Below, piece after piece: positions 1 to 52,488 of a stretch of DNA of 52,488 nt; within the stretch, counting starts at the first letter, position 1; every line of letters begins with the position of its first letter. A program made the position numbers and the translations under genes. Where the stretch lies: assembly GCA_014729675.1 (NCBI GenBank), contig WJJM01000005.1, positions 1-52,488 on the forward strand. The letters run 5' to 3'. This DNA comes from Candidatus Woesearchaeota archaeon (GTDB lineage: Archaea > Nanobdellota > Nanobdellia > Woesearchaeales > WJKL01). The notes beneath the pieces are model-generated. The model was given only the letters and a program-made list of their open reading frames with translations, was not told where the DNA came from and searched no databases.

Positions 1-47
1 ACTGCTCAAAGATTCGAAAGTTTTTTGTATGAATGATGTTATTTGTA

Positions 48-113
48 CCATGGTTTATTTCGCAAATTAAACCATGGGCTTCTCCTATGTGCTTTTTTCT
101 GAGCACTTAGGAG
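48..113. repeat. Two adjacent stem-loops at the left edge
   Basis: Two strong palindromes lie side by side in DNA without a gene. The first has a perfect 10-bp stem, CCATGGTTTA at 48-57 pairing with TAAACCATGG at 68-77. The second pairs CTCCTATGTGCT (82-93) with AGCACTTAGGAG (102-113) with one mismatch. They lie beyond the last hairpin of the cassette-like array on its 3' side, so they may be a terminator pair or another degenerate palindromic unit. The rest of 1-306 holds only the repeat at 205-275. Confidence 0.6.
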
Positions 114-204
114 GAGTCATTTTCTAATCGGAGATACTGAACTTAAAACCCTTCTTATTTAATAGGCGATTTGGGAACTTGCTTCCGCTTCGCTCCAGCA
201 CCTT

Positions 205-275
205 TCCACTCTCAATTTCTCAGCCTATGCTCACTCTCGTTCGCATGGGAGAAATTGGAGGTCAGGGGAAAAGAA
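205..275. repeat. Palindromic unit H0 after orphan gene 1
   Basis: An imperfect hairpin with stem CAATTTCTC (213-221) and GAGAAATTG (249-257), extended by CTC/GAG after one bulged base (T212). The stem is preceded by CCACTCT and followed by GAGG..AGGGG and then AACATCATTAG. The same plan (CCACTCT, stem, single bulged base, GAGG, AGGG) recurs at 761-832 and in a weaker form at 1491-1562, with different stem sequences that still pair. It lies just past the stop of the minus-strand gene at 307-687. Confidence 0.6.
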
Positions 276-306
276 CATCATTAGGCAAAATTGAGAAAGG
301 GTAAAT

Positions 307-687
307 TTATTCTCTAAGTTTAAAATTTAATACTAATGACTCAAATGCAGAAGGTTCAATTTTTTCTTGTATTTTACTTTTGTTTAAATAAAGATAACAA
401 CATAATTCTTTGTATTTTTCAGGTGCATCATCTGAAATTCCTATAAAATGAATTGTAGCATCTTTAAATCCAGCATCTGTAAGTTGATGACCAAGAAATT
501 CAGGTCTTTTATTTTTATCAACATAATTTTTCCACATGTCAATTAAAACTTCACCATGTTCTTTGGGAGAATATTCAAATCCTTTTTCCCAACCACCTTG
601 CGGTTTTGGGATATAACCCCAATATCCACCATGACCTGAACCAAAACGAAGATCAACACCATCTACATTATCTATATTTATAGTCAT
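307..687 (-). CDS. Orphan small protein (cassette-like gene 1)
   Basis: No family recognised. A 126-residue acidic, soluble-looking protein with a Gly/Trp-rich N-terminal part (GSGHGGYWGYIP) and a C-terminal helix with paired cysteines (ELCCYLYL). I chose the ATG at 687 (MTINIDN) because a TATA-like TATTTATA lies about 25 nt upstream, which fits leaderless initiation. An in-frame ATG at 726 would add 13 hydrophobic residues (KYLYLFYFCL), which could otherwise be read as a signal peptide. It is on the same strand as the two other small orphans in 0.9-1.8 kb and is followed by a palindromic unit. Confidence 0.55.
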   Translation of the reverse strand: MTINIDNVDGVDLRFGSGHGGYWGYIPKPQGGWEKGFEYSPKEHGEVLIDMWKNYVDKNKRPEFLGHQLTDAGFKDATIHFIGISDDAPEKYKELCCYLYLNKSKIQEKIEPSAFESLVLNFKLRE

Positions 688-760
688 TATTAAACAAAAG
701 TAAAACAAGTATAAATATTTTACCATTTCTCAACTCAAAATTTATTTCATAAATTTTGCC

Positions 761-832
761 CTTCCACTCTAAGATTTTCAGCACTGACCTCCTTATCAGT
801 CGGTCGTGGAAAATCTTGAGGGTAGGGTTGCC
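761..832. repeat. Palindromic unit H1 after orphan gene 2
   Basis: Strong hairpin: AAGATTTTC (771-779) pairs with GAAAATCTT (809-817), extended by CTC/GAG across a single bulged T770. The loop contains a further possible pairing (CACTGACC with GGTCGTG). Flanks match unit H0: CCACTCT before and GAGGGTAGGG..GCCTAATAC after. It sits just 3' of the minus-strand gene at 890-1357. The stem sequence differs from H0 while pairing is kept, so the structure rather than the sequence appears conserved. Confidence 0.65.
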
Positions 833-850
833 TAATACAATTGTGTCCAA

Positions 851-1465
851 TAAATCTGGAGTCCTAAATCTAGAAAGGGGCAAGAAAACTTAAGAAAATA
901 ATCTTTTAAACCAATTTATTATTTTCTGTAAGAAATTTAATTTACAATCCTCAGGGCAATTACATTCATTTTCAATTTCACTATCACAAATCTCATCTCC
1001 ACAATTAGAACATATTGAAAGATAACCTGTAGGAGGATTCCAATTACATTTTGAATCAAAATATTCTTTCTGTTTTATAGCAACCAAACCTTCACAACAA
1101 GTATTTTCTGTTGGTGCAATTCCAAGCTCTGCACAAGGCAGTTCTGCATATTGACTGCATGGCTCTCCTCTTTCACCCCCTTCACCATCCATTGGATCAC
1201 ATTTAATTCCGCTTTCTAAAGTGCAGCTGTTGTTGTATGCATCATTATATTGACCACCATAAAGTCTACATCTTGTCCATGCAGGATTAGGTATTGCAGA
1301 AACTAATATTGCACCTAAGATAAAACTAATTGCAAAGGAAATAAATATTTTCTTCATTTTATGATATTTTATACCTTCTTATTTATTAAATTTTTGTTTT
1401 CTTGCCCTTACTATCTTTTATTAAGTATCGCATTCGCTCTTTTTATTTAACGGACTCCAGATTTA
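851..1465. repeat. Nested inverted repeats around orphan gene 2
   Basis: Two perfect inverted-repeat pairs bracket the gene at 890-1357. The outer pair is TAAATCTGGAGTCC at 851-864 and GGACTCCAGATTTA at 1452-1465 (14 bp). The inner pair is GGGCAAGAAAAC at 878-889 and GTTTTCTTGCCC at 1396-1407 (12 bp). The inner left copy touches the stop codon of the gene. This marks the gene plus its flanks as a discrete unit, such as a cassette or former mobile element. Confidence 0.7.
890..1357 (-). CDS. Secreted cysteine-rich protein (cassette-like gene 2)
   Basis: A 155-residue exported protein. The N-terminus is a clear signal peptide (MKKIF followed by a hydrophobic run ending in SAIPNPA). Residues 24-37 (NPAWTRCRLYGGQY) resemble the short DUF333-type motif seen in secreted putative haemolysins. 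The mature part has many cysteines, including a C-terminal CGDEICDSE..CNCPEDC segment of the kind common in archaeal surface proteins, probably disulfide- or metal-stabilised. It ends with a basic amphipathic tail (INWFKRLFS). The gene is bracketed by nested inverted repeats and palindromic units, a sign of horizontal movement. Function unknown. Confidence 0.7.
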   Translation of the reverse strand: MKKIFISFAISFILGAILVSAIPNPAWTRCRLYGGQYNDAYNNSCTLESGIKCDPMDGEGGERGEPCSQYAELPCAELGIAPTENTCCEGLVAIKQKEYFDSKCNWNPPTGYLSICSNCGDEICDSEIENECNCPEDCKLNFLQKIINWFKRLFS

Positions 1466-1490
1466 CTCCTCCGCTTCGCTACGGTCGCCC

Positions 1491-1562
1491 CACTCTAAGT
1501 TTTGAGAAGGTCAAATGCTTCCGCTTTTGTCCATCAAATCTCGAAGGCAGGGCTACCTAACA
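1491..1562. repeat. Palindromic unit H2 after orphan gene 3
   Basis: The third copy of the cassette-type palindrome: CCACTCTAAG start, imperfect stem AAGTTTTGA (1497-1505) against TCAAATCTC (1534-1542), then CGAAGGCAGGG and CCTAACATCATTAG, which is nearly the same end as unit H0. The stem is weaker here, with one or two mismatches. On the minus strand the end reads GTTAGGT, which fits the GTTRRRY core of integron attC sites. It lies 3' of the gene at 1601-1828. Confidence 0.55.
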
Positions 1563-1600
1563 TCATTAGTTGCAATTAAGACTTCGGCAGTTACCAAGAA

Positions 1601-1828
1601 TTAAAATAATTTATTGACTATCTGTTCTATATTACTACAAAATTCTGGATTTGCTGTATATATGGTGGCCATCATCACAGGCACACTCTGGTAGTAAGTG
1701 TATCTCTTAATCTCTTTTTTACTCATATCACTTTTATCTCTAGGAATAAATGAAAAAAGTCCTAAATAAGGTATTTTGTCTACCCAGTTGGGCACATAAG
1801 AATTTACAAATTTTTCAAGTTTTTCCAT
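1601..1828 (-). CDS. Orphan 75-residue protein (cassette-like gene 3)
   Basis: No family recognised. The 75-residue product has a Pro/Trp-containing N-terminal segment (VPNWVDKIPYLGLFSFIP), a basic central part and a helical C-terminus with one cysteine. There is no signal peptide and no clear membrane span. It shares its orientation and its downstream palindrome with the two neighbouring orphans. The 243-bp gap between it and the gene at 890-1357 holds only unit H2 and the right-hand inverted repeats. It could be spurious, but the clean frame and the context argue for a real gene. Confidence 0.45.
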   Translation of the reverse strand: MEKLEKFVNSYVPNWVDKIPYLGLFSFIPRDKSDMSKKEIKRYTYYQSVPVMMATIYTANPEFCSNIEQIVNKLF

Positions 1829-1943
1829 TCTTATAAAATCATATAACCTCTATTAATAAATTTTTCTATTATCACCTGCCTTAGTCTTAAATTGCTCTGT
1901 TTTTCTCCGCAATCTTTTTAAAACAATATTCTTAATTTAACAT

Positions 1944-2867
1944 ATGCCAAAGCTCCCAAAAGAATTAAAACTTTTATTAGAAAAACAGCAGAACGAGGTC
2001 ATAGGAGAACATTCAGCTGTAAAGATATGCACCTGGACAAAAAAATCATTGAAAGACGAAGGAGTCTGCTATAAGGAGAAGTTCTACGGCATATCATCCC
2101 ATAGATGCTGCCAATTAAGCCCGTCTATGAATTTCTGTCAAAATTCTTGTATCTTCTGCTGGAGGCCTATTGAACACACCGTAGGAACAGAGATGAAGGG
2201 CAAGATTGACGACCCAAAAACTTTGATAGACAACGCGATAAAAGCACAAAGAAAGCTTCTTAACGGCTTTCCGGGCAATCCAAAAACAAACATGAAAAAG
2301 TTCAAACAAGCTCAGGACCCCAACCAGTTTGCCATATCTCTAAGTGGCGAACATACAATCTATCCAAAACTTGGAGAACTTATAGCTGAAATAAAAAAAA
2401 GAAAAGCAACGTCATATGTTGTTACAAATGGCATGCTCCCAGATAAGATAAAAACATTATCTCCTCTCCCGACCAACCTATACATATCCTTAGATGCACC
2501 AAATGAAACAATATTCAAAAAAGTAGACCGACCAAAGCTAAAAGATGCATGGAAAAGATTGAACAAGTCCTTAGATATACTAAAAACACTAGACACAACA
2601 ACTGTCCTAAGGGTAACTATGATAAAAGGCATGAACATGATAAAGCCGGAAAAATACGCAGAACTAATAGAAAAAGCACAGCCAGATCATGTAGAGCTAA
2701 AGGCCTATATGTTCGTCGGCTCCTCAAGACACAGGCTAACCATAGACAACATGCCTCGCCATCATGAAGTAAAAGAATTCACAGAACTCATCCTAAAACA
2801 TCTAAAAGATTACAGCTTAAAAGACGAAAAAAAAGAATCAAGAGTAGTTCTTCTCAAAAAACTATAG
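1944..2867 (+). CDS. taw1: tRNA 4-demethylwyosine synthase (Taw1), radical SAM
   Basis: Converts 1-methylguanosine-37 of tRNA-Phe to 4-demethylwyosine using pyruvate, the first committed step of wyosine synthesis in archaea. The 307-residue protein has the radical-SAM C65-x3-C69-x2-C72 motif (NFCQNSCIFCW) plus the second iron-sulfur ligand set typical of Taw1/TYW1 at C29, C42 and C55. The length is right for the archaeal enzyme, which lacks the flavodoxin domain of eukaryotic TYW1. TTTTTAAAA about 27 nt upstream of the ATG suggests a leaderless transcript. No other wyosine genes are in the window. The 3' end overlaps the convergent PAS gene by 6 bp. Confidence 0.93.
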   Translation: MPKLPKELKLLLEKQQNEVIGEHSAVKICTWTKKSLKDEGVCYKEKFYGISSHRCCQLSPSMNFCQNSCIFCWRPIEHTVGTEMKGKIDDPKTLIDNAIKAQRKLLNGFPGNPKTNMKKFKQAQDPNQFAISLSGEHTIYPKLGELIAEIKKRKATSYVVTNGMLPDKIKTLSPLPTNLYISLDAPNETIFKKVDRPKLKDAWKRLNKSLDILKTLDTTTVLRVTMIKGMNMIKPEKYAELIEKAQPDHVELKAYMFVGSSRHRLTIDNMPRHHEVKEFTELILKHLKDYSLKDEKKESRVVLLKKL

Positions 2868-3959
2868 TTTGATGATCTGTGATTCTTTAACTCCTCTTTT
2901 TAACAGATATTTGTAATCCCTATTTGAGGGATTCAGCACATAAAGTTCTTTTTTCTTTTCTTTTGCAATGCCTGAAATATCTCCCAATACATTCTTTCCT
3001 ACAGAAGAAGCATAGTTAAGATCTATGAACAGGTCTTTATCATTATATCTTTTAAGCTTTTTCCTCAGTCTTTGAACCTCTTCCTGCAGTTTCTGGGGAT
3101 TTTTATCATATTTCACCATGACTTCTTCTTTTTCAAAAGAAAGGAATCCTTTCGTCCTGAATGAGACAACAGTCAGAAGCTCCTTGTATTTTTGCGCATC
3201 TATATCTACAGTCAATTTTATAGGTTTGCCGTTTGCTCTTTTGAACTGAAATGTTTTGTCTGTGACATCTCCTCCGCTTCTTGCTATCAGAAGATAGGCA
3301 TCAAACAATTTCTGGTTTATCTCATCATAGACTACTTCTTCATAATCTTTTTTCATGATGCCAGAACATTCATCATAACCCAATATCTTTCTGGCATTAT
3401 CGGTTACAGCTCGTATCTTATTGTCCCCATCTAAAAATATGACATTCTTGGTCTTGTAAGCAGAGAATAGGGTGTCCACAAGCTCTAAAGCGCTGTTTTC
3501 AAGAATATATGATTTGCTGGATATGTTGTCTTCTCTGCTCTTAAAAGATCCGTATTTGTTTTCAAGATAGTTGTTTATCTTTTCAAGTTCTGATACCTGT
3601 TTATCTCTTTCTTTAAGTTCATTCTTATATCCGAATAAAAGAGCATAAAGGCTTATTTCTTCTCTAAGATGTTTTAGTTTTGTCCCATCTTTCTGTTTGG
3701 TCATCTCCTCTTTTTCTTTTTCCTTTGTCCCAAGAGCATGTTCAAGATTCTCTATAACTTCCTCATCTCTTGTATATCTCTTCTCAGCTGCCTTGAAAAG
3801 CTCTTTGATCTCCTGCCTGTTCTTCTCCTGTTCTTCTATATGTTCGATCAGATCGTCCCTTAGTTTCTCTAACCTTTCTGTTCTTCTTTCCAGATCAGAA
3901 TAAGATGGCTTATCTTTCCATTCCTTAATCCTGCCTAATAATCCTTTTCTCTCTCCCAT
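2862..3959 (-). CDS. Coiled-coil protein with a PAS-like domain
   Basis: A 365-residue cytoplasmic protein. Residues 1-150 are highly charged and predicted coiled coil. Residues about 160-270 look like a PAS sensor fold: VIFLDGDNKIRAVTDNARKI, then GYDECSGI and a central FQFKRANGKPIKL segment. Residues 280-310 are a second charged helix, followed by a C-terminal alpha/beta part (LFIDLNYASSVG..LYVLNPSNRDY) that resembles a small STAS-like or nucleotide-binding fold. No kinase, cyclase or HTH module is visible, so the output may be protein interaction. Alternatively it is a structural coiled coil with a degenerate PAS. Confidence 0.6.
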   Translation of the reverse strand: MGERKGLLGRIKEWKDKPSYSDLERRTERLEKLRDDLIEHIEEQEKNRQEIKELFKAAEKRYTRDEEVIENLEHALGTKEKEKEEMTKQKDGTKLKHLREEISLYALLFGYKNELKERDKQVSELEKINNYLENKYGSFKSREDNISSKSYILENSALELVDTLFSAYKTKNVIFLDGDNKIRAVTDNARKILGYDECSGIMKKDYEEVVYDEINQKLFDAYLLIARSGGDVTDKTFQFKRANGKPIKLTVDIDAQKYKELLTVVSFRTKGFLSFEKEEVMVKYDKNPQKLQEEVQRLRKKLKRYNDKDLFIDLNYASSVGKNVLGDISGIAKEKKKELYVLNPSNRDYKYLLKRGVKESQIIKL

Positions 3960-4094
3960 AATCCATAATATCAGAAAAAATCTAGTTTATATTTCTTTCT
4001 AAAATCTGTGCATTAGTATCAACAGCAAGATTTAAATACAATCTCTATCTTTTTGATAATATTATAACTAAACACTAAAAACGAGGTGCATACA

Positions 4095-5450
4095 ATGAAA
4101 AAAACATTGACTTTTTTTACAATCCTGATATTAGCTGCTAGTCTGGTTTCAGCGACAGAAACAAATCCAGGTCACTCAGCAGATGAGATAGGCGGGACAG
4201 ACATAGCAGACAGAACATTCCAGGATGCAGATTATTCTTTCCAGGATAATGTTGGGATAGGGACAGACAGCCCGACAAGATTATTGACTCTATCGGGTGA
4301 TGGCCCGGATGGCCTTAGGATAGAAAACAGCGGAGGAGACCCTAAAGCAAGGATTCTTGTTGATTCTAGTGACAGAGGTTTGCTTACATTATACAACTCA
4401 ACAGGTTCAGAAATAGTAAATCTAAGGACAGAAGGCGACAGCCATATCCGCGGCGGCAACGTAGGCATCGGAACATCATCTCCAACATCTAAACTCGAGG
4501 TAAAATCAGACCAGGGAAATGTTTTCATACTGAAGAACTCTTTAGACAACAACATATTCAGAGTATATAGCAACGAAGACGACCCCATTAATAATGGTGT
4601 CGTATTGCAGTTATCAAACGCATCAGGCGACATAAAAGCTGTAATAAGTTCAAGGGCAGAGCAGGACACTTATTTCAATGCAGGAAGCGGAAGCAACGTC
4701 GGCATCGGTACATCTTCACCATCTACCCCTTTCCATGTTTTGAGTGGAAGCGGTAATGAAGGAATCTATTCTCCAAGTGGATGGACAGTGGGTTTATTCC
4801 AGAGAAATGATGATTCTAATTACCATGCCAGAGTATCCATCTTAGCAGGTACTTCACAGACTGCAGGAATCTGGATGGGTGATAAAGATAATGAAGACAA
4901 TGGGGCCATCTGGACAGACAATTCAGACAATTCTCTTAATCTTGGAAATGGCCTATCCAATGCAGTCATAACTATAGATTCATCAGATAATGTCGGCATC
5001 GGAACAACAAGCCCAGGTGCTAAACTACAGGTGGGAGACATAAAGATAGGAAGCAAGCCTAGTGGCCTAGCAGGTCCTACAGGAGGAGATGGCATACATG
5101 CAGATGGACATCTGCATATCCAAAGTGATGGAAGTAATAATGGCAATGGAGATATTCAGTTGAATAAATGGTCATCAGGCGATGTATTCATGGTATTAGG
5201 TGGCGGAAGTGTCGGCATTGGCACAAATTCTCCAAGCTACAAACTGCATGTTGAGGGAAGCCTTGGAGCACATAACTTCTATGACGAACAGTCTCCTACA
5301 TATTACCTTAATCCTGGAGAGGCAGGCACTTCAGCTAACCTCAGGGGAGATATCACAGCAGGAGGGCTTTCAGGTACAGGCACAGCAAGAGTTTGTGCAT
5401 TAAGCGATGGAACACTGTGCAGGAACGGAGATTCAGGCTGCAGCTGTTGA
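4095..5450 (+). CDS. Secreted surface protein with VGIGT repeats
   Basis: A 451-residue exported protein. GAGGTG about 5 nt before the ATG at 4095 fixes the start. The N-terminus is a signal peptide (MKKTLTFFTILILAASLVSA). The rest carries five copies of an (N/S)VGIGT-x-SP motif near DNA positions 4250, 4460, 4695, 4990 and 5210, each followed by a beta-strand such as SKLEV, AKLQV or YKLHV. This repeat is known from phage tail fibres and bacterial/archaeal adhesins that form trimeric beta-helices. The C-terminus is short and Cys-rich (CALSDGTLCR..GCSC). There is no S74 chaperone-protease domain. It is likely an envelope fibre or adhesin; the role is inferred. Confidence 0.72.
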   Translation: MKKTLTFFTILILAASLVSATETNPGHSADEIGGTDIADRTFQDADYSFQDNVGIGTDSPTRLLTLSGDGPDGLRIENSGGDPKARILVDSSDRGLLTLYNSTGSEIVNLRTEGDSHIRGGNVGIGTSSPTSKLEVKSDQGNVFILKNSLDNNIFRVYSNEDDPINNGVVLQLSNASGDIKAVISSRAEQDTYFNAGSGSNVGIGTSSPSTPFHVLSGSGNEGIYSPSGWTVGLFQRNDDSNYHARVSILAGTSQTAGIWMGDKDNEDNGAIWTDNSDNSLNLGNGLSNAVITIDSSDNVGIGTTSPGAKLQVGDIKIGSKPSGLAGPTGGDGIHADGHLHIQSDGSNNGNGDIQLNKWSSGDVFMVLGGGSVGIGTNSPSYKLHVEGSLGAHNFYDEQSPTYYLNPGEAGTSANLRGDITAGGLSGTGTARVCALSDGTLCRNGDSGCSC

Positions 5451-5485
5451 TATTTTATATTATTTTTTTATCTTTTTTTCAAGAA

Positions 5486-6073
5486 CTATATTTCTATTAT
5501 CTTCCCGTCAGGACCAGGATTTACAACAACACAATCTTTTATCTTATCCTTCTTTCCGGAATTCTCATGAAGGTGCCCTGATATCGCCAACAATGGCTTG
5601 GCCTTCTTGATAAACTTTGTTATGCTTTTATTGCCCACATGCTCATCAAGTACAACATCTATCTTTGTACAGTAAGGAGGAGCATGCGTAACCAGCACCA
5701 CCTTCCTGCCTTTATACTTATCAGCCCATTTAGAAGAGATCCTTTCAAACCTTTTATCTCTTAGACTAAATCCTCCCCCTCCAAATCCAAGAAAAACATA
5801 ATCTCCCATCTTAAACACTTTTCTGTGTATGTCCTTAAGGTTTTTAAACATCCTGCATCCTTCCTTTATCTCAGAAACAGTCTCATGATTTCCGTGTATC
5901 ATCAGAACCTTCTTTCCGATCTTGTCAAGCTCGACCATCATCCTCTCAAGACCGTCTCCAAAAAGAGAGATGTCTCCTGCATTGATCAATATATCAGCCT
6001 TCTTGGCCTTCTTCACGATCCTTTTGATAGCAGCCTTGTTCGCATGCGTATCTGCAAAAGCAAGTATTTTCAT
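5486..6073 (-). CDS. Calcineurin-like metallophosphoesterase
   Basis: A 195-residue protein with the full metallophosphoesterase motif set: DTH near the N-terminus (FADTHANK), NAGDISLFG, GNHE, THAPP and SGHLHE, which bind a dinuclear metal centre. It belongs to the small YfcE/ICC-like group; the substrate is unknown. The start is placed at MKILAFADTH because the family begins there; an upstream in-frame Met would add eight hydrophobic residues not seen in the family. It is convergent with the VGIGT-repeat gene, and the gap is T-rich. Confidence 0.85.
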   Translation of the reverse strand: MKILAFADTHANKAAIKRIVKKAKKADILINAGDISLFGDGLERMMVELDKIGKKVLMIHGNHETVSEIKEGCRMFKNLKDIHRKVFKMGDYVFLGFGGGGFSLRDKRFERISSKWADKYKGRKVVLVTHAPPYCTKIDVVLDEHVGNKSITKFIKKAKPLLAISGHLHENSGKKDKIKDCVVVNPGPDGKIIEI

Positions 6074-6113
6074 AAAGAAAAGAAAAAAATAGTGCAATAT
6101 ATAAAAGTTTACA

Positions 6114-6731
6114 TCATTGTCTTGAATATTTCAATGCATTCTTAGGGCAAACATCGATGCACCTGCCACACTTTATACAGTCAGGCTTATATTTTATCTC
6201 ATTTACTTTTAGGTGCATCGGACATACCTTGCTGCAAAGACCACAATCGATGCATTTTTCTTTGTCTACAACAATTGTATTCTTCTTTAGGTCAAACAAT
6301 CTCTGCAAGGTGCCTGCTGGGCATATTTGGCACCATGCTCTTGGACTGACAAATATCGCTATGACTGATATGATCAATGTTTGCATTATGTAAATTCCTA
6401 CAAATATCCCTCCTAACTTAACAAATACACCTTCAGATCCAATTATCCTGAAGACCATAAATCCCATCATAATGATAAGCAAAGCAATCCTGAATCCAGA
6501 ATTATAAAACAGTTTAGGGATCTTTATCTTTCTTGATATCTTGCTTAATACAAGATCATTGAAGATACCCCTTGAACAAAGATTTCCGCAGAACCACCTT
6601 CCCTTAGAAGGAGAGATTCCTATCAGAAGCAGCATATCCAAAAGCAAAAGATAACCTAAGATAGGATATATCAATCCGCCTATCACTACAACAGGGATTA
6701 TTATGGGGCATATAAGGCGTATTCTTAGCAT
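6114..6731 (-). CDS. Membrane 4Fe-4S ferredoxin (NapH/CcoG-like)
   Basis: About 205 residues. Several transmembrane helices occupy the first 130 residues, with two cysteine motifs between them (FCGNLCSRG and CQICPAG) as in NapH-like polyferredoxins. The C-terminus holds two 4Fe-4S clusters (CIDCGLCSKVCP and CIKCGRCIDVCP). It probably passes electrons between the membrane and a soluble partner, unknown here. The start is set at MLRIRL, one base after the stop of the upstream TtuA-like gene, so the two are probably cotranscribed. An electron-transfer role for the Fe-S thiolation enzyme is possible but only inferred. Confidence 0.75.
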   Translation of the reverse strand: MLRIRLICPIIIPVVVIGGLIYPILGYLLLLDMLLLIGISPSKGRWFCGNLCSRGIFNDLVLSKISRKIKIPKLFYNSGFRIALLIIMMGFMVFRIIGSEGVFVKLGGIFVGIYIMQTLIISVIAIFVSPRAWCQICPAGTLQRLFDLKKNTIVVDKEKCIDCGLCSKVCPMHLKVNEIKYKPDCIKCGRCIDVCPKNALKYSRQ

Positions 6732-6732
6732 T

Positions 6733-7554
6733 TTATATCTTCTTCTTAAGAATTTCACACATCCTGCAAACTTCTTTCCTGCTTGGCTCTCCGCATTCGC
6801 TGCAGTACCTCAGCTTCTTATCACTCTTAAATTCTTCCTTCAGCAAAGGCAGGAACTCCATAAAATTTCTTACTATATTCTCTTTGACCTTATCACCCAT
6901 ATCATCAAGGATACCTCTCACTTTCCTCCTGAACACGTCAGCAGAACATGGGCATGGTTCATACACAACAGGAAACTTCTTGACTTGAGAATACCTTCTT
7001 ATCTCATCATTTGAACAGAAAAACAAGGGTTTTATCCTCTGGACAAACTTCTTATCCTTCAATGTGCCTGACTTCGGCCCCATCCCCAATCCAGCCTCAA
7101 GATTGCTCTTAAGCAGGTTCATCATCACAGTCTCTGCAGTATCATCAAGATTATGGCCTACTGCAATCTTATCCCCTTTAAGCTCCCTCGCTTTTTTGTT
7201 AAGAAGCCATCTTTTTATTATCCCGCATATCATGCAGTTGTTCAGCTTTGTCCTTTCCCTGATATAGCACATAGATGATCCTATCTCTTTTCTTATATCG
7301 ACAATATTAAGCTTTATCCCTTCCTCCCTGCAAAACTTTTTGACATTAGCAAGATTCTTCTCAGACCACTCACCTATCTTAAGATCTATAACCATACCCT
7401 CAACATCATAGCCAAATTTATTAAGAAGATAAAGAACAGTTGTAGAATCCTTGCCCCCTGAACAACCCACTATTACTTTATCACCCCTTCCTATCAGGTC
7501 ATGCTCTTCGATAGTCTTTCTTACTTTCTCCTCAAATTCCGCAGCATATCCCAT
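6733..7554 (-). CDS. TtuA/TtcA-family tRNA thiolase
   Basis: An ATP-dependent tRNA 2-thiolation enzyme, by family. Counting from the ATG at 7554, the PP-loop SGGKDS is at residues 32-37. The Fe-S ligands are C107 and C110 (NCMICG) and a third Cys in PCPC (about 201-203). A C-terminal zinc finger uses C251, C254, C263 and C266. TtuA normally also has an N-terminal zinc finger of four Cys/His; here the protein starts directly at the helix before the PP-loop (EFEEKVRKTIEEH), and no such finger is encoded upstream in frame. TTTAAAAA about 25 nt upstream supports the start. It may act on U54 (TtuA) or on another site. Confidence 0.8.
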   Translation of the reverse strand: MGYAAEFEEKVRKTIEEHDLIGRGDKVIVGCSGGKDSTTVLYLLNKFGYDVEGMVIDLKIGEWSEKNLANVKKFCREEGIKLNIVDIRKEIGSSMCYIRERTKLNNCMICGIIKRWLLNKKARELKGDKIAVGHNLDDTAETVMMNLLKSNLEAGLGMGPKSGTLKDKKFVQRIKPLFFCSNDEIRRYSQVKKFPVVYEPCPCSADVFRRKVRGILDDMGDKVKENIVRNFMEFLPLLKEEFKSDKKLRYCSECGEPSRKEVCRMCEILKKKI

Positions 7555-7608
7555 CTGGAAAACACACCCTTCATAGTTTTTAAAGCTTTCTTTGAAACCA
7601 AGCGACAA

Positions 7609-7760
7609 ACCAATCCAGAATCCTATCGTCTTGCTTCTGCGGCAGGATTAGCGAACGAAGTGAGCGTTAGAGATTAGGATTGAAAATCCTGATCGCAAGG
7701 CAGCTCGTTTACATAGGGATAATTATCGCAAGGCAGTTTTCCGTCTTATTGAGCATGGTT
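7609..7760. repeat. Hairpin-array element, short copy (family A)
   Basis: Fills most of the gap between the divergent TtuA-like and glycosyltransferase genes. It has AGCGAACGAAGTGAGCG, then an AT-rich hairpin AGGATT-gaaa-ATCCT, then GCAAGGCAG at 7695, then a second short palindrome GATAATTATC and a second GCAAGGCAG at 7728. Related, longer copies lie at 15660-16070 and 29610-29925. The hairpins differ in sequence between units while their arms stay complementary. No open frame is seen. The remaining bases up to 7890 hold the glycosyltransferase promoter region. Confidence 0.65.
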
Positions 7761-7890
7761 AAAAAATGTTATGCAAAAGATTTTCATGACTTAAAAATCA
7801 AGATGAAAAATAATATGTGCTTAATGAACAACTTTTAAACAGATAGATTTAAATAATAACAAGATTCTCATGTTCAACAGGGGAGTCTAG

Positions 7891-10095
7891 ATGCACAACA
7901 AAGAGCCTTCATTGATACTTACTATGGGCACTTACCCTCCGAGGGAGTGCGGCATAGCTACTTTTACAAAAGACCTTGCTGATTCTATAAACAGAAAGCT
8001 AAATTCTCGCCTTAAAAACAAGATAATAGCAATGAACAGGAACGGCGTTAATATCTACAACTATCCAAAAGAGGTTCTTTTTCAGATCAACGATGTAGAT
8101 ATAAAAGATTATAAAAAAAAGGCAGAGATGATAAACCAGATGCCGAATGTCAAGATAATCCATATCCAGCATGAGTTTGGCATCTTTGGAGGAGAATACG
8201 GAAGATACCTCTTGCATTTTCTGAACAAGATAAAAAAGCCGGTAATAATGACCTTCCATTCTGTCCTTCCCGATCCGGATGAAAAAAGAAAAAAGATAGT
8301 GAAAAAACTTGCAGAAAAGGTAAGCTGCATAATAGTGATGACTGAAAAGGCTGTTGAGATATTGAGAAAAGAATACCAGCTGAAGACAGACATACAGATT
8401 ATCCCTCATGGTATCCCACATACTCTTTTCCAGAAAAATAAAAAAGAGAAGGAGAAGATAGGGTATAAGGATAAGATTGTGCTTTCATCATTCGGACTTC
8501 TGAGCAGGGGAAAAGGATATGAATATGTGATAGAAGCTCTTCCCAGGGTGGTAAAGAGATTCAAGAATCTAAGATACCTCATAGTGGGCCAGACTCATCC
8601 TGTTGTAAGGAATGAAGAAGGGGAAAGATATAGGCATATGCTTGAGAAAAAAGTAAAGGAGCTTAAGCTTGAGGCCCATGTAAAGTTCTACAACAAATAC
8701 ATGACATTGAAAGAGATAATCCAGTATCTTAAGGCTTCAGACATCTATATCTCTGCTTCTCTTGATCCAGACCAGATAACTTCAGGAACTTTGGTCTATG
8801 CGATGGGTGTCGGCCGCGCAGTCGTCTCAACCCCATTCCTTCATGCAAAAGATATTGTAGATGCAGAAAGAGGATGCCTCACAAGATTCAGGGATCCAGA
8901 TTCTTTTGCAGAATCTATAATAAGCATATTAGATGACCCTGAAAAAAAGAGCATGATGGAGAGAAACGCATACAACTATACAAGATCTATGATCTGGCCT
9001 AATGTCGCTATAGCTTATCTAAAGGTGTTCAACAGATATGAAAGGATAAAAGATGCATATGAGAAGCAGTTCCCAGAGATACGGCTGGACCATCTTGAAC
9101 GTTTAACAGATGATTTTGGAGTTATCCAGTTTGCTGACAGGACAATGCCAGACCCAAAGTCAGGATACATGTTGGATGACAATTCAAGGGCATTGGTCGT
9201 AGCCTGTATGGATTACAGCATCTTTGGAGACCCGTACAGCCTTGCCCTTGTAAGAAAATATCTTAATTTCATATCCCATACTCAAACAAAAGATGGAAAG
9301 CTCTACAATTTTGTCAGACAGAACAGGGAGATAGATTTTAAGGACTGCAGCGAGGACGCATACGGCCGTACTTTGTGGGCATTAGGCTACCTTATGTCCT
9401 TGGATGAGATTCCTCTTGCTTTGAAGGAAAAGGCAGACACAATATTCAAGAGCTCCCAGAAACATATAAAAAACATACACTCTGCAAGAGGCAAGGCATT
9501 TTCGATAATAGGCCTTCATCATTATATCCAGACAAAATCCTCAAAAAGAGCAGCAAGACAGTTAAATACGCTTGCAGAATCCTTGGCAGCAATGTACAAC
9601 CAAAACTCTACAAACAAGTGGAAGTGGTTTGAAAGACATATGACATATTCCAATGCAAGAATCCCAGAATCTATGTTTTTTGCATACCTTTCCACAAAAA
9701 AGAAGAGATACCTTGATATAGCAGAATCATCCATGGATTTCTTGAGAAAAAAGACCATAGAAAAAAACTCCTTCTTCCCCATAGGACAGAACGGCTGGTA
9801 TTTTGACAGTAAAGAGCGTGCTTATTATGATCAGCAGCCTGTAGAAGCAGCTTCCATGACCCAGGCTTTGATAGCAGCATATACTGCAACAAAGAAAGCA
9901 AAATACAAGAAAGATGCATTAACAACATTCAGATGGTTTCTTGGAAAGAACTCTTTGAACCAGATGGTCTATGACGAATACACCGGAGGCTGCCAGGACG
10001 GACTTGGAGAATCTTCCCTAAACTTCAACCAGGGAGCAGAGTCAACTATTTCTTATCTGCTGGCAAGATTGAATCTTACTGATTTTGAAGACTAA
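7891..10095 (+). CDS. GT4 glycosyltransferase fused to an alpha-toroid domain
   Basis: A 734-residue two-domain protein. Residues 1-390 are a GT-B glycosyltransferase of family 4: N-terminal TYPPRECGIATFTKDLA, a central HGIPHT loop, and a donor-site segment DPDQITSGTLVYAMG in place of the usual EGFG..EAMA motif. Residues 400-734 form an alpha-helical repeat domain (GYMLDDNSRALVVACMDY, SEDAYGRTLWALGYL, WFERHMTYSNARIPES, GGCQDGLGESSLNFNQGAESTIS) like six-hairpin glycosidase or epimerase toroids. Such fusions are known next to mannan/glucan genes, including GH130 as found here at 16.7 kb. GGGGAG precedes the ATG. It probably acts in polysaccharide or glycolipid synthesis; the exact product is unknown. 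Confidence 0.8.
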   Translation: MHNKEPSLILTMGTYPPRECGIATFTKDLADSINRKLNSRLKNKIIAMNRNGVNIYNYPKEVLFQINDVDIKDYKKKAEMINQMPNVKIIHIQHEFGIFGGEYGRYLLHFLNKIKKPVIMTFHSVLPDPDEKRKKIVKKLAEKVSCIIVMTEKAVEILRKEYQLKTDIQIIPHGIPHTLFQKNKKEKEKIGYKDKIVLSSFGLLSRGKGYEYVIEALPRVVKRFKNLRYLIVGQTHPVVRNEEGERYRHMLEKKVKELKLEAHVKFYNKYMTLKEIIQYLKASDIYISASLDPDQITSGTLVYAMGVGRAVVSTPFLHAKDIVDAERGCLTRFRDPDSFAESIISILDDPEKKSMMERNAYNYTRSMIWPNVAIAYLKVFNRYERIKDAYEKQFPEIRLDHLERLTDDFGVIQFADRTMPDPKSGYMLDDNSRALVVACMDYSIFGDPYSLALVRKYLNFISHTQTKDGKLYNFVRQNREIDFKDCSEDAYGRTLWALGYLMSLDEIPLALKEKADTIFKSSQKHIKNIHSARGKAFSIIGLHHYIQTKSSKRAARQLNTLAESLAAMYNQNSTNKWKWFERHMTYSNARIPESMFFAYLSTKKKRYLDIAESSMDFLRKKTIEKNSFFPIGQNGWYFDSKERAYYDQQPVEAASMTQALIAAYTATKKAKYKKDALTTFRWFLGKNSLNQMVYDEYTGGCQDGLGESSLNFNQGAESTISYLLARLNLTDFED

Positions 10096-10140
10096 AGATT
10101 TATAAACACATTCGCCTATAATAATCTAAAAAAGAGAAAA

Positions 10141-11232
10141 ATGATACACAAATGCTATGAAAAGTCTAAGGAAGTCATAAGGATATGTTCTACTAAACAC
10201 GGACTTTTCGCTTCTGGAGGGAAAGAAGGCTATGATGCAGTCTGGGCCAGAGACAGCGTAATAAGCATGCTTGGAGCTTCCCTGGAAAAAGAGTTCAAAC
10301 AGGTTTTCAAAGCTTCATTAGATACAGTAGCAAAACATCAATCTAGTTCAGGCCAGATCCCAAATGCAGTAGATAAGTTCTCAAAAAGAAAACCCCATGT
10401 CGATTATGCTTCTATAGATTCAACATTATTATACATAATTGGAATACATTTATACTCAAAAAGATACAAAGACAAAAAATTATTGAAAAAACATAAAAAA
10501 AACATACAGCTTGCACTTCAATGGCTAAGGTGCCAGGACTTTGGAGAGAAAGGATTATTGGTTCAGCAGCCAACATCAGACTGGCAGGACGCTTTCCCTC
10601 ATAAATACGGCTACACAATCAACACTCAGGCATTATACTACAAGGTTTTAAACTTAACAAACAACAAGAAAGATGCAAAAAATCTGAAAAATACAACCTA
10701 TTGCTCAAAAGACGACTGCCTTTGGAACAAAGATTTCTATTTGCCATTCAGATGGAAAAACCATGGAAAATACAAAGAACAGGGAGATTGGTTTGACACA
10801 TTAGGAAATCTTTTCGCAATAATCTTCGATTTGGCAGAAAAAAAGCAGGCAAAAAAGATCTTAAGCTATATAGAAAAGAACAACATTCACAAGCCTTATC
10901 CTATAAAAGCTATCTATCCTCCGATAAAAAAAGACTCAAAACACTGGCAGGATTACTATAATGACTGTGATGCAAAAAATCCATACCATTATCTCAATGC
11001 AGGCATCTGGCCGTTTATAGGAGGCTTCTATATCTTAGCTTTGATAAAACAAAAACAGTTCAGGAAAGCGCACCAGCAGCTTGAAAGGCTTGCAGAATCC
11101 AACCTGAAGAACAACTTCCCGGAATGGATCAATCCCCTGACAAGAGAAGCCTTTGGAAAACTCCAGGCATGGGATGCAGGAGTATACATGCTTGCATACA
11201 GGTCATTAAAGAAGAAAAAAGTTTTGTTATAA
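10141..11232 (+). CDS. Debranching-type six-hairpin glycoside hydrolase
   Basis: A 363-residue single toroid domain. The WARDSVISMLG motif, QIPNAV, HVDYASIDSTLLYI, WQDAF and C-terminal LNAGIWPFIGGFYILAL are the signature of the amylo-alpha-1,6-glucosidase / neutral invertase-like clan. The acid residues in these motifs would be the catalytic Asp/Glu. It lies 45 bp after the GT4-toroid gene on the same strand and may work on the same alpha-glucan or oligosaccharide. It lacks the extra N-terminal domain of classic glycogen debranching enzymes, so the true substrate is open. TTTATAAA about 40 nt upstream may be its own promoter. It overlaps the convergent nagB end by 6 bp. Confidence 0.75.
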   Translation: MIHKCYEKSKEVIRICSTKHGLFASGGKEGYDAVWARDSVISMLGASLEKEFKQVFKASLDTVAKHQSSSGQIPNAVDKFSKRKPHVDYASIDSTLLYIIGIHLYSKRYKDKKLLKKHKKNIQLALQWLRCQDFGEKGLLVQQPTSDWQDAFPHKYGYTINTQALYYKVLNLTNNKKDAKNLKNTTYCSKDDCLWNKDFYLPFRWKNHGKYKEQGDWFDTLGNLFAIIFDLAEKKQAKKILSYIEKNNIHKPYPIKAIYPPIKKDSKHWQDYYNDCDAKNPYHYLNAGIWPFIGGFYILALIKQKQFRKAHQQLERLAESNLKNNFPEWINPLTREAFGKLQAWDAGVYMLAYRSLKKKKVLL

Positions 11233-11958
11233 CTCAGAAGCAGCCCCCTTATCAACAATCCAAACACAATTCTTATGCTTCCTCAACACACTTGCAGGAA
11301 TCTCTTCAGAAATATCAGAATAGACTATCTTCTTCAATATCTCAGCCTTTCTCTTGCCAGAAACAATAAACACTATCTTCCTGCTTTTCATCCCTGTTGA
11401 AATCCCTGTTGTAACAGCATATTCAGGAACATCCATCCCAGTTAATTTCTTATTCACTCTAAGAGTATCTTCATCCATCTTTACTTTCCTTGTAACAGAA
11501 TCAAAACTACTTCCAGGAAAATTAAATCCAAATATATGCCCATCCTCTCCGCAGGCAACCAGACAAATATCTATCCCTCCTTTTTCAGCAATAAGCCTAT
11601 CATAGGCCCCTTCCTCAGAGATATTCTTCTCAGATGGAAAATAGCTTTCAAGACAGTCTATATTATCAAAAATATGTTTCTTCATATAATACTTGTAGCT
11701 TCTGGGATCGTCCTCTGGCAGAAGCCCGCCCTCTGTGCAGTATTCATCAAAATTAAAGAACCTGACATTTTCAAACACATCTTTTCCACTAAGTATTTTA
11801 TATATCCCTTTTGGTGTCGTTCCAGTAGGAACAAGAAGGTTGGTCTCTTTAGAACCTTCAATACTTTTCAATATTATCTCAGAAGCTATCCTGCACATCT
11901 CAGGATAATCATCAGCAACAGTAATTTCAATATCATTAAAGAACTTTTTCTCTGCCAT
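11227..11958 (-). CDS. nagB: Glucosamine-6-phosphate deaminase
   Basis: Converts glucosamine-6-phosphate to fructose-6-phosphate and ammonia. The 243-residue protein has the substrate-phosphate loop PTGTTPKGIYK, the NFDEY motif with the catalytic Asp, and GEDGHIFGFNFPGSSFDS with the ring-opening His. The length matches the family, although 6-phosphogluconolactonase-like relatives share the fold. It is the last gene of a minus-strand run with the GT4 gene at 11959 (adjacent, no gap) and the PIG-L deacetylase. That grouping suggests amino-sugar turnover or an amino-sugar glycoconjugate. Confidence 0.88.
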   Translation of the reverse strand: MAEKKFFNDIEITVADDYPEMCRIASEIILKSIEGSKETNLLVPTGTTPKGIYKILSGKDVFENVRFFNFDEYCTEGGLLPEDDPRSYKYYMKKHIFDNIDCLESYFPSEKNISEEGAYDRLIAEKGGIDICLVACGEDGHIFGFNFPGSSFDSVTRKVKMDEDTLRVNKKLTGMDVPEYAVTTGISTGMKSRKIVFIVSGKRKAEILKKIVYSDISEEIPASVLRKHKNCVWIVDKGAASEL

Positions 11959-13098
11959 TTAATCAAGCTTAAGCCTTTGTTTGGTTATATCCCTTATCTT
12001 CCTTCCTATATGCCTATAGTCAAGATTATCAACAGAATGTTTTCTTCCAGCCTGACCCATCCTTTCCCTAAGCTCTTTATCCTGCATCAGCTTCAATGCA
12101 TATTCTTTAAGCTCGTCGACATCAGCCCTATATGCAAATGTTTTTGGGGAATCAAACTTAACAACCTTTTTTTCGTCAAAGCCCATATGTGGATATACCC
12201 ATTCAGATTCAAGTTTAACTTCCCTTGCTACTTTTGCAAGGAATCCTGTCTTGTTATGAATGATAGTCTCACCAGGCCCCATCTTGTTGATAGAGATAAC
12301 AGGCTTTCCGCAGGCCATCGCCTCAACCTGTATCATACCATACCCTTCAAGCCTCGAAGGAGCAGCATATATATCACAGGCATTCACTAAGTCAGCCATA
12401 AACTCCTGGCTGAACTCGTCATCCATAAAAACAACCTTGTCCCTTATCCCAAGATCTTCAGCAAGTTTCTCCTCTTTCTCCCTCCATTCTGAAGCGCAGT
12501 CGCTTGGCCAGGACTTGCATACATATTTCCAGTTCTTGAATTCCTTGTTCGCTAAAGCCAAGGCCCTCATCATCTCCTGAGCACCTTTTGAGGTAACATC
12601 TCCCCCTACTGTCAGTATCATCTGCTCATCATCATTTACATTACACATTTTTCTTATTGCAGAATTGGCATTTGTATTGTTAGTGGGCATGAAAAGGTCA
12701 GTATCTATTCCAATATGCATCGGGACGATCTTGTTGACATTTACACCGTCTCTCTTGTAGGTTTGCTTTACCCATTCGCTTGTCGTGAACATCAGCTCAA
12801 GCTTGTCAAACTCTTCCTGATAATTGGCAACCCATCCGTCTGCATTGAACCACGGCACAGCAGGAACACCATACTTCTGCGGATGCCTTACGACCTCCTC
12901 GACATTTCCCCAGAATCCTACTCCAAAACTCACATCAATATTCATGTGCCTAAGATAGAATTTCTTCTGTATGCTTTCCCTATAATGACAGGGAAATGCT
13001 TTTTCTCCTGCCAGTTTAAGTCCTTTGAAAAGATGATCTCCCTGCAGGCTTGTCCCGTCCGGTTCTGTCGGATATGCATAAAAAACAGCGCATCTCAT
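11959..13098 (-). CDS. GT4-family glycosyltransferase
   Basis: A 379-residue GT-B enzyme, cytoplasmic or membrane-associated. Residues 1-20 contain YPTEPDGTSLQGDHLF, the acceptor-side glycine/loop region. The donor domain has ILTVGGDVTSKG and SRLEGYGMIQVEAMACGKP, with the E-x7-E nucleotide-sugar motif, followed by GPGETIIHNKTGFL. No membrane span is seen. It is followed directly by nagB and preceded by the PIG-L gene 9 bp away, so it is probably an operon. The PIG-L partner could deacetylate a GlcNAc-bearing product made by this enzyme, as in GlcNAc-inositol or bacillithiol-type pathways; this is inference. Confidence 0.82.
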   Translation of the reverse strand: MRCAVFYAYPTEPDGTSLQGDHLFKGLKLAGEKAFPCHYRESIQKKFYLRHMNIDVSFGVGFWGNVEEVVRHPQKYGVPAVPWFNADGWVANYQEEFDKLELMFTTSEWVKQTYKRDGVNVNKIVPMHIGIDTDLFMPTNNTNANSAIRKMCNVNDDEQMILTVGGDVTSKGAQEMMRALALANKEFKNWKYVCKSWPSDCASEWREKEEKLAEDLGIRDKVVFMDDEFSQEFMADLVNACDIYAAPSRLEGYGMIQVEAMACGKPVISINKMGPGETIIHNKTGFLAKVAREVKLESEWVYPHMGFDEKKVVKFDSPKTFAYRADVDELKEYALKLMQDKELRERMGQAGRKHSVDNLDYRHIGRKIRDITKQRLKLD

Positions 13099-13107
13099 AT
13101 TATCACA

Positions 13108-13665
13108 TTATAACTTAAAAGACTCGACAGCTCTGCAACAGATACTCTCAAAACTTTTTTTGTCAAATCCATAAACTCCCTCTATCAGTTTTTTCTTTTT
13201 ATCAAGAACATTACCGTCTAACTTTATAAATCTATCTGAATTCCTGCTGGGATAGCAATACTTTCCGTTTTTCACATAGGAAAAAAATATTAGCTTGCTG
13301 CAGTTTAACTCATCATGTTCAACCATCTCAACAACAGCATCATGGACATCAACATGCCTTTTATGGCCGTACTCTCCGTTCTTCCCATGCGTAAAAACAC
13401 AATCATAACTGCCGGCAAACTTTCTCAGTCTTTTTTTTATCTCATCAGAAGGAATATCCATCATCTTTTCGTCGTCAAGATCAGATATAAAAGACTTAGC
13501 TCCCAAAATCCTGCACACTTTCTTAAACTTAGGAGCCCTGTCCAGATCACCCTTCCTGCAAAGGCTGACTATTGTCCAGTCCCATCTCTTGTTCTTCAAT
13601 ATTGTACCCCCCATCCATATCGTCTCGTCATCAGGATGCGCAACCACTGCCAAAGCTTTCTTCAT
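13108..13665 (-). CDS. PIG-L/LmbE-family deacetylase
   Basis: A 185-residue zinc-dependent N-acetylglucosaminyl deacetylase by family. The metal motif AHPDDE is at residues 9-14 and the distal HVDVHDAV histidines follow GKNGEYGHKRH. The family removes acetyl groups from GlcNAc-linked lipids or small thiols (PIG-L, MshB, BshB). GAGGTC just before the ATG is the ribosome site. It is the first gene of the PIG-L, GT4, nagB run. The 45-bp gap to the divergent ROK kinase holds promoter-like TATA sequences for both directions. Confidence 0.88.
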   Translation of the reverse strand: MKKALAVVAHPDDETIWMGGTILKNKRWDWTIVSLCRKGDLDRAPKFKKVCRILGAKSFISDLDDEKMMDIPSDEIKKRLRKFAGSYDCVFTHGKNGEYGHKRHVDVHDAVVEMVEHDELNCSKLIFFSYVKNGKYCYPSRNSDRFIKLDGNVLDKKKKLIEGVYGFDKKSFESICCRAVESFKL

Positions 13666-13710
13666 GACCTCATAGAAAAGTTTTTAACTAATAAATCTTT
13701 CCATAATAAG

Positions 13711-14493
13711 ATGATATTAGGCATAGACATAGGCGGAACAACACTCAAGGCAGGTCTTGTAAAAGACAAGAGAATAATCAGGAAAAAAACAATAAAGACA
13801 GGCAGTACAAAAAAAGATATTATAGACAACCTTCTAGACCTTACAGATTCCCTGTTCGAAAAAAATATATCTCATATAGGCATAGGCTGCCCAGGTCCTG
13901 CAGATTATAAGAAAGGCATAATAGGAGACACTCCTAATCTTCCGTTAAAAGGCACTAATCTGAAAAAACTGATAAGACAAAGATTCAGAAAGAAAGTTCT
14001 CATCTCAAATGACGCAGCTTGCTTTGCTTTAGGAGAATCCATAAGACTGAAAAAATCAAACCTGGTTGCCCTAACATTGGGAACAGGGATAGGAGGAGGC
14101 ATAATAATAGACAAGAAGATATATTCAGGAAAAGGGAATGCAGGAGAAATGGGCCATACAACAATAAACTTCAAGGGCCCAAATAGCATCAACCATGGAG
14201 ACCTTGAGTCTTATATCTCAGCAAAAGCCATTGAAAGAGATTACAACCTGCCCCCTGAGAAACTCAAGTCAAAAAAAGCCTGGAACGAGATAGGAGAAAA
14301 GCTTGGCATAGGCATAGCTAATATAATAAACTCTCTTGATCCGGAAATCATAGTTCTTGGAGGAGGCATCTCAAATTCCTTCAGCTTGTTCAGGAAAGGC
14401 ATGCAAAAACAGATAACAGAAAGAGCGATAAGCAAAACAAGGACAATCAAAGGAAAACAGGAAAGCGGAATCCTTGGAGCAGCACTGCAATAG
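13711..14493 (+). CDS. ROK-family sugar kinase
   Basis: A 260-residue ATP-dependent hexose kinase. N-terminal DIGGTTLKAGLV is the phosphate-binding loop; GIGCPGPAD and NDAACFALGE follow, with the catalytic Asp in ND; GTGIGGGIIIDKKIYSG and the C-terminal IIVLGGGIS complete the ROK/ASKHA pattern. The usual zinc-binding CxCGxxGC motif after GEMGHT is missing (here INFKGPNSINHGDLES), so it is a zinc-free ROK member. The likely substrate is glucose or N-acetylhexosamine; the nagB/PIG-L neighbourhood makes an amino sugar possible. The ATG at 13711 follows TTTTTAAC by about 25 nt. Confidence 0.85.
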   Translation: MILGIDIGGTTLKAGLVKDKRIIRKKTIKTGSTKKDIIDNLLDLTDSLFEKNISHIGIGCPGPADYKKGIIGDTPNLPLKGTNLKKLIRQRFRKKVLISNDAACFALGESIRLKKSNLVALTLGTGIGGGIIIDKKIYSGKGNAGEMGHTTINFKGPNSINHGDLESYISAKAIERDYNLPPEKLKSKKAWNEIGEKLGIGIANIINSLDPEIIVLGGGISNSFSLFRKGMQKQITERAISKTRTIKGKQESGILGAALQ

Positions 14494-15468
14494 TCATATC
14501 CTTATCTTTTCTATCTTTGCATCATCCATATTCTTTACTATAATGTCCTTATCAAAAGCTTTCTTTCCATAGATTATCTTAACCTTCCTCTGATCAGCAT
14601 CACAATATCTTGCAGTAAGAGAAGCAGCTATCTCTATAATCTTGTCATCAACTCTGCCTTTAACTATAGTTACAGGCCCTACAAAATCCTTAGCTTCCAG
14701 GATAAGATCATGTTTGGTCCTTTCCAGTTTCTCGTTGTCTTTCTCATCCTTTCCCACTATTATCTTTGTATCTCCGACCCTAAAATGCCTCCCGGTCTTC
14801 AGAAGAACGACATCTTCTTTTTTAATATCTTTATTATTCCTGAAAAGGTCCTTCAGCTTTTCTGAATATTCTTTGTTTGTAAGTATACATCCTCCTGCAG
14901 GAGTCTCATAATCTTTGACTCCTAATTTTCTGGCCAGTTCAATCTGCCTTTTCCTTCCTCTGCCTTTTATATCAAGAAGCTTCTCCCTGTCAACAAGGCC
15001 TTTTTTCTCAGCTTCTGTTTCCTCCAGCAGTTTTGCGCTTAATGGCCTTAACAGCTTTCCTTTCAGGCCAGCCTCTTCTTCTACAACACCTAATGCCTTC
15101 TTCCTCTGGCTCATAGGCCTCTCATCAAGAACTTCTCCTGTAAATATAAAACCTGCTCCTTCTGAATCCATCAGTTCTTTTGCTTTCCTAAGCATGAACG
15201 CATGACAGTCTATACATGGATTCATGTTCTTTCCATGCCCGTGCTTTGGCTTCTTTACCATATCAAAATAATCGTCCCTAAGCTCCATAAACCTAAGTTC
15301 AAACCCTTCTTTTTCAGCAACATCTCTAAGCCACCCTTTCTTCTCCTCGCTGTTCACAAAAAAAGGGCTTGTAAAAGCTACTCCGATAACTTCAATACCC
15401 TGCTCCTGCATAAGCTTCACAGCAAGTATCGAGTCCAACCCTCCTGAAAAAAGTCCTACTGCCCTCAT
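14494..15468 (-). CDS. PP-loop tRNA sulfurtransferase with NFACT-R-like tail
   Basis: A 324-residue protein of the ThiI/MnmA-like PP-loop ATPase group. SGGLDS is at residues 8-13. Conserved NPCIDCHAFM carries a Cys pair, and GEVLDERPMSQ is the second ATP-site motif. Another Cys lies in TPAGGCILT. The C-terminal 110 residues (LLKTGRHFRVGDTKIIVG, DFVGPVTIVKG, YCDADQR) resemble the NFACT-R (DUF814) RNA-binding domain reported fused to such thiolases. There is no THUMP domain, so this is not standard ThiI. It most likely thiolates a tRNA uridine; the position is unknown. Confidence 0.75.
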   Translation of the reverse strand: MRAVGLFSGGLDSILAVKLMQEQGIEVIGVAFTSPFFVNSEEKKGWLRDVAEKEGFELRFMELRDDYFDMVKKPKHGHGKNMNPCIDCHAFMLRKAKELMDSEGAGFIFTGEVLDERPMSQRKKALGVVEEEAGLKGKLLRPLSAKLLEETEAEKKGLVDREKLLDIKGRGRKRQIELARKLGVKDYETPAGGCILTNKEYSEKLKDLFRNNKDIKKEDVVLLKTGRHFRVGDTKIIVGKDEKDNEKLERTKHDLILEAKDFVGPVTIVKGRVDDKIIEIAASLTARYCDADQRKVKIIYGKKAFDKDIIVKNMDDAKIEKIRI

Positions 15469-15659
15469 AATCTGATCAAATAAACATTGCTTTTTAAAGA
15501 TTTGCCATTAAAATAAGCTTCAACACCCTTTGGCAATAACCCTTAATATCTATAAAAAGCATAATCAAAAATTTCAATCATATCCCTAAATCAGGCTTTA
15601 ATCCATACTATTGAAAGTTTCAGATTATATTCAATTTTGATAAAAAGTAAGATTAAACT

Positions 15660-16070
15660 TTTCAATCATATTGATGGCACTCACAGCTTCGCTGTTCGTG
15701 CACAGCCCCTCTCCGCAGCTAAGTTGAGTTCTAACTTAGACTCTAATCTACCACTCTCTCAGTTAAGCTAACTTAGTTCTCAGCTTAAATCCAATCTTAG
15801 TGAAGCACAGAGCACTAAAACCTGGGTGGGAAAAAGAAAGATAGTTCTGCACCAAAAGGGGAGGAGCTAACTGCCGATAGGCAGTCTTCTTTGGCTATAG
15901 TGGCGAGCAAAGCGAGCGTTATAAATGATTATTGTTAAATTATTATTTTTGAATAATAATTGCAAGGCAGGTTTTCCTGACTTAGAAATTATTATTAAAT
16001 AATTATCGCAGGAAAATTTGTTAACATAGAAATAATTATGGAATCTTATCTTTTAGGCAATTTAACTTAC
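15660..16070. repeat. Hairpin-array element, long copy (family A)
   Basis: About 400 bp without a gene, between divergent genes. It starts with GCACTCACAGCTTCGCTGTTCGTGC (a near palindrome), continues through further small hairpins (CTAAGTT..AACTTAG; ACTGCC-gata-GGCAGT at about 15870), then GGCGAGCAAAGCGAGCG. It ends in units made of an AT palindrome plus a linker: AATTATTATT..AATAATAATT then GCAAGGCAG at 15962; a second palindrome then GCAGGAAAA at 16008; and a decayed third at 16057. The 29.6-kb copy has the same order of parts. No ORF is seen. The rest of 15469-16209 holds AT-rich promoter DNA only. Confidence 0.65.
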
Positions 16071-16209
16071 AGGCAAGATCTCTTGATCTATGAATCAATA
16101 TTGAACTATCTTATAAAAATAATTTTTCAAAATGATGCAAATCCAACATTAAAATAAAAAGATATAAAAACTAAAATCATTTTACACTTAAAAAAAAGGA
16201 GGATTAAAT

Positions 16210-16494
16210 ATGTTATCAAAAATACCTATAAACTTAGAAAAAGTAGAAAAGAAGAATATAGACACAGAGATATTAAGAGCGGCTATTATTGCAGAACTGG
16301 ATGCAGTTAATCTTTATGAGCAGATGGCTTCATTGACAGAAGACAAAAACCTTAAAGCCATCCTTATGGACGTAGCTAAAGAAGAAAAGACTCACGTAGG
16401 AGAGTTCCAGACCCTTCTCTTAAACAGGGACAAGCAGCAGACAGAAGAATTAAAGGCAGGCAAAGAAGAAATTAAGGAAGAGGTAGGTGAATAA
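16210..16494 (+). CDS. Encapsulated-ferritin-like (EncFtn) protein, no shell gene nearby
   Basis: A 94-residue two-helix ferritin-like protein. The metal-site residues E29 (AAIIAELDAVNLYEQM), E59 and H62 (KEEKTHVGEF) match the E, E and H ligands of EncFtn proteins, which oxidise and mineralise iron inside encapsulin shells. The sequence closely resembles the N-terminal cargo domain fused to the Pyrococcus encapsulin. Here there is no encapsulin shell domain, neither fused nor adjacent; the next gene is a small DUF2892 membrane protein. A strong GGAGG lies 7 nt before the ATG. The acidic C-terminal tail (EEIKEEVGE) might be a targeting peptide. Confidence 0.82.
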   Translation: MLSKIPINLEKVEKKNIDTEILRAAIIAELDAVNLYEQMASLTEDKNLKAILMDVAKEEKTHVGEFQTLLLNRDKQQTEELKAGKEEIKEEVGE

Positions 16495-16495
16495 T

Positions 16496-16684
16496 ATGGA
16501 AAAGAACATCGGAAAGACAGACAAGATAATAAGAGCCATAGCAGCGATAATATTCATAGTTCTTGGTCATATCTACACTCCCTGGTTTTATATAATCCCA
16601 GCACTGCTCCTGTTCACAATTCTGACAGGTTCATGCCTGCCTTACAAGATTTTGGGAATCAACACAGCCAAAAAAGAGAAATAA
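16496..16684 (+). CDS. Small DUF2892/YgaP-like membrane protein
   Basis: A 62-residue protein with two hydrophobic helices separated by a short turn (IIRAIAAIIFIVLG and FYIIPALLLFTILTG) and the conserved N-terminal K-N-I-G-x-x-D-x-I-I-R and C-terminal C-x-P-Y-x-x-L-G-I-N-T of DUF2892. The family is often fused to or next to rhodanese-type sulfur carriers, but none is seen here. I chose the ATG at 16496 because AGGTGA lies 5-8 nt upstream, inside the end of the EncFtn gene; an in-frame ATG at 16487 is possible. It is translationally linked to the EncFtn gene. Confidence 0.8.
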   Translation: MEKNIGKTDKIIRAIAAIIFIVLGHIYTPWFYIIPALLLFTILTGSCLPYKILGINTAKKEK

Positions 16685-16687
16685 TCT

Positions 16688-17722
16688 TTATTTTTTTCCT
16701 TTATCTTCCAGTTCATCTACAAGCTCATCTATATAAAGAGAAGCAGCTGCTATCCTGCTGTCAGCAGAACCATAATATATATACAGCTTTTCTCCGAAAA
16801 CAGCATGCCCTGTAGGAAAAACTACATTTCCTACCTCACCTTTTTGCTCCCATTCCAGCTCAGGACTTATCAAAGGATAGTCAAGCTTGCTTATTAGTTT
16901 ACAAGGATTTTTCTTATCTACCAATGAAGCAGCAGCCCTATAGACCTTCCCCTTCTCTCTTTTTTCAACAGCATGATATATTATAAGCCACCCTTTCTTT
17001 GTCTCGATAGGAGGACATCCTCCACCTACATGTCTTGATTCAAACCACTGGTCAGCCTTGATTCCAATATTCTTGTGCAGATTCTTGAAATGCTCTTTCC
17101 AGTAATCAATCGTAAGTTCACTAAATCTCTTGAATCTTATCAAAGGAGCATCAGGCAGTATCCTATGCATAAGAACATATTTTCCATTGATCTTTTTTGG
17201 AAATAAGATTGTATCCTTTCCCCAGACAGGCGTCGTTTTCTCTGTATCTTTCTCTTCTCTGTCATACAGGTCAAAACACCTATATCTTTTATTTTTCTTT
17301 TTTCCTATAAGCCTGATAGCTTCAGCATAAGGTATAAGCGGGACAATTACCCCTTTCTTATCAAAATTCTTAAGATCCTTGCTAACAGCATATGCCCCTG
17401 TAACATTCTTTCCGTCATAAGCCATATATGTAAGATAATATTTTCCGTTAATATATACAACTCTTGGATCTTCTATCCCATGTTTCTCATATTCATGCTC
17501 AGATTTTATTATAGGCTTTCTCCACCTTTCTTCAACATCCAGAGGCCCTTTAAACCTGCAGTACCCTACGCTTGAATGGTTTCCTTTAGCTACAGCCCTG
17601 TAGAACATATGCACATTATTTCCAACTTTTATACATCCTGGATTCAGGACCCCTTCTTCCTCAAATTTGAATTTTCTCGGCTCTAGAACTATTCCCTCTT
17701 TTTTTATAAGCACCATACTCAT
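16688..17722 (-). CDS. GH130-family glycoside phosphorylase
   Basis: A 344-residue five-bladed beta-propeller enzyme that phosphorolyses beta-mannosidic bonds in characterised relatives. Visible features are HMFYRAV, GIEDPRVVYINGKYYLTY with the catalytic Asp, HVGGGCPPIETKKGWL, IYHAVE and the C-terminal FPTGHAVFGEKLYIYYGSAD. The length and motif order fit GH130. It probably releases mannose-1-phosphate from an oligosaccharide; activity on this organism's own N-glycan or storage mannan is inferred. ATTTATAT about 27 nt before the ATG suggests a leaderless mRNA. It is convergent with the EncFtn-DUF2892 pair. Confidence 0.87.
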   Translation of the reverse strand: MSMVLIKKEGIVLEPRKFKFEEEGVLNPGCIKVGNNVHMFYRAVAKGNHSSVGYCRFKGPLDVEERWRKPIIKSEHEYEKHGIEDPRVVYINGKYYLTYMAYDGKNVTGAYAVSKDLKNFDKKGVIVPLIPYAEAIRLIGKKKNKRYRCFDLYDREEKDTEKTTPVWGKDTILFPKKINGKYVLMHRILPDAPLIRFKRFSELTIDYWKEHFKNLHKNIGIKADQWFESRHVGGGCPPIETKKGWLIIYHAVEKREKGKVYRAAASLVDKKNPCKLISKLDYPLISPELEWEQKGEVGNVVFPTGHAVFGEKLYIYYGSADSRIAAASLYIDELVDELEDKGKK

Positions 17723-17791
17723 TAGAATTAACTTCTCAAATATAAATCATTCGTTTTTGACATAAAAAAATAAAAAAATAATTTTAGCATA

Positions 17792-18175
17792 TCAGTTTTT
17801 CCACACTCCATGTACGTTGCAGTATATTCTTGCTTTCAGATCTTCAGTATCAGCAAGGCAGCAGAATTCAGCCTCTGGCTTATCTCCCTGCTTCAGCCTC
17901 TTTCCCATAACAACCCCATCAGGCCTTATGAGCTGTATTAGGCTTATAAAATGCATTTCTTCCATCGGGTGAGGAACTTCTCCCACTTTTACTTTTATCC
18001 CTGATTCATTCTTTTCTATAACAGGAACATGTTTTTCCTGTCCTTGGTCCATTGTCTTTTCAGAAAGGATTTCCATGGGCTTTCCACAGCACACAATTTC
18101 TCCATCATGGGCTTCTATCACACTGATGACATTTCCGCATATACTGCATCTATAGAGTCCATCTTTTTCAGCCAT
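17792..18175 (-). CDS. dfx: Desulfoferrodoxin (2Fe superoxide reductase)
   Basis: Reduces superoxide to hydrogen peroxide without making oxygen. The 127-residue protein has the N-terminal desulforedoxin iron site (C10, C13 and the C29-C30 pair in CCGKPM) and the catalytic neelaredoxin domain with KHVPVI, VPHPMEEMHFI and the C-terminal C-N-V-H-G motif (IYCNVHGVWKN) supplying His and Cys ligands. The start at MAEKDG is one nucleotide after the rubrerythrin stop, so both are cotranscribed. Rubrerythrin would then remove the peroxide formed. This pairing is typical of anaerobes. Confidence 0.93.
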   Translation of the reverse strand: MAEKDGLYRCSICGNVISVIEAHDGEIVCCGKPMEILSEKTMDQGQEKHVPVIEKNESGIKVKVGEVPHPMEEMHFISLIQLIRPDGVVMGKRLKQGDKPEAEFCCLADTEDLKARIYCNVHGVWKN

Positions 18176-18176
18176 C

Positions 18177-18722
18177 TTAGTTGCACACTCCGCATCCTTC
18201 TTCAAAACACATACATTCAGGCTCATAATATTCTCTTGCATGCTTGCATGAAGGACATTTCTCAGGAGGCTCTTCTCCTTCGTGGATAAATCCGCATTTG
18301 CTGCATTTCCATCTTATAGGTTTTTCTCTCTTGAAAACTTCCCTTTTCTCTACCATCTCAAGAAGTTTTTCATACCTTTTTGCATGATGTGATTCTACTT
18401 CAGCTATTCTTCTAAACAACTCAGCAGCTTCTTTTTGCCCTTCTTCTTCAGCTTCTTTTGCAAACTGCGGATACATCTCCATAGTCTCATGGCTTTCCCC
18501 TTCAAGAGCAGCCTTAAGATTTGCCTTTGTATCGCCGATGCCCTTCAGAAGCTTAAACTCGTCCTTTGCATGCTGTTTCTCATTCTCAGCAGCTTCCTCA
18601 AATATTTTTGCTATATAATGATAGCCTTCTTTTCTAGCCACTTTTGCAAAGAAAGTATACTTGTTCCTTGCCTGGCTTTCCCCTGCAAATGCAGCTTTTA
18701 GATTTTCTTCAGTCTTTGTCAT
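18177..18722 (-). CDS. rbr: Rubrerythrin (peroxide reductase) with Cys-rich tail
   Basis: A 181-residue non-haem diiron protein. The four-helix part carries AFAGESQARNKY, AENEKQHA, ALEGESHETMEMY and AEVESHHAKRY, the two E-x6-Y and E-x2-H pairs. The rubredoxin domain has CSKCGF and CPSCKH. After it comes an unusual extra tail with five cysteines (ECMCFEEGCGVC). TAGGAGG precedes the ATG, and TTTAAAT further upstream is a promoter candidate. It is the first gene of the rubrerythrin-desulfoferrodoxin operon. The Cys tail recalls the tail of the Lrp-type regulator at 19.9 kb, so both may bind the same metal or redox partner. Confidence 0.93.
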   Translation of the reverse strand: MTKTEENLKAAFAGESQARNKYTFFAKVARKEGYHYIAKIFEEAAENEKQHAKDEFKLLKGIGDTKANLKAALEGESHETMEMYPQFAKEAEEEGQKEAAELFRRIAEVESHHAKRYEKLLEMVEKREVFKREKPIRWKCSKCGFIHEGEEPPEKCPSCKHAREYYEPECMCFEEGCGVCN

Positions 18723-18879
18723 TTTATACCTCCTATTATTTCTGTATATCGTAAGGCCATTTAAATATTTTATCTTATCTCATGTTGTAAAGATAGTCTC
18801 ATGAAGATATTACCCTTGCATTATTGTACCTTTCATTCTTAACATAGCCTTATCTTGTTTTTTTGTATTGTACAGATTC

Positions 18880-19206
18880 TCATACATCTTTATCACTTTC
18901 AGCAAGGCAGATCAATATTGCTGTGTTTTCTTTTGCTTTCAGAGAATGCAAAGAATTTGCTGGCATAGATATAAATACTCCTTGCTTCATCTCAATCTTT
19001 TCACCCTCCAGATTAAATCTTCCTTTTCCTTTTAATACGACAACCACACCATCTTTTGAAGATGTATGCTCATCTATCTCAGTTCCTGCAGATAGACACA
19101 TCAGTGTATAGTCATAATTGTCTGCTTTTACAAGAACCTTGCTGAATATGCCTTTTTCAGGAAACTGCATCTCATCTTCAAGATCCTTAAACAATCCTTT
19201 TTTCAT
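18880..19206 (-). CDS. Small cupin-fold protein
   Basis: A 108-residue single cupin. Motif 1 is GTEIDEHTSSKDGVVVVLKGKG and motif 2 is PANSLHSLKAKENT; two His and acidic residues remain as possible metal ligands, fewer than in full cupin enzymes. It may be a sensor or small metal-binding protein. The start ATG overlaps the TGA of a 13-codon frame (19203-19244), so translation is probably coupled. It precedes the rubrerythrin operon on the same strand with a 157-bp gap, consistent with an oxygen-response group. Confidence 0.75.
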   Translation of the reverse strand: MKKGLFKDLEDEMQFPEKGIFSKVLVKADNYDYTLMCLSAGTEIDEHTSSKDGVVVVLKGKGRFNLEGEKIEMKQGVFISMPANSLHSLKAKENTAILICLAESDKDV

Positions 19207-19244
19207 TTTTTATCTTTCTTTTTCTGGCATTTTCCGCATCCCAT
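19203..19244 (-). CDS. 13-residue CxxC micro-ORF coupled to the cupin
   Basis: Reads MGCGKCQKKKDKK and stops in TGA, which overlaps the cupin ATG (ATGA). It has a strong ribosome site GGAGGG 6 nt before its ATG, whereas the cupin start has none of its own. This suggests it is translated and hands ribosomes to the cupin. The CxxC plus basic tail could bind a metal or Fe-S group, or the peptide may only serve as a leader. The size makes the call tentative, but signal placement is precise. Confidence 0.55.
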   Translation of the reverse strand: MGCGKCQKKKDKK

Positions 19245-19274
19245 GATTATCCCTCCTGTAATATTTAATAAAAA

Positions 19275-19311
19275 CCAGCTGCAGGGAAAAAGGGCAAAAA
19301 CCTGCAGCTGG
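19275..19311 (-). terminator. Intrinsic-type terminator hairpin
   Basis: A perfect 11-bp stem, CCAGCTGCAGG at 19275-19285 and CCTGCAGCTGG at 19301-19311, with a 15-nt loop. On the minus strand it is followed by TTTTTATTA. It lies 21 bp after the stop of the micro-gene at 19333-19479 and before the ribosome site of the next unit. It is probably a terminator or attenuator separating the micro-gene operon from the cupin unit. Partial read-through could link both. Confidence 0.75.
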
Positions 19312-19332
19312 ATTTTGAGGCGTTTTTAAACT

Positions 19333-19479
19333 TCAATTTCCATATAGATTAACCTTCCAAAGATCTTTTTCTATCTGCTCAACTATATTCTCATCTTCAA
19401 ACATCTCTTCTACTTTTCCGGTATTTGTTTTTCCTTCTTCCCAGCACTTTCCTGCATGGCAGGCAACTTTATTTATCAT
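19333..19479 (-). CDS. 48-residue protein with C-x4-C motif
   Basis: MINKVACHAGKCWEEG start, then an acidic helical tail ending WKVNLYGN. A very good ribosome site (GGAGGTGG) precedes the ATG. The CHAGKC pair near the N-terminus may bind metal or act as a thiol pair. No family recognised. It is last in a tight minus-strand run of four tiny genes (19800 to 19333) and is followed by a strong terminator hairpin, which supports a real transcript. It probably belongs to the oxygen-defence island by position. Confidence 0.6.
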   Translation of the reverse strand: MINKVACHAGKCWEEGKTNTGKVEEMFEDENIVEQIEKDLWKVNLYGN

Positions 19480-19494
19480 AGTTTCCACCTCCAG

Positions 19495-19614
19495 TTATTT
19501 ATTCTTGAAATCCTTTGCTTTGCAAGATCCTTTTGCAGTCATAAATTTGCCATCTTCCCCATATACAAAAAATAAACTGCAGTTTCCGAACAATCTTTTC
19601 CCGTCCATACCCAT
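19495..19614 (-). CDS. 39-residue micro-protein with two cysteines
   Basis: Reads MGMDGKRLFGNC, then a beta-like stretch SLFFVYGEDGKFMTA and KGSCKAKDFKNK. The first ATG overlaps the TGA of the preceding micro-gene (TGATG). A second in-frame ATG at 19608 has AGGTG 6 nt upstream and may be the true start. Two cysteines 19 residues apart could form a small metal site or disulfide. No family recognised. The 15-bp gap to the next micro-gene and shared direction indicate one operon. Confidence 0.5.
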   Translation of the reverse strand: MGMDGKRLFGNCSLFFVYGEDGKFMTAKGSCKAKDFKNK

Positions 19615-19712
19615 CACCTTATCTTTTGGCCAGACTCTTCAACCCCTTCAAGACCATGCTCGATATTTTCCCATATCTTTTCGGCTTTTTCAAGATCCAT
19701 TTTTATATACAT
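19614..19712 (-). CDS. Micro-protein, about 28-32 residues
   Basis: A short helical, acidic peptide (MDLEKAEKIWENIEHGL, ending SGQKIR). It can start at 19712 (MYIKMD) or at 19700. Its TGA overlaps the ATG of the next micro-gene. It overlaps the end of the preceding Cys-rich micro-gene in another frame. There are no cysteines. It may be a real peptide or simply a reading frame between two real ones; the stop-start coupling is the main support. Confidence 0.35.
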   Translation of the reverse strand: MYIKMDLEKAEKIWENIEHGLEGVEESGQKIR

Positions 19713-19800
19713 ATTTTTGAAAATGTTTCATGCAAAATCTTTCTAAAACAGCATCATTGATGCACCTTTCACCCATCTCAGTCTTTGCACAACATCTCAT
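19690..19800 (-). CDS. 36-residue zinc-finger-like micro-protein
   Basis: Starts MRCCAKTEMGERC and continues to ERFCMKHFQKYVYK: four Cys and one His spaced C-C-x9-C-x9-C-x2-H, enough for a small zinc or iron site. AAGGA precedes the ATG, a moderate ribosome site. It is the first frame after the divergent AT-rich promoter region shared with the Lrp-type regulator gene. No family recognised. Given its place beside rubrerythrin and desulfoferrodoxin, a metal or redox role is plausible but not shown. Confidence 0.5.
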   Translation of the reverse strand: MRCCAKTEMGERCINDAVLERFCMKHFQKYVYKNGS

Positions 19801-19917
19801 ATTTTCCTTATCTATAAGATATACAATATCAGGAAGATATATAAATATAATTACTATAATTTATAAGTTATAATACATATAGACCTATAATAAAAAAGAA
19901 AAGCTTATATATTATCC
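19801..19917. promoter_or_regulatory. Divergent promoter region, regulator and micro-gene operon
   Basis: A 117-bp very AT-rich gap between the minus-strand micro-genes and the plus-strand Lrp/AsnC-type gene. It contains several overlapping TATA-like stretches (GATATATAAATATAAT, TTTATAAGTTATAAT, GCTTATATATTA). CTTATATATTA about 22 nt before the regulator ATG is the best plus-strand box. Shared divergent promoters are a usual place for an autoregulating Lrp-type protein. No clear dyad operator could be singled out by eye. Confidence 0.5.
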
Positions 19918-20496
19918 ATGCATAACATATATAAAATGGTTAAAAAAACATTCTCAAAGATAGACGAATTCAAGAAAAAGACAAAGTTCAGTGACCACCT
20001 TAACTTAGACAAAAGAGACGACATGATATTGTCCCTTCTTCAGAAAGATCCACGTACATCCCAGGAAGAGATAGCAAAAGCTATAAAACTCTCCCAACCA
20101 TCGACCGGAGCAAGGATAAGAAAACTAAAGGAAAAAGGCATACTTTCCCACACAACAGGTATAAATTTCAACAAAGTAAACCTTCATCTTGCCAAGGTGG
20201 ATGTTTCAGCAAAGGATACGCAAGCAGTAATTGATGAATTCAGTGACTGCCCGCATTTTCTGAATGCATTAGTAACTTCAGGGAGGTTCAATGTCTGCCT
20301 TTTCTTCACAGGCGTCTCTCTTAAGCACATAGAAGGAATAGTCAATGAGCATCTAAGGGGGAACGAAAAGGTAAAAGAACTGGATCTTAGCATAGTGATC
20401 TCAACAGCAAAAGACATGATAATGCCTATGAACATAAATTACGATAATAAAGCACAGCTTTCATGTCCTCAGGATTGCAAGAACTGCCTGAATTAA
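19918..20496 (+). CDS. Lrp/AsnC-type regulator with Cys-rich tail
   Basis: A 192-residue DNA-binding regulator. Residues about 28-75 are an AsnC-type helix-turn-helix (LNLDKRDDMILSLLQKD, SQEEIAKAIKLSQPST, RIRKLKEKGIL). Residues 80-170 form the ligand-binding alpha/beta domain (LAKVDVSAKD, CPHFLNALVTSGRFNVCLFF). The C-terminus adds CPQDCKNC, a C-x3-C-x2-C motif that could bind a metal or Fe-S cluster and turn the protein into a redox or metal sensor. It is divergent from the micro-gene operon next to the rubrerythrin region, so it likely controls it. The start may be here or at the ATG 18 nt further on. Confidence 0.82.
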   Translation: MHNIYKMVKKTFSKIDEFKKKTKFSDHLNLDKRDDMILSLLQKDPRTSQEEIAKAIKLSQPSTGARIRKLKEKGILSHTTGINFNKVNLHLAKVDVSAKDTQAVIDEFSDCPHFLNALVTSGRFNVCLFFTGVSLKHIEGIVNEHLRGNEKVKELDLSIVISTAKDMIMPMNINYDNKAQLSCPQDCKNCLN

Positions 20497-20497
20497 T

Positions 20498-21118
20498 ATG
20501 AAATCTCTTATAGACGAGATAACAAGGATAAAGAAGACCAAAGTTAAGGATATTATAGATAAACGTATAAAAGAATTTAAGAGATTGAACAGCTCATCAG
20601 ACAGAAGATGGTTTTACGAACTTTGCTTCTGCCTTATGACAGCAAACTGGAAGGCTCAGGAAGGGATAGAGCTTCAGAAAGAGCTTTGCAAGGATGGCTT
20701 CTGCAACTGGTCTGAAAAAAGTCTTGCAAAACACCTTAAGAAAAGAGGCCACCGATTCTGGCCTCAAAGGGCAGAACGCATAGTCCTTGCAAGAAGATAC
20801 ACAGACAACATAAAGCAGATATTAAAAAAACAAGAAGACCCAAGACAATGGCTGGTAAAAAATATAAAGGGTCTTGGCTATAAAGAATCTTCTCATTTCC
20901 TGAGAAACGTAGGCTACACAGATTACGCTATACTTGACAGGCATATTCAAGATATCCTAAAAAAAGAAAAACTCCTTGAAGAATCAAAAACACTCACTCC
21001 AAAAAGATACCTAGAGACAGAAAGGGTTCTAAAAAAGATAGCACAAAAGACAAAACTCAACCAGGCAGAACTTGACCTTTATATATGGTACTTAAAGACA
21101 GGAAAAGTCCTCAAATAA
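20498..21118 (+). CDS. ogg: 8-oxoguanine DNA glycosylase/lyase (Ogg2 type)
   Basis: Removes 8-oxoguanine from DNA and cuts the strand beside it. The 206-residue helix-hairpin-helix protein has GLGYKESSHFLRNVGY with catalytic Lys129 and AILDRHI with Asp147; this is the numbering I recall for the Methanocaldococcus Ogg2 enzyme. The C-terminus ends in Lys-Val-Leu-Lys, in keeping with the Ogg2 C-terminal lysine used for 8-oxoG recognition. It begins one base after the stop of the Lrp-type regulator, so both are probably cotranscribed. That places an oxidative-damage repair enzyme in the oxygen-response group. Confidence 0.9.
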   Translation: MKSLIDEITRIKKTKVKDIIDKRIKEFKRLNSSSDRRWFYELCFCLMTANWKAQEGIELQKELCKDGFCNWSEKSLAKHLKKRGHRFWPQRAERIVLARRYTDNIKQILKKQEDPRQWLVKNIKGLGYKESSHFLRNVGYTDYAILDRHIQDILKKEKLLEESKTLTPKRYLETERVLKKIAQKTKLNQAELDLYIWYLKTGKVLK

Positions 21119-22283
21119 CACTGTAATAATCTTCAAGCACTATCTCATCTACATCAGAAAGATTTTTCACTATATACAACCTTCCCTCTCCGATATTTAC
21201 TATATTCTCAGCAAGTTCTTTCCCTTTTTCAAGCCCTACACCTATAAGAGATACACTTATTCCGGCAGCCCTTGCAGCAGATACAGCCTCCAGAACATCT
21301 TCTTCCTTTCCGACAGTAGGCATAGCATCAGTAAGAAGCACAAGATGTTTTGTCACATCATCTTCAGAAAAAAGATCTATAGAATTCTTTATGGTCAACA
21401 CAAAATCAGTTTTCCTGCCTGCCCTTATAGCAGATATCTTCTTAAGAAGCTTTGGAAAATTCTTGCTCGGCTCTTCTTTTTCTTTTATCTCGCTTCCAAA
21501 CACTATCAGTCCAACCTTATCTTCCCTCTCGATAGCTTTATAAGAAAGCACAACCCCTGCCTTCTTACATGCTCCTATCTTCTCTCCTTTCATGCTTCCT
21601 GAAGCGTCTAGCGCATATATCATCTCTATGCTGCCCTTGCTTTCCCTTTCATAAGCTTTCAGGTCATCTTTTCTTAATCTATCATGCCCTCTTTTAACAG
21701 CAAGCCTTATACTTTTCTTTATAGAGATATCATCATATCTGTCTCCTTTCCTAAACTTTCTTACATCTCCTTTTTCTCCATAATAGCTCTTTTTTCTGCT
21801 CTCTTTCTCCCCTTTCATTCCCTTTGCATTCAGATTTTCAAGCTCTTCAGTATACATGACTAAACTTGCCAGCTCCAAAGCCTTATCAGTCATATTATCG
21901 TCTTTCAGAAGCTTTTCTTTTTCAAGTTCTTTTGTATTCTCATCCATCCTCTGTTTTAATTCCTTCTGAAATTCAGGAATCCTTATATTCTTCTCTACAT
22001 AGCCTTCTCCATAACCTGTAGCAAATCTTATTATCCTTTCTCCATATATCTGCTTTGCAAGCTTGAAATTCTTTACCATCTGATCAAACATAAGGTCAGG
22101 ATTAAAGCTGCTCAATCCTCTATTCACAGCATCCTGCAGAAGTTTTCCTTTTTCTATAGCATCCTTATCATTCTCAAGAACAGAATGCATTAGCTTATCA
22201 TTGATATTGCTGAACTCAAGCTTTCCTTCCAACTCTTCAATATCTTCCTTTTTCTTTATCTCTGTCTTTTTGTCACGGGCCAC
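21111..22283 (-). CDS. VWA-domain protein (magnesium chelatase D-like)
   Basis: About 390 residues. The first 200 are charged and helical. From about residue 222 there is a von Willebrand A domain with a complete MIDAS start, LDASGSMKG, then the conserved Thr (GRKTDF) and LLTDAMPTVG. Proteins of this kind work with the MoxR ATPase encoded upstream as a metal-insertion or complex-remodelling pair. The GTG start overlaps the MoxR stop and has AAAGGTG upstream, so the two are translationally coupled. The target is unknown. It is convergent with the ogg gene, with an 8-bp overlap. Confidence 0.82.
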   Translation of the reverse strand: MARDKKTEIKKKEDIEELEGKLEFSNINDKLMHSVLENDKDAIEKGKLLQDAVNRGLSSFNPDLMFDQMVKNFKLAKQIYGERIIRFATGYGEGYVEKNIRIPEFQKELKQRMDENTKELEKEKLLKDDNMTDKALELASLVMYTEELENLNAKGMKGEKESRKKSYYGEKGDVRKFRKGDRYDDISIKKSIRLAVKRGHDRLRKDDLKAYERESKGSIEMIYALDASGSMKGEKIGACKKAGVVLSYKAIEREDKVGLIVFGSEIKEKEEPSKNFPKLLKKISAIRAGRKTDFVLTIKNSIDLFSEDDVTKHLVLLTDAMPTVGKEEDVLEAVSAARAAGISVSLIGVGLEKGKELAENIVNIGEGRLYIVKNLSDVDEIVLEDYYSVI

Positions 22284-23190
22284 CACCTTTTGCCTTCAGC
22301 CCGCTGTATTTATTCTCAGCCAGCTTCTCAAACTTTTCCTTTACAAATCCTTCAGGACTCTTAAGGTATTTTACATTAGGTTTCAGCCTTATCCTATGAG
22401 CCAGAACAGAGACAACAGAATTCTTAATATCAGAAAAATCTACAGAACTTCTCCCGTTTACAAGAGCATTGCTTTGACTTCTTTCATAAAGCCCTATTGA
22501 AGCTCGGACAGATGGCTTTTTTTCAACATCATCGTCATCCCTTATCTCTCTTACAAGATCGATCATCAGATCCAGAAATTCTTCCTCTACCTTGGCCAAG
22601 CCTTTGTCCTTAATTGTTACGATATCTTTTTCTGATTCAGATGTTCCAGGATAGCCCATATACACTACATCAAACCTGTCTAGAAGAACATCACTAAGTT
22701 TCTCGGTAGAACTATCCTCTGGATTCATTGTCCCTATGAATATGAAATCAACATCAAAGTCAACATCATACCCCCCTATCGTAGCTTTTTTCTCTTCAAG
22801 TACCTGCAATAGGGCATTCTGCAGCTTTTCAGGACATCTGTTTAGCTCATCAAAGAACAGCACTCCTTTGTCAGCCTTGAATATTTTTCCTTTTGTGAAT
22901 GCTTCAATACTTGAAGCCCCGTATTTCATAGCTTTTATGGGGTCAATATCTCCAAGAAGGTCTTCTACCGTAAGATCAGGGCTTCCCTGTATCCTTACAA
23001 ACTTCCCCTCAGTCAACACATTTGCTATATTTCTTGCAAGCGTTGTTTTTCCTATTCCGGGAGCTCCAACTATAAGCAGGTTTCTTCCAGATATAAGCCC
23101 GCTTTTTATATTTTTCTTGACCTCTTCTTGTCCTATAATGTCTGTAAAAATATCTTTTCTGTCCAGCAGCCTTTTTTTGATGTTTTTCAT
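22273..23190 (-). CDS. MoxR-type AAA+ ATPase
   Basis: A 305-residue AAA+ chaperone. Walker A is GAPGIGKTT (42-50), Walker B LFFDELNR (111-118), sensor 1 is in GTMNPED, and the arginine finger region is LLDRFD. The C-terminal lid ends with a basic segment. It is paired with the VWA protein, as in BchI/BchD and MoxR/CoxE systems. No chlorophyll or cobalamin genes are near, so the client is unknown. It is first in the two-gene operon. Confidence 0.88.
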   Translation of the reverse strand: MKNIKKRLLDRKDIFTDIIGQEEVKKNIKSGLISGRNLLIVGAPGIGKTTLARNIANVLTEGKFVRIQGSPDLTVEDLLGDIDPIKAMKYGASSIEAFTKGKIFKADKGVLFFDELNRCPEKLQNALLQVLEEKKATIGGYDVDFDVDFIFIGTMNPEDSSTEKLSDVLLDRFDVVYMGYPGTSESEKDIVTIKDKGLAKVEEEFLDLMIDLVREIRDDDDVEKKPSVRASIGLYERSQSNALVNGRSSVDFSDIKNSVVSVLAHRIRLKPNVKYLKSPEGFVKEKFEKLAENKYSGLKAKGGGP

Positions 23191-23245
23191 CTTGCAGAAT
23201 TTGAATATAGATAGATTTATATAACTTTTTATTTATAACAAAGAT

Positions 23246-24487
23246 ATGCAAAAATTTGACATAGCTATAGCAGGAGCAGGACCTGCAGGCTTATCTGCAG
23301 CTTCAAAACTAAGCAAACATTTTGATGTTCTTGTTTTTGACAATGCCCGGATCCCACATACAACCCATTCATGGTACAGCTATAAGGATCGCATTAAAAA
23401 ACACAATTTGGAAGATTCAGTCCTAAACAGCTGCAGTTCCCTGGTCTTTAAGGCTGTAACAAAAAGACACGTTATGAAAGACAATTGTGTGGTGCTTGAT
23501 GGAGATAAGATCCTGAAAAGATGGCATGACATTGCTCTTTCAAACAAGGCAGCTATAGGAAAAAAGAAGCTTAAATCCTACAGGAAAAATGAACAAGGCA
23601 TAAGCATCAAGACAGACAAGGGAAAAGTTGATGCAAAACTTTTGATCGACTGCACTGGCTGCAATTCTCCGATTCTTAAGAAGAATAGACTTATAAACCA
23701 CACCAATACATGGCTTTGTTATGGTTCAAGGATAAACAACATATCTGTAAAAGACAATGAACAGATAAAATTTCTTCCTCTCATGGACAAGCACAACACA
23801 TATACTACATTCTATCCCATAAGCAATAACAAGGCAGATTTTTATATATTCAGGAATCTAGAGAACAAGATCCCCGATCCAGAATCGCTTAAACCAATGT
23901 TCTCTCGTTCACTGAAAAAGATATTTCCAAAAGCAAAAAAATTGTCTGAGATTAAGGGAAACATAGTTTCAGGAGAGCTAAAAAGTTATGCATTGGATAA
24001 TGTTGCCTTTTTCGGAGAATCAGGCATGCTCACACCTCCTGCCTGCGGAATGGGATTCAATGAGATACTTATGAAACATTCAAATTTTTCAAAGGGCATA
24101 AAGAAATGTATGGACAACAACAATCTTGATAAGAAAAGCCTTAGCAATATATCTTTGAGCCTCAGGGACAGCAATATAGTGAACTTCCAGAGGATAATAG
24201 GCAAGTTCAGCTATTACTTCATAAACTCTCCCGACAAGTGGGATGGGGGAGTAGAATGGCTGAATTCCCTTGGAAACATGAGCAGATATTGGATGAGAAA
24301 TCAAGTAAGCCTGGAATGGATAACAAAAGCATCTTATAAGCTCTACAAGACAATCCCTTTTTCTGAAGCTGCAAAATACATGCCAAGAAAAGACCTCATT
24401 TTCATAGCAACTCAGTTTGCAAGGTTCATGAAAGGATCTATAATCCAGGAAGCAGAAGAGATTCTGAAGAATGTAAGATTAAATTGA
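23246..24487 (+). CDS. Geranylgeranyl-reductase-family flavoprotein
   Basis: A 413-residue FAD-dependent oxidoreductase. The N-terminal dinucleotide loop GAGPAGLSAAS is at residues 10-20; DCTGCNSP marks the second FAD contact; AFFGESGMLTPPACGMGFNEIL is the C-terminal flavin motif with PPACGMG. In archaea, family members saturate the isoprenoid chains of ether lipids, but other members act on different substrates and this one is divergent. TTTATATAAC about 30 nt upstream suggests leaderless transcription. Its 3' end overlaps the convergent polyprenol-kinase-like gene by 9 bp, which also fits a lipid role. Confidence 0.72.
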   Translation: MQKFDIAIAGAGPAGLSAASKLSKHFDVLVFDNARIPHTTHSWYSYKDRIKKHNLEDSVLNSCSSLVFKAVTKRHVMKDNCVVLDGDKILKRWHDIALSNKAAIGKKKLKSYRKNEQGISIKTDKGKVDAKLLIDCTGCNSPILKKNRLINHTNTWLCYGSRINNISVKDNEQIKFLPLMDKHNTYTTFYPISNNKADFYIFRNLENKIPDPESLKPMFSRSLKKIFPKAKKLSEIKGNIVSGELKSYALDNVAFFGESGMLTPPACGMGFNEILMKHSNFSKGIKKCMDNNNLDKKSLSNISLSLRDSNIVNFQRIIGKFSYYFINSPDKWDGGVEWLNSLGNMSRYWMRNQVSLEWITKASYKLYKTIPFSEAAKYMPRKDLIFIATQFARFMKGSIIQEAEEILKNVRLN

Positions 24488-25063
24488 TGCAAGTACCCTT
24501 ATCGCCCACACAGTGGCTCCTGCAGTGACAGGCATCAGGATATTATCATTTAAAGGATTCTCTTTCATCTTAATCCCGATACTTTCAACAGCCATTGCTA
24601 TTATCGCTGCAGCCAATGCTTCATACCACCCAATAAAAAGCCATGCTCCTAATGCTCCTGCAATAGCTCCGGCAATAATCCCTTCTATCTTTTTTTTCTT
24701 GTTCAGGGGATGTTCTATCTTCCCATATTTTCCGATCATAGGAGCAACAGCATCTCCAAGAGCAAGGATCATTATGGCTGCCATTGCTATATCTTTATCA
24801 AAGAGTACAAGTGAAAGAAATATGCCTGTCCCATAAAATACAGCACCTTTGCCAGGAAAAGATTTTATATCATGTTTCCTGTCCAGATATTTTAAAACAT
24901 TATACAGAACAGGAACCTTTATTTTCATACTCATCAGTGAGATAAGCAACCCCATAACAACTGCAACTGCAAAAAAGAACTTTCCTACAATATCATAATG
25001 TATCAATACCACAAACACTATGCCGCTTAGGATATGAAAGATCCGCCTTGCAGTTTCGTCCAT
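24479..25063 (-). CDS. Polyprenol/dolichol kinase-like membrane protein
   Basis: A 194-residue protein with about six transmembrane helices, of the CTP-dependent polyprenol/diacylglycerol kinase and cytidylyltransferase superfamily. Signature pieces are RRIFHILSGIVFV near the N-terminus, LKYLDRKHDIKSFPGKGAVFY, LALGDAVAPMIG with the nucleotide-site Asp, and AVESI near the end. It probably phosphorylates dolichol-type lipid carriers or isoprenols, complementing the cis-prenyltransferase at 43.9 kb. The ATG overlaps the TGA of the COG2426 gene (ATGATG), and AAGGTG lies just upstream. Confidence 0.78.
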   Translation of the reverse strand: MDETARRIFHILSGIVFVVLIHYDIVGKFFFAVAVVMGLLISLMSMKIKVPVLYNVLKYLDRKHDIKSFPGKGAVFYGTGIFLSLVLFDKDIAMAAIMILALGDAVAPMIGKYGKIEHPLNKKKKIEGIIAGAIAGALGAWLFIGWYEALAAAIIAMAVESIGIKMKENPLNDNILMPVTAGATVWAIRVLASI

Positions 25064-25545
25064 CATATCACCTTGATAAATAGGTTCCATGCTCCGTTTC
25101 CGGAAACACTTATCAGTGTAACTGCTATCCCTGAGATCAGAACCCCAATAATAGCAGCCCTTACATAATCTTTGAAATCAAATCCCAGAAGATAGGCTCC
25201 CAATCCTCCAGAATAAACTCCAGACCCTGGCAAAGGTATACCTATAAACAATGCAAGCCCTATCTTCCCGTACTTCTCCACATAAGGCTCAACTTTTTTC
25301 TGGTTGCTCTTTATAATCTTATCATAGTTTTTTTTGATAAATTCCACTTTAAGAAAAATATACATCAGTTTGTTAAGGAAGAACCATATGAAGGGAACAA
25401 GCACTATATTGGCCACTATGCATATTAAAAATACAGTCAGAACACTCAGCTCAGTCCTAAAAATCCCGTAAGGTATAGATGCTCTCAACTCAAGAAAAGG
25501 CATAAATGTCAGCAGTATAAGCAGTATTATATCGTTCATATTCAT
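25063..25545 (-). CDS. COG2426 small multi-drug export family membrane protein
   Basis: A 160-residue integral membrane protein. Conserved features are the N-terminal FMPFLELRASIPYG, a basic central segment with VEKYGKIGLALFIGIPLPGSGVYSGGLGAYLLG, and a final hydrophobic helix. The family name comes from weak evidence of drug resistance; DedA-like lipid scrambling has also been suggested for similar folds. It is in an operon with the polyprenol-kinase-like gene, so a lipid-related transport role is possible. Confidence 0.8.
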   Translation of the reverse strand: MNMNDIILLILLTFMPFLELRASIPYGIFRTELSVLTVFLICIVANIVLVPFIWFFLNKLMYIFLKVEFIKKNYDKIIKSNQKKVEPYVEKYGKIGLALFIGIPLPGSGVYSGGLGAYLLGFDFKDYVRAAIIGVLISGIAVTLISVSGNGAWNLFIKVI

Positions 25546-25581
25546 TTAGAATGTTTATCTATTTATATTCTTTTTGTTTAA

Positions 25582-26370
25582 TCACTTCATCATCTTAAGC
25601 GCATTCTCAACAGAAGAATTCTCAAAAATTATCTTCTTCAATGCAGCAGTAACTTTCATAGGGGTATCATGCTGCCAGACATTCCTTCCTACAGCCAGTC
25701 CGGAAACCCCGGTTCCCATTATATTTTTTACTTTTGTAAAAAAGCTGAGGTCATCTATCTTCTTACCTCCAGCAACCATGACTTTTGTATTGCCTGCACA
25801 TCTTACGATCCACTTAAACTCCTCAGGATTATCATTGTATTTTATCTTGATAAAGTCAGCTCCAAGCTCCAATCCCTGCCTTGCAGCATATGCAAGCATA
25901 GAAGTAGAGGTATCATTTGAAACATACCTCCCTCTTGGATACATCCATGCTATGACTGGCAAACCATAATCATGCGCTTCTTCCTGTACTTCTCCAAATT
26001 CCTTGAAGATATCTGGTTCTAGTGGAGATCCCACATAGACTGTATATCCCACTGCATCTGCTCCAAGATCGACAGCCTTCTTTACAGAGCACATCTGCTT
26101 TGCTATGGGGAATATTCTCGGGATATTACTTTTTCCGTTTAATTTTACTATAAGAGGAATCTTCTTGTGATAATGCTCATGATACTGTTCAGCTATACCT
26201 TTCTGCAATATCAATCCATTATATCTGCCGTGCATAGCTATGTATAATATGTAATTAGGGTCGACATTTCTTGTATTAAAATCAACAGGTCCGTGCTCAA
26301 GCCCCTGGTCATAAGCCAACAGCATGCTCTTGCCGTCTGTAAGAATCTTTTCTATCTTTATCCTTTTCAA
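25582..26370 (-). CDS. Archaeal class I fructose-bisphosphate aldolase (DhnA type)
   Basis: A 262-residue TIM-barrel Schiff-base aldolase. AYDQGLEHGP is the N-terminal phosphate/loop signature; MYPRGRYV and ADFIKIKYN (the Schiff-base Lys lies in KIKYN) and VAGGKK, GVSGLAVGRNVWQ complete the pattern. It likely splits or forms fructose-1,6-bisphosphate; the related ADTH synthase is less likely, since no aromatic genes are near. It starts at TTG (26370) after GAGGT. It is 19 bp after the PfkB-kinase gene, giving a sugar-kinase/aldolase operon. Confidence 0.88.
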   Translation of the reverse strand: MKRIKIEKILTDGKSMLLAYDQGLEHGPVDFNTRNVDPNYILYIAMHGRYNGLILQKGIAEQYHEHYHKKIPLIVKLNGKSNIPRIFPIAKQMCSVKKAVDLGADAVGYTVYVGSPLEPDIFKEFGEVQEEAHDYGLPVIAWMYPRGRYVSNDTSTSMLAYAARQGLELGADFIKIKYNDNPEEFKWIVRCAGNTKVMVAGGKKIDDLSFFTKVKNIMGTGVSGLAVGRNVWQHDTPMKVTAALKKIIFENSSVENALKMMK

Positions 26371-26389
26371 TCTATCAACCTCTTTTTAC

Positions 26390-27352
26390 TTATAACTCTT
26401 TTTTTACTATTTTAATCTTTCTCTTTTGAACTTCTTTTTTGGCATCTTTCCATCTAAGCAGATTGTTTTTTGCTCCAAGATGTGTTATTACGCTTTCTGC
26501 ATTAATTATACCCAATCTCAATGCAAACTCAATATCTTTCTTTTTTATCAGAGCAGCAACAAATGATGCAGCAAAAGCATCCCCTGCTCCAGTTGTCTCT
26601 TTTATCCTGACTTTATGTGGATTGGCCATATAAGCATTCTTCCCATCAGAACAGAATACAGATTTTGCTCCGTCAGTAACAGCTACGATTTCAGGTCCCA
26701 TATCCTTTAATCTCTGCAAGACTTCGATGATATTTTCTTTTTTAGACAGCATCTGAGCCTCTTCTTTGTTAAGCACAAGAACATTTGTTTTTGCCAGTAT
26801 TTTTTTTATTTTCCTAACACCCTTCTTTATAAGATAGCTGCTTGGATTATATGCTATATTTATCTCTCTATCTGCAGCAAACTCTGCTATCTTCTTCTGT
26901 GTGTCAAGGCTTTTCTTCATCATAGAGCTGAAATAAAACCATTTAGTCTTAAGTTTGCTCCATTTTACATCATCTTCCCTAAGATCATCGTTGCTTCCTT
27001 TATACACAAGTATGGTCCTGTCTCTTTTTTCAGCATCCAGCACCACAGAGAATCCAGTCCTAGCATCTTTATTTGATACAAGGCTGTCGTCTACCTTCTC
27101 TTTCCTGAGCATATAAGTTATCCTCTCAGAATTAGTTCCCTTTCCCATCTTCCCAAGATAAGCTGTCCTCAATCCCAATCTTGAAAAAGCCACAGCAGTA
27201 TTTGTTCCTCCGCCGCCAGTATCAAAATTAAGGTCTTCTATAAGCAATTTTGCACCTACAGGAAAAGAATAATATTTTCCCTTTACAGAACTCTTATCAG
27301 TATGCGCAAAACAATCTACAGTCGAACTTCCTACAGTTATTATATCATACAT
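26390..27352 (-). CDS. PfkB/ribokinase-family sugar kinase
   Basis: A 320-residue kinase. GGGGTNTAVAFSRLGL is the substrate-binding signature and TTGAGDAFAASFVAAL holds the anion hole with the catalytic Asp. It may phosphorylate fructose-6-phosphate, given the aldolase next door, or a nucleoside or ribose. The start is at 27352 (MYDIITVG). The first 26 bp of the gene are duplicated 145 bp upstream, with a hairpin-rich insertion between, so the native start was regenerated. Frames reading through the insertion from a TTG at 27433 are not genuine. Confidence 0.85.
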   Translation of the reverse strand: MYDIITVGSSTVDCFAHTDKSSVKGKYYSFPVGAKLLIEDLNFDTGGGGTNTAVAFSRLGLRTAYLGKMGKGTNSERITYMLRKEKVDDSLVSNKDARTGFSVVLDAEKRDRTILVYKGSNDDLREDDVKWSKLKTKWFYFSSMMKKSLDTQKKIAEFAADREINIAYNPSSYLIKKGVRKIKKILAKTNVLVLNKEEAQMLSKKENIIEVLQRLKDMGPEIVAVTDGAKSVFCSDGKNAYMANPHKVRIKETTGAGDAFAASFVAALIKKKDIEFALRLGIINAESVITHLGAKNNLLRWKDAKKEVQKRKIKIVKKEL

Positions 27353-27497
27353 TTTCTTTAGTGGGACTGAGCGAGTGAAACGAGCGAATGTCGCACAACG
27401 GGTACCTATAACCTTTAGGTTCTTGGAAATCAAAGATTTCCAATAGGGTGTTAACCCTTAGCTACAATGCCCTTCCTACAGTTATTATATCACACAT
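27327..27497. mobile_element. 119-bp hairpin insertion with 26-bp flanking duplication
   Basis: CTTCCTACAGTTATTATATC followed by ATACAT (27327-27352) recurs at 27472-27497 with one base change, so the first 26 bp of the PfkB gene are present twice. Between them, 27353-27471 holds GAGCGAGTGAAACGAGCG and three hairpins in a row: AACC-ttta-GGTT, TTGGAAATC-aaa-GATTTCCAA, and GGGT-gtta-ACCC. This looks like insertion of a small non-coding element with a long target duplication. The outer copy gives an 11-codon dead frame; the inner copy keeps the gene intact. Confidence 0.75.
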
Positions 27498-27541
27498 AAT
27501 CTTAACTCCATTTTATAATATAAAAAAATAAAAAAAGAATC

Positions 27542-27898
27542 TTAGTCTTTTGCCAGCGAGATTATAGTTTTTATAGCAACTACAATTGCCGCAGGCGAAA
27601 CAAACAAAACGACATTTACAAGCATATCACTCAATCCGCTCCATATAGCTGAGATGCTCACATAGCTCGCTGAACTTGCTATTATCAAAGACAATGCTGC
27701 AACTAAGAATCCTGTTGTCTCTTTTGCAGTAACATTAAGCAATCCTACTATAACTCCCAGAACAACTAAAGTCCATACTGTATATTCTACTCTCAATTGC
27801 GGAAACAATGCTAATGCAACAGCCAGAACTAATCCTGCTATAAACGCATAATGACCTGCTTTCTTAAGGTCTGCAGTCTGTTTTTTCTTTTTTGCCAC
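27542..27898 (-). CDS. Small four-helix membrane protein, paralogue A
   Basis: About 118 residues. A basic N-terminus (VAKKKKQTADLKKAG) is followed by about four hydrophobic helices. The middle has GVIVGLLNVTAKETTGFLVAALSL, which matches the neighbouring gene at 28018. No known family. The start is the GTG at 27898 with GAGGTGA 5 nt upstream. Poly-T follows the stop. Two tandem paralogues with strong ribosome sites suggest well-expressed envelope components. Function unknown. Confidence 0.7.
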   Translation of the reverse strand: MAKKKKQTADLKKAGHYAFIAGLVLAVALALFPQLRVEYTVWTLVVLGVIVGLLNVTAKETTGFLVAALSLIIASSASYVSISAIWSGLSDMLVNVVLFVSPAAIVVAIKTIISLAKD

Positions 27899-28017
27899 TA
27901 AAATCACCTCTTTTGATTATATCTCTGAAATAGGAGAACTAGTATATAAAGATTTCTGCTAAGAAATCTTTCTGCCTGAAAAATATAGAATCTAAAAAAA
28001 TAAAAAAACAAATTTGC

Positions 28018-28374
28018 TTATTCAGCAGCAAATCCATATACGGCTCTTAATGCTACGATCAAAGCTGCAGGCGCTACTAATACAACTGCCTTAGCGATGA
28101 TTCCTGCAAGGATTCCTCCCAGAGGATCAACAAGCGTATCTACGCTTCCAAGGTTAGCTGTATTTGCCATCAGTACTGCAACAGACGCAATTAAAAATCC
28201 CTGTACTTCTTTGGTTGTTATATTCACAAATCCCACAACTAATCCTAATACAACCAACAGCAGGGTTACCCATGCGCTTGTCCCCCATGCTGCATTAAGT
28301 CCAGCTCCAATTCCTGTTACAACTGCTACTATAACTCCGATCAAAAATGCCCATTTTCCTACTTGGTTAGCCAT
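28018..28374 (-). CDS. Small four-helix membrane protein, paralogue B
   Basis: A 118-residue membrane protein related to the gene just downstream: shared GLVVGFVNITTKEVQGFL core and a similar end (VAPAALIVALRAVYG versus VSPAAIVVAIKTIIS). Four hydrophobic segments, rich in Ala/Gly/Val. A perfect GGAGGT lies 8 nt before the ATG. The gap of 119 bp to the paralogue contains TATA-like DNA and oligo-T. No recognised domain. The conserved N-(I/V)-T-x-K-E-x-x-G-F-L loop may face the membrane surface and be functional. Confidence 0.7.
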   Translation of the reverse strand: MANQVGKWAFLIGVIVAVVTGIGAGLNAAWGTSAWVTLLLVVLGLVVGFVNITTKEVQGFLIASVAVLMANTANLGSVDTLVDPLGGILAGIIAKAVVLVAPAALIVALRAVYGFAAE

Positions 28375-28469
28375 TATTAACTACCTCCTTTTTGTTTAGA
28401 AGGGATAAAAACCCCTTTTACCTTATCTAGAGAATATATTATATAAACCTTAGTTACCATCAACTAGGA

Positions 28470-29483
28470 CTAATTCAAACTGTTCAGAATATCATGGCTA
28501 TTTTTCACATTCAACCTATTTTTTATCTCTTTCCATAATCCTCCTGCTTTTGCCTGAAATTTTGTGATAAAATATTCTTTTTCTTCTTCGCTTATCTTTG
28601 CAAACCTGTCAGCCATCAAAAGCCCGTAGGGATATCCTGGAAACCCCACATCTTTGGAATTATCACCAAGTTCCCCTGCGACAATAGGCACCATATCTTT
28701 CTGAGATTTGAAAACTTCAAGATTAAATAAATATTCGCTTCCACTGTTAAGTTTTACTATGCTTATCTCAGCCCTATAATTTTCGTCATCTATCTCAGCA
28801 ACAGGGTGATACAACCATGCGCCTTCAGGAGAAATAATATTTACAGAATTTAAAAGATCATTTCCTTTGTCAGTATATATACTGCTTGTCTTGTTAAGTG
28901 CAGCGACAACAGTATTCTCATGCATAGCATTTTCATAAAGCTGATCCATAATCTTTTTCTCTCCTTTCACACAGCATCTCAAGCTCCCGTCTAGAACAAC
29001 GATATCTGCATTTCCTGAAATCTCCCCAGCTATTTCAATCTCAGCAAACCTCCTCACGACCCCTCCTATCCTGCTGATATCTGCTTTATTTACTCCGTCT
29101 TTAAGAGTAGGATCGTCAGCATAAAAATCAAACCTCCTGCCCATAATGTCTCCTTTCACAGGAAATATCTCTGTCTTGTATTTCAATTTCCCATCTTCTG
29201 TATCAGAATGCACAAGAACATAGAATTCTTTTTTCTTTTCATCTATTTTTTTATTTTTCTGAAAAATATTTGCATAAATTCTAACCAGAGAAAGAGAAAA
29301 GTTTACAGCCTTCAAAAGTTCTGCATTCCCTCCGTCAACAAATGCAACCTTCTTGCCTTCACTCTCTTTGATTTTCTTGAAATTATCCCTGCTGAGATTT
29401 ACACCTCTTATCCCATGTTCCTCTAATATCGTGGAATCATCCTTTTCCATAAGCCTGCTTATCTTAGAGATTATCTCTTCCAT
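28470..29483 (-). CDS. nurA: NurA-domain nuclease
   Basis: A 337-residue protein of the NurA 5'-3' exonuclease family used with HerA, Mre11 and Rad50 in DNA end resection. Manganese-site motifs are FVDGGNAELL (about residues 42-51) and IVVLDGSLRC, and the C-terminal family motif is GYPYGLLMADRFAKIS. No HerA, Mre11 or Rad50 is adjacent, unlike in many thermophiles. I set the start at MEEIISK, because the 11 upstream residues are not family-like. The long gap beyond holds a family-A repeat. Confidence 0.82.
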   Translation of the reverse strand: MEEIISKISRLMEKDDSTILEEHGIRGVNLSRDNFKKIKESEGKKVAFVDGGNAELLKAVNFSLSLVRIYANIFQKNKKIDEKKKEFYVLVHSDTEDGKLKYKTEIFPVKGDIMGRRFDFYADDPTLKDGVNKADISRIGGVVRRFAEIEIAGEISGNADIVVLDGSLRCCVKGEKKIMDQLYENAMHENTVVAALNKTSSIYTDKGNDLLNSVNIISPEGAWLYHPVAEIDDENYRAEISIVKLNSGSEYLFNLEVFKSQKDMVPIVAGELGDNSKDVGFPGYPYGLLMADRFAKISEEEKEYFITKFQAKAGGLWKEIKNRLNVKNSHDILNSLN

Positions 29484-29609
29484 AAAAAGGTAATATTTGA
29501 CTATTTTAATAAACATTATGGTTTTTTACAAGACAAGAATTTCAAATAGCATTTTATATTTCTAAAAAGCAGAATAAGATAGCAAATATCCTTTTTTGCT
29601 TGATAAAAA

Positions 29610-29925
29610 TCTCAATCCCATCAATAGTACTCACAGCTTCACTACTCGTGTACAGTCCCACTCTGATCAAAGCCGAGTTCTGGCTTCGGGTTAATCAACT
29701 TAGCAATTCAGTCGCAAATAGAATTAGAATACATCGCCCCTGCTTCAGCGCTATAGTAGCGAGCAAAGCGAGCGTTATAAATTAGGATTGAAAATCCTGA
29801 TTGCAGGGCAACTCTGTTGACCTAGAGATTAAGATTGAATTATCTTAATCGCAAGGCAGATTTACTGACTTAAAGATAAGGATTCAATCTTATTTCTTAA
29901 AGCAACATTAATATACAAACTGCTG
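29610..29925. repeat. Hairpin-array element, long copy (family A)
   Basis: The second long copy, again between divergent genes (NurA and topoisomerase). It begins ACTCACAGCTTCACTACTCGTG, matching the 15.66-kb copy, and passes AGTAGCGAGCAAAGCGAGCG. Three palindrome-plus-linker units follow: AGGATT-gaaa-ATCCT then GCAGGGCAA at 29803; GATTAAGAT..ATCTTAATC then GCAAGGCAG at 29851; AAGGATT-c-AATCTT then GCAACA near 29902. Linkers share TTGACCTAGA/CTGACTTAAA. Unit spacing is 48-51 bp. No ORF is seen; the remainder of 29484-30052 is AT-rich promoter DNA. Confidence 0.65.
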
Positions 29926-30052
29926 AATTAGAGAATAATATCAAATCCTATTTTCAATGATAAACTAGTCAATCTAAATAGATATAAAAATTTTCCAGTC
30001 AGCAATGCAAAAACCATAATTTTTTAAATCAACACTTGTTCCCAAAAAGCTA

Positions 30053-32341
30053 ATGTCTTATGAACTGGTAATATGCGAAAAGCCTGCAGCAGCAAAAAAG
30101 ATAGCTGAGTCTCTTGCAGACAAGAAGCCAACAAGAAATACATATACAAAAAAAGTCCCTTATTACGAACTGACCCATAACGGAAAAAATATCATAGTGG
30201 CCTGCGCAGTAGGCCACCTTTACGGATTGACAGAAAAAGAAAAGAAAGGTTGGGTCTATCCTGTATATGACATAGAGTGGAAGCCTCTCTCAGAGACGCA
30301 AAAATCTGCTAAATTCTCAAAACAATACCTTAATGCGATAAAAAAGCTTGCCAAAGACGCAGATGAATTTACAGTAGCTTCTGACTATGATGTTGAAGGA
30401 GAAGTTATAGGGTTAAACATAATAAGATATGCGTGCAAGAAAAAAGATGCAAACAGGATGAAGTTCTCCACATTGACTAAAGAGGACTTGGTAGAGGCAT
30501 ACGAGAACAAATCTCCTTCTCTTGACTGGGGTCAGGCTCATGCAGGGGAGACAAGACATATGCTTGACTGGTATTATGGTATAAACACTTCAAGAGCACT
30601 AACCTCAGCTATAAAGACAACAGGCATGTTCAAACTGATGTCTACTGGGCGTGTTCAGGGCCCTGCATTGAAGCTTATAACTGATAAGGAAAAAGAAAGA
30701 AGAAAATTTGTCCCAAAACCTTTCTGGCAGATACAGCTGATAGGAGAATCAGAGAGCCAGATAGACGAAGGCAAGTCAGGATCTTCACCCAAAAAAGAGA
30801 TAGACAGCTGGCACGAAGAAGGAAAGTTCTGGGACCAGAAGCCAGCTAAAGAGATATACAAAAAGATAAGCAAGGAAAAGATAGCAACCATAGATTCTGT
30901 AAAAAAGAAACAGTTCAAGCAATCTCCTCCTTTTCCATTTGACCTTACCTCTCTTCAGACAGAAGCTTACAGGGCGCTGCATATCCCTCCTAAGCAAACA
31001 CTGTCCATAGCCCAGGAACTCTATACAGCAGGATACATATCATACCCAAGAACATCTTCCCAGAAACTTCCTGCAAAGATAGGGTATAAGAAGATACTCA
31101 ACAAGCTTGCTTCAAGATTCCCTGAAACAAAGATCATATTAAACAAGAAACAGCTAAAGCCGAATGAAGGTAAGAAATCAGACCCAGCCCATCCTGCTAT
31201 CTATCCAACAGGAATCATCCCCAAAAAACTGGACAAGGATGAGAATAATGTTTACGAATTGATAGCAAGAAGATTCCTGGCTACTTTCGGAGACCATGCT
31301 GTAAGGGAGACTATGAACATAAAGATAGACTGCAGGGAAGAGATATTCATAGCAAAAGGCACAACAACTTTAGAGCCTGGCTGGCACAAGCTTTACGGAA
31401 GATTCACACCCTCAAAAGAAGAAGAACTTCCTAAGGTAGAGAAAGGCCAGACAATAGACATTAAGAAAGTGGAGCTGCATGCAAAAGAGACCCAGCCCCC
31501 AAAAAGATATACAGAAGCATCTATAATAAAAGAGCTTGAAAAAAGAAACCTGGGGACAAAAGCAACAAGAGCATCCATAATAGATACGTTGTTCCAGAGA
31601 GATTATACAGAAGGAAAGAAGATAAAAGCTACAGAGCTTGGAGTAAGAACCTCTGATACCTTGGAAAAATACAATCCTGATATAGTTGACGAAGCTCTAA
31701 CAAAAGAGTTTGAAGAAGACATGGAGAAGATAAGAGAGGGCAATGAAAAAGAAGAGACTGTCCTTGAAAAAGCTAAAAAAGTCCTTAACAAGATCTGCGC
31801 AAACTTCAAGAAGCATGAGAAAGAGATAGGAAAAGAGCTTGCTCAGGCCCAAAAAGAGACAAGAGAAGAACTCTCCACCTTGGGCCCCTGTCTTGTCTGC
31901 AATAAAGGCAATCTCCAGATAAAGAGGGGAAAATATGGATTCTTTGCAGCCTGCAGCAGATACCCTGACTGCGAGGCAACATTTTCATTCCCTTCAAATG
32001 CATTAGTAAAGCCTGCAAAAAAGATATGCGAGACATGCGGTTTTCCAAAGATACTGGTAATAAAAAAGAAAAAGCGCCCTCAGGAGGTCTGCTTAAATCC
32101 AAAATGTCCTGCAAAGCTTGAAGGCTATACAAAAAAGCAGCTCAAGAGACTGGAAGACATAGAGTCTGGCAAGCTCAAGCCTGTCTGCCCTAAATGCAAA
32201 AAAGGCCATCTTAAGGTCAGAAAATCAGTCTACGGTTCATTCATAGCATGCGACCAATATCCTAGATGCAGATATGTAGAACCTCTTGAAGGTGAGCCTA
32301 AAAAAGAAGAGTCAAAAAAAGAAAAATCTAAGAGATCCTGA
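30053..32341 (+). CDS. topA: DNA topoisomerase I (type IA)
   Basis: Relaxes negative supercoils by single-strand passage. The 762-residue protein has the TOPRIM domain with Glu in VICEKPAAAKKIAE and the acidic ASDYDVEGEVIG motif, the active-site Tyr331 in GYISYPRTSS, and DPAHPAIYPTG. The C-terminus has three zinc ribbons (CLVCNKG..CSRYPDC; CETCGF..CLNPKC; CPKCKKG..CDQYPRC) and a Lys-rich tail. It is full length and archaeal in type. TTTTTTAAAT about 30 nt upstream indicates a leaderless transcript. It overlaps the convergent CCA-enzyme gene by 14 bp. Confidence 0.95.
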   Translation: MSYELVICEKPAAAKKIAESLADKKPTRNTYTKKVPYYELTHNGKNIIVACAVGHLYGLTEKEKKGWVYPVYDIEWKPLSETQKSAKFSKQYLNAIKKLAKDADEFTVASDYDVEGEVIGLNIIRYACKKKDANRMKFSTLTKEDLVEAYENKSPSLDWGQAHAGETRHMLDWYYGINTSRALTSAIKTTGMFKLMSTGRVQGPALKLITDKEKERRKFVPKPFWQIQLIGESESQIDEGKSGSSPKKEIDSWHEEGKFWDQKPAKEIYKKISKEKIATIDSVKKKQFKQSPPFPFDLTSLQTEAYRALHIPPKQTLSIAQELYTAGYISYPRTSSQKLPAKIGYKKILNKLASRFPETKIILNKKQLKPNEGKKSDPAHPAIYPTGIIPKKLDKDENNVYELIARRFLATFGDHAVRETMNIKIDCREEIFIAKGTTTLEPGWHKLYGRFTPSKEEELPKVEKGQTIDIKKVELHAKETQPPKRYTEASIIKELEKRNLGTKATRASIIDTLFQRDYTEGKKIKATELGVRTSDTLEKYNPDIVDEALTKEFEEDMEKIREGNEKEETVLEKAKKVLNKICANFKKHEKEIGKELAQAQKETREELSTLGPCLVCNKGNLQIKRGKYGFFAACSRYPDCEATFSFPSNALVKPAKKICETCGFPKILVIKKKKRPQEVCLNPKCPAKLEGYTKKQLKRLEDIESGKLKPVCPKCKKGHLKVRKSVYGSFIACDQYPRCRYVEPLEGEPKKEESKKEKSKRS

Positions 32342-33584
32342 TTCCTTTCACCCTTTCCTTAACATATCCATCTCTTAGAACATTCCTTAAAAAACTCTCA
32401 GCTTTCCTGTATTTTCTTTTGACTTTTGCATATAGCTTTCCATCTTTCACAAAAGTCTTACCTTCATAAATCTTCTTGAACTTATCAGCATGCTTCTTTA
32501 TCTTAGCAGGAGGACCCTCCTTTATTTCAAACTCTCTTAGTTTCTCATCCTTTAGGACGATATAAAACACAGCTTTTCCATCCCATTCCCAGACAGTATC
32601 TATAATTTCAAATCCTGCTTTTTTCATCTTTCTTTTTATGTGCTCGAGAACTTTTACCAGCTTGCTTCCTACAACATCTTTTTTCCCTTTTAAAGGACTG
32701 GCTTCTACAGTGATTACCTTTTTCCCATGATAATTTTCTTTTAGCTCTTCAACCCCTATACTTTTTTCTTCAAAAGATTCCTTGTCTGGCTCTTTGAGAA
32801 ACTTATGAGCAGATTTCCTGAACATATCATAGTTCTCTTTGCTTAACGCAGCAGCAGCATTCCTGTTTTTCTGGACAGGATCTACCAGCAGCAATGGCCC
32901 TTGCTGCTTGCTCTTGTTTATCCCCATCTTTACTTCAAGCCTGTTCCTATAATGTTTTTCAGTATCTATAATTTCTTCATCTTTCCACTTTGGAGCAGCC
33001 CTGAGCAGATTAACAAACCCCTTGTAATGTATCACAAGTATCTCGCATATATATCCGCTGAATCCATTGATATAACTCTCAGCCCCATAAATTCTATGCG
33101 CTTTGCAGAACTTTTTCATCAGCCTTATATCATCAGCATACTTCTTATGCTTCCTGACCCACTTTGCATGCAAAGGACTCACATCAGTTATATTGACAGC
33201 TTTCTCAGCTTTAGCTATCTTTAGCACAGGAACAACTTCAAATACAAATCCTTTCTTTTCTATCTGGAAATAATCTCTGCTTCCATGCAGCCTTTTTACG
33301 CCATCAAATTTCTTATTAAGATGCTTCTCAAGTATATCACTTAATTCATCGCTTTTGCCCTTATACTTCTCATAATTGAACTGAACAAAAACATCAGCAT
33401 CATGCGCCCCTCTCAGCCAAGTTCCCTTGGCTCCTGATCCTCCGAGAACAGCATTTGCATCCTTAAGCCCTTTGTTCAGTTTTTCTAAAAAAGAATGAAT
33501 CCTCTTGTTTACCTTTTCTTTTTCTTCCTTATCTGGCTTTATATCATCTAATACAGCATCCAGCACTTCATCATATTTCCTCAT
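32328..33584 (-). CDS. cca: Archaeal class I CCA-adding enzyme
   Basis: Adds or repairs the 3' CCA of tRNA without a nucleic-acid template. The 418-residue protein has the nucleotidyltransferase GSGAKGTWLRGAHDADVFV motif with the DxD metal ligands at about residues 45-63, the third carboxylate in FEVVPVL, and the archaeal body and tail domains (KKFCKAHRIYGAESYINGFSGY). The start is at MRKYDEVLD because family members begin there and the upstream in-frame stretch is hydrophobic promoter DNA. Length fits the family. Confidence 0.93.
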   Translation of the reverse strand: MRKYDEVLDAVLDDIKPDKEEKEKVNKRIHSFLEKLNKGLKDANAVLGGSGAKGTWLRGAHDADVFVQFNYEKYKGKSDELSDILEKHLNKKFDGVKRLHGSRDYFQIEKKGFVFEVVPVLKIAKAEKAVNITDVSPLHAKWVRKHKKYADDIRLMKKFCKAHRIYGAESYINGFSGYICEILVIHYKGFVNLLRAAPKWKDEEIIDTEKHYRNRLEVKMGINKSKQQGPLLLVDPVQKNRNAAAALSKENYDMFRKSAHKFLKEPDKESFEEKSIGVEELKENYHGKKVITVEASPLKGKKDVVGSKLVKVLEHIKRKMKKAGFEIIDTVWEWDGKAVFYIVLKDEKLREFEIKEGPPAKIKKHADKFKKIYEGKTFVKDGKLYAKVKRKYRKAESFLRNVLRDGYVKERVKGIRIS

Positions 33585-33687
33585 TATATTCTGATTTATC
33601 TTTTCATTTAAATAAATTACTATACATACACCAATCAATACATTTATAAACAATATGATCCAAACGATATAAAAGAGGCAGGACCAG

Positions 33688-34890
33688 ATGGAAGAATCTA
33701 TAACGACTATAATCCTTATAGCATCAATACTTTTGCTTGGCTTAATCTCATCTATCATTTCAAGAAAACTAAAGATTCCAAATCTCCTCCTTCTTATACT
33801 GCTGGGGATGGGCCTTAGCCACATAAGTGTAAACCATCAGCCTTTGATAGACTTCCCTCCTTTGTTTCTTACATCGATAGCTGTGATAACTCTCGCATTA
33901 GTTGTTTTCGATTCAAGTTCAAAGTTCAAATTCAAGAAATTCGATTCACTTACCATCTCTGGGCTTAAGATATCTATGCTTTTCCTAGCAATTAATCTTG
34001 TCTGTATGTCTTTCTTGGCATTTTACATATTCAATCTTGATTCCATCTTTCTTGCTTTGATATTTGCAGCAGTCATCTCAGGAACAGACCCTTCTGCAAC
34101 CTTGATGATACTTGCAGGAGCAAAGACAAAGCTTTTCGAGCTGCTAAAGATAGAAGCCATACTCAATACACCTTTGATAGTGCTTATACCTTTTTTGCTT
34201 GTAGACATCATAGAGAAAGTGGGTGGGAGATTCACAGTTGATATACTTTCAGAGCAGTCCCTTCCATTCCTGCAGCAGTTCGTTACAGGGATAGGAACAG
34301 GGATACTTATAGCATTGATCTTTTTTAGATTCATGAAAAAATATTATTCTGCTACTCTATCCCCTCTTGCTATGATAACTGCAGCCTTGCTAACCTACAC
34401 ATTATCAGAGACACTCGGTGGAAACGGGGTTCTTGGAGTAACCACAGCAGGTCTTGTTTTCGGAAATCTTTATCATGTCAAGCACATGAAAACCCTCCTG
34501 AAATTCGGAGAGATATTCTCAGAAGTTCTTGAGATACTTGTATTCGTTCTCATAGGAACAGTCATAACATTGCCTTTGAGCTTTTCTTTCCTTTTCCCTG
34601 CAACCATCCTTTTCATAGTTTATCTTTTTATAAGGCTGTTGTCTGTTGAGATAGCTTTCAGAAAAGAATATTCATTCAAGGAAAAGCTCTACATGACCCT
34701 TAATACCCCTAAAGGCATAGCAGTTGCTGTTGTTGTTTTTACGCTTGCTACAAAATCTATTTCTGGATTGGACCTGATACTTGATATGATCCTATTATTC
34801 ATGATATACTCTATAGTGATTTCGACTGTAGTGACTCATTTCACTAAATTTTTTACAAAGACAGAGATAAAAGTAAGTGAAAAAGAATGA
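33688..34890 (+). CDS. Cation/proton antiporter (CPA family)
   Basis: A 400-residue membrane protein with about 12 hydrophobic helices. The ion site is in AVISGTDPSATLMIL, corresponding to the conserved T/S-D-P region of CPA1-type antiporters, and EVLEILVFVLIGTVI is the later conserved helix with Glu. It probably exchanges Na+ or K+ for H+. It lacks the C-terminal TrkA regulatory domain. The stop overlaps the start of the endonuclease IV-like gene (ATGA), so the pair is cotranscribed. Confidence 0.85.
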   Translation: MEESITTIILIASILLLGLISSIISRKLKIPNLLLLILLGMGLSHISVNHQPLIDFPPLFLTSIAVITLALVVFDSSSKFKFKKFDSLTISGLKISMLFLAINLVCMSFLAFYIFNLDSIFLALIFAAVISGTDPSATLMILAGAKTKLFELLKIEAILNTPLIVLIPFLLVDIIEKVGGRFTVDILSEQSLPFLQQFVTGIGTGILIALIFFRFMKKYYSATLSPLAMITAALLTYTLSETLGGNGVLGVTTAGLVFGNLYHVKHMKTLLKFGEIFSEVLEILVFVLIGTVITLPLSFSFLFPATILFIVYLFIRLLSVEIAFRKEYSFKEKLYMTLNTPKGIAVAVVVFTLATKSISGLDLILDMILLFMIYSIVISTVVTHFTKFFTKTEIKVSEKE

Positions 34891-35663
34891 AGATTCTATT
34901 TGGCTCAGCAGGGACAGGGGGACTAGGCTATGAAAGAGGTCTTGAAACTTGCAAAGATATGGGGCTTGATGCCATGGAGGTAGAATTCACATATGGTGTC
35001 AGGATGACAGATGCCCAGGCAAAAAATGTTGGCAAACTTGCAAAGGAACTGAATATAAGATTATCTGTCCATGCTCCTTATTATATCAATCTTGCCTCAA
35101 AGGAAAAAGCAAAGCTGAATGCTTCCAAAAAAAGGATCCTTATGTCATGCGAAAGAGCACACCACCTCGGAGCCTCTCCAGTTGTCTTCCATGCAGGCTT
35201 CTATCAGCAGAGAAATCCTGAAGATGTTCACGATATGATAAAAAAAGAGATAAATGCCTTAAAACAGAAGATAAAAGAAAAAAAATGGAAAGTCCGTCTT
35301 GCTCCTGAGACCACAGGCAAACCATCTCAATACGCTGGCCTGGACGAACTTTTGAGATTAAAAAAAGGAACAAGATGCTATCTCTGCATAGATTTTGCTC
35401 ATCTATATGCAAGAGCCCAGGGAGATATAGATTATACAGGCATAATGAAAAAGATAAAAAGATTTTCCCATATACATGCGCATTTCTCTGGAATAACCTA
35501 TACTTCTAAAGGGGAAAGATCCCATAAGCTGATGGAAAAAGACTTTTTCATGCCCTTGGCAAAAGCCATAAAAAAAGCAAAGCCAAGATCCATGACAATC
35601 ATTTGCGAGTCCCCAGATCCTATGGGGGACGCAGTTAAGATGAAAGAATGGTTTGAATCTTAG
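34887..35663 (+). CDS. Endonuclease IV-like TIM-barrel protein
   Basis: A 258-residue xylose-isomerase-like TIM barrel of the archaeal apurinic endonuclease IV group. Metal-ligand motifs are LSVHAPYYINLAS, VVFHAGFY, LAPETTGK (Glu), CIDFAHLYAR, HIHAHFSGI and ICESPDP. These fit the three-zinc endonuclease IV site. The usual activity is cutting DNA at abasic sites. Coupling to an antiporter gene has no obvious logic. Sugar isomerases share the fold, but the motif set favours the nuclease. Confidence 0.85.
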   Translation: MKILFGSAGTGGLGYERGLETCKDMGLDAMEVEFTYGVRMTDAQAKNVGKLAKELNIRLSVHAPYYINLASKEKAKLNASKKRILMSCERAHHLGASPVVFHAGFYQQRNPEDVHDMIKKEINALKQKIKEKKWKVRLAPETTGKPSQYAGLDELLRLKKGTRCYLCIDFAHLYARAQGDIDYTGIMKKIKRFSHIHAHFSGITYTSKGERSHKLMEKDFFMPLAKAIKKAKPRSMTIICESPDPMGDAVKMKEWFES

Positions 35664-35664
35664 A

Positions 35665-36069
35665 TTATTGCATTATTAGTACAGTATTTCCAAGAAGAAG
35701 CAAATCATCTTTTTCCAGTTTGAATTCATCTGACCCTATTTCAAAAATCTTACCATTTCTTTTTATCTTTGTACCTGATTTTGAACCTAGATCTTTTACA
35801 TACCACCCTTTAAACATATGGTGAACTATATCGCAATGTAATCTTGAAACTTTGCTGTCATCAAGCACAATATTATTGATCTCATTTCTTCCGACATTTA
35901 TATTGTGTCCTTTTAATCTTATGACTCTGAATTCCTTGTCAAGAAACTCAATATTGTCTTTAACATGAGGTGATTCTATCAGCGAATTAAATTTGTTAGA
36001 ATATTTTTTATGATCTTTGTATATCCTTCTGAACCAAGTTCCTTTTAATATCTGCATCTTCAATTTCAT
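35665..36069 (-). CDS. FHA-domain protein
   Basis: A 134-residue protein. Residues about 55-134 form a forkhead-associated domain that binds phosphothreonine peptides: INVGRNEINNIVL, DDSKVSRLHCDIVH, VKDLGSKSGTKI and LLLLGNTVL contain the G-R, S-R-x-H and S-G-T motifs. The first 50 residues are basic and helical. No Ser/Thr kinase is in the window, so the phosphorylated partner is unknown. It is convergent with the endonuclease IV-like gene, separated by 1 bp. Confidence 0.85.
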   Translation of the reverse strand: MKLKMQILKGTWFRRIYKDHKKYSNKFNSLIESPHVKDNIEFLDKEFRVIRLKGHNINVGRNEINNIVLDDSKVSRLHCDIVHHMFKGWYVKDLGSKSGTKIKRNGKIFEIGSDEFKLEKDDLLLLGNTVLIMQ

Positions 36070-36176
36070 CCTTTGTCCACCTTTGATTATATATTATTAT
36101 CACCAGATATATAATTTTTTCTTTTTATCTTATTAAAATCGAATGATTTATAATATATTATCTATTCATAATTACC

Positions 36177-36560
36177 ATGAAAGAGATAATACTAGACACA
36201 AACTTTCTGCTTATTCCCGGACAGTTCAACATAGATATATTTGAAGAGATAGACCGCATAATCCCTGAGAAACACAAGCTATATGCCCTTGACAAGACTC
36301 TTGACGAGCTTAAAAAGATCCTGAATAATGAGGAGCAGAAGAAAAAGAATAAACATGCAGCAGAACTAGCAATACAATTGATAGATTCAAAAGATATCCC
36401 TATAATAAAAACAAGCTCTAATCTTGATGTAGACAGTATTCTGGTAAAAAAATCACAAAACAAAGATACCATAATAGCTACACAGGACATTATTCTTAAA
36501 AAAAGGATAAAAAATAAAGTAATAACTCTCAGGCAGAAGAAAAAGCTAATATTAGCCTGA
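36177..36560 (+). CDS. PIN-domain ribonuclease, Fcf1/VapC9-like
   Basis: A 127-residue PIN nuclease. Acidic residues are in the N-terminal LDTNFLL, the central TLDELKKI and the C-terminal NKDTIIATQD, which together bind the catalytic metal. The archaeal Fcf1-like type is thought to act on pre-rRNA, and several archaeal genomes carry it next to the Rpo7 operon, as here (66 bp upstream). No antitoxin gene is beside it, so a toxin role is unlikely. Confidence 0.83.
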   Translation: MKEIILDTNFLLIPGQFNIDIFEEIDRIIPEKHKLYALDKTLDELKKILNNEEQKKKNKHAAELAIQLIDSKDIPIIKTSSNLDVDSILVKKSQNKDTIIATQDIILKKRIKNKVITLRQKKKLILA

Positions 36561-36625
36561 TTTCACCACTTTTATAGAAAACTTTATAAAGCCCTGCAGT
36601 TCCTCAATTCAAGTAGGTAATCAAA

Positions 36626-37213
36626 ATGTTCTACAAGACAGAGATACAAGACCATGTAAGGGTGCCTCCAAGCTTGTTCAACCTGAGCAAGGACGAGGCA
36701 GTATTGAAGCAAGTCAAACAGGACTATGCAGGTTACATATCCCAGGACCTTGGAATCGTGATAGATGTAAGCGAAGTCACAGAAGTTGGAGAAGGCATAG
36801 TCATTCCTGGAGACGGAGCTTCATATTACCAGACAACATTTAAGATACTCACATTCAAGCCAGAGATGCAGGAGATTGTCATGGGAAGAATAAAAGATAT
36901 AGCTGATTTCGGTGCATTTATATCGATAGGCCCTATAGAAGGCATGATTCATATTTCCCAGACAATGGATGATTTTGTTTCATTTGCAAAAGATAAATCA
37001 TTAGCTGGAAAAGATACAAAAAGAACACTAAAAGTAGGAGACGAATGCAAGGCAAGAATAATAGCAGTATCCTTTAAAGATCTTACAAACCCAAAGATAG
37101 GCCTTACTATGAGGCAGGCAGGGCTTGGAAGGTTGGACTGGATTGAAGATGACCTTGGAAAAACAGGGGAAAAAGCTTCACAATCCAAAGAAAATAAAGA
37201 ATCAAAAAAATAA
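36626..37213 (+). CDS. rpo7: RNA polymerase subunit Rpo7 (RpoE')
   Basis: A 195-residue subunit that binds the RNA polymerase clamp and nascent RNA with Rpo4. The N-terminal RNP-like domain has YKTEIQDHVRVPPS, and the S1 domain has GRIKDIADFGAFISIGPIEGMIHIS. The tail is Ser/Lys-rich. It leads the conserved archaeal order Rpo7, Spt4, S24e, S27ae. TTTATAAA lies about 45 nt upstream and AGGTAA sits near the ATG. Confidence 0.95.
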   Translation: MFYKTEIQDHVRVPPSLFNLSKDEAVLKQVKQDYAGYISQDLGIVIDVSEVTEVGEGIVIPGDGASYYQTTFKILTFKPEMQEIVMGRIKDIADFGAFISIGPIEGMIHISQTMDDFVSFAKDKSLAGKDTKRTLKVGDECKARIIAVSFKDLTNPKIGLTMRQAGLGRLDWIEDDLGKTGEKASQSKENKESKK

Positions 37214-37261
37214 AAGTTTTATAAATCCCCATCAAAATATATAAAAAATAAATACTTAAAA

Positions 37262-37450
37262 ATGGCAAAAAAGAAAGTATGCAAAAAATGCAAGATATTT
37301 GTTGAGGGCAATGAGTGTCCTGTCTGCAAGGGAAATAAGTTTTCAACAAACTGGCAGGGAAGGATAAACATCCTGGATACTGGAAGATCTTCAATAGCTA
37401 AAAAGATAGGCGTTCAAATGGAAGGGGAATACGCCATAAAAGTAAGGTAA
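37262..37450 (+). CDS. spt4: Transcription elongation factor Spt4 (RpoE'')
   Basis: A 62-residue zinc protein that pairs with Spt5/NusG for processive transcription. The zinc site is CKKCKIF and CPVCKG. The conserved fold-end FSTNWQGRINILD follows, then a small helical tail. Full length for archaeal Spt4. It lies 48 bp after rpo7. A local ATAAAA box is present in the gap, but cotranscription is likely. Confidence 0.95.
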   Translation: MAKKKVCKKCKIFVEGNECPVCKGNKFSTNWQGRINILDTGRSSIAKKIGVQMEGEYAIKVR

Positions 37451-37457
37451 TTCTAAA

Positions 37458-37907
37458 ATGGCTTTCGATATAAAAGATCAAACAGAAAATAACCTGCTCT
37501 CAAGAAAAGAAATTATAGCAGAGATGATTTTCGAAGGTCCAACTCCATCAAAACAGGACGTGGCTAAGAAGATAGCCGAATCCCTTAAATCAGATGCAGA
37601 AAATATAGTTGTAAAACATATATACACAGAATTTGGAAAGCCTAAGGCAAGCATACTGGCTTATGTTTATAATTCAAAAAAAGACAGAGAGGAGATAGAG
37701 ACAAAGCACAAGAAGCAAAGAGAAAAAGAAGAAGCAGAAAAAAAGAAAGCTGCTGAAGAAGCAGAAAAAGCAAAACAAGAGGCTGCACCTGCTGAAGAAA
37801 AGAAAGAAGAAGCCCCAGCAGAAGAGAAAAAAGAACAATCACCATCTGAAAAGCCAGCAGAAGAAGCTAAAAAAGAAGCACCTGCCGAGGAGAAAAAAGA
37901 AGCATAA
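37458..37907 (+). CDS. rps24e: Ribosomal protein S24e with Ala/Glu/Lys tail
   Basis: A 149-residue small-subunit protein. Residues 1-95 are the S24e fold (DIKDQTENNLLSRKEI, FEGPTPSKQDV, VKHIYTEFGKPKASILAYVY). Residues 96-149 are a low-complexity tail built from repeats like PAEEKKEEA. Typical archaeal S24e stops at about 100 residues, so the tail is extra. Ribosomal P0 at 41.8 kb carries a much longer tail of the same type. The gene is 7 bp after spt4. Confidence 0.92.
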   Translation: MAFDIKDQTENNLLSRKEIIAEMIFEGPTPSKQDVAKKIAESLKSDAENIVVKHIYTEFGKPKASILAYVYNSKKDREEIETKHKKQREKEEAEKKKAAEEAEKAKQEAAPAEEKKEEAPAEEKKEQSPSEKPAEEAKKEAPAEEKKEA

Positions 37908-37911
37908 TCAA

Positions 37912-37971
37912 CATCCTAAAGGATGAATCAAGTTTGCCCGCTTCTTGTTTAGAAGTATGCATCTGGCAAAC
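37912..37971 (+). ncRNA. Nested stem-loops between S24e and S27ae
   Basis: Two hairpins fill the gap between ribosomal genes: CATCC-taaa-GGATG (37912-37925), then an outer stem GTTTGCC (37932-37938) with GGCAAAC (37965-37971) enclosing CTTCT-tgttt-AGAAG (37941-37955). They end just before an AT-rich promoter-like stretch for S27ae. Possible roles are an mRNA processing site, a weak terminator or a regulatory leader. It is called as RNA structure from pairing alone. Confidence 0.45.
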
Positions 37972-38027
37972 GTAAGAATAATATATATCGGGATTAAAAA
38001 ATATCAAAATAACAGTTCAAAATAAAA

Positions 38028-38255
38028 ATGGCAGACCAAAAAGAACAACCAAAACCAGAAACAAGAAAATCAGCAGTAAAGATTCACGAGCTTTATGAAG
38101 TCAAGGGAGACACTGTTGAAAGAAAGAACAAGTCCTGCCCAAAGTGCGGAAAAGGAACATTCCTTGCAAAGCATAAAAACAGATTAACTTGCGGCAAATG
38201 CGGCTATTCCGAGATGCAGACTTCTAAAGACAAAGAAGAGCCTAAAAAAGAGTAA
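38028..38255 (+). CDS. rps27ae: Ribosomal protein S27ae
   Basis: A 75-residue zinc-binding small-subunit protein. CPKCGKGTFLAKHKNRLTC followed by GKCGYSE is the zinc ribbon; the N-terminus has VKIHELYEVKGDTVERKNK. Both termini carry short charged extensions (KEQPKPETRKS; SKDKEEPKKE). It closes the Rpo7-Spt4-S24e-S27ae cluster, although Kae1, which follows in some archaea, is absent. TTAAAAAAT about 30 nt upstream may give it its own promoter. Confidence 0.94.
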   Translation: MADQKEQPKPETRKSAVKIHELYEVKGDTVERKNKSCPKCGKGTFLAKHKNRLTCGKCGYSEMQTSKDKEEPKKE

Positions 38256-38286
38256 GTTTTTTATTTCTTTTACATTATCTATCGAT

Positions 38287-38580
38287 ATGCAAGACCTAGA
38301 AGAAAGAAAAGCACACAATATTCTCAGAAGATTTGCAGAACAGAACTCCATAGCTGCAATATTCAGAGGGGTAGATCCTGAAGACAATTCCAGAAAATAC
38401 TACATCTTTCCTTCTAAAAAAAGCTACAGCTCACAGCTGGAAGATTCTATCTCAAATACAGAAATTAAGATATCAAATGAAACAAAGCATAGATGCAGCC
38501 TTCAGGCATGGCCTGTTTCAGTTTCAGAATCATCGCAGTATGGGTTTCTAGAAGAGCCGATATATATGAAGAGTATCTGA
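38287..38580 (+). CDS. Hypothetical 97-residue protein
   Basis: No family recognised. A soluble protein with an N-terminal helix (EERKAHNILRRFAEQN), a strand pair (SIAAIFRGVDPEDNSRKYYIFPS) and a C-terminal part with one Cys (KHRCSLQAW). No signal peptide or membrane span. It lies 31 bp after rps27ae on the same strand with a TTTTACATTATC promoter-like gap, so it could be the last gene of that operon. Codon use resembles the neighbours, which supports it as real. Confidence 0.6.
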   Translation: MQDLEERKAHNILRRFAEQNSIAAIFRGVDPEDNSRKYYIFPSKKSYSSQLEDSISNTEIKISNETKHRCSLQAWPVSVSESSQYGFLEEPIYMKSI

Positions 38581-39462
38581 TTACTCAATCTCCTGCATAA
38601 TCAAAAGATCATCAGTCGTAAGCTTTTCTCCTCTTTTCATCTTCTCTTCAACTTCTTTTTCTTTCTCTTTAAGCTTTCTCTTGTCAGATTTTTCTTTTCT
38701 CTCTTTTTTATGCTTTTTTTCTATGCCTAGTTTCTGGTTCATCTCAGAAAGATCTGTAAGCTTTTTCTTAAGCTCATCATTTACCTTGTTGAACTCTTCC
38801 TTCTTTTTCCTGAACTTTTCAGCAGCTTCTTTTTCTTTCTTCCTGAGCTCATCTACTTCTTTGGAAGACTCTATAAGGCTCTCATGCTTTTCTTGGCTTT
38901 CTTTTGCTTTTGCCTGCACATTTCTGTGATATTTTTCAGATTCTTTCTTAAGTTCATCTATCTCTTTGCTTAACTTGTTTGCTTTATCAAAAACATCGCT
39001 TACTTTCTCAGCTTCCTTTACCTTTTTCTTAAGCTCATTTATCTCTTTCATGAGCTTTTTTTCTTTTTCAAAAGAAGGAGCCTCGGTCTCTATGACTATG
39101 TCTAACCTTTCTATCTGTTTCTTTATCTGGCTGGGGTCTTCTTTTATGCCGAATTTCTGCTGGATATTCCTCTTCTCTTCATTAAGCTTCTTTACTTCAC
39201 TTATCTTCTCTTTTATCTTATTGTTGAACTCTTCCCTTTTTTTCTTGCTCTCTCTGACTTCGTCTGTAAACTTATTTCTTTCAGCTTTATCCCCTTTCAA
39301 TTCGCCTATAATGTTAGAAATCTGCTTGTTATACTTGTCCTTTTCCTTAAATAGCTCTTCTTTTTGTTCGTTTAACTGGTTTAAACTCTTCTTCAGGTCT
39401 GATATTTCCTTTTTGCATCGGTCTAATTTTTTTATCAGTTCTTTATTTTCTTGTGTTGTCAT
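38581..39462 (-). CDS. Long coiled-coil protein (COG1340-like)
   Basis: A 293-residue, almost entirely alpha-helical coiled coil rich in Lys and Glu, resembling the archaeal COG1340 family found near translation genes. There is a short break around residues 95-115 (FGIKEDPSQIKKQIERL), as in the family, and the C-terminus ends GEKLTTDDLLIMQEIE, a small non-coiled module. No enzymatic motif. It is the first gene after the S27ae side and lies convergent to it. The role is unknown; ribosome or membrane association has been suggested for the family only by context. Confidence 0.75.
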   Translation of the reverse strand: MTTQENKELIKKLDRCKKEISDLKKSLNQLNEQKEELFKEKDKYNKQISNIIGELKGDKAERNKFTDEVRESKKKREEFNNKIKEKISEVKKLNEEKRNIQQKFGIKEDPSQIKKQIERLDIVIETEAPSFEKEKKLMKEINELKKKVKEAEKVSDVFDKANKLSKEIDELKKESEKYHRNVQAKAKESQEKHESLIESSKEVDELRKKEKEAAEKFRKKKEEFNKVNDELKKKLTDLSEMNQKLGIEKKHKKERKEKSDKRKLKEKEKEVEEKMKRGEKLTTDDLLIMQEIE

Positions 39463-39534
39463 CTAATTAACCTGCTTGCTGGTCAAATTAAAATAAAAAA
39501 ATGCGGAATATTTCCGCTGATTTTTTAAAGTAAT

Positions 39535-39867
39535 CTAACCGAATAAAGCTCCTAGTCCAGCAGCAGCCTGTTCTTCTTTTTTCTTCTCTTCTTCAGGAGA
39601 TTTTTCTTCTTTCTTTTCTCCTTCTCCGCCTTCAGCTTTCTCTCCACCTTCAGCAGGTGCAGCAGCAGCTGCAGGAGCGGCAGCAACAGGTGTCGCAGCT
39701 TTTTCAACAGCCTCGTCTATATTGACTCCTTCAAGACTAGCAACTAATGCCTTTACCCTTGCTTCGTCAACATCTACGCCAGCTGCTTCTAGGACTTTTT
39801 TAACAGCATCTTCATTTACTTCTTTTCCTGCTTTGTGCAACAACATCGCAGCATATATGTATTCCAT
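39535..39867 (-). CDS. rpl12: Ribosomal protein P1 (L12 stalk)
   Basis: A 110-residue acidic stalk protein that recruits translation factors. N-terminal dimer domain [19 protein letters not shown], then [15 protein letters not shown], an Ala-rich hinge ([13 protein letters not shown]), a charged stretch, and the factor-binding end GLGALFG. It is the last gene of the L1-P0-P1 operon. GGAGGTC lies a few bases before the ATG. Confidence 0.96.
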
Positions 39868-39906
39868 TTTTTTGACCTCCTATTTCACTATAATAGTTTG
39901 TGAATA

Positions 39907-41772
39907 TTATTCTTTCTTTTTCTTCATCAGATCATGCGCGCTGGGCACACTATCCTTTGATTTTTCCTTCATTTCTTTTCTTCCTTTCTCTATGATATCC
40001 TGCGGGCTCATCGGCTCTTTAGGCCCTTCTTCTTTCTCTTCACCCTGTATTGAGCCTGTCTTCTTCAGCTGTTCATAATACTTCTCAGCCTCATCTACTA
40101 TCTTCTTTTTATCAGGATCAACTTTTCTTTCCTGTTTTTCTTGCTTTTTTTCACTTAGTTTCTGCTCAACTTTTTTCAGCAGTTCTTTTTTCATATTTTC
40201 TTTTTCACTGTCTTCGCCTATTACTTCCTTCTCCTGCTCAATACCTTCTATGTCTTCTTCAACTTCTTTTATCTTATCCTCGACCTTTTCTATATCAGCA
40301 GTCTTAGGCTCTTTTTCTTTGGATATCTTTTCAACATCATCTTTTATATCCTTAACTTCTTCTTTGATATCCTCTTCTCTTCCTTCAATCCTTTTTTCTA
40401 TTATCTCTTTAGCCTTGTCTTCTTCACTTTCATCTGTTTTTTCTTGATAATTGTCATCTGATCCAGTATTGGAATCTTTTTGATTATTATCTGCTTTTTC
40501 ATCATTTTCAGGCTTCTCTTCAGCATTTCCTTCTTCATTCTCAGCAGCTTCTTTTTGCCCTTCTTCCTCTGTTTTTTCTTCCTTTTTCTCTTCAGCCTCT
40601 TTTTCTGTTTCTTTCTTTACTTCTTTAGGTGATTTTTTAGGAATATCATTTTCTTTATCATTATCCTCAGTTTCTTCCTTTCTCTCTTCTGCAGGAGCTT
40701 CTTTTTTCTCTTCTTGCTCTTCCTTAGGCTTTTCAGAAGTTTCTTCCTTCTTTTCTTCAGTCTTCTCTTTCACTTCTTCTTTAGAAGCATCATCTTCTTT
40801 TGGCTTTTCTTCTTCATTCTTCTCAGCAGTAGCTTCTTCTTTCTCTTCAGATTTTTCTTCTTTAGGTTCTTCATCTTTTTCTGAAGATTTAGATTCAACA
40901 GTCTCTATCTTAGCTTCAGCTTTTATATTAAGTGCACATCTTTCAGCTTTTCCCAGAAGCTCTTCAGCAGTTGCATCATTCATAACTCTGCCTTCTAAAG
41001 CAACAGCTTTGGCTTCCCTGAAAGCTTTTGGAACAAGAACATTGACAGTTTCTTTTGTGAAATGTCCCATCTCCACTGCCAAATTGAAAGCCCATCTTGC
41101 AGCATTATCAATATCTGCTGCAAACTGTTCTTCATCTATAGCAAGGACATCTTTTCCATATATAACTCCGTCTTCATATACTGCAACAAGATCCAATCCA
41201 ACCTCCATAGGCTCTATCCCAAGCCTTGTAAGCATACCTGCAGCCTCAGCACTTATCTCATCGCCTTCTTTTGCCACTACACTATCTTCTTTAACAGCTA
41301 CTTTTCCATTCTCCACTCCAGCTTTTATACCTATAGAGCCAAGTTCAGATATAACCGGGCCTGGTGCAAATGGCGTTGGACCTGCAGGGACCACTATATC
41401 TTTTGGAGCTGTCTGTCCTGGTTTTGCAGGAGCAGGACTCTTGCTTTTTTCAAGCGTCTTGTATAATTTAAATGGATTTTCTTTTGTAAACAATAATGCA
41501 GGCATCCCTTTAAGCTTTTCCTTAAGCTTGTTTATTTCTTTCTTATCTTTAACCTTATCTAGAGCTATATTCATGAGCCTTCTTTTGGCCATCAATATCT
41601 CAACATCCCCTCTAAGCTGATCCCTCATCTTCTGAAGCTGTGGAGCAGGCATCCCCCCCATATTCAATACACCTATTATAGGGTATTCTTTCATAAGCTT
41701 TGCAAGCCTATCAACTACTTTTTGCTTGTATTTTGCTACTTCCTCTGCTTTATGGACTTTCTCTTCTGCCAT
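39907..41772 (-). CDS. rpl10: Ribosomal protein P0 (L10) with a 330-residue charged tail
   Basis: The stalk base protein that holds P1 dimers on the large subunit. Residues 1-290 match archaeal P0 (KYPIIGVLNM-type rRNA-binding start, QKMRDQLRGD, PGPVISELGSIGIKAG). From about residue 293 to 621 there is a Glu/Lys/Ala-rich tail with no globular pattern. Archaeal P0 is usually about 340 residues and ends with a GLGALFG-like factor-binding tip; here the end reads SAHDLMKKKKE and that tip is absent. The frame is open without breaks. It lies 1 bp after the L1 stop, in the L1-P0-P1 operon. Confidence 0.93.
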   Translation of the reverse strand: MAEEKVHKAEEVAKYKQKVVDRLAKLMKEYPIIGVLNMGGMPAPQLQKMRDQLRGDVEILMAKRRLMNIALDKVKDKKEINKLKEKLKGMPALLFTKENPFKLYKTLEKSKSPAPAKPGQTAPKDIVVPAGPTPFAPGPVISELGSIGIKAGVENGKVAVKEDSVVAKEGDEISAEAAGMLTRLGIEPMEVGLDLVAVYEDGVIYGKDVLAIDEEQFAADIDNAARWAFNLAVEMGHFTKETVNVLVPKAFREAKAVALEGRVMNDATAEELLGKAERCALNIKAEAKIETVESKSSEKDEEPKEEKSEEKEEATAEKNEEEKPKEDDASKEEVKEKTEEKKEETSEKPKEEQEEKKEAPAEERKEETEDNDKENDIPKKSPKEVKKETEKEAEEKKEEKTEEEGQKEAAENEEGNAEEKPENDEKADNNQKDSNTGSDDNYQEKTDESEEDKAKEIIEKRIEGREEDIKEEVKDIKDDVEKISKEKEPKTADIEKVEDKIKEVEEDIEGIEQEKEVIGEDSEKENMKKELLKKVEQKLSEKKQEKQERKVDPDKKKIVDEAEKYYEQLKKTGSIQGEEKEEGPKEPMSPQDIIEKGRKEMKEKSKDSVPSAHDLMKKKKE

Positions 41773-41773
41773 C

Positions 41774-42430
41774 TTATGCCTCTATTTTCTTTGGCTTGCT
41801 CATAGTAAGCTTGATATAGACATTTTTTACGTTCTGCTTTCCACCTGGAAGATGGTTCATCAATGAATCAAATATAGCCATAACATTTTCTGCTATCTTT
41901 TCCTCTTCTTGGTCTTCTTTTCCAACAGTGTTCTGGCACATCAATGATGTTTTTGCAGTAACTCTTGAAGTGCTTTTTAATCTTGCAACCAGCTGTTTTA
42001 GGTTGGCATTTGGAGGAACAACACATCCAGCTTTAGGATTAGGCATTTTTCCTCTTGGCCCCAACACCTTACCAAAAGTACTTGCAACCTTTGGCATTAT
42101 GTTTGCCTGCGCTATAAAATAATCATATTCCTTGCTTAGCTTCTTGATAGATTTTTTGTCTTTTGCATATTTTGGAAATTCATCAACATCTATGACCTCA
42201 TCGCAGTTCTCTTTTGCACTTGCCTTTAATTCAGGCCCTGTAAAAGCAGCAACCTTGATGTCTTTACCAGTAGGATTAGGCAGATTTAGTGTAAAATCAA
42301 CTTGATTTTCTGATTTTTTAAGATCAAGCCCGCTTAAGGTAACAACTAAGTCAACAGTCTGCTTAAAATTACGCTTAGAAGATTTCTCCTTCAGTTCTTT
42401 TATTGCTTTTATTACGTCTTCTTTTTCCAT
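41774..42430 (-). CDS. rpl1: Ribosomal protein L1
   Basis: A 218-residue large-subunit protein that binds 23S rRNA and, in archaea, often its own mRNA to repress the operon. Motifs: NFKQTVDLVVTLSGLDLKK, LPNPTGKD, FGKVLGPRGKMPNPKAG and the C-terminal HLPGGKQNVKNVYIKLTMSKP. First gene of the L1-P0-P1 operon; L11 is not adjacent. AGGAGGG lies 7 nt before the ATG, and TTTATAAAT about 75 nt upstream is the promoter, giving a short leader in which L1 feedback could act. Confidence 0.96.
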   Translation of the reverse strand: MEKEDVIKAIKELKEKSSKRNFKQTVDLVVTLSGLDLKKSENQVDFTLNLPNPTGKDIKVAAFTGPELKASAKENCDEVIDVDEFPKYAKDKKSIKKLSKEYDYFIAQANIMPKVASTFGKVLGPRGKMPNPKAGCVVPPNANLKQLVARLKSTSRVTAKTSLMCQNTVGKEDQEEEKIAENVMAIFDSLMNHLPGGKQNVKNVYIKLTMSKPKKIEA

Positions 42431-42506
42431 TCTCTACCCTCCTATCCTATACAAAGATAGTCTCTGGGAACTCTTATAGCCAAGAAATCAATAGGTTATT
42501 TATAAA

Positions 42507-42589
42507 GATTGCGAAAATGCGTAGCATTTTCCAATCTCCAAGAATCTCTGATTTTTGACAGATTGCGAAAATGCGTAGCATTTTCCAAT
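42507..42589. repeat. Duplicated 30-bp hairpin upstream of the L1 promoter
   Basis: GATTGCGAAAATGCGTAGCA followed by TTTTCCAATC occurs at 42507-42536 and, nearly identical, at 42561-42589, 54 bp apart. Each copy folds into a 13-bp stem with one bulged C and a GTA loop. They lie between the stop of the transglutaminase-like gene and the L1 TATA box. They could terminate the upstream transcript or be REP-like mobile palindromes. They do not lie in the L1 leader, so L1 feedback binding is less likely. Confidence 0.7.
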
Positions 42590-42603
42590 ATCGCTAATAT
42601 AAT

Positions 42604-43275
42604 CTATACATACCTTTTATCAGCTTTAACAACATTATAGCTTAATTCCCCAAATTCACAGCTTTTGCAGGCAGCATCTAAAGCAACCCAATCTCCATCC
42701 ATCTTATATCTGTTCAAAGCAGAAGGAAGATACGCTTCTATATATACATGCCCCGGAACAAAAACAAACCTTGTTTCTACCCCTGCAGCTTCAAGAAGAT
42801 TAGCCAATAGCACAGAACTATCATCACAATCCCCTCCTCTTGAAACAAGACTTTCTTTGGCACTTTTCACATACTCTACAGATGCAGGATCATTTATATA
42901 GTTGAAATTATCTCTTACAAAGTAAAACTCAGCTTTTGCATGGCATATCTTATTCCCGGAACAACCGTAAGCAGCAATATTATCAGCCAGTTGTTTTATC
43001 ACAGGATCAGAGGATTTCATAAGTTTTTCATAATCATAAGGAGATTCAACAGAAAAATCATGCTGCCCAGCCTCAACTGCAGGAATTATATCCATCCCTG
43101 GAATCTCAGAAGGCCTTGGATCTAACTTAACACCATAATAAGGAACAGCCATCATTATAAGCAATAAAGCCAAAAATATCCCTAAGACCCACCATAATGA
43201 ATTTCTGGAATCTTTTTCAACATCTGGCTCTTTTTCTATCTCTTTAGCCTCTTTTAACATATCTTTTTCTTCCAT
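42604..43275 (-). CDS. Membrane-anchored transglutaminase-like protein
   Basis: A 223-residue protein. The N-terminus is cytoplasmic and acidic (about 25 residues), followed by one transmembrane helix (WWVLGIFLALLLIMMAVPYYGV). The outer domain has the cysteine-protease-like triad of the transglutaminase fold: Cys in SRGGDCDDSSVLLANLLEAAG, His in VPGHVYIEA and Asp in WVALDAACKS. It might cut or cross-link surface proteins, but substrates are unknown. It is divergent from the gene at 43309 with only 33 bp between starts. Confidence 0.8.
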   Translation of the reverse strand: MEEKDMLKEAKEIEKEPDVEKDSRNSLWWVLGIFLALLLIMMAVPYYGVKLDPRPSEIPGMDIIPAVEAGQHDFSVESPYDYEKLMKSSDPVIKQLADNIAAYGCSGNKICHAKAEFYFVRDNFNYINDPASVEYVKSAKESLVSRGGDCDDSSVLLANLLEAAGVETRFVFVPGHVYIEAYLPSALNRYKMDGDWVALDAACKSCEFGELSYNVVKADKRYV

Positions 43276-43308
43276 AATCTTTATAAATATAAAATCACTT
43301 AAAAACCT
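43276..43308. promoter_or_regulatory. 33-bp divergent promoter with interlocked TATA boxes
   Basis: The starts of the transglutaminase-like gene (43275, minus) and the hypothetical gene (43309, plus) are 33 bp apart. TTTATAAATA (43281-43290) lies about 24 nt before the plus ATG. On the other strand, TTTTTAAG (about 43297-43304) lies about 25 nt before the minus ATG. Each box fits leaderless transcription and each lies close to the other gene's initiation site, so polymerases would compete. Confidence 0.6.
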
Positions 43309-43794
43309 ATGCCCAATAAAGATGAAGATTCACTGTCTCAGGAAGATGTAGACAGCCTATTAGCTGCTGTTCAGGAAGATCCAGCCGAAGAGAGTCATAC
43401 CCCTTTGCCAAAGCAAGAGCCACAAAAAACGTCAAACTTTAACATAGTCCGATATGATCCCGATGCATATCATGATTTTAAGACTCCGGTAAAACTAGGC
43501 AATTTAAGATCTCAAGAAGAGCATTTAAATGATAAGTACATCACATTTATCAGCAGAGAAGGTATAAATGAAACAACTATCCCCAAAAACATGCCTGAAG
43601 GTTATATACATATCACTACAGATCCTGTTCTCAAAAGCTATGGGGTAAGGACAAAAGATACTTATGTCAGCGAAAATCTGTTTAATATAAATACAGATGA
43701 AAAACAAGATGACAACTTTCACACCTTGGATTCTTTTGAGCTTGCTAAAGGGCTTATAAGAAAGATTCAGAAAAGAGACATAAATTCTGATTGA
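43309..43794 (+). CDS. Hypothetical protein with FliM-like N-terminal motif
   Basis: A 161-residue acidic, soluble protein. Residues 8-20 (SLSQEDVDSLLAA) resemble the L-S-Q-x-E-I-D-x-L-L peptide at the start of bacterial FliM/FliN, the peptide that binds CheY-P. The rest (NFNIVRYDPDAYHDF, YITFISREGINETTIP, VRTKDTYVSENLFNIN) has no family that I recognise. The match is short and could be chance. Leaderless start after TTTATAAATA. Divergent from the transglutaminase-like membrane gene. Confidence 0.6.
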   Translation: MPNKDEDSLSQEDVDSLLAAVQEDPAEESHTPLPKQEPQKTSNFNIVRYDPDAYHDFKTPVKLGNLRSQEEHLNDKYITFISREGINETTIPKNMPEGYIHITTDPVLKSYGVRTKDTYVSENLFNINTDEKQDDNFHTLDSFELAKGLIRKIQKRDINSD

Positions 43795-43896
43795 TCGCTC
43801 AAATTGGACCTCATACTTTGTAGCCTGCTGCAGTTGGGATTTTTATTGCTTAAATTGTATATTTATATCTCACCGCACATAAAATTAGGATTTTTG

Positions 43897-44598
43897 TTAC
43901 TTCCCAAATCTTCTCTCACGATTATTAAAGTTATTAACACATGCAATAAGATCTTCTTTTTCAAACTCAGGCCATGTTTTCTCTAAGAACATCCATTCAG
44001 AATAAACAGATTGCCATGCTAAAAAATTAGAAGTTCTATGATCCCCGCCAGTCCTTATGATAAAATCAGGATCAGAATCCATGTAAAGGAATTTTGAAAA
44101 CTTATCTTCATCTAAAGAAGCAGGATCTATCTTGCCATCTTCTATATCTCTGCCCAACTTCTTGACAGCATCGATCAACTCCTCTCTTCCCCCGTAAGCC
44201 ATAGCAAAATTTATCTTATAATCAGAATAATTCTTGGACACATCCATAAGATTCTTCATTTGTGAATATACTTCAGAAGGAAATAAGTTGATTCTGCCAA
44301 CAAAATTAACATGTATCTTATTGTCATGTATCTTTTTCAAAGTTTTTTCATCACTAAAAAATTCCATAAACACTTTCATAAGATAGTTAAATTCATGCTT
44401 AGGACGATTAAAGTTCTGCATAGAAAAAGCATACAAGGTCATCTCTTTTATCCCTAGTTCTTTGCACCAGTCAAAAAGATTATTGACCTTCTCAGCACCA
44501 TATTCATGACCTTTCCAGGGCTCTTTCATAAGTTTTTTAGCAAACCTTCTATTCCCGTCCAGTATGATGCCTATATGGTTTATTGAATTTCCACCCAT
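43897..44598 (-). CDS. uppS: Cis-prenyltransferase (UppS-like isoprenyl diphosphate synthase)
   Basis: Makes long cis-polyprenyl diphosphates for glycan lipid carriers. The 233-residue protein has the catalytic HIGIILDGNRRFAK with Asp, GHEYGAEKVNNLFDWC, LYAFSMQNFNRP, NFAMAYGGREELIDA, DPDFIIRTGGDHRTSNFLAWQS with the Arg/Ser diphosphate contacts, and EWMFLEKTWPEF. The start is put at MGGNSIN (44598), because family proteins begin just before HI-x-I-I-x-D and a TTTAAAAAATATA box lies just upstream. The frame is open for another 60 codons, but that stretch overlaps the neighbouring gene. Confidence 0.9.
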   Translation of the reverse strand: MGGNSINHIGIILDGNRRFAKKLMKEPWKGHEYGAEKVNNLFDWCKELGIKEMTLYAFSMQNFNRPKHEFNYLMKVFMEFFSDEKTLKKIHDNKIHVNFVGRINLFPSEVYSQMKNLMDVSKNYSDYKINFAMAYGGREELIDAVKKLGRDIEDGKIDPASLDEDKFSKFLYMDSDPDFIIRTGGDHRTSNFLAWQSVYSEWMFLEKTWPEFEKEDLIACVNNFNNRERRFGK

Positions 44599-44665
44599 AT
44601 TGCATATATTTTTTAAATCATTTAAAAAGTTTTTGTTATTAATGATATGTCTCTGAATCCTAACC

Positions 44666-45181
44666 TCATAGTCTGGACAACCCTTCCTTGCTGCAAAGCC
44701 CCACAAAAACCTCTTTAGGAACATTAAGCCCTGTTTCAACAAAAAGCTTTGCAAGCCTGTAAACATCTGATTCATCATTTTTCTTCCTGAAATTTATAAG
44801 CCTTCTTATCCCATATTCACAGAGATAACCTTCATTAAAAGCAAGAGCTGCCTTTGAATTTTTCTTGTTATATACTTTCTTTTTAGCAGTATCAACAAAG
44901 CATTCGTCTTTTCTCCATATACCTTCCTTTTGTTTAAATCCATGGTTGTAAAGCTCCCATTCTACTATCTCTTTGATTATCTCAGAACTTTTTTTTTCTT
45001 TGATATGCCCCATAACATCTACAATAGTATAGATATCAAAAAAATCAGATTCCTTCCTGTCAAACCTGTAAACCCTCCCCAGATATTTCCTTGATTTCTG
45101 CTTTACCTTGCCTCTGCTAAGCTTATTTGAAACAAGATAAGCATATTCATATCCTTTTACCTTTTTAGTCCTTATGAACAT
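44666..45181 (-). CDS. Archaeal hypothetical protein, 171 residues
   Basis: No characterised family. The start MFIRTKKVKGYEYAYLVSNK then VKQKSRKYLGRVYRF resembles the N-terminal 'read-out' region seen in some IS1634-like transposases and in a group of archaeal hypotheticals. The rest is a mixed alpha/beta soluble segment (KKKNSKAALAFNEGYLCEYGIRRLINF). No DDE catalytic residues are evident, so a transposase is not supported. It overlaps the end of the membrane-protein gene upstream by 17 bp, and the uppS gene follows, so the three may be cotranscribed. Confidence 0.6.
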   Translation of the reverse strand: MFIRTKKVKGYEYAYLVSNKLSRGKVKQKSRKYLGRVYRFDRKESDFFDIYTIVDVMGHIKEKKSSEIIKEIVEWELYNHGFKQKEGIWRKDECFVDTAKKKVYNKKNSKAALAFNEGYLCEYGIRRLINFRKKNDESDVYRLAKLFVETGLNVPKEVFVGLCSKEGLSRL

Positions 45182-46298
45182 CAGATATTACCTCTAAAAA
45201 GCGTTTAGGCCCTTCTTTATTATATTTTTTAAGTGCTTCCTCCATATTTCCATGGTTCCTTATCCAGGTGATAGCATCAGGAACATATCTATAAGCCACA
45301 TTTCTGCCCATAACTCTCCCGTGATCATCTTCTATAATCCTAACACCATCAGGTATATTAAACTTTTTTGCCATTTCTATCGAAAGAAGATAGCTAATAG
45401 CTTCAGATATCGCTTCTTCTGCCTGATGAGATTTATCTACACCCATCTCACTAAAATAAAAAGAGTTTGTTGTTGCAGTTGTTAAAGGTATGACCTCAGA
45501 AAAAGGGCTCCTTAACGCACTTACCCCTGTTCCGATAAATATGCAATAATGGATATATTCTCCTTTATCCACCTTGGATATATTAAATCCTCCTTTATTA
45601 TGCCTATGTCTTGCTATACTAAATTCCTGTGCAGGATTCTCATTATTTTTAAGATAAACTCTCTCAACTATAAAATAATTCTTTCCAAAAAAAACCCTTT
45701 TATTGAAATCCTTGCTGTAATCATCTCCTTCTTCTATGATTATTTTTTCAAGATTATATTTCTTGATTCCTTTGACATTTTTATACAAAAAATCAACAGA
45801 CCTTTCAAAATGCAGCATAAGTTGTTCTGCAAACACATTTTCTTCAGGAACAGCATAAATCTGTTCAGTGGCATATCCTTCATATTTCCCATCAACATCA
45901 AAATTGTTCACCCTAGCATGAAACTTTACAATATCATTGGTTACACTCTTGCTTAAATCCTTAAACTGCTTACTTTCTTCATAAAGCTTTTTTTCCTCTC
46001 CTATAGGCACGCACTTAGATATAACCTTATCAACACTCCAACCAGTATAATCAAAATCCCTTTTAAGGAAAGCAAATTCCTTTATTTCATCCTTAACAGC
46101 GGAATCAACAGAAGGGCATTTCTTACCACGAGCATTACCAGAATTGTAATATAAAGCCCCAAATACACCTAAACTCAAGCTTAAAACACTCAATATTGCC
46201 AAAGAATTTGCATGTCTCAGCCCATCCTTCGGCTTGTCAGGAATAGCACTTGTTTCGCTATTTTTTACTGCAGATCTTCTTCCTTCCTTCCTTCCCAT
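45165..46298 (-). CDS. Membrane-anchored hypothetical protein
   Basis: About 377 residues. A basic N-terminus (MGRKEGRRSAVK) and one transmembrane segment (ANSLAILSVLSLSLGVFGALYY) anchor a large outer domain. This has a beta-rich central part (KRVFFGKNYFIVERVYLK, EFSIARHRHNKGGFNISKV) and a helical end with SHQAEEAISEAISYLLSIE. No HExxH or other clear catalytic motif. The start at 46298 is chosen because TATATAAA lies 27 nt upstream; a longer frame runs to 46388 through the promoter. Role unknown. Confidence 0.65.
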   Translation of the reverse strand: MGRKEGRRSAVKNSETSAIPDKPKDGLRHANSLAILSVLSLSLGVFGALYYNSGNARGKKCPSVDSAVKDEIKEFAFLKRDFDYTGWSVDKVISKCVPIGEEKKLYEESKQFKDLSKSVTNDIVKFHARVNNFDVDGKYEGYATEQIYAVPEENVFAEQLMLHFERSVDFLYKNVKGIKKYNLEKIIIEEGDDYSKDFNKRVFFGKNYFIVERVYLKNNENPAQEFSIARHRHNKGGFNISKVDKGEYIHYCIFIGTGVSALRSPFSEVIPLTTATTNSFYFSEMGVDKSHQAEEAISEAISYLLSIEMAKKFNIPDGVRIIEDDHGRVMGRNVAYRYVPDAITWIRNHGNMEEALKKYNKEGPKRFLEVISDVHKD

Positions 46299-46393
46299 AT
46301 TCCAGTTAGGCACTATAAGGTTTATATATTTTTCCCTTTTAAGAAGCTCTCTAATACGCGAATTCATGCATTTCAGCAAAAATAGCAAAAATC

Positions 46394-46984
46394 TCAGTAT
46401 AGCTTTTTCTCTACTACTCTACCTTTATCTTCTGTAAATACCTGAGCCTGAAACTTATACACATTTCTCTTCATATTGTTCCAGCAGTCAGGGGAAAGCC
46501 CTGCTTTTAAGCATGTCTGATTAAGAAATTCTTCAGGTCCCCAATCCCAGTCTTTAGCTACTTGTGGCAGCAATATACCATATCCAAACTCGTCTTTTAT
46601 AACAAGTCCATCTTTACCTATTTTTATTTTAGAAAGGTATTCAGAGGGTTTTTTAACATCTATCTCCCTGAGCTTTGAAAGCACTGAAATCTCTATCTTA
46701 AGTTTCTTATACTGCTTTTTGGTAAGTGGAGGAAATCTTGGGTCTTCAAAAGCTGCGCCTTGTGCAGCCTGTACAACAGATTCCCAGAGAGGCATAGTCG
46801 GCTCTACATATCCTATACACCCTACAAGTTCATCATCAATATAAAGGCTTACAAATACCCCTGATTTCTCATCAAATTCCTTTTTAAGGCCTGCACCTGT
46901 TTTTACATCTTCTCCTTTAAAATACGCAGAAATAGATTTTCTTGCAAGTTTCACTAGCTTCTCAGCTTGTTTTACTTCCATCAT
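46394..46984 (-). CDS. AMMECR1-domain protein
   Basis: A 196-residue protein with the strictly conserved GCIGYVEP motif (about residues 58-65), AAFEDPRFPPLTKKQ and LKIEISVLS, then GKDGLVIKDEFGYGILLPQVA and LNQTCLKAGLSPDCW. The family is universal in archaea and found in eukaryotes; its biochemical role is unsettled, although an enzymatic site around the GCIGY Cys is suspected. It overlaps the Rpo11 stop by 4 bp, so the two are coupled. Confidence 0.93.
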   Translation of the reverse strand: MMEVKQAEKLVKLARKSISAYFKGEDVKTGAGLKKEFDEKSGVFVSLYIDDELVGCIGYVEPTMPLWESVVQAAQGAAFEDPRFPPLTKKQYKKLKIEISVLSKLREIDVKKPSEYLSKIKIGKDGLVIKDEFGYGILLPQVAKDWDWGPEEFLNQTCLKAGLSPDCWNNMKRNVYKFQAQVFTEDKGRVVEKKLY

Positions 46985-47259
46985 TTGGCCGCTTTAGCAA
47001 AAGCAGATTTAAAATCTTCACCCTGTTTTTTAAGCCTTTTTACAGCATCATTCAATGCTTTCTTAGGGTTTTCTTTTCCGTTTGTTTCCACTATAAATTT
47101 TATCTCATCTATCAATGGATGTGTAACATCATAGCCTGCAACCTTTATGTTTGGATCCTGCCATAGCTCTTTCTTCAATGCATTGCACATTGTATGGTTT
47201 TCTCCTTTCAACTGAAATACAAGCTTGTTATTCTTTTCTTCTTTTATTTCTAGTTCCAT
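46981..47259 (-). CDS. rpo11: RNA polymerase subunit Rpo11 (RpoL)
   Basis: A 92-residue subunit that dimerises with Rpo3 in polymerase assembly. The family motif is LKGENHTMCNALKKELWQDPNIKVAGYDVTHP. The start MELEIKEEK at 47259 fits the family; further upstream in-frame sequence is promoter DNA with TTTTTAAAC about 27 nt before the ATG. It is followed directly by the AMMECR1 gene. An ATTCCCA cluster lies 170-200 bp upstream. Confidence 0.95.
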   Translation of the reverse strand: MELEIKEEKNNKLVFQLKGENHTMCNALKKELWQDPNIKVAGYDVTHPLIDEIKFIVETNGKENPKKALNDAVKRLKKQGEDFKSAFAKAAK

Positions 47260-47431
47260 TTTAGATAAGGAATCGATAAGGTGTTTAAAAACCTTGCGGA
47301 AATGATAAGCTTTTTGGCAGTAATTTCCATGCCTCATCAGCAGGAAATAAAACTTTTTTTTATATCGCCCCATAAGGACAAGATTGTCCCAGATATTTAT
47401 TTCCTAAGTTTATCGTCGGGAAAACGCATAT

Positions 47432-47460
47432 TCCCAGACATTCCCAGCATGGGAATGACA
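47432..47460. promoter_or_regulatory. ATTCCCA site cluster between METTL5-like gene and rpo11
   Basis: ATTCCCAGACATTCCCAGCA followed by TGGGAATGACAA: two direct sites 10 bp apart and one inverted site. The TGGGAATGACAA end is shared with the iteron array at 48.8 kb. It lies downstream of the methyltransferase stop and upstream of the rpo11 promoter. It is probably bound by the same factor as the 11-bp iterons. Confidence 0.5.
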
Positions 47461-47473
47461 ATCTTAAATATTG

Positions 47474-48112
47474 CTAGTTGACTTTCTCCAGTCTCCAACA
47501 CCCCACTTCAATATGCTGTATCTTTTTCCTATGATGCACATAAACATTCTTCAGCGGGAACTCAAATCTCCAGAACCCTTCAACATTGAATCCATTATCT
47601 TTGCTTAACTCTTTGATAAATTTTACACTGTCAGCCTTGTGAAAGCTGTATATAACATCAGCTATTTCCATAGCCTTCACTAAGAACTTCCTGTCTGCAT
47701 GCCTTTCTTTTTGCAGCCCGAAAGGAGGATTCTGGACGACAACATCAACTTCCTCGTCGAAAAGCAAAACATCTTCCTGCAAAAAATCTGTTTTTCTTCT
47801 CAGTTTGATTTCAAATCTGTCCTCGATAATCTTAAGGTTTTCCTTAGCTGTCTGGATAGCATCTTCATCTTTCTCGACGAAAAAAACATGTTTGGCCCCT
47901 AACAGCAATGCACCTATTCCAAGAACACCTGTCCCTGCTCCGAGGTCAGCTATTGTTTTGCCTTCGATCTCTCTTCTAAAAAACGCGTTCCAGAGCACCT
48001 CAGCAGCGATATCCGCCTCTGTAGGATACTGCTCGAGCAGCACCTTAGGCTTTTCAAAACTCTTGAGTGATGACAATACTACTGCCAGCCCTTTTTTTGA
48101 CGAAATTTTCAT
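47474..48112 (-). CDS. METTL5-like N6-adenine RNA methyltransferase
   Basis: A 212-residue Rossmann-fold methyltransferase. LEQYPTEADIAAEVLW is the family start, IADLGAGTGVLGIGALLLGA binds SAM, DVVVQNPPFGLQ contains the N6-adenine NPPF catalytic motif, and HADRKFLVKA follows. It resembles METTL5/Mj0882-type enzymes; human METTL5 modifies 18S rRNA. It is likely an rRNA methylase. GAGGT lies 8 nt before the ATG and is itself part of the first CTCACTTTT-type repeat. TTATAAATA near 48200 may be the promoter, inside the repeat array. Confidence 0.87.
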   Translation of the reverse strand: MKISSKKGLAVVLSSLKSFEKPKVLLEQYPTEADIAAEVLWNAFFRREIEGKTIADLGAGTGVLGIGALLLGAKHVFFVEKDEDAIQTAKENLKIIEDRFEIKLRRKTDFLQEDVLLFDEEVDVVVQNPPFGLQKERHADRKFLVKAMEIADVIYSFHKADSVKFIKELSKDNGFNVEGFWRFEFPLKNVYVHHRKKIQHIEVGCWRLEKVN

Positions 48113-48120
48113 GTCAAGAC

Positions 48121-48620
48121 CTCACTTTTCCAGCACTTATTTTTCTTGATCTCATTTTTTCTGAATTCTTCTCAAGTATATCTCACTTTTTCCAGATATT
48201 TATAACTTTTCATTTCATCCTTATTTTTTCTTCTCACTTTTTCTGATCCTTTCTTTATTGTCTGTTTTTCTCCTCTAAAAATACTCACTTTTTCACCCAT
48301 AATCCTAAAATAACAAATTTATAGATCTTCCTGATAATACTCTATTATATCCAACTCTCACTTTTTTACCATATCTCCCTATATCTGCTTATTCTTTCCC
48401 ATTTTTGCATGTTGACGCTGCACCTAACTCTCACTTTTGCCTCTTTTTACCTTATTTCTTTTGTTTTTAGTGCCATTCTTCTCATATTTACTCTCACTTT
48501 CTGTATATTCTAGCTGATTTCAGCCTTATTTCACCCATTTTCCCTGAAATCAACTCTCACTTTTTGCCAAAATAGCCTTATTTTAGCATTTTTTCACCTT
48601 TTTTACTCTCACTTTCATCT
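48121..48620. repeat. Helically phased CTCACTTTT array in G-poor DNA
   Basis: CTCACTTTT-type motifs begin at 48121, 48182, 48233, 48284, 48357, 48430, 48493, 48556 and 48608. Spacings are 61, 51, 51, 73, 73, 63, 63 and 52 bp, close to 5, 6 or 7 turns of a 10.5-bp helix. The last five copies extend to ACTCTCACTTT. A variant (CTCATTTTTT) at 48151 is about three turns from each neighbour. By hand count, 48121-48600 has 28 G and 121 C on the plus strand. No ORF. The remainder of the gap, 48620-48780, is AT-rich with no clear feature. Confidence 0.85.
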
Positions 48621-48780
48621 ATTTTAAGTCTAAAAATTAGCTTTTTGATTCTATATTTTTGCATAAATCCTCCCCAAAATTTCAAAACCCTGCCTTGCTT
48701 TTTTGATCAAAATTTACAAAGAAAAACAGTTAAACAATATTCATCTCAGATATATTCTGCCTCTTTTTCTAAAATCTTTC

Positions 48781-48835
48781 ATTCCCAAAATATTCCCAAG
48801 ATAGTCCTGGGAATGTCCCAATATTGTCCCAATGG
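48781..48835. promoter_or_regulatory. Iteron array 1: five 11-bp TCCC units
   Basis: The T of TCC(C/T) recurs at 48783, 48794, 48805, 48816 and 48827, exactly 11 bp apart. Best units read ATTCCCAAAAT and ATTCCCAAGAT; the third is AGTCCTGGGAA and the last runs into TGGGAATGACAA. One helical turn per unit suggests cooperative binding of a protein on one DNA face. Confidence 0.8.
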
Positions 48836-48888
48836 GAATGACAAATAAAGCCTAAAAAACTAAAATTTGTCCTCTAAAAACCAAATAT

Positions 48889-48946
48889 ATTCCCAGATAT
48901 AGTCCCAAGATATTCCCAAAATAATCCCATTTTTGTCTTGGGAATT
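48889..48946. promoter_or_regulatory. Iteron array 2: five 11-bp TCCC units before the promoter
   Basis: TCCC or TCTT starts at 48891, 48903, 48914, 48925 and 48936 (spacings 12, 11, 11, 11). Units are ATTCCCAGAT, AGTCCCAAGAT, ATTCCCAAAAT, AATCCCATTTT and GTCTTGGGAAT. The array ends a few bases before the TATA box of the coiled-coil/winged-helix gene at 48986. This is the position of an operator for autoregulation, or of an iteron-type origin with its initiator gene. Confidence 0.8.
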
Positions 48947-48985
48947 AGAAAGATTTAAATAAATAAGAGATATTTTTATTTTAAA
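48947..48985 (+). promoter_or_regulatory. Promoter of the coiled-coil/winged-helix gene
   Basis: GAAAGATTTAAATAAA has a purine-rich BRE-like start and a TTTAAATA TATA box at about 48953-48960, some 26-30 nt before the ATG at 48986. This fits leaderless transcription. The second iteron array ends immediately upstream, so bound protein would touch or block TBP/TFB. Confidence 0.6.
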
Positions 48986-49642
48986 ATGGGAATATTTTCA
49001 TCATTATCACAGAAAGACAGCCATGTTCACAAGCTGCACCAGGCAGTATCATTTGCTTTCCAAAAAGTGAAAGATGACACTTCCCAGATATTCCAATGGC
49101 TGCAGCACTTTCATCAGAAGCAGCAGGATACTGATCAAAGGCTGGCAAGGATTGAAGAACACATAGCCAGCTCTGACAGTCAGGATTCATTAGAGCTAAA
49201 GCAAAGGCTTAGAAAGCTAGAATACCACACACAATATCAGCCTCAGATTTCAAGAGAAGAGATAAGAAGGATAGCTGAAAACTCTGTATCATACGATCAC
49301 ATATTAAGAAAGATTGAAGAGATAAATTTAAGGATAGATACATTAGAAAAGAGGAAATCTGCACAGAGAATAGAGAAAAAACAGTCCATCAAAGACAGGA
49401 TAGTCAAAAAGATAACAAAGAACAGCAAGGATTACATAAAAAGCGTTGTCTTGTCTCTTATCAAGAAATATCAGCAGATATCTGGCTCCCAATTAAGGGA
49501 AATAGTAGTAGAAGAGCAGGGATTGTGCTCAAAATCCTCTTTTTACCGTGCTTTGGAAGAGCTTGAACAATCTTCAGATATAGAGATGATGAAAAAAGGC
49601 AAGGAAAAAACATATGCTTTTAAGACGACGATCCAAAGGTAA
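48986..49642 (+). CDS. Coiled-coil protein with C-terminal winged helix
   Basis: A 218-residue protein. Residues 10-60 are helical with many His/Gln (FQWLQHFHQKQQ); 60-135 are coiled coil (SLELKQRLRKLEYH, RKIEEINLRIDTLEKRK). Basic residues 125-145 lead into a winged helix-turn-helix at about 150-215 (VVLSLIKKYQQISGSQLREI, GLCSKSSFYRALEELEQ). No catalytic motif. The iterons directly upstream make it the best candidate for the iteron-binding protein. The overall plan (oligomerisation coil plus DNA-binding head) suits a partition, origin-binding or regulatory role. It lies first in a plus-strand run. Confidence 0.7.
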   Translation: MGIFSSLSQKDSHVHKLHQAVSFAFQKVKDDTSQIFQWLQHFHQKQQDTDQRLARIEEHIASSDSQDSLELKQRLRKLEYHTQYQPQISREEIRRIAENSVSYDHILRKIEEINLRIDTLEKRKSAQRIEKKQSIKDRIVKKITKNSKDYIKSVVLSLIKKYQQISGSQLREIVVEEQGLCSKSSFYRALEELEQSSDIEMMKKGKEKTYAFKTTIQR

Positions 49643-49700
49643 ATAGAAAAGTTTAAAAACAAGAAGCATTTTGAAATTAATACCAAATGGGGTGGTGGTA

Positions 49701-50240
49701 ATGACAAATTTAGTATTAGACAATAGAGATTCTGCTCTAGCAGAACTAAAAAAACTGACTAAAAACGTCAAGATAGCTTTTTCTGAGGTGCACAACGAAT
49801 TCGAGGATCATCTGGAGGGTATAAATGAAAATACAAACGAGATACAGTCTAATTATGAGTACATCTGTGAGGTAGACAACAAGATATCTAAGCTAAATGA
49901 AAGGATAGATGATATCTACAATGTCCTGTCTAACATCACAGGCAAAAAGCTAAAAAAGATGCCTTCTTATGAGGATATAGATCCTCTAACAACAGAGGAA
50001 AAGAATGTATTTCTTAACCTTTACACAGAGCCAGAGTCCATTTCCTATGTTGAATTGGCTAAGAAGATGAACATGCCAATTTCATTAACAAGGCAGTACA
50101 TAACAAATCTGCTTGAAAAAGGCATACCTATTCAGAAAGAATACAAGAAAACAAGGCCTTTTATCTATCTGGACAAAAAGTTCAAAAACCTTCAGGCAAA
50201 AAAGAATGTTTTGAAGATTGAACAAAAAATATTAACTTAA
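49701..50240 (+). CDS. Second coiled-coil/winged-helix protein
   Basis: A 179-residue protein of the same plan as its neighbour. Residues 10-85 are acidic coiled coil (NEFEDHLEGINENTNEIQS, KISKLNERIDDIYNVLS). A winged helix follows at about 100-165: LTTEEKNVFLNLYTEPESIS, YVELAKKMNMPISLTRQYI, TNLLEKGIPIQK. The tail is basic. The start is at 49701 (MTNLVLD), because GGGGTGGTGG lies just upstream; in-frame sequence before that is the ribosome site itself. It may act with the 48986 product; no direct sequence identity between the two was evident beyond architecture. Confidence 0.65.
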   Translation: MTNLVLDNRDSALAELKKLTKNVKIAFSEVHNEFEDHLEGINENTNEIQSNYEYICEVDNKISKLNERIDDIYNVLSNITGKKLKKMPSYEDIDPLTTEEKNVFLNLYTEPESISYVELAKKMNMPISLTRQYITNLLEKGIPIQKEYKKTRPFIYLDKKFKNLQAKKNVLKIEQKILT

Positions 50241-50735
50241 AACTTTTAAGATTTTATTATTTATTTTATTCTCTATTTTTTCTAAGCTTTGCTTAAAACT
50301 TTTAAATATAGAATATTTTTAAAAATTTGATTATGACTTTTTATTTGCATACATCAATTTATATTTTTAATATTGAAAATAATCAGGATAGATTATACAT
50401 TTAAATCAACCCAAAATGCCTAACTTCTATAACCTTAGAATTAGGGCTTAATATGTTCAAATTCACCCTTTTTAGCCATTTTTATCATTTTTAGTGTAAA
50501 AACTGCGTTTAATGTACCTTAGATGCCGTTTTATGAATCTCTACAGAAAAATGTAAAACTATAATCTAGATCAATGAAATAACACAATTAATTTTCTATA
50601 TTATAAAACATTTAGTTTTTGCTTAATACTTTTATATTCTATTTATTTTAGTTTTTGCTTAAATGTTTTATACGCACTGACCACTGTTCAAGTGTAGGCA
50701 TAATATTTATATATACGAACATCTTTTTACTAATA
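50236..50735. repeat. AT-rich gap with CTTAAAACTTTTAA repeats
   Basis: The gap before the HNH gene holds no ORF. CTTAAAACTTTTAA occurs at 50236 and 50292. Degenerate copies are CTTAATACTTTTAT at 50622 and CTTAAATGTTTTAT at 50658. The last two lie in a 36-bp direct repeat starting TTTAGTTTTTGCTTAA (50612 and 50648). The first copy overlaps the stop of the preceding gene. TTTATATATA at about 50706 is the HNH promoter. The middle (50310-50600) shows nothing else clear. Confidence 0.55.
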
Positions 50736-51221
50736 ATGGAAAGAAATCCTAATCAAAGAAGAATAATAAAATGTGAAGGTTGTGGGGAAGAAAAAGAACA
50801 TCATGCAAAAGAGATGTGTTTGAACTGCTATAGGCGAATTGCATGGAAAAGAAAGAATGTTATCTGTAAAAATTGTGGAAGAAACTTACCCCACAAAGCA
50901 TATGGACTTTGTCAAACATGTCATATTAAGCTGCACCATTATGATAAAGTAAAAGCCCATAATTATAGAAAATGGCATAATGTAGATTTAGATTTATACC
51001 GAAAAATAATTAAAAAATGTCTAATATGTGATTTTGATAAAATTGTTGATTTACACCATTTAGATGGAGATCATAAGAATAATTCTGAAGAAAATCTTAT
51101 TGGATTATGCCCAAACCATCACAAATTACTCCATGATATGCGTTTTAAGGAAGAAACTCAGAAAGAAATAGATAAAAGGCTCAATCCTGAATATTTTAAA
51201 CGCACTTTTCAAAACAATTAA
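50736..51221 (+). CDS. HNH endonuclease with two zinc ribbons
   Basis: A 161-residue protein. Two CxxC pairs form zinc knuckles: CEGCGEE..CLNC and CKNCGRN..CQTC, spaced alike and probably duplicated. The HNH nuclease follows: CLICDF, DLHHLDGDHKNN, ENLIGLCPNHHKLLH, with the metal-binding His and the structural Cys pairs. Such proteins occur as homing-type nucleases or as parts of mobile elements. The ATG at 50736 lies 27 nt after TTTATATATA (leaderless). The nearby recombinase gene suggests a mobile or plasmid-related segment. Confidence 0.82.
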   Translation: MERNPNQRRIIKCEGCGEEKEHHAKEMCLNCYRRIAWKRKNVICKNCGRNLPHKAYGLCQTCHIKLHHYDKVKAHNYRKWHNVDLDLYRKIIKKCLICDFDKIVDLHHLDGDHKNNSEENLIGLCPNHHKLLHDMRFKEETQKEIDKRLNPEYFKRTFQNN

Positions 51222-51251
51222 ATACTTCTAAGTTAATTATAATTAAAAAAG

Positions 51252-52100
51252 ATGGTGCTCCAAAAACTAGAAACAGAACTAAGGCTAAGAGGATTTTCAG
51301 AAAAGACAGTAAAAAACTATATTTTCTATAATCAAAAATTCTTAGATTTTATAAACAAGCAGCCAGAAGATATCCAAGAAGATGATATAAAATCATTCAT
51401 TGCACATCTGATGTCAGACAAAAACTATAAGCCTGCATCAACAAACTTAGCTATCTGCTCTTTAAGGTATTTCTATGAAAAAGTCCTTGAAAAAGAGATA
51501 TTTACAAAAATAACTCCTCCAAAATCAGAAAAAAAGATCCCTACAGTTCTAACAAAAGAAGAATTGAGCCAATTGTTCAATGCAATAAATAACAAAAAAC
51601 ACAGGATACTATTAGAACTCATGTATTCTTCAGGATTAAGGGTCAGTGAAGCAGTATCATTAAAGTTTGAAGACCTAAACTTAAATGAAAAAGTGGGTAT
51701 TGTACGCCAGGCAAAAGGAAGAAAAGACAGGATCATAATCCTCTCAAATAATACCGTAGACAAACTGGAAAAATATAAGAAAAAAAGAGATAAAAAGAAA
51801 CTATTCCCAGATAATCCTTATATATTCCCATCAAACAAACAAAAAGAATCCCATATGTCTATAAGGCAGGCTCAGAAAGTGATAAATGACGCAGCTAAAA
51901 AAGCAGGCATAAAAAAGAGGGTATTCTGCCATTCATTAAGAAGCAGCTTTGCAACACATCTGTTAGACTCAGGCACAGATATAAGAGTCATCCAGGAATT
52001 GCTAGGCCACTCTAACCTCTCTACTACAGAAAGATACACAAAAGTCTCTACAGAGCAATTAAAGAAAGTAAGATCTCCTTTTGATAATATTAAATTCTAA
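51252..52100 (+). CDS. xerA: XerA-type tyrosine recombinase
   Basis: A 282-residue site-specific recombinase. The N-terminal SAM-like core-binding domain includes LRLRGFSEKTVKNYIFYN. The catalytic domain has Arg in YSSGLRVSEAV, Lys in QAKGRKDRI, His-Leu-Arg in CHSLRSSFATH, His in LLGHSN and nucleophile Tyr in TERYTKVS. Archaeal XerA resolves chromosome dimers at dif, but the same family drives plasmid, virus and integron recombination. No convincing dif site was found by eye in the window. The position next to the iterons and HNH gene makes a plasmid-maintenance origin possible. Confidence 0.9.
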   Translation: MVLQKLETELRLRGFSEKTVKNYIFYNQKFLDFINKQPEDIQEDDIKSFIAHLMSDKNYKPASTNLAICSLRYFYEKVLEKEIFTKITPPKSEKKIPTVLTKEELSQLFNAINNKKHRILLELMYSSGLRVSEAVSLKFEDLNLNEKVGIVRQAKGRKDRIIILSNNTVDKLEKYKKKRDKKKLFPDNPYIFPSNKQKESHMSIRQAQKVINDAAKKAGIKKRVFCHSLRSSFATHLLDSGTDIRVIQELLGHSNLSTTERYTKVSTEQLKKVRSPFDNIKF

Positions 52101-52340
52101 TCACAATATTTGAAGAAGTTTGTCTCCATCACATTTAGGACAATGTTACAGACAAACCTAAATAAAAAATAAATTATTGTTTTTAGATTAAAAAATAATA
52201 AGTCCACAAAAAAACATCAATTTTATAAATAAAATAAGAAAATTTATTAATATTTGAGCGGATTGTTTTTGGTTAGTGCTCGTAAATTTGATTCTTAATA
52301 AGGTTTTAGCACTGGGAATTTGGGAATGTGCTTTGGGAAT
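52101..52340. promoter_or_regulatory. AT-rich gap with GGGAAT sites before a partial gene
   Basis: No ORF on either strand is convincing. ACTGGGAATTTGGGAATGTG and CTTTGGGAAT at 52311-52340 are inverted versions of the ATTCCCA sites at 47.4 and 48.8-48.9 kb. They directly precede the ATG of the truncated gene at the window edge, as an operator would. GGTTAGTGCT..AGCACTGG forms a loose inverted repeat around 52271-52315. Confidence 0.45.
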
Positions 52341-52488
52341 ATGGCAATACACAGATATATTGAAACAGAATCTCATAAAAGGATAAAAAAGACAGAAAGA
52401 AGAATAAAAAGAAAAGGCTATTCTATTACAAGACCTGCAAAACTTAACGGTATTGGCCAGGTTGACCTGTGTTTTATGAATCAACAGG
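52341..52488 (+). CDS. Partial gene at the right edge, basic N-terminus
   Basis: Reads MAIHRYIETESHKRIKKT, continues RRIKRKGYSITRPAK and NGIGQVDLCFMN, and runs off the window after 49 codons without a stop. The basic helical start followed by a beta-like segment could be a nucleic-acid-binding or nuclease protein, but this is too short to place. GGGAAT sites just upstream link it to the same putative regulon as the iteron gene. Confidence 0.5.
   Translation, partial: MAIHRYIETESHKRIKKTERRIKRKGYSITRPAKLNGIGQVDLCFMNQQ

What the first reader, a model, noticed from the sequence alone, without database searches (positions are those of the whole stretch)
48121..48620. CTCACTTTT array phased to whole turns of the DNA helix
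Nine copies of a short motif are spaced 61, 51, 51, 73, 73, 63, 63 and 52 bp apart. Divided by 10.5 bp these are about 5.8, 4.9, 4.9, 7.0, 7.0, 6.0, 6.0 and 5.0 turns, so the motif nearly always faces the same side of the helix although the spacer sequences are unrelated. The strand is C/T-rich (121 C, 28 G in 480 bp, hand count). Fixed face with variable distance points to a protein that wraps or bridges the DNA, such as an origin, centromere-like or silencing site. It does not match known archaeal ORB boxes or CRISPR.
Basis: seen in the sequence. Interest (0 to 1): 0.82.

Follow-up and report, generated by a model that had tools for sequence, protein, structure and literature searches.

The report
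Helix-phased protein-docking array in nanoarchaea
Many nanoarchaeal genomes carry one DNA site where a short word repeats at whole turns of the double helix, even inside a protein-coding gene, beside genes for two uncharacterised DNA-binding proteins; it looks like a docking platform for organising or segregating the chromosome and has, as far as could be searched, not been described.

Summary
Nine CTCACTTT copies start at 48121-48608, all on one strand, with the stated spacings. In 59 genomes from 21 families of the same archaeal order (Nanoarchaeota), every locus with a relative of the neighbouring coiled-coil/winged-helix gene (wHTH1) has 2-9 same-strand copies. Spacings repeat at 10.55 bp with the window's own family left out (best of 3-30 bp scanned), and with one genome per family. 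The array often runs into the METTL5-like coding sequence: 111 copies versus 16 under synonymous shuffling, none antisense, and none in 17 METTL5 genes of genomes without wHTH1. It persists where METTL5 is lost or broken. A second element lies beside it: two blocks of four or five [G/T]TCCCA iterons at 11-bp pitch (5+5 in the window). In a scan of 288 genomes all 68 iteron hits fall at this locus. The pair keeps its arrangement when wHTH1 is inverted, so it is not simply a promoter operator. In the one complete genome it lies away from Orc1/Cdc6 and the GC-skew origin. Best reading: a single chromosomal, centromere-like nucleoprotein site bound by wHTH1 and perhaps wHTH2, working like parC/tubC but belonging to no known partition family. 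Binding and function are inferred.

The parts
48121..48616 (+). Phased array: nine CTCACTTT copies at 48121, 48182, 48233, 48284, 48357, 48430, 48493, 48556, 48608, all on the + strand (AAAGTGAG in the METTL5 sense). Order-wide consensus AACnCTCACTTTT
   Evidence: consensus of 273 copies; phasing
48617..48780 (.). Spacer between array and iteron blocks; length varies between genomes (42-671 bp) and its phase is not fixed
   Evidence: (gap phase R=0.10, spacer AT 0.68 versus 0.63 for the loci)
48781..48831 (+). Iteron block 1: five 11-bp units starting 48781, 48792, 48803, 48814, 48825 (aTTCCCA / aGTCCTG / tGTCCCA)
   Evidence: conserved pitch and order-wide uniqueness
48889..48940 (+). Iteron block 2: units starting 48889, 48901, 48912, 48923, 48934 (pitch 12, 11, 11, 11; last unit degenerate)
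48950..48963 (+). Probable BRE/TATA promoter of wHTH1 (AAAGATTTAAATAA-like), immediately downstream of iteron block 2
   Evidence: read from sequence; similar AAAGATTTAAATA stretches precede wHTH1 in relatives
48986..49642 (+). wHTH1: 218-aa coiled-coil protein with C-terminal winged helix; candidate reader of the array
   Evidence: wHTH fold of residues 124-218 predicted (pLDDT 78); no Pfam/NCBIfam family
49671..50240 (+). wHTH2: 189-aa coiled-coil plus winged-helix protein, present at 58 of 59 wHTH1 loci and also in genomes without the array
51252..52100 (+). XerA-type tyrosine recombinase; an Xer relative lies within 4.5 kb at 27 of 49 loci with enough flank (frequent neighbour, not constant)
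   Evidence: NF040815, 254 bits, cut-off 220
47474..48112 (-). METTL5-like methyltransferase gene; in many relatives the array continues into this coding sequence

Best explanation
This is a single-copy, bipartite chromosomal protein-docking site that probably works as a centromere-like (partition or chromosome-anchoring) element. SHOWN: the one-strand 8-bp motif, locked to whole helical turns over about 0.5-1 kb, ignoring gene boundaries; the adjacent blocks of 11-bp iterons; one such locus per genome; strict co-occurrence with wHTH1. INFERRED: the wHTH1 winged helix binds each CTCACTTT with fixed polarity, all on one face, and its long coiled coil joins neighbouring protomers into an ordered nucleoprotein structure; wHTH1 or wHTH2 coats the 11-bp iterons, also controlling the wHTH1 promoter where it lies next to them; the assembly marks one place on the chromosome for segregation, anchoring or loading of a chromosome-organising complex. 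The partner motor is unknown.
For: Phasing in independent families. Array present at 59 of 59 wHTH1 loci examined; 17 METTL5 loci from genomes without a strong wHTH1 relative have none in the CDS and only 4 stray sense copies upstream. METTL5 CDS: 111 sense copies against 16.2 expected (max 25 of 300 synonymous shuffles), 0 antisense, the two stop-free frames used equally. Array kept where METTL5 is absent (14 of 59 loci) or broken (G034). The iteron pattern occurs in 26 of 288 genomes, all carrying wHTH1, all 68 hits at this locus, 0 controls. Iteron pitch: pair spacings 11 bp 201, 22 bp 131, 33 bp 97, near zero between. Iterons and array keep their mutual orientation in loci with wHTH1 inverted (G013, G055, G113). 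The most conserved stretch of wHTH1 is its predicted recognition region (EQGLCSKSSFYR), matching the invariant core (243 exact copies, at most 17 of any one-mismatch neighbour). Known centromeres have split blocks of direct repeats (R1 parC, tubC), and TubR and archaeal AspA are winged-helix proteins (PMC5016525, PMC5120986).
Against: No ParA/ParM/TubZ-type NTPase is encoded at the locus, and genome-wide ParA-like or ScpA genes do not track wHTH1. No binding data exist. wHTH1 shows no sequence homology to any known centromere-binding protein. The site is not near the origin in G013, where many bacterial centromeres sit. In most loci the iterons abut the wHTH1 promoter, as an operator would.
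Confidence: 0.5

Rival explanations
1. Long-range regulatory region: wHTH1 binds array and iterons to loop or wrap DNA and so represses or activates its own operon and/or METTL5. No role in chromosome segregation.
For: Iterons lie directly upstream of a BRE/TATA-like wHTH1 promoter in most loci; phased sites are typical of repression loops; autoregulation is usual for DNA-binding proteins.
Against: In the inverted loci (G013, G055, G113) iterons and array sit past the 3' end of wHTH1, away from its promoter, with unchanged mutual orientation. The array runs hundreds of bp through METTL5 and persists when METTL5 is gone or broken. Nine sites over 0.5-1 kb is far more than a repression loop needs.
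Confidence: 0.3
2. Chromosomal replication origin with iterons recognised by an unusual initiator.
For: Iterons plus a slightly AT-rich spacer and a phased array resemble origin architecture; one locus per genome.
Against: In the complete genome G013 sampled GC skew turns from negative to positive near 755 kb, beside cdc6 at 765 kb, and the array is at 437 kb, away from both skew switches. It lies 359, 353 and 109 kb from cdc6 in G068, G113 and G250. Spacer AT is only 0.68 versus 0.63.
Confidence: 0.06
3. Polar replication-fork barrier or an accessory region for Xer recombination, with wHTH1 acting like the terminator protein RTP (winged helix with coiled-coil dimer).
For: Motif is strictly one-strand; XerA-type gene often adjacent; RTP is among weak fold matches; in the four genomes where cdc6 and array share a contig the motif points the way a fork from cdc6 would travel.
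Against: Four genomes prove little (chance 1 in 8 for all agreeing). Array is mid-arm, not at the terminus, in G013. Xer neighbours are missing at 22 of 49 loci. Helical phasing over 0.5-1 kb is not needed for a fork barrier. Known archaeal dif sites are not next to xerA (PMC2958812).
Confidence: 0.06
4. RNA-level signal in the METTL5 transcript (AAAGTGAG in its leader and coding part).
For: Polarity is constant relative to METTL5 wherever METTL5 is adjacent.
Against: Array kept, same polarity relative to the iterons, in 14 loci without adjacent METTL5 and where METTL5 carries stops; helical phasing has no meaning for RNA; no Rfam match.
Confidence: 0.03

Closest known systems
Type II partition site parC with ParR (plasmid R1)
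   Same: Split blocks of direct repeats (ten repeats flanking the par promoter; the 11-bp length is recalled, not tested) beside a promoter and the gene of the presumed binding protein; the window has 5+5 units of 11 bp
   Different: ParR is not a winged-helix protein (recalled: ribbon-helix-helix); the parM actin NTPase is adjacent to parC and absent here; parC has no phased 8-mer array; here the site is chromosomal
Type III partition site tubC with TubR
   Same: Direct repeats in two or three blocks, bound by a small winged-helix protein that also regulates its operon
   Different: No TubZ at the locus; no sequence link; no phased polar array
Archaeal AspA-ParB-ParA (plasmid pNOB8) and SegAB (Sulfolobus)
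   Same: [quoted passage not shown] AspA is winged-helix and spreads along DNA
   Different: Sites there are palindromic; ParA/SegA partners are encoded alongside; no relation to wHTH1 detected by sequence
KOPS of the FtsK/XerCD system
   Same: 8-bp strictly polar motif in the context of Xer recombination
   Different: KOPS are G-rich and spread over whole replichores; here copies are concentrated in one locus of about 1 kb and phased

Membership tests
Type II partition (ParMRC) | Cis site made of tandem direct repeats, in one or two blocks | tested here: met
   Two blocks of four to five 11-bp units
Type II partition (ParMRC) | Actin-like NTPase (ParM) in the operon | tested here: not met
   No NTPase among window 43897-52488 genes or in conserved neighbours
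Type III partition (TubZRC) | Winged-helix centromere-binding protein | tested here: inconclusive
   wHTH1 C-terminus is predicted winged-helix but no specific similarity to TubR, binding untested
Type III partition (TubZRC) | Tubulin-like GTPase TubZ alongside | tested here: not met
AspA-ParB-ParA / SegAB | ParA/SegA-type ATPase alongside the DNA-binding gene | tested here: not met
   ParA-like genes exist elsewhere in most genomes and do not follow wHTH1
Archaeal chromosomal origin (Orc1/Cdc6, ORB) | At the GC-skew minimum and near orc1/cdc6 | tested here: not met
CRISPR array | Near-identical repeats of 20-50 bp with uniform spacers and Cas genes | tested here: not met
   8-bp core, spacers 43-65 bp and variable, no Cas gene among the neighbours scanned
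Any centromere / partition site | Confers stable inheritance when bound by its protein | not testable with these tools
   Needs a plasmid stability or segregation assay

The most novel reading that the evidence does not exclude
A new class of archaeal chromosome-partition or chromosome-organising locus: a coiled-coil winged-helix protein assembled on a polar, helix-phased array that overrides gene boundaries, combined with 11-bp iteron blocks, without a neighbouring ParA/ParM/TubZ motor.
Probability: 0.45. Interest if true: 0.9.

Novelty: new variant of a known kind. Interest (0 to 1): 0.78.

Why it matters
How DPANN archaea move and organise their chromosomes is, to my knowledge, unknown, and the nature of archaeal centromeres is listed as an open question (PMC5120986). 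This site gives a concrete, testable DNA element plus candidate proteins in at least 21 families of one order. It is also a rare case where a DNA-level spacing code (whole helical turns) is visible in comparative sequence, even inside a protein-coding gene, so cooperativity on one face can be tested by 5-bp phase-shift mutants.

Tried and rejected
CRISPR or simple tandem array: rejected. The G130 triple hit is an exact 50-bp tandem unit elsewhere, unrelated. Origin: disfavoured by skew and cdc6; skew of G068 was uninformative. RNA element: no Rfam match and the phasing/METTL5 arguments. Phase link between array and iterons: none. Profile-profile link between wHTH1 and wHTH2: not significant. 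Co-occurrence with ParA-like or ScpA genes: none evident. The whole-protein fold of wHTH1 without relatives was poor (pLDDT 61) and not searched; the C-terminal domain gave only generic winged-helix matches. Profile searches of the PDB with wHTH1 hit only coiled coils. The genome-contig scan found one named relative. A paper search for AAAGTGAG with archaea found nothing; Woesearchaeota with chromosome segregation gave two unrelated papers.

Full report
OBSERVATION. Two of the nine end in C rather than T after the core. Dinucleotide shuffles of the intergenic stretch 48113-48985 average 0.07 copies, never above 3 in 2000. Elsewhere in the 1.44-Mb genome only five scattered CTCACTTTT occur.

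RELATIVES. The genome belongs to an archaeal order whose one nameable member here is a Nanoarchaeota MAG. Searches of relatives with the two flanking proteins showed that the divergent pair METTL5-like / wHTH1 is conserved between families. A profile of wHTH1 finds 62 of 288 genomes of the order at E <= 3e-36, then a clear drop to weaker paralogues; in a phylum-wide sample no strong relative appears outside the order. I read 59 of these loci. Each has 2-9 CTCACTTT copies on one strand beside wHTH1. In 17 METTL5 genes from genomes without a strong wHTH1 relative there is none in the coding sequence and only four stray sense copies upstream, in two genomes.

PHASING. Over 214 successive spacings from 59 genomes the best period between 3 and 30 bp is 10.6 bp (R=0.45); for spacings under 100 bp R=0.65, p about 8e-18 (Rayleigh, not corrected for kinship). 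The histogram has peaks near 42, 51, 63, 73, 84, 94 and 104 bp and empty troughs between. To deal with kinship: leaving out the window's family, 196 spacings peak at 10.55 bp; drawing one genome per family (21 families) gives a median p of 5.5e-6 (95th percentile 3e-4). Intergenic spacings (p 4e-7) and those within METTL5 (p 2e-11) each show it.

CODING SEQUENCE. In 45 METTL5 genes next to wHTH1 the sense motif occurs 111 times; shuffling synonymous codons within each gene gives 16.2 on average and never more than 25 in 300 trials; the reverse complement occurs 0 times. The two reading frames that do not create a stop are used equally. In 14 loci METTL5 is not adjacent and the array remains; in G034 METTL5 carries stops and the array remains. 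The motif is therefore maintained as DNA.

SECOND ELEMENT. Between array and wHTH1 lie two blocks of four or five [G/T]TCCCA units at 11-bp pitch, most often with 33-35 or 55-65 bp between blocks; in the window five plus five units start at 48781, 48792, 48803, 48814, 48825 and 48889, 48901, 48912, 48923, 48934. A strict three-unit pattern occurs in 26 of 288 genomes, all carrying wHTH1, with all 68 matches at this locus and none in the reversed control. In loci where wHTH1 is inverted (clearest in G013, G055, G113) the blocks lie past its 3' end, still next to the array and in the same mutual orientation. The cis elements thus form a unit independent of the wHTH1 promoter.

PROTEINS. wHTH1 is a coiled coil with a C-terminal domain predicted as a winged helix (generic winged-helix matches such as Hop2, BlaI, Fur, PadR, RTP). 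The conserved part is EQGLCSKSSFYR in the predicted recognition region. The array core is equally invariant: 243 exact copies in the stretch scanned, at most 17 of any one-mismatch neighbour. That wHTH1 reads CTCACTTT is inference from this co-conservation and co-occurrence. wHTH2 has the same layout, is present at 58 of 59 loci, and also exists where the array does not. The tyrosine recombinase at 51252-52100 matches the archaeal XerA model; Xer relatives are near in 27 of 49 loci.

ORIGIN TEST. In the closed genome G013 sampled GC skew is mostly negative from about 195 to 690 kb and positive from about 755 kb round to 150 kb; cdc6 is at 765 kb and the array at 437 kb. In G068, G113 and G250 the array is 359, 353 and 109 kb from cdc6. 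It is not the main origin there.

MECHANISM AND STANDING. The best reading is a centromere-like nucleoprotein platform. It resembles parC (ten direct repeats flanking the par promoter) and tubC (repeat blocks read by a winged-helix protein) (PMC5016525) and the archaeal AspA case (PMC5120986). It fails the defining feature of each of these families, an NTPase encoded alongside, so it is filed with none of them. The main rival is a long-range regulatory region. Nothing here shows binding or function; those steps are inferred.

Noticed in passing
window 47385-47455: A small extra group of TCCCA motifs (TTGTCCCAGATATT, ATTCCCAGACATTCCCAGCATGGGAATGAC) lies between the 3' end of METTL5 and the RPB11-like gene, so in this genome TCCCA motifs bracket the METTL5-array region.
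   Followed up: partly
G013, G068, G113, G250: Where cdc6 and the array share a contig, CTCACTTT points away from cdc6 in all four, i.e. along the expected fork direction. Four cases only; the window's own skew would suggest the opposite but is confounded by gene orientation.
   Followed up: partly
L069 4865-5398, L071 4591-5184, L107 4556-5140, L113 594-1145: Some wHTH2 proteins end in a LTLDxFDQ tail reminiscent of a PCNA-interacting motif; absent from most members.
   Followed up: no
L062 3620-4218 (G034): The METTL5-like gene is broken by stops, yet the adjacent phased array and iterons are kept.
   Followed up: partly
L111 4078-4185 (G130): An exact 50-bp tandem unit containing CTCACTTT, far from any wHTH1 relative; unrelated repeat.
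   Followed up: partly
window 50655-51221: HNH-endonuclease-like gene with zinc ribbons between wHTH2 and XerA; also found near the locus in a few other genomes (G015, G033, G267, G271).
   Followed up: partly
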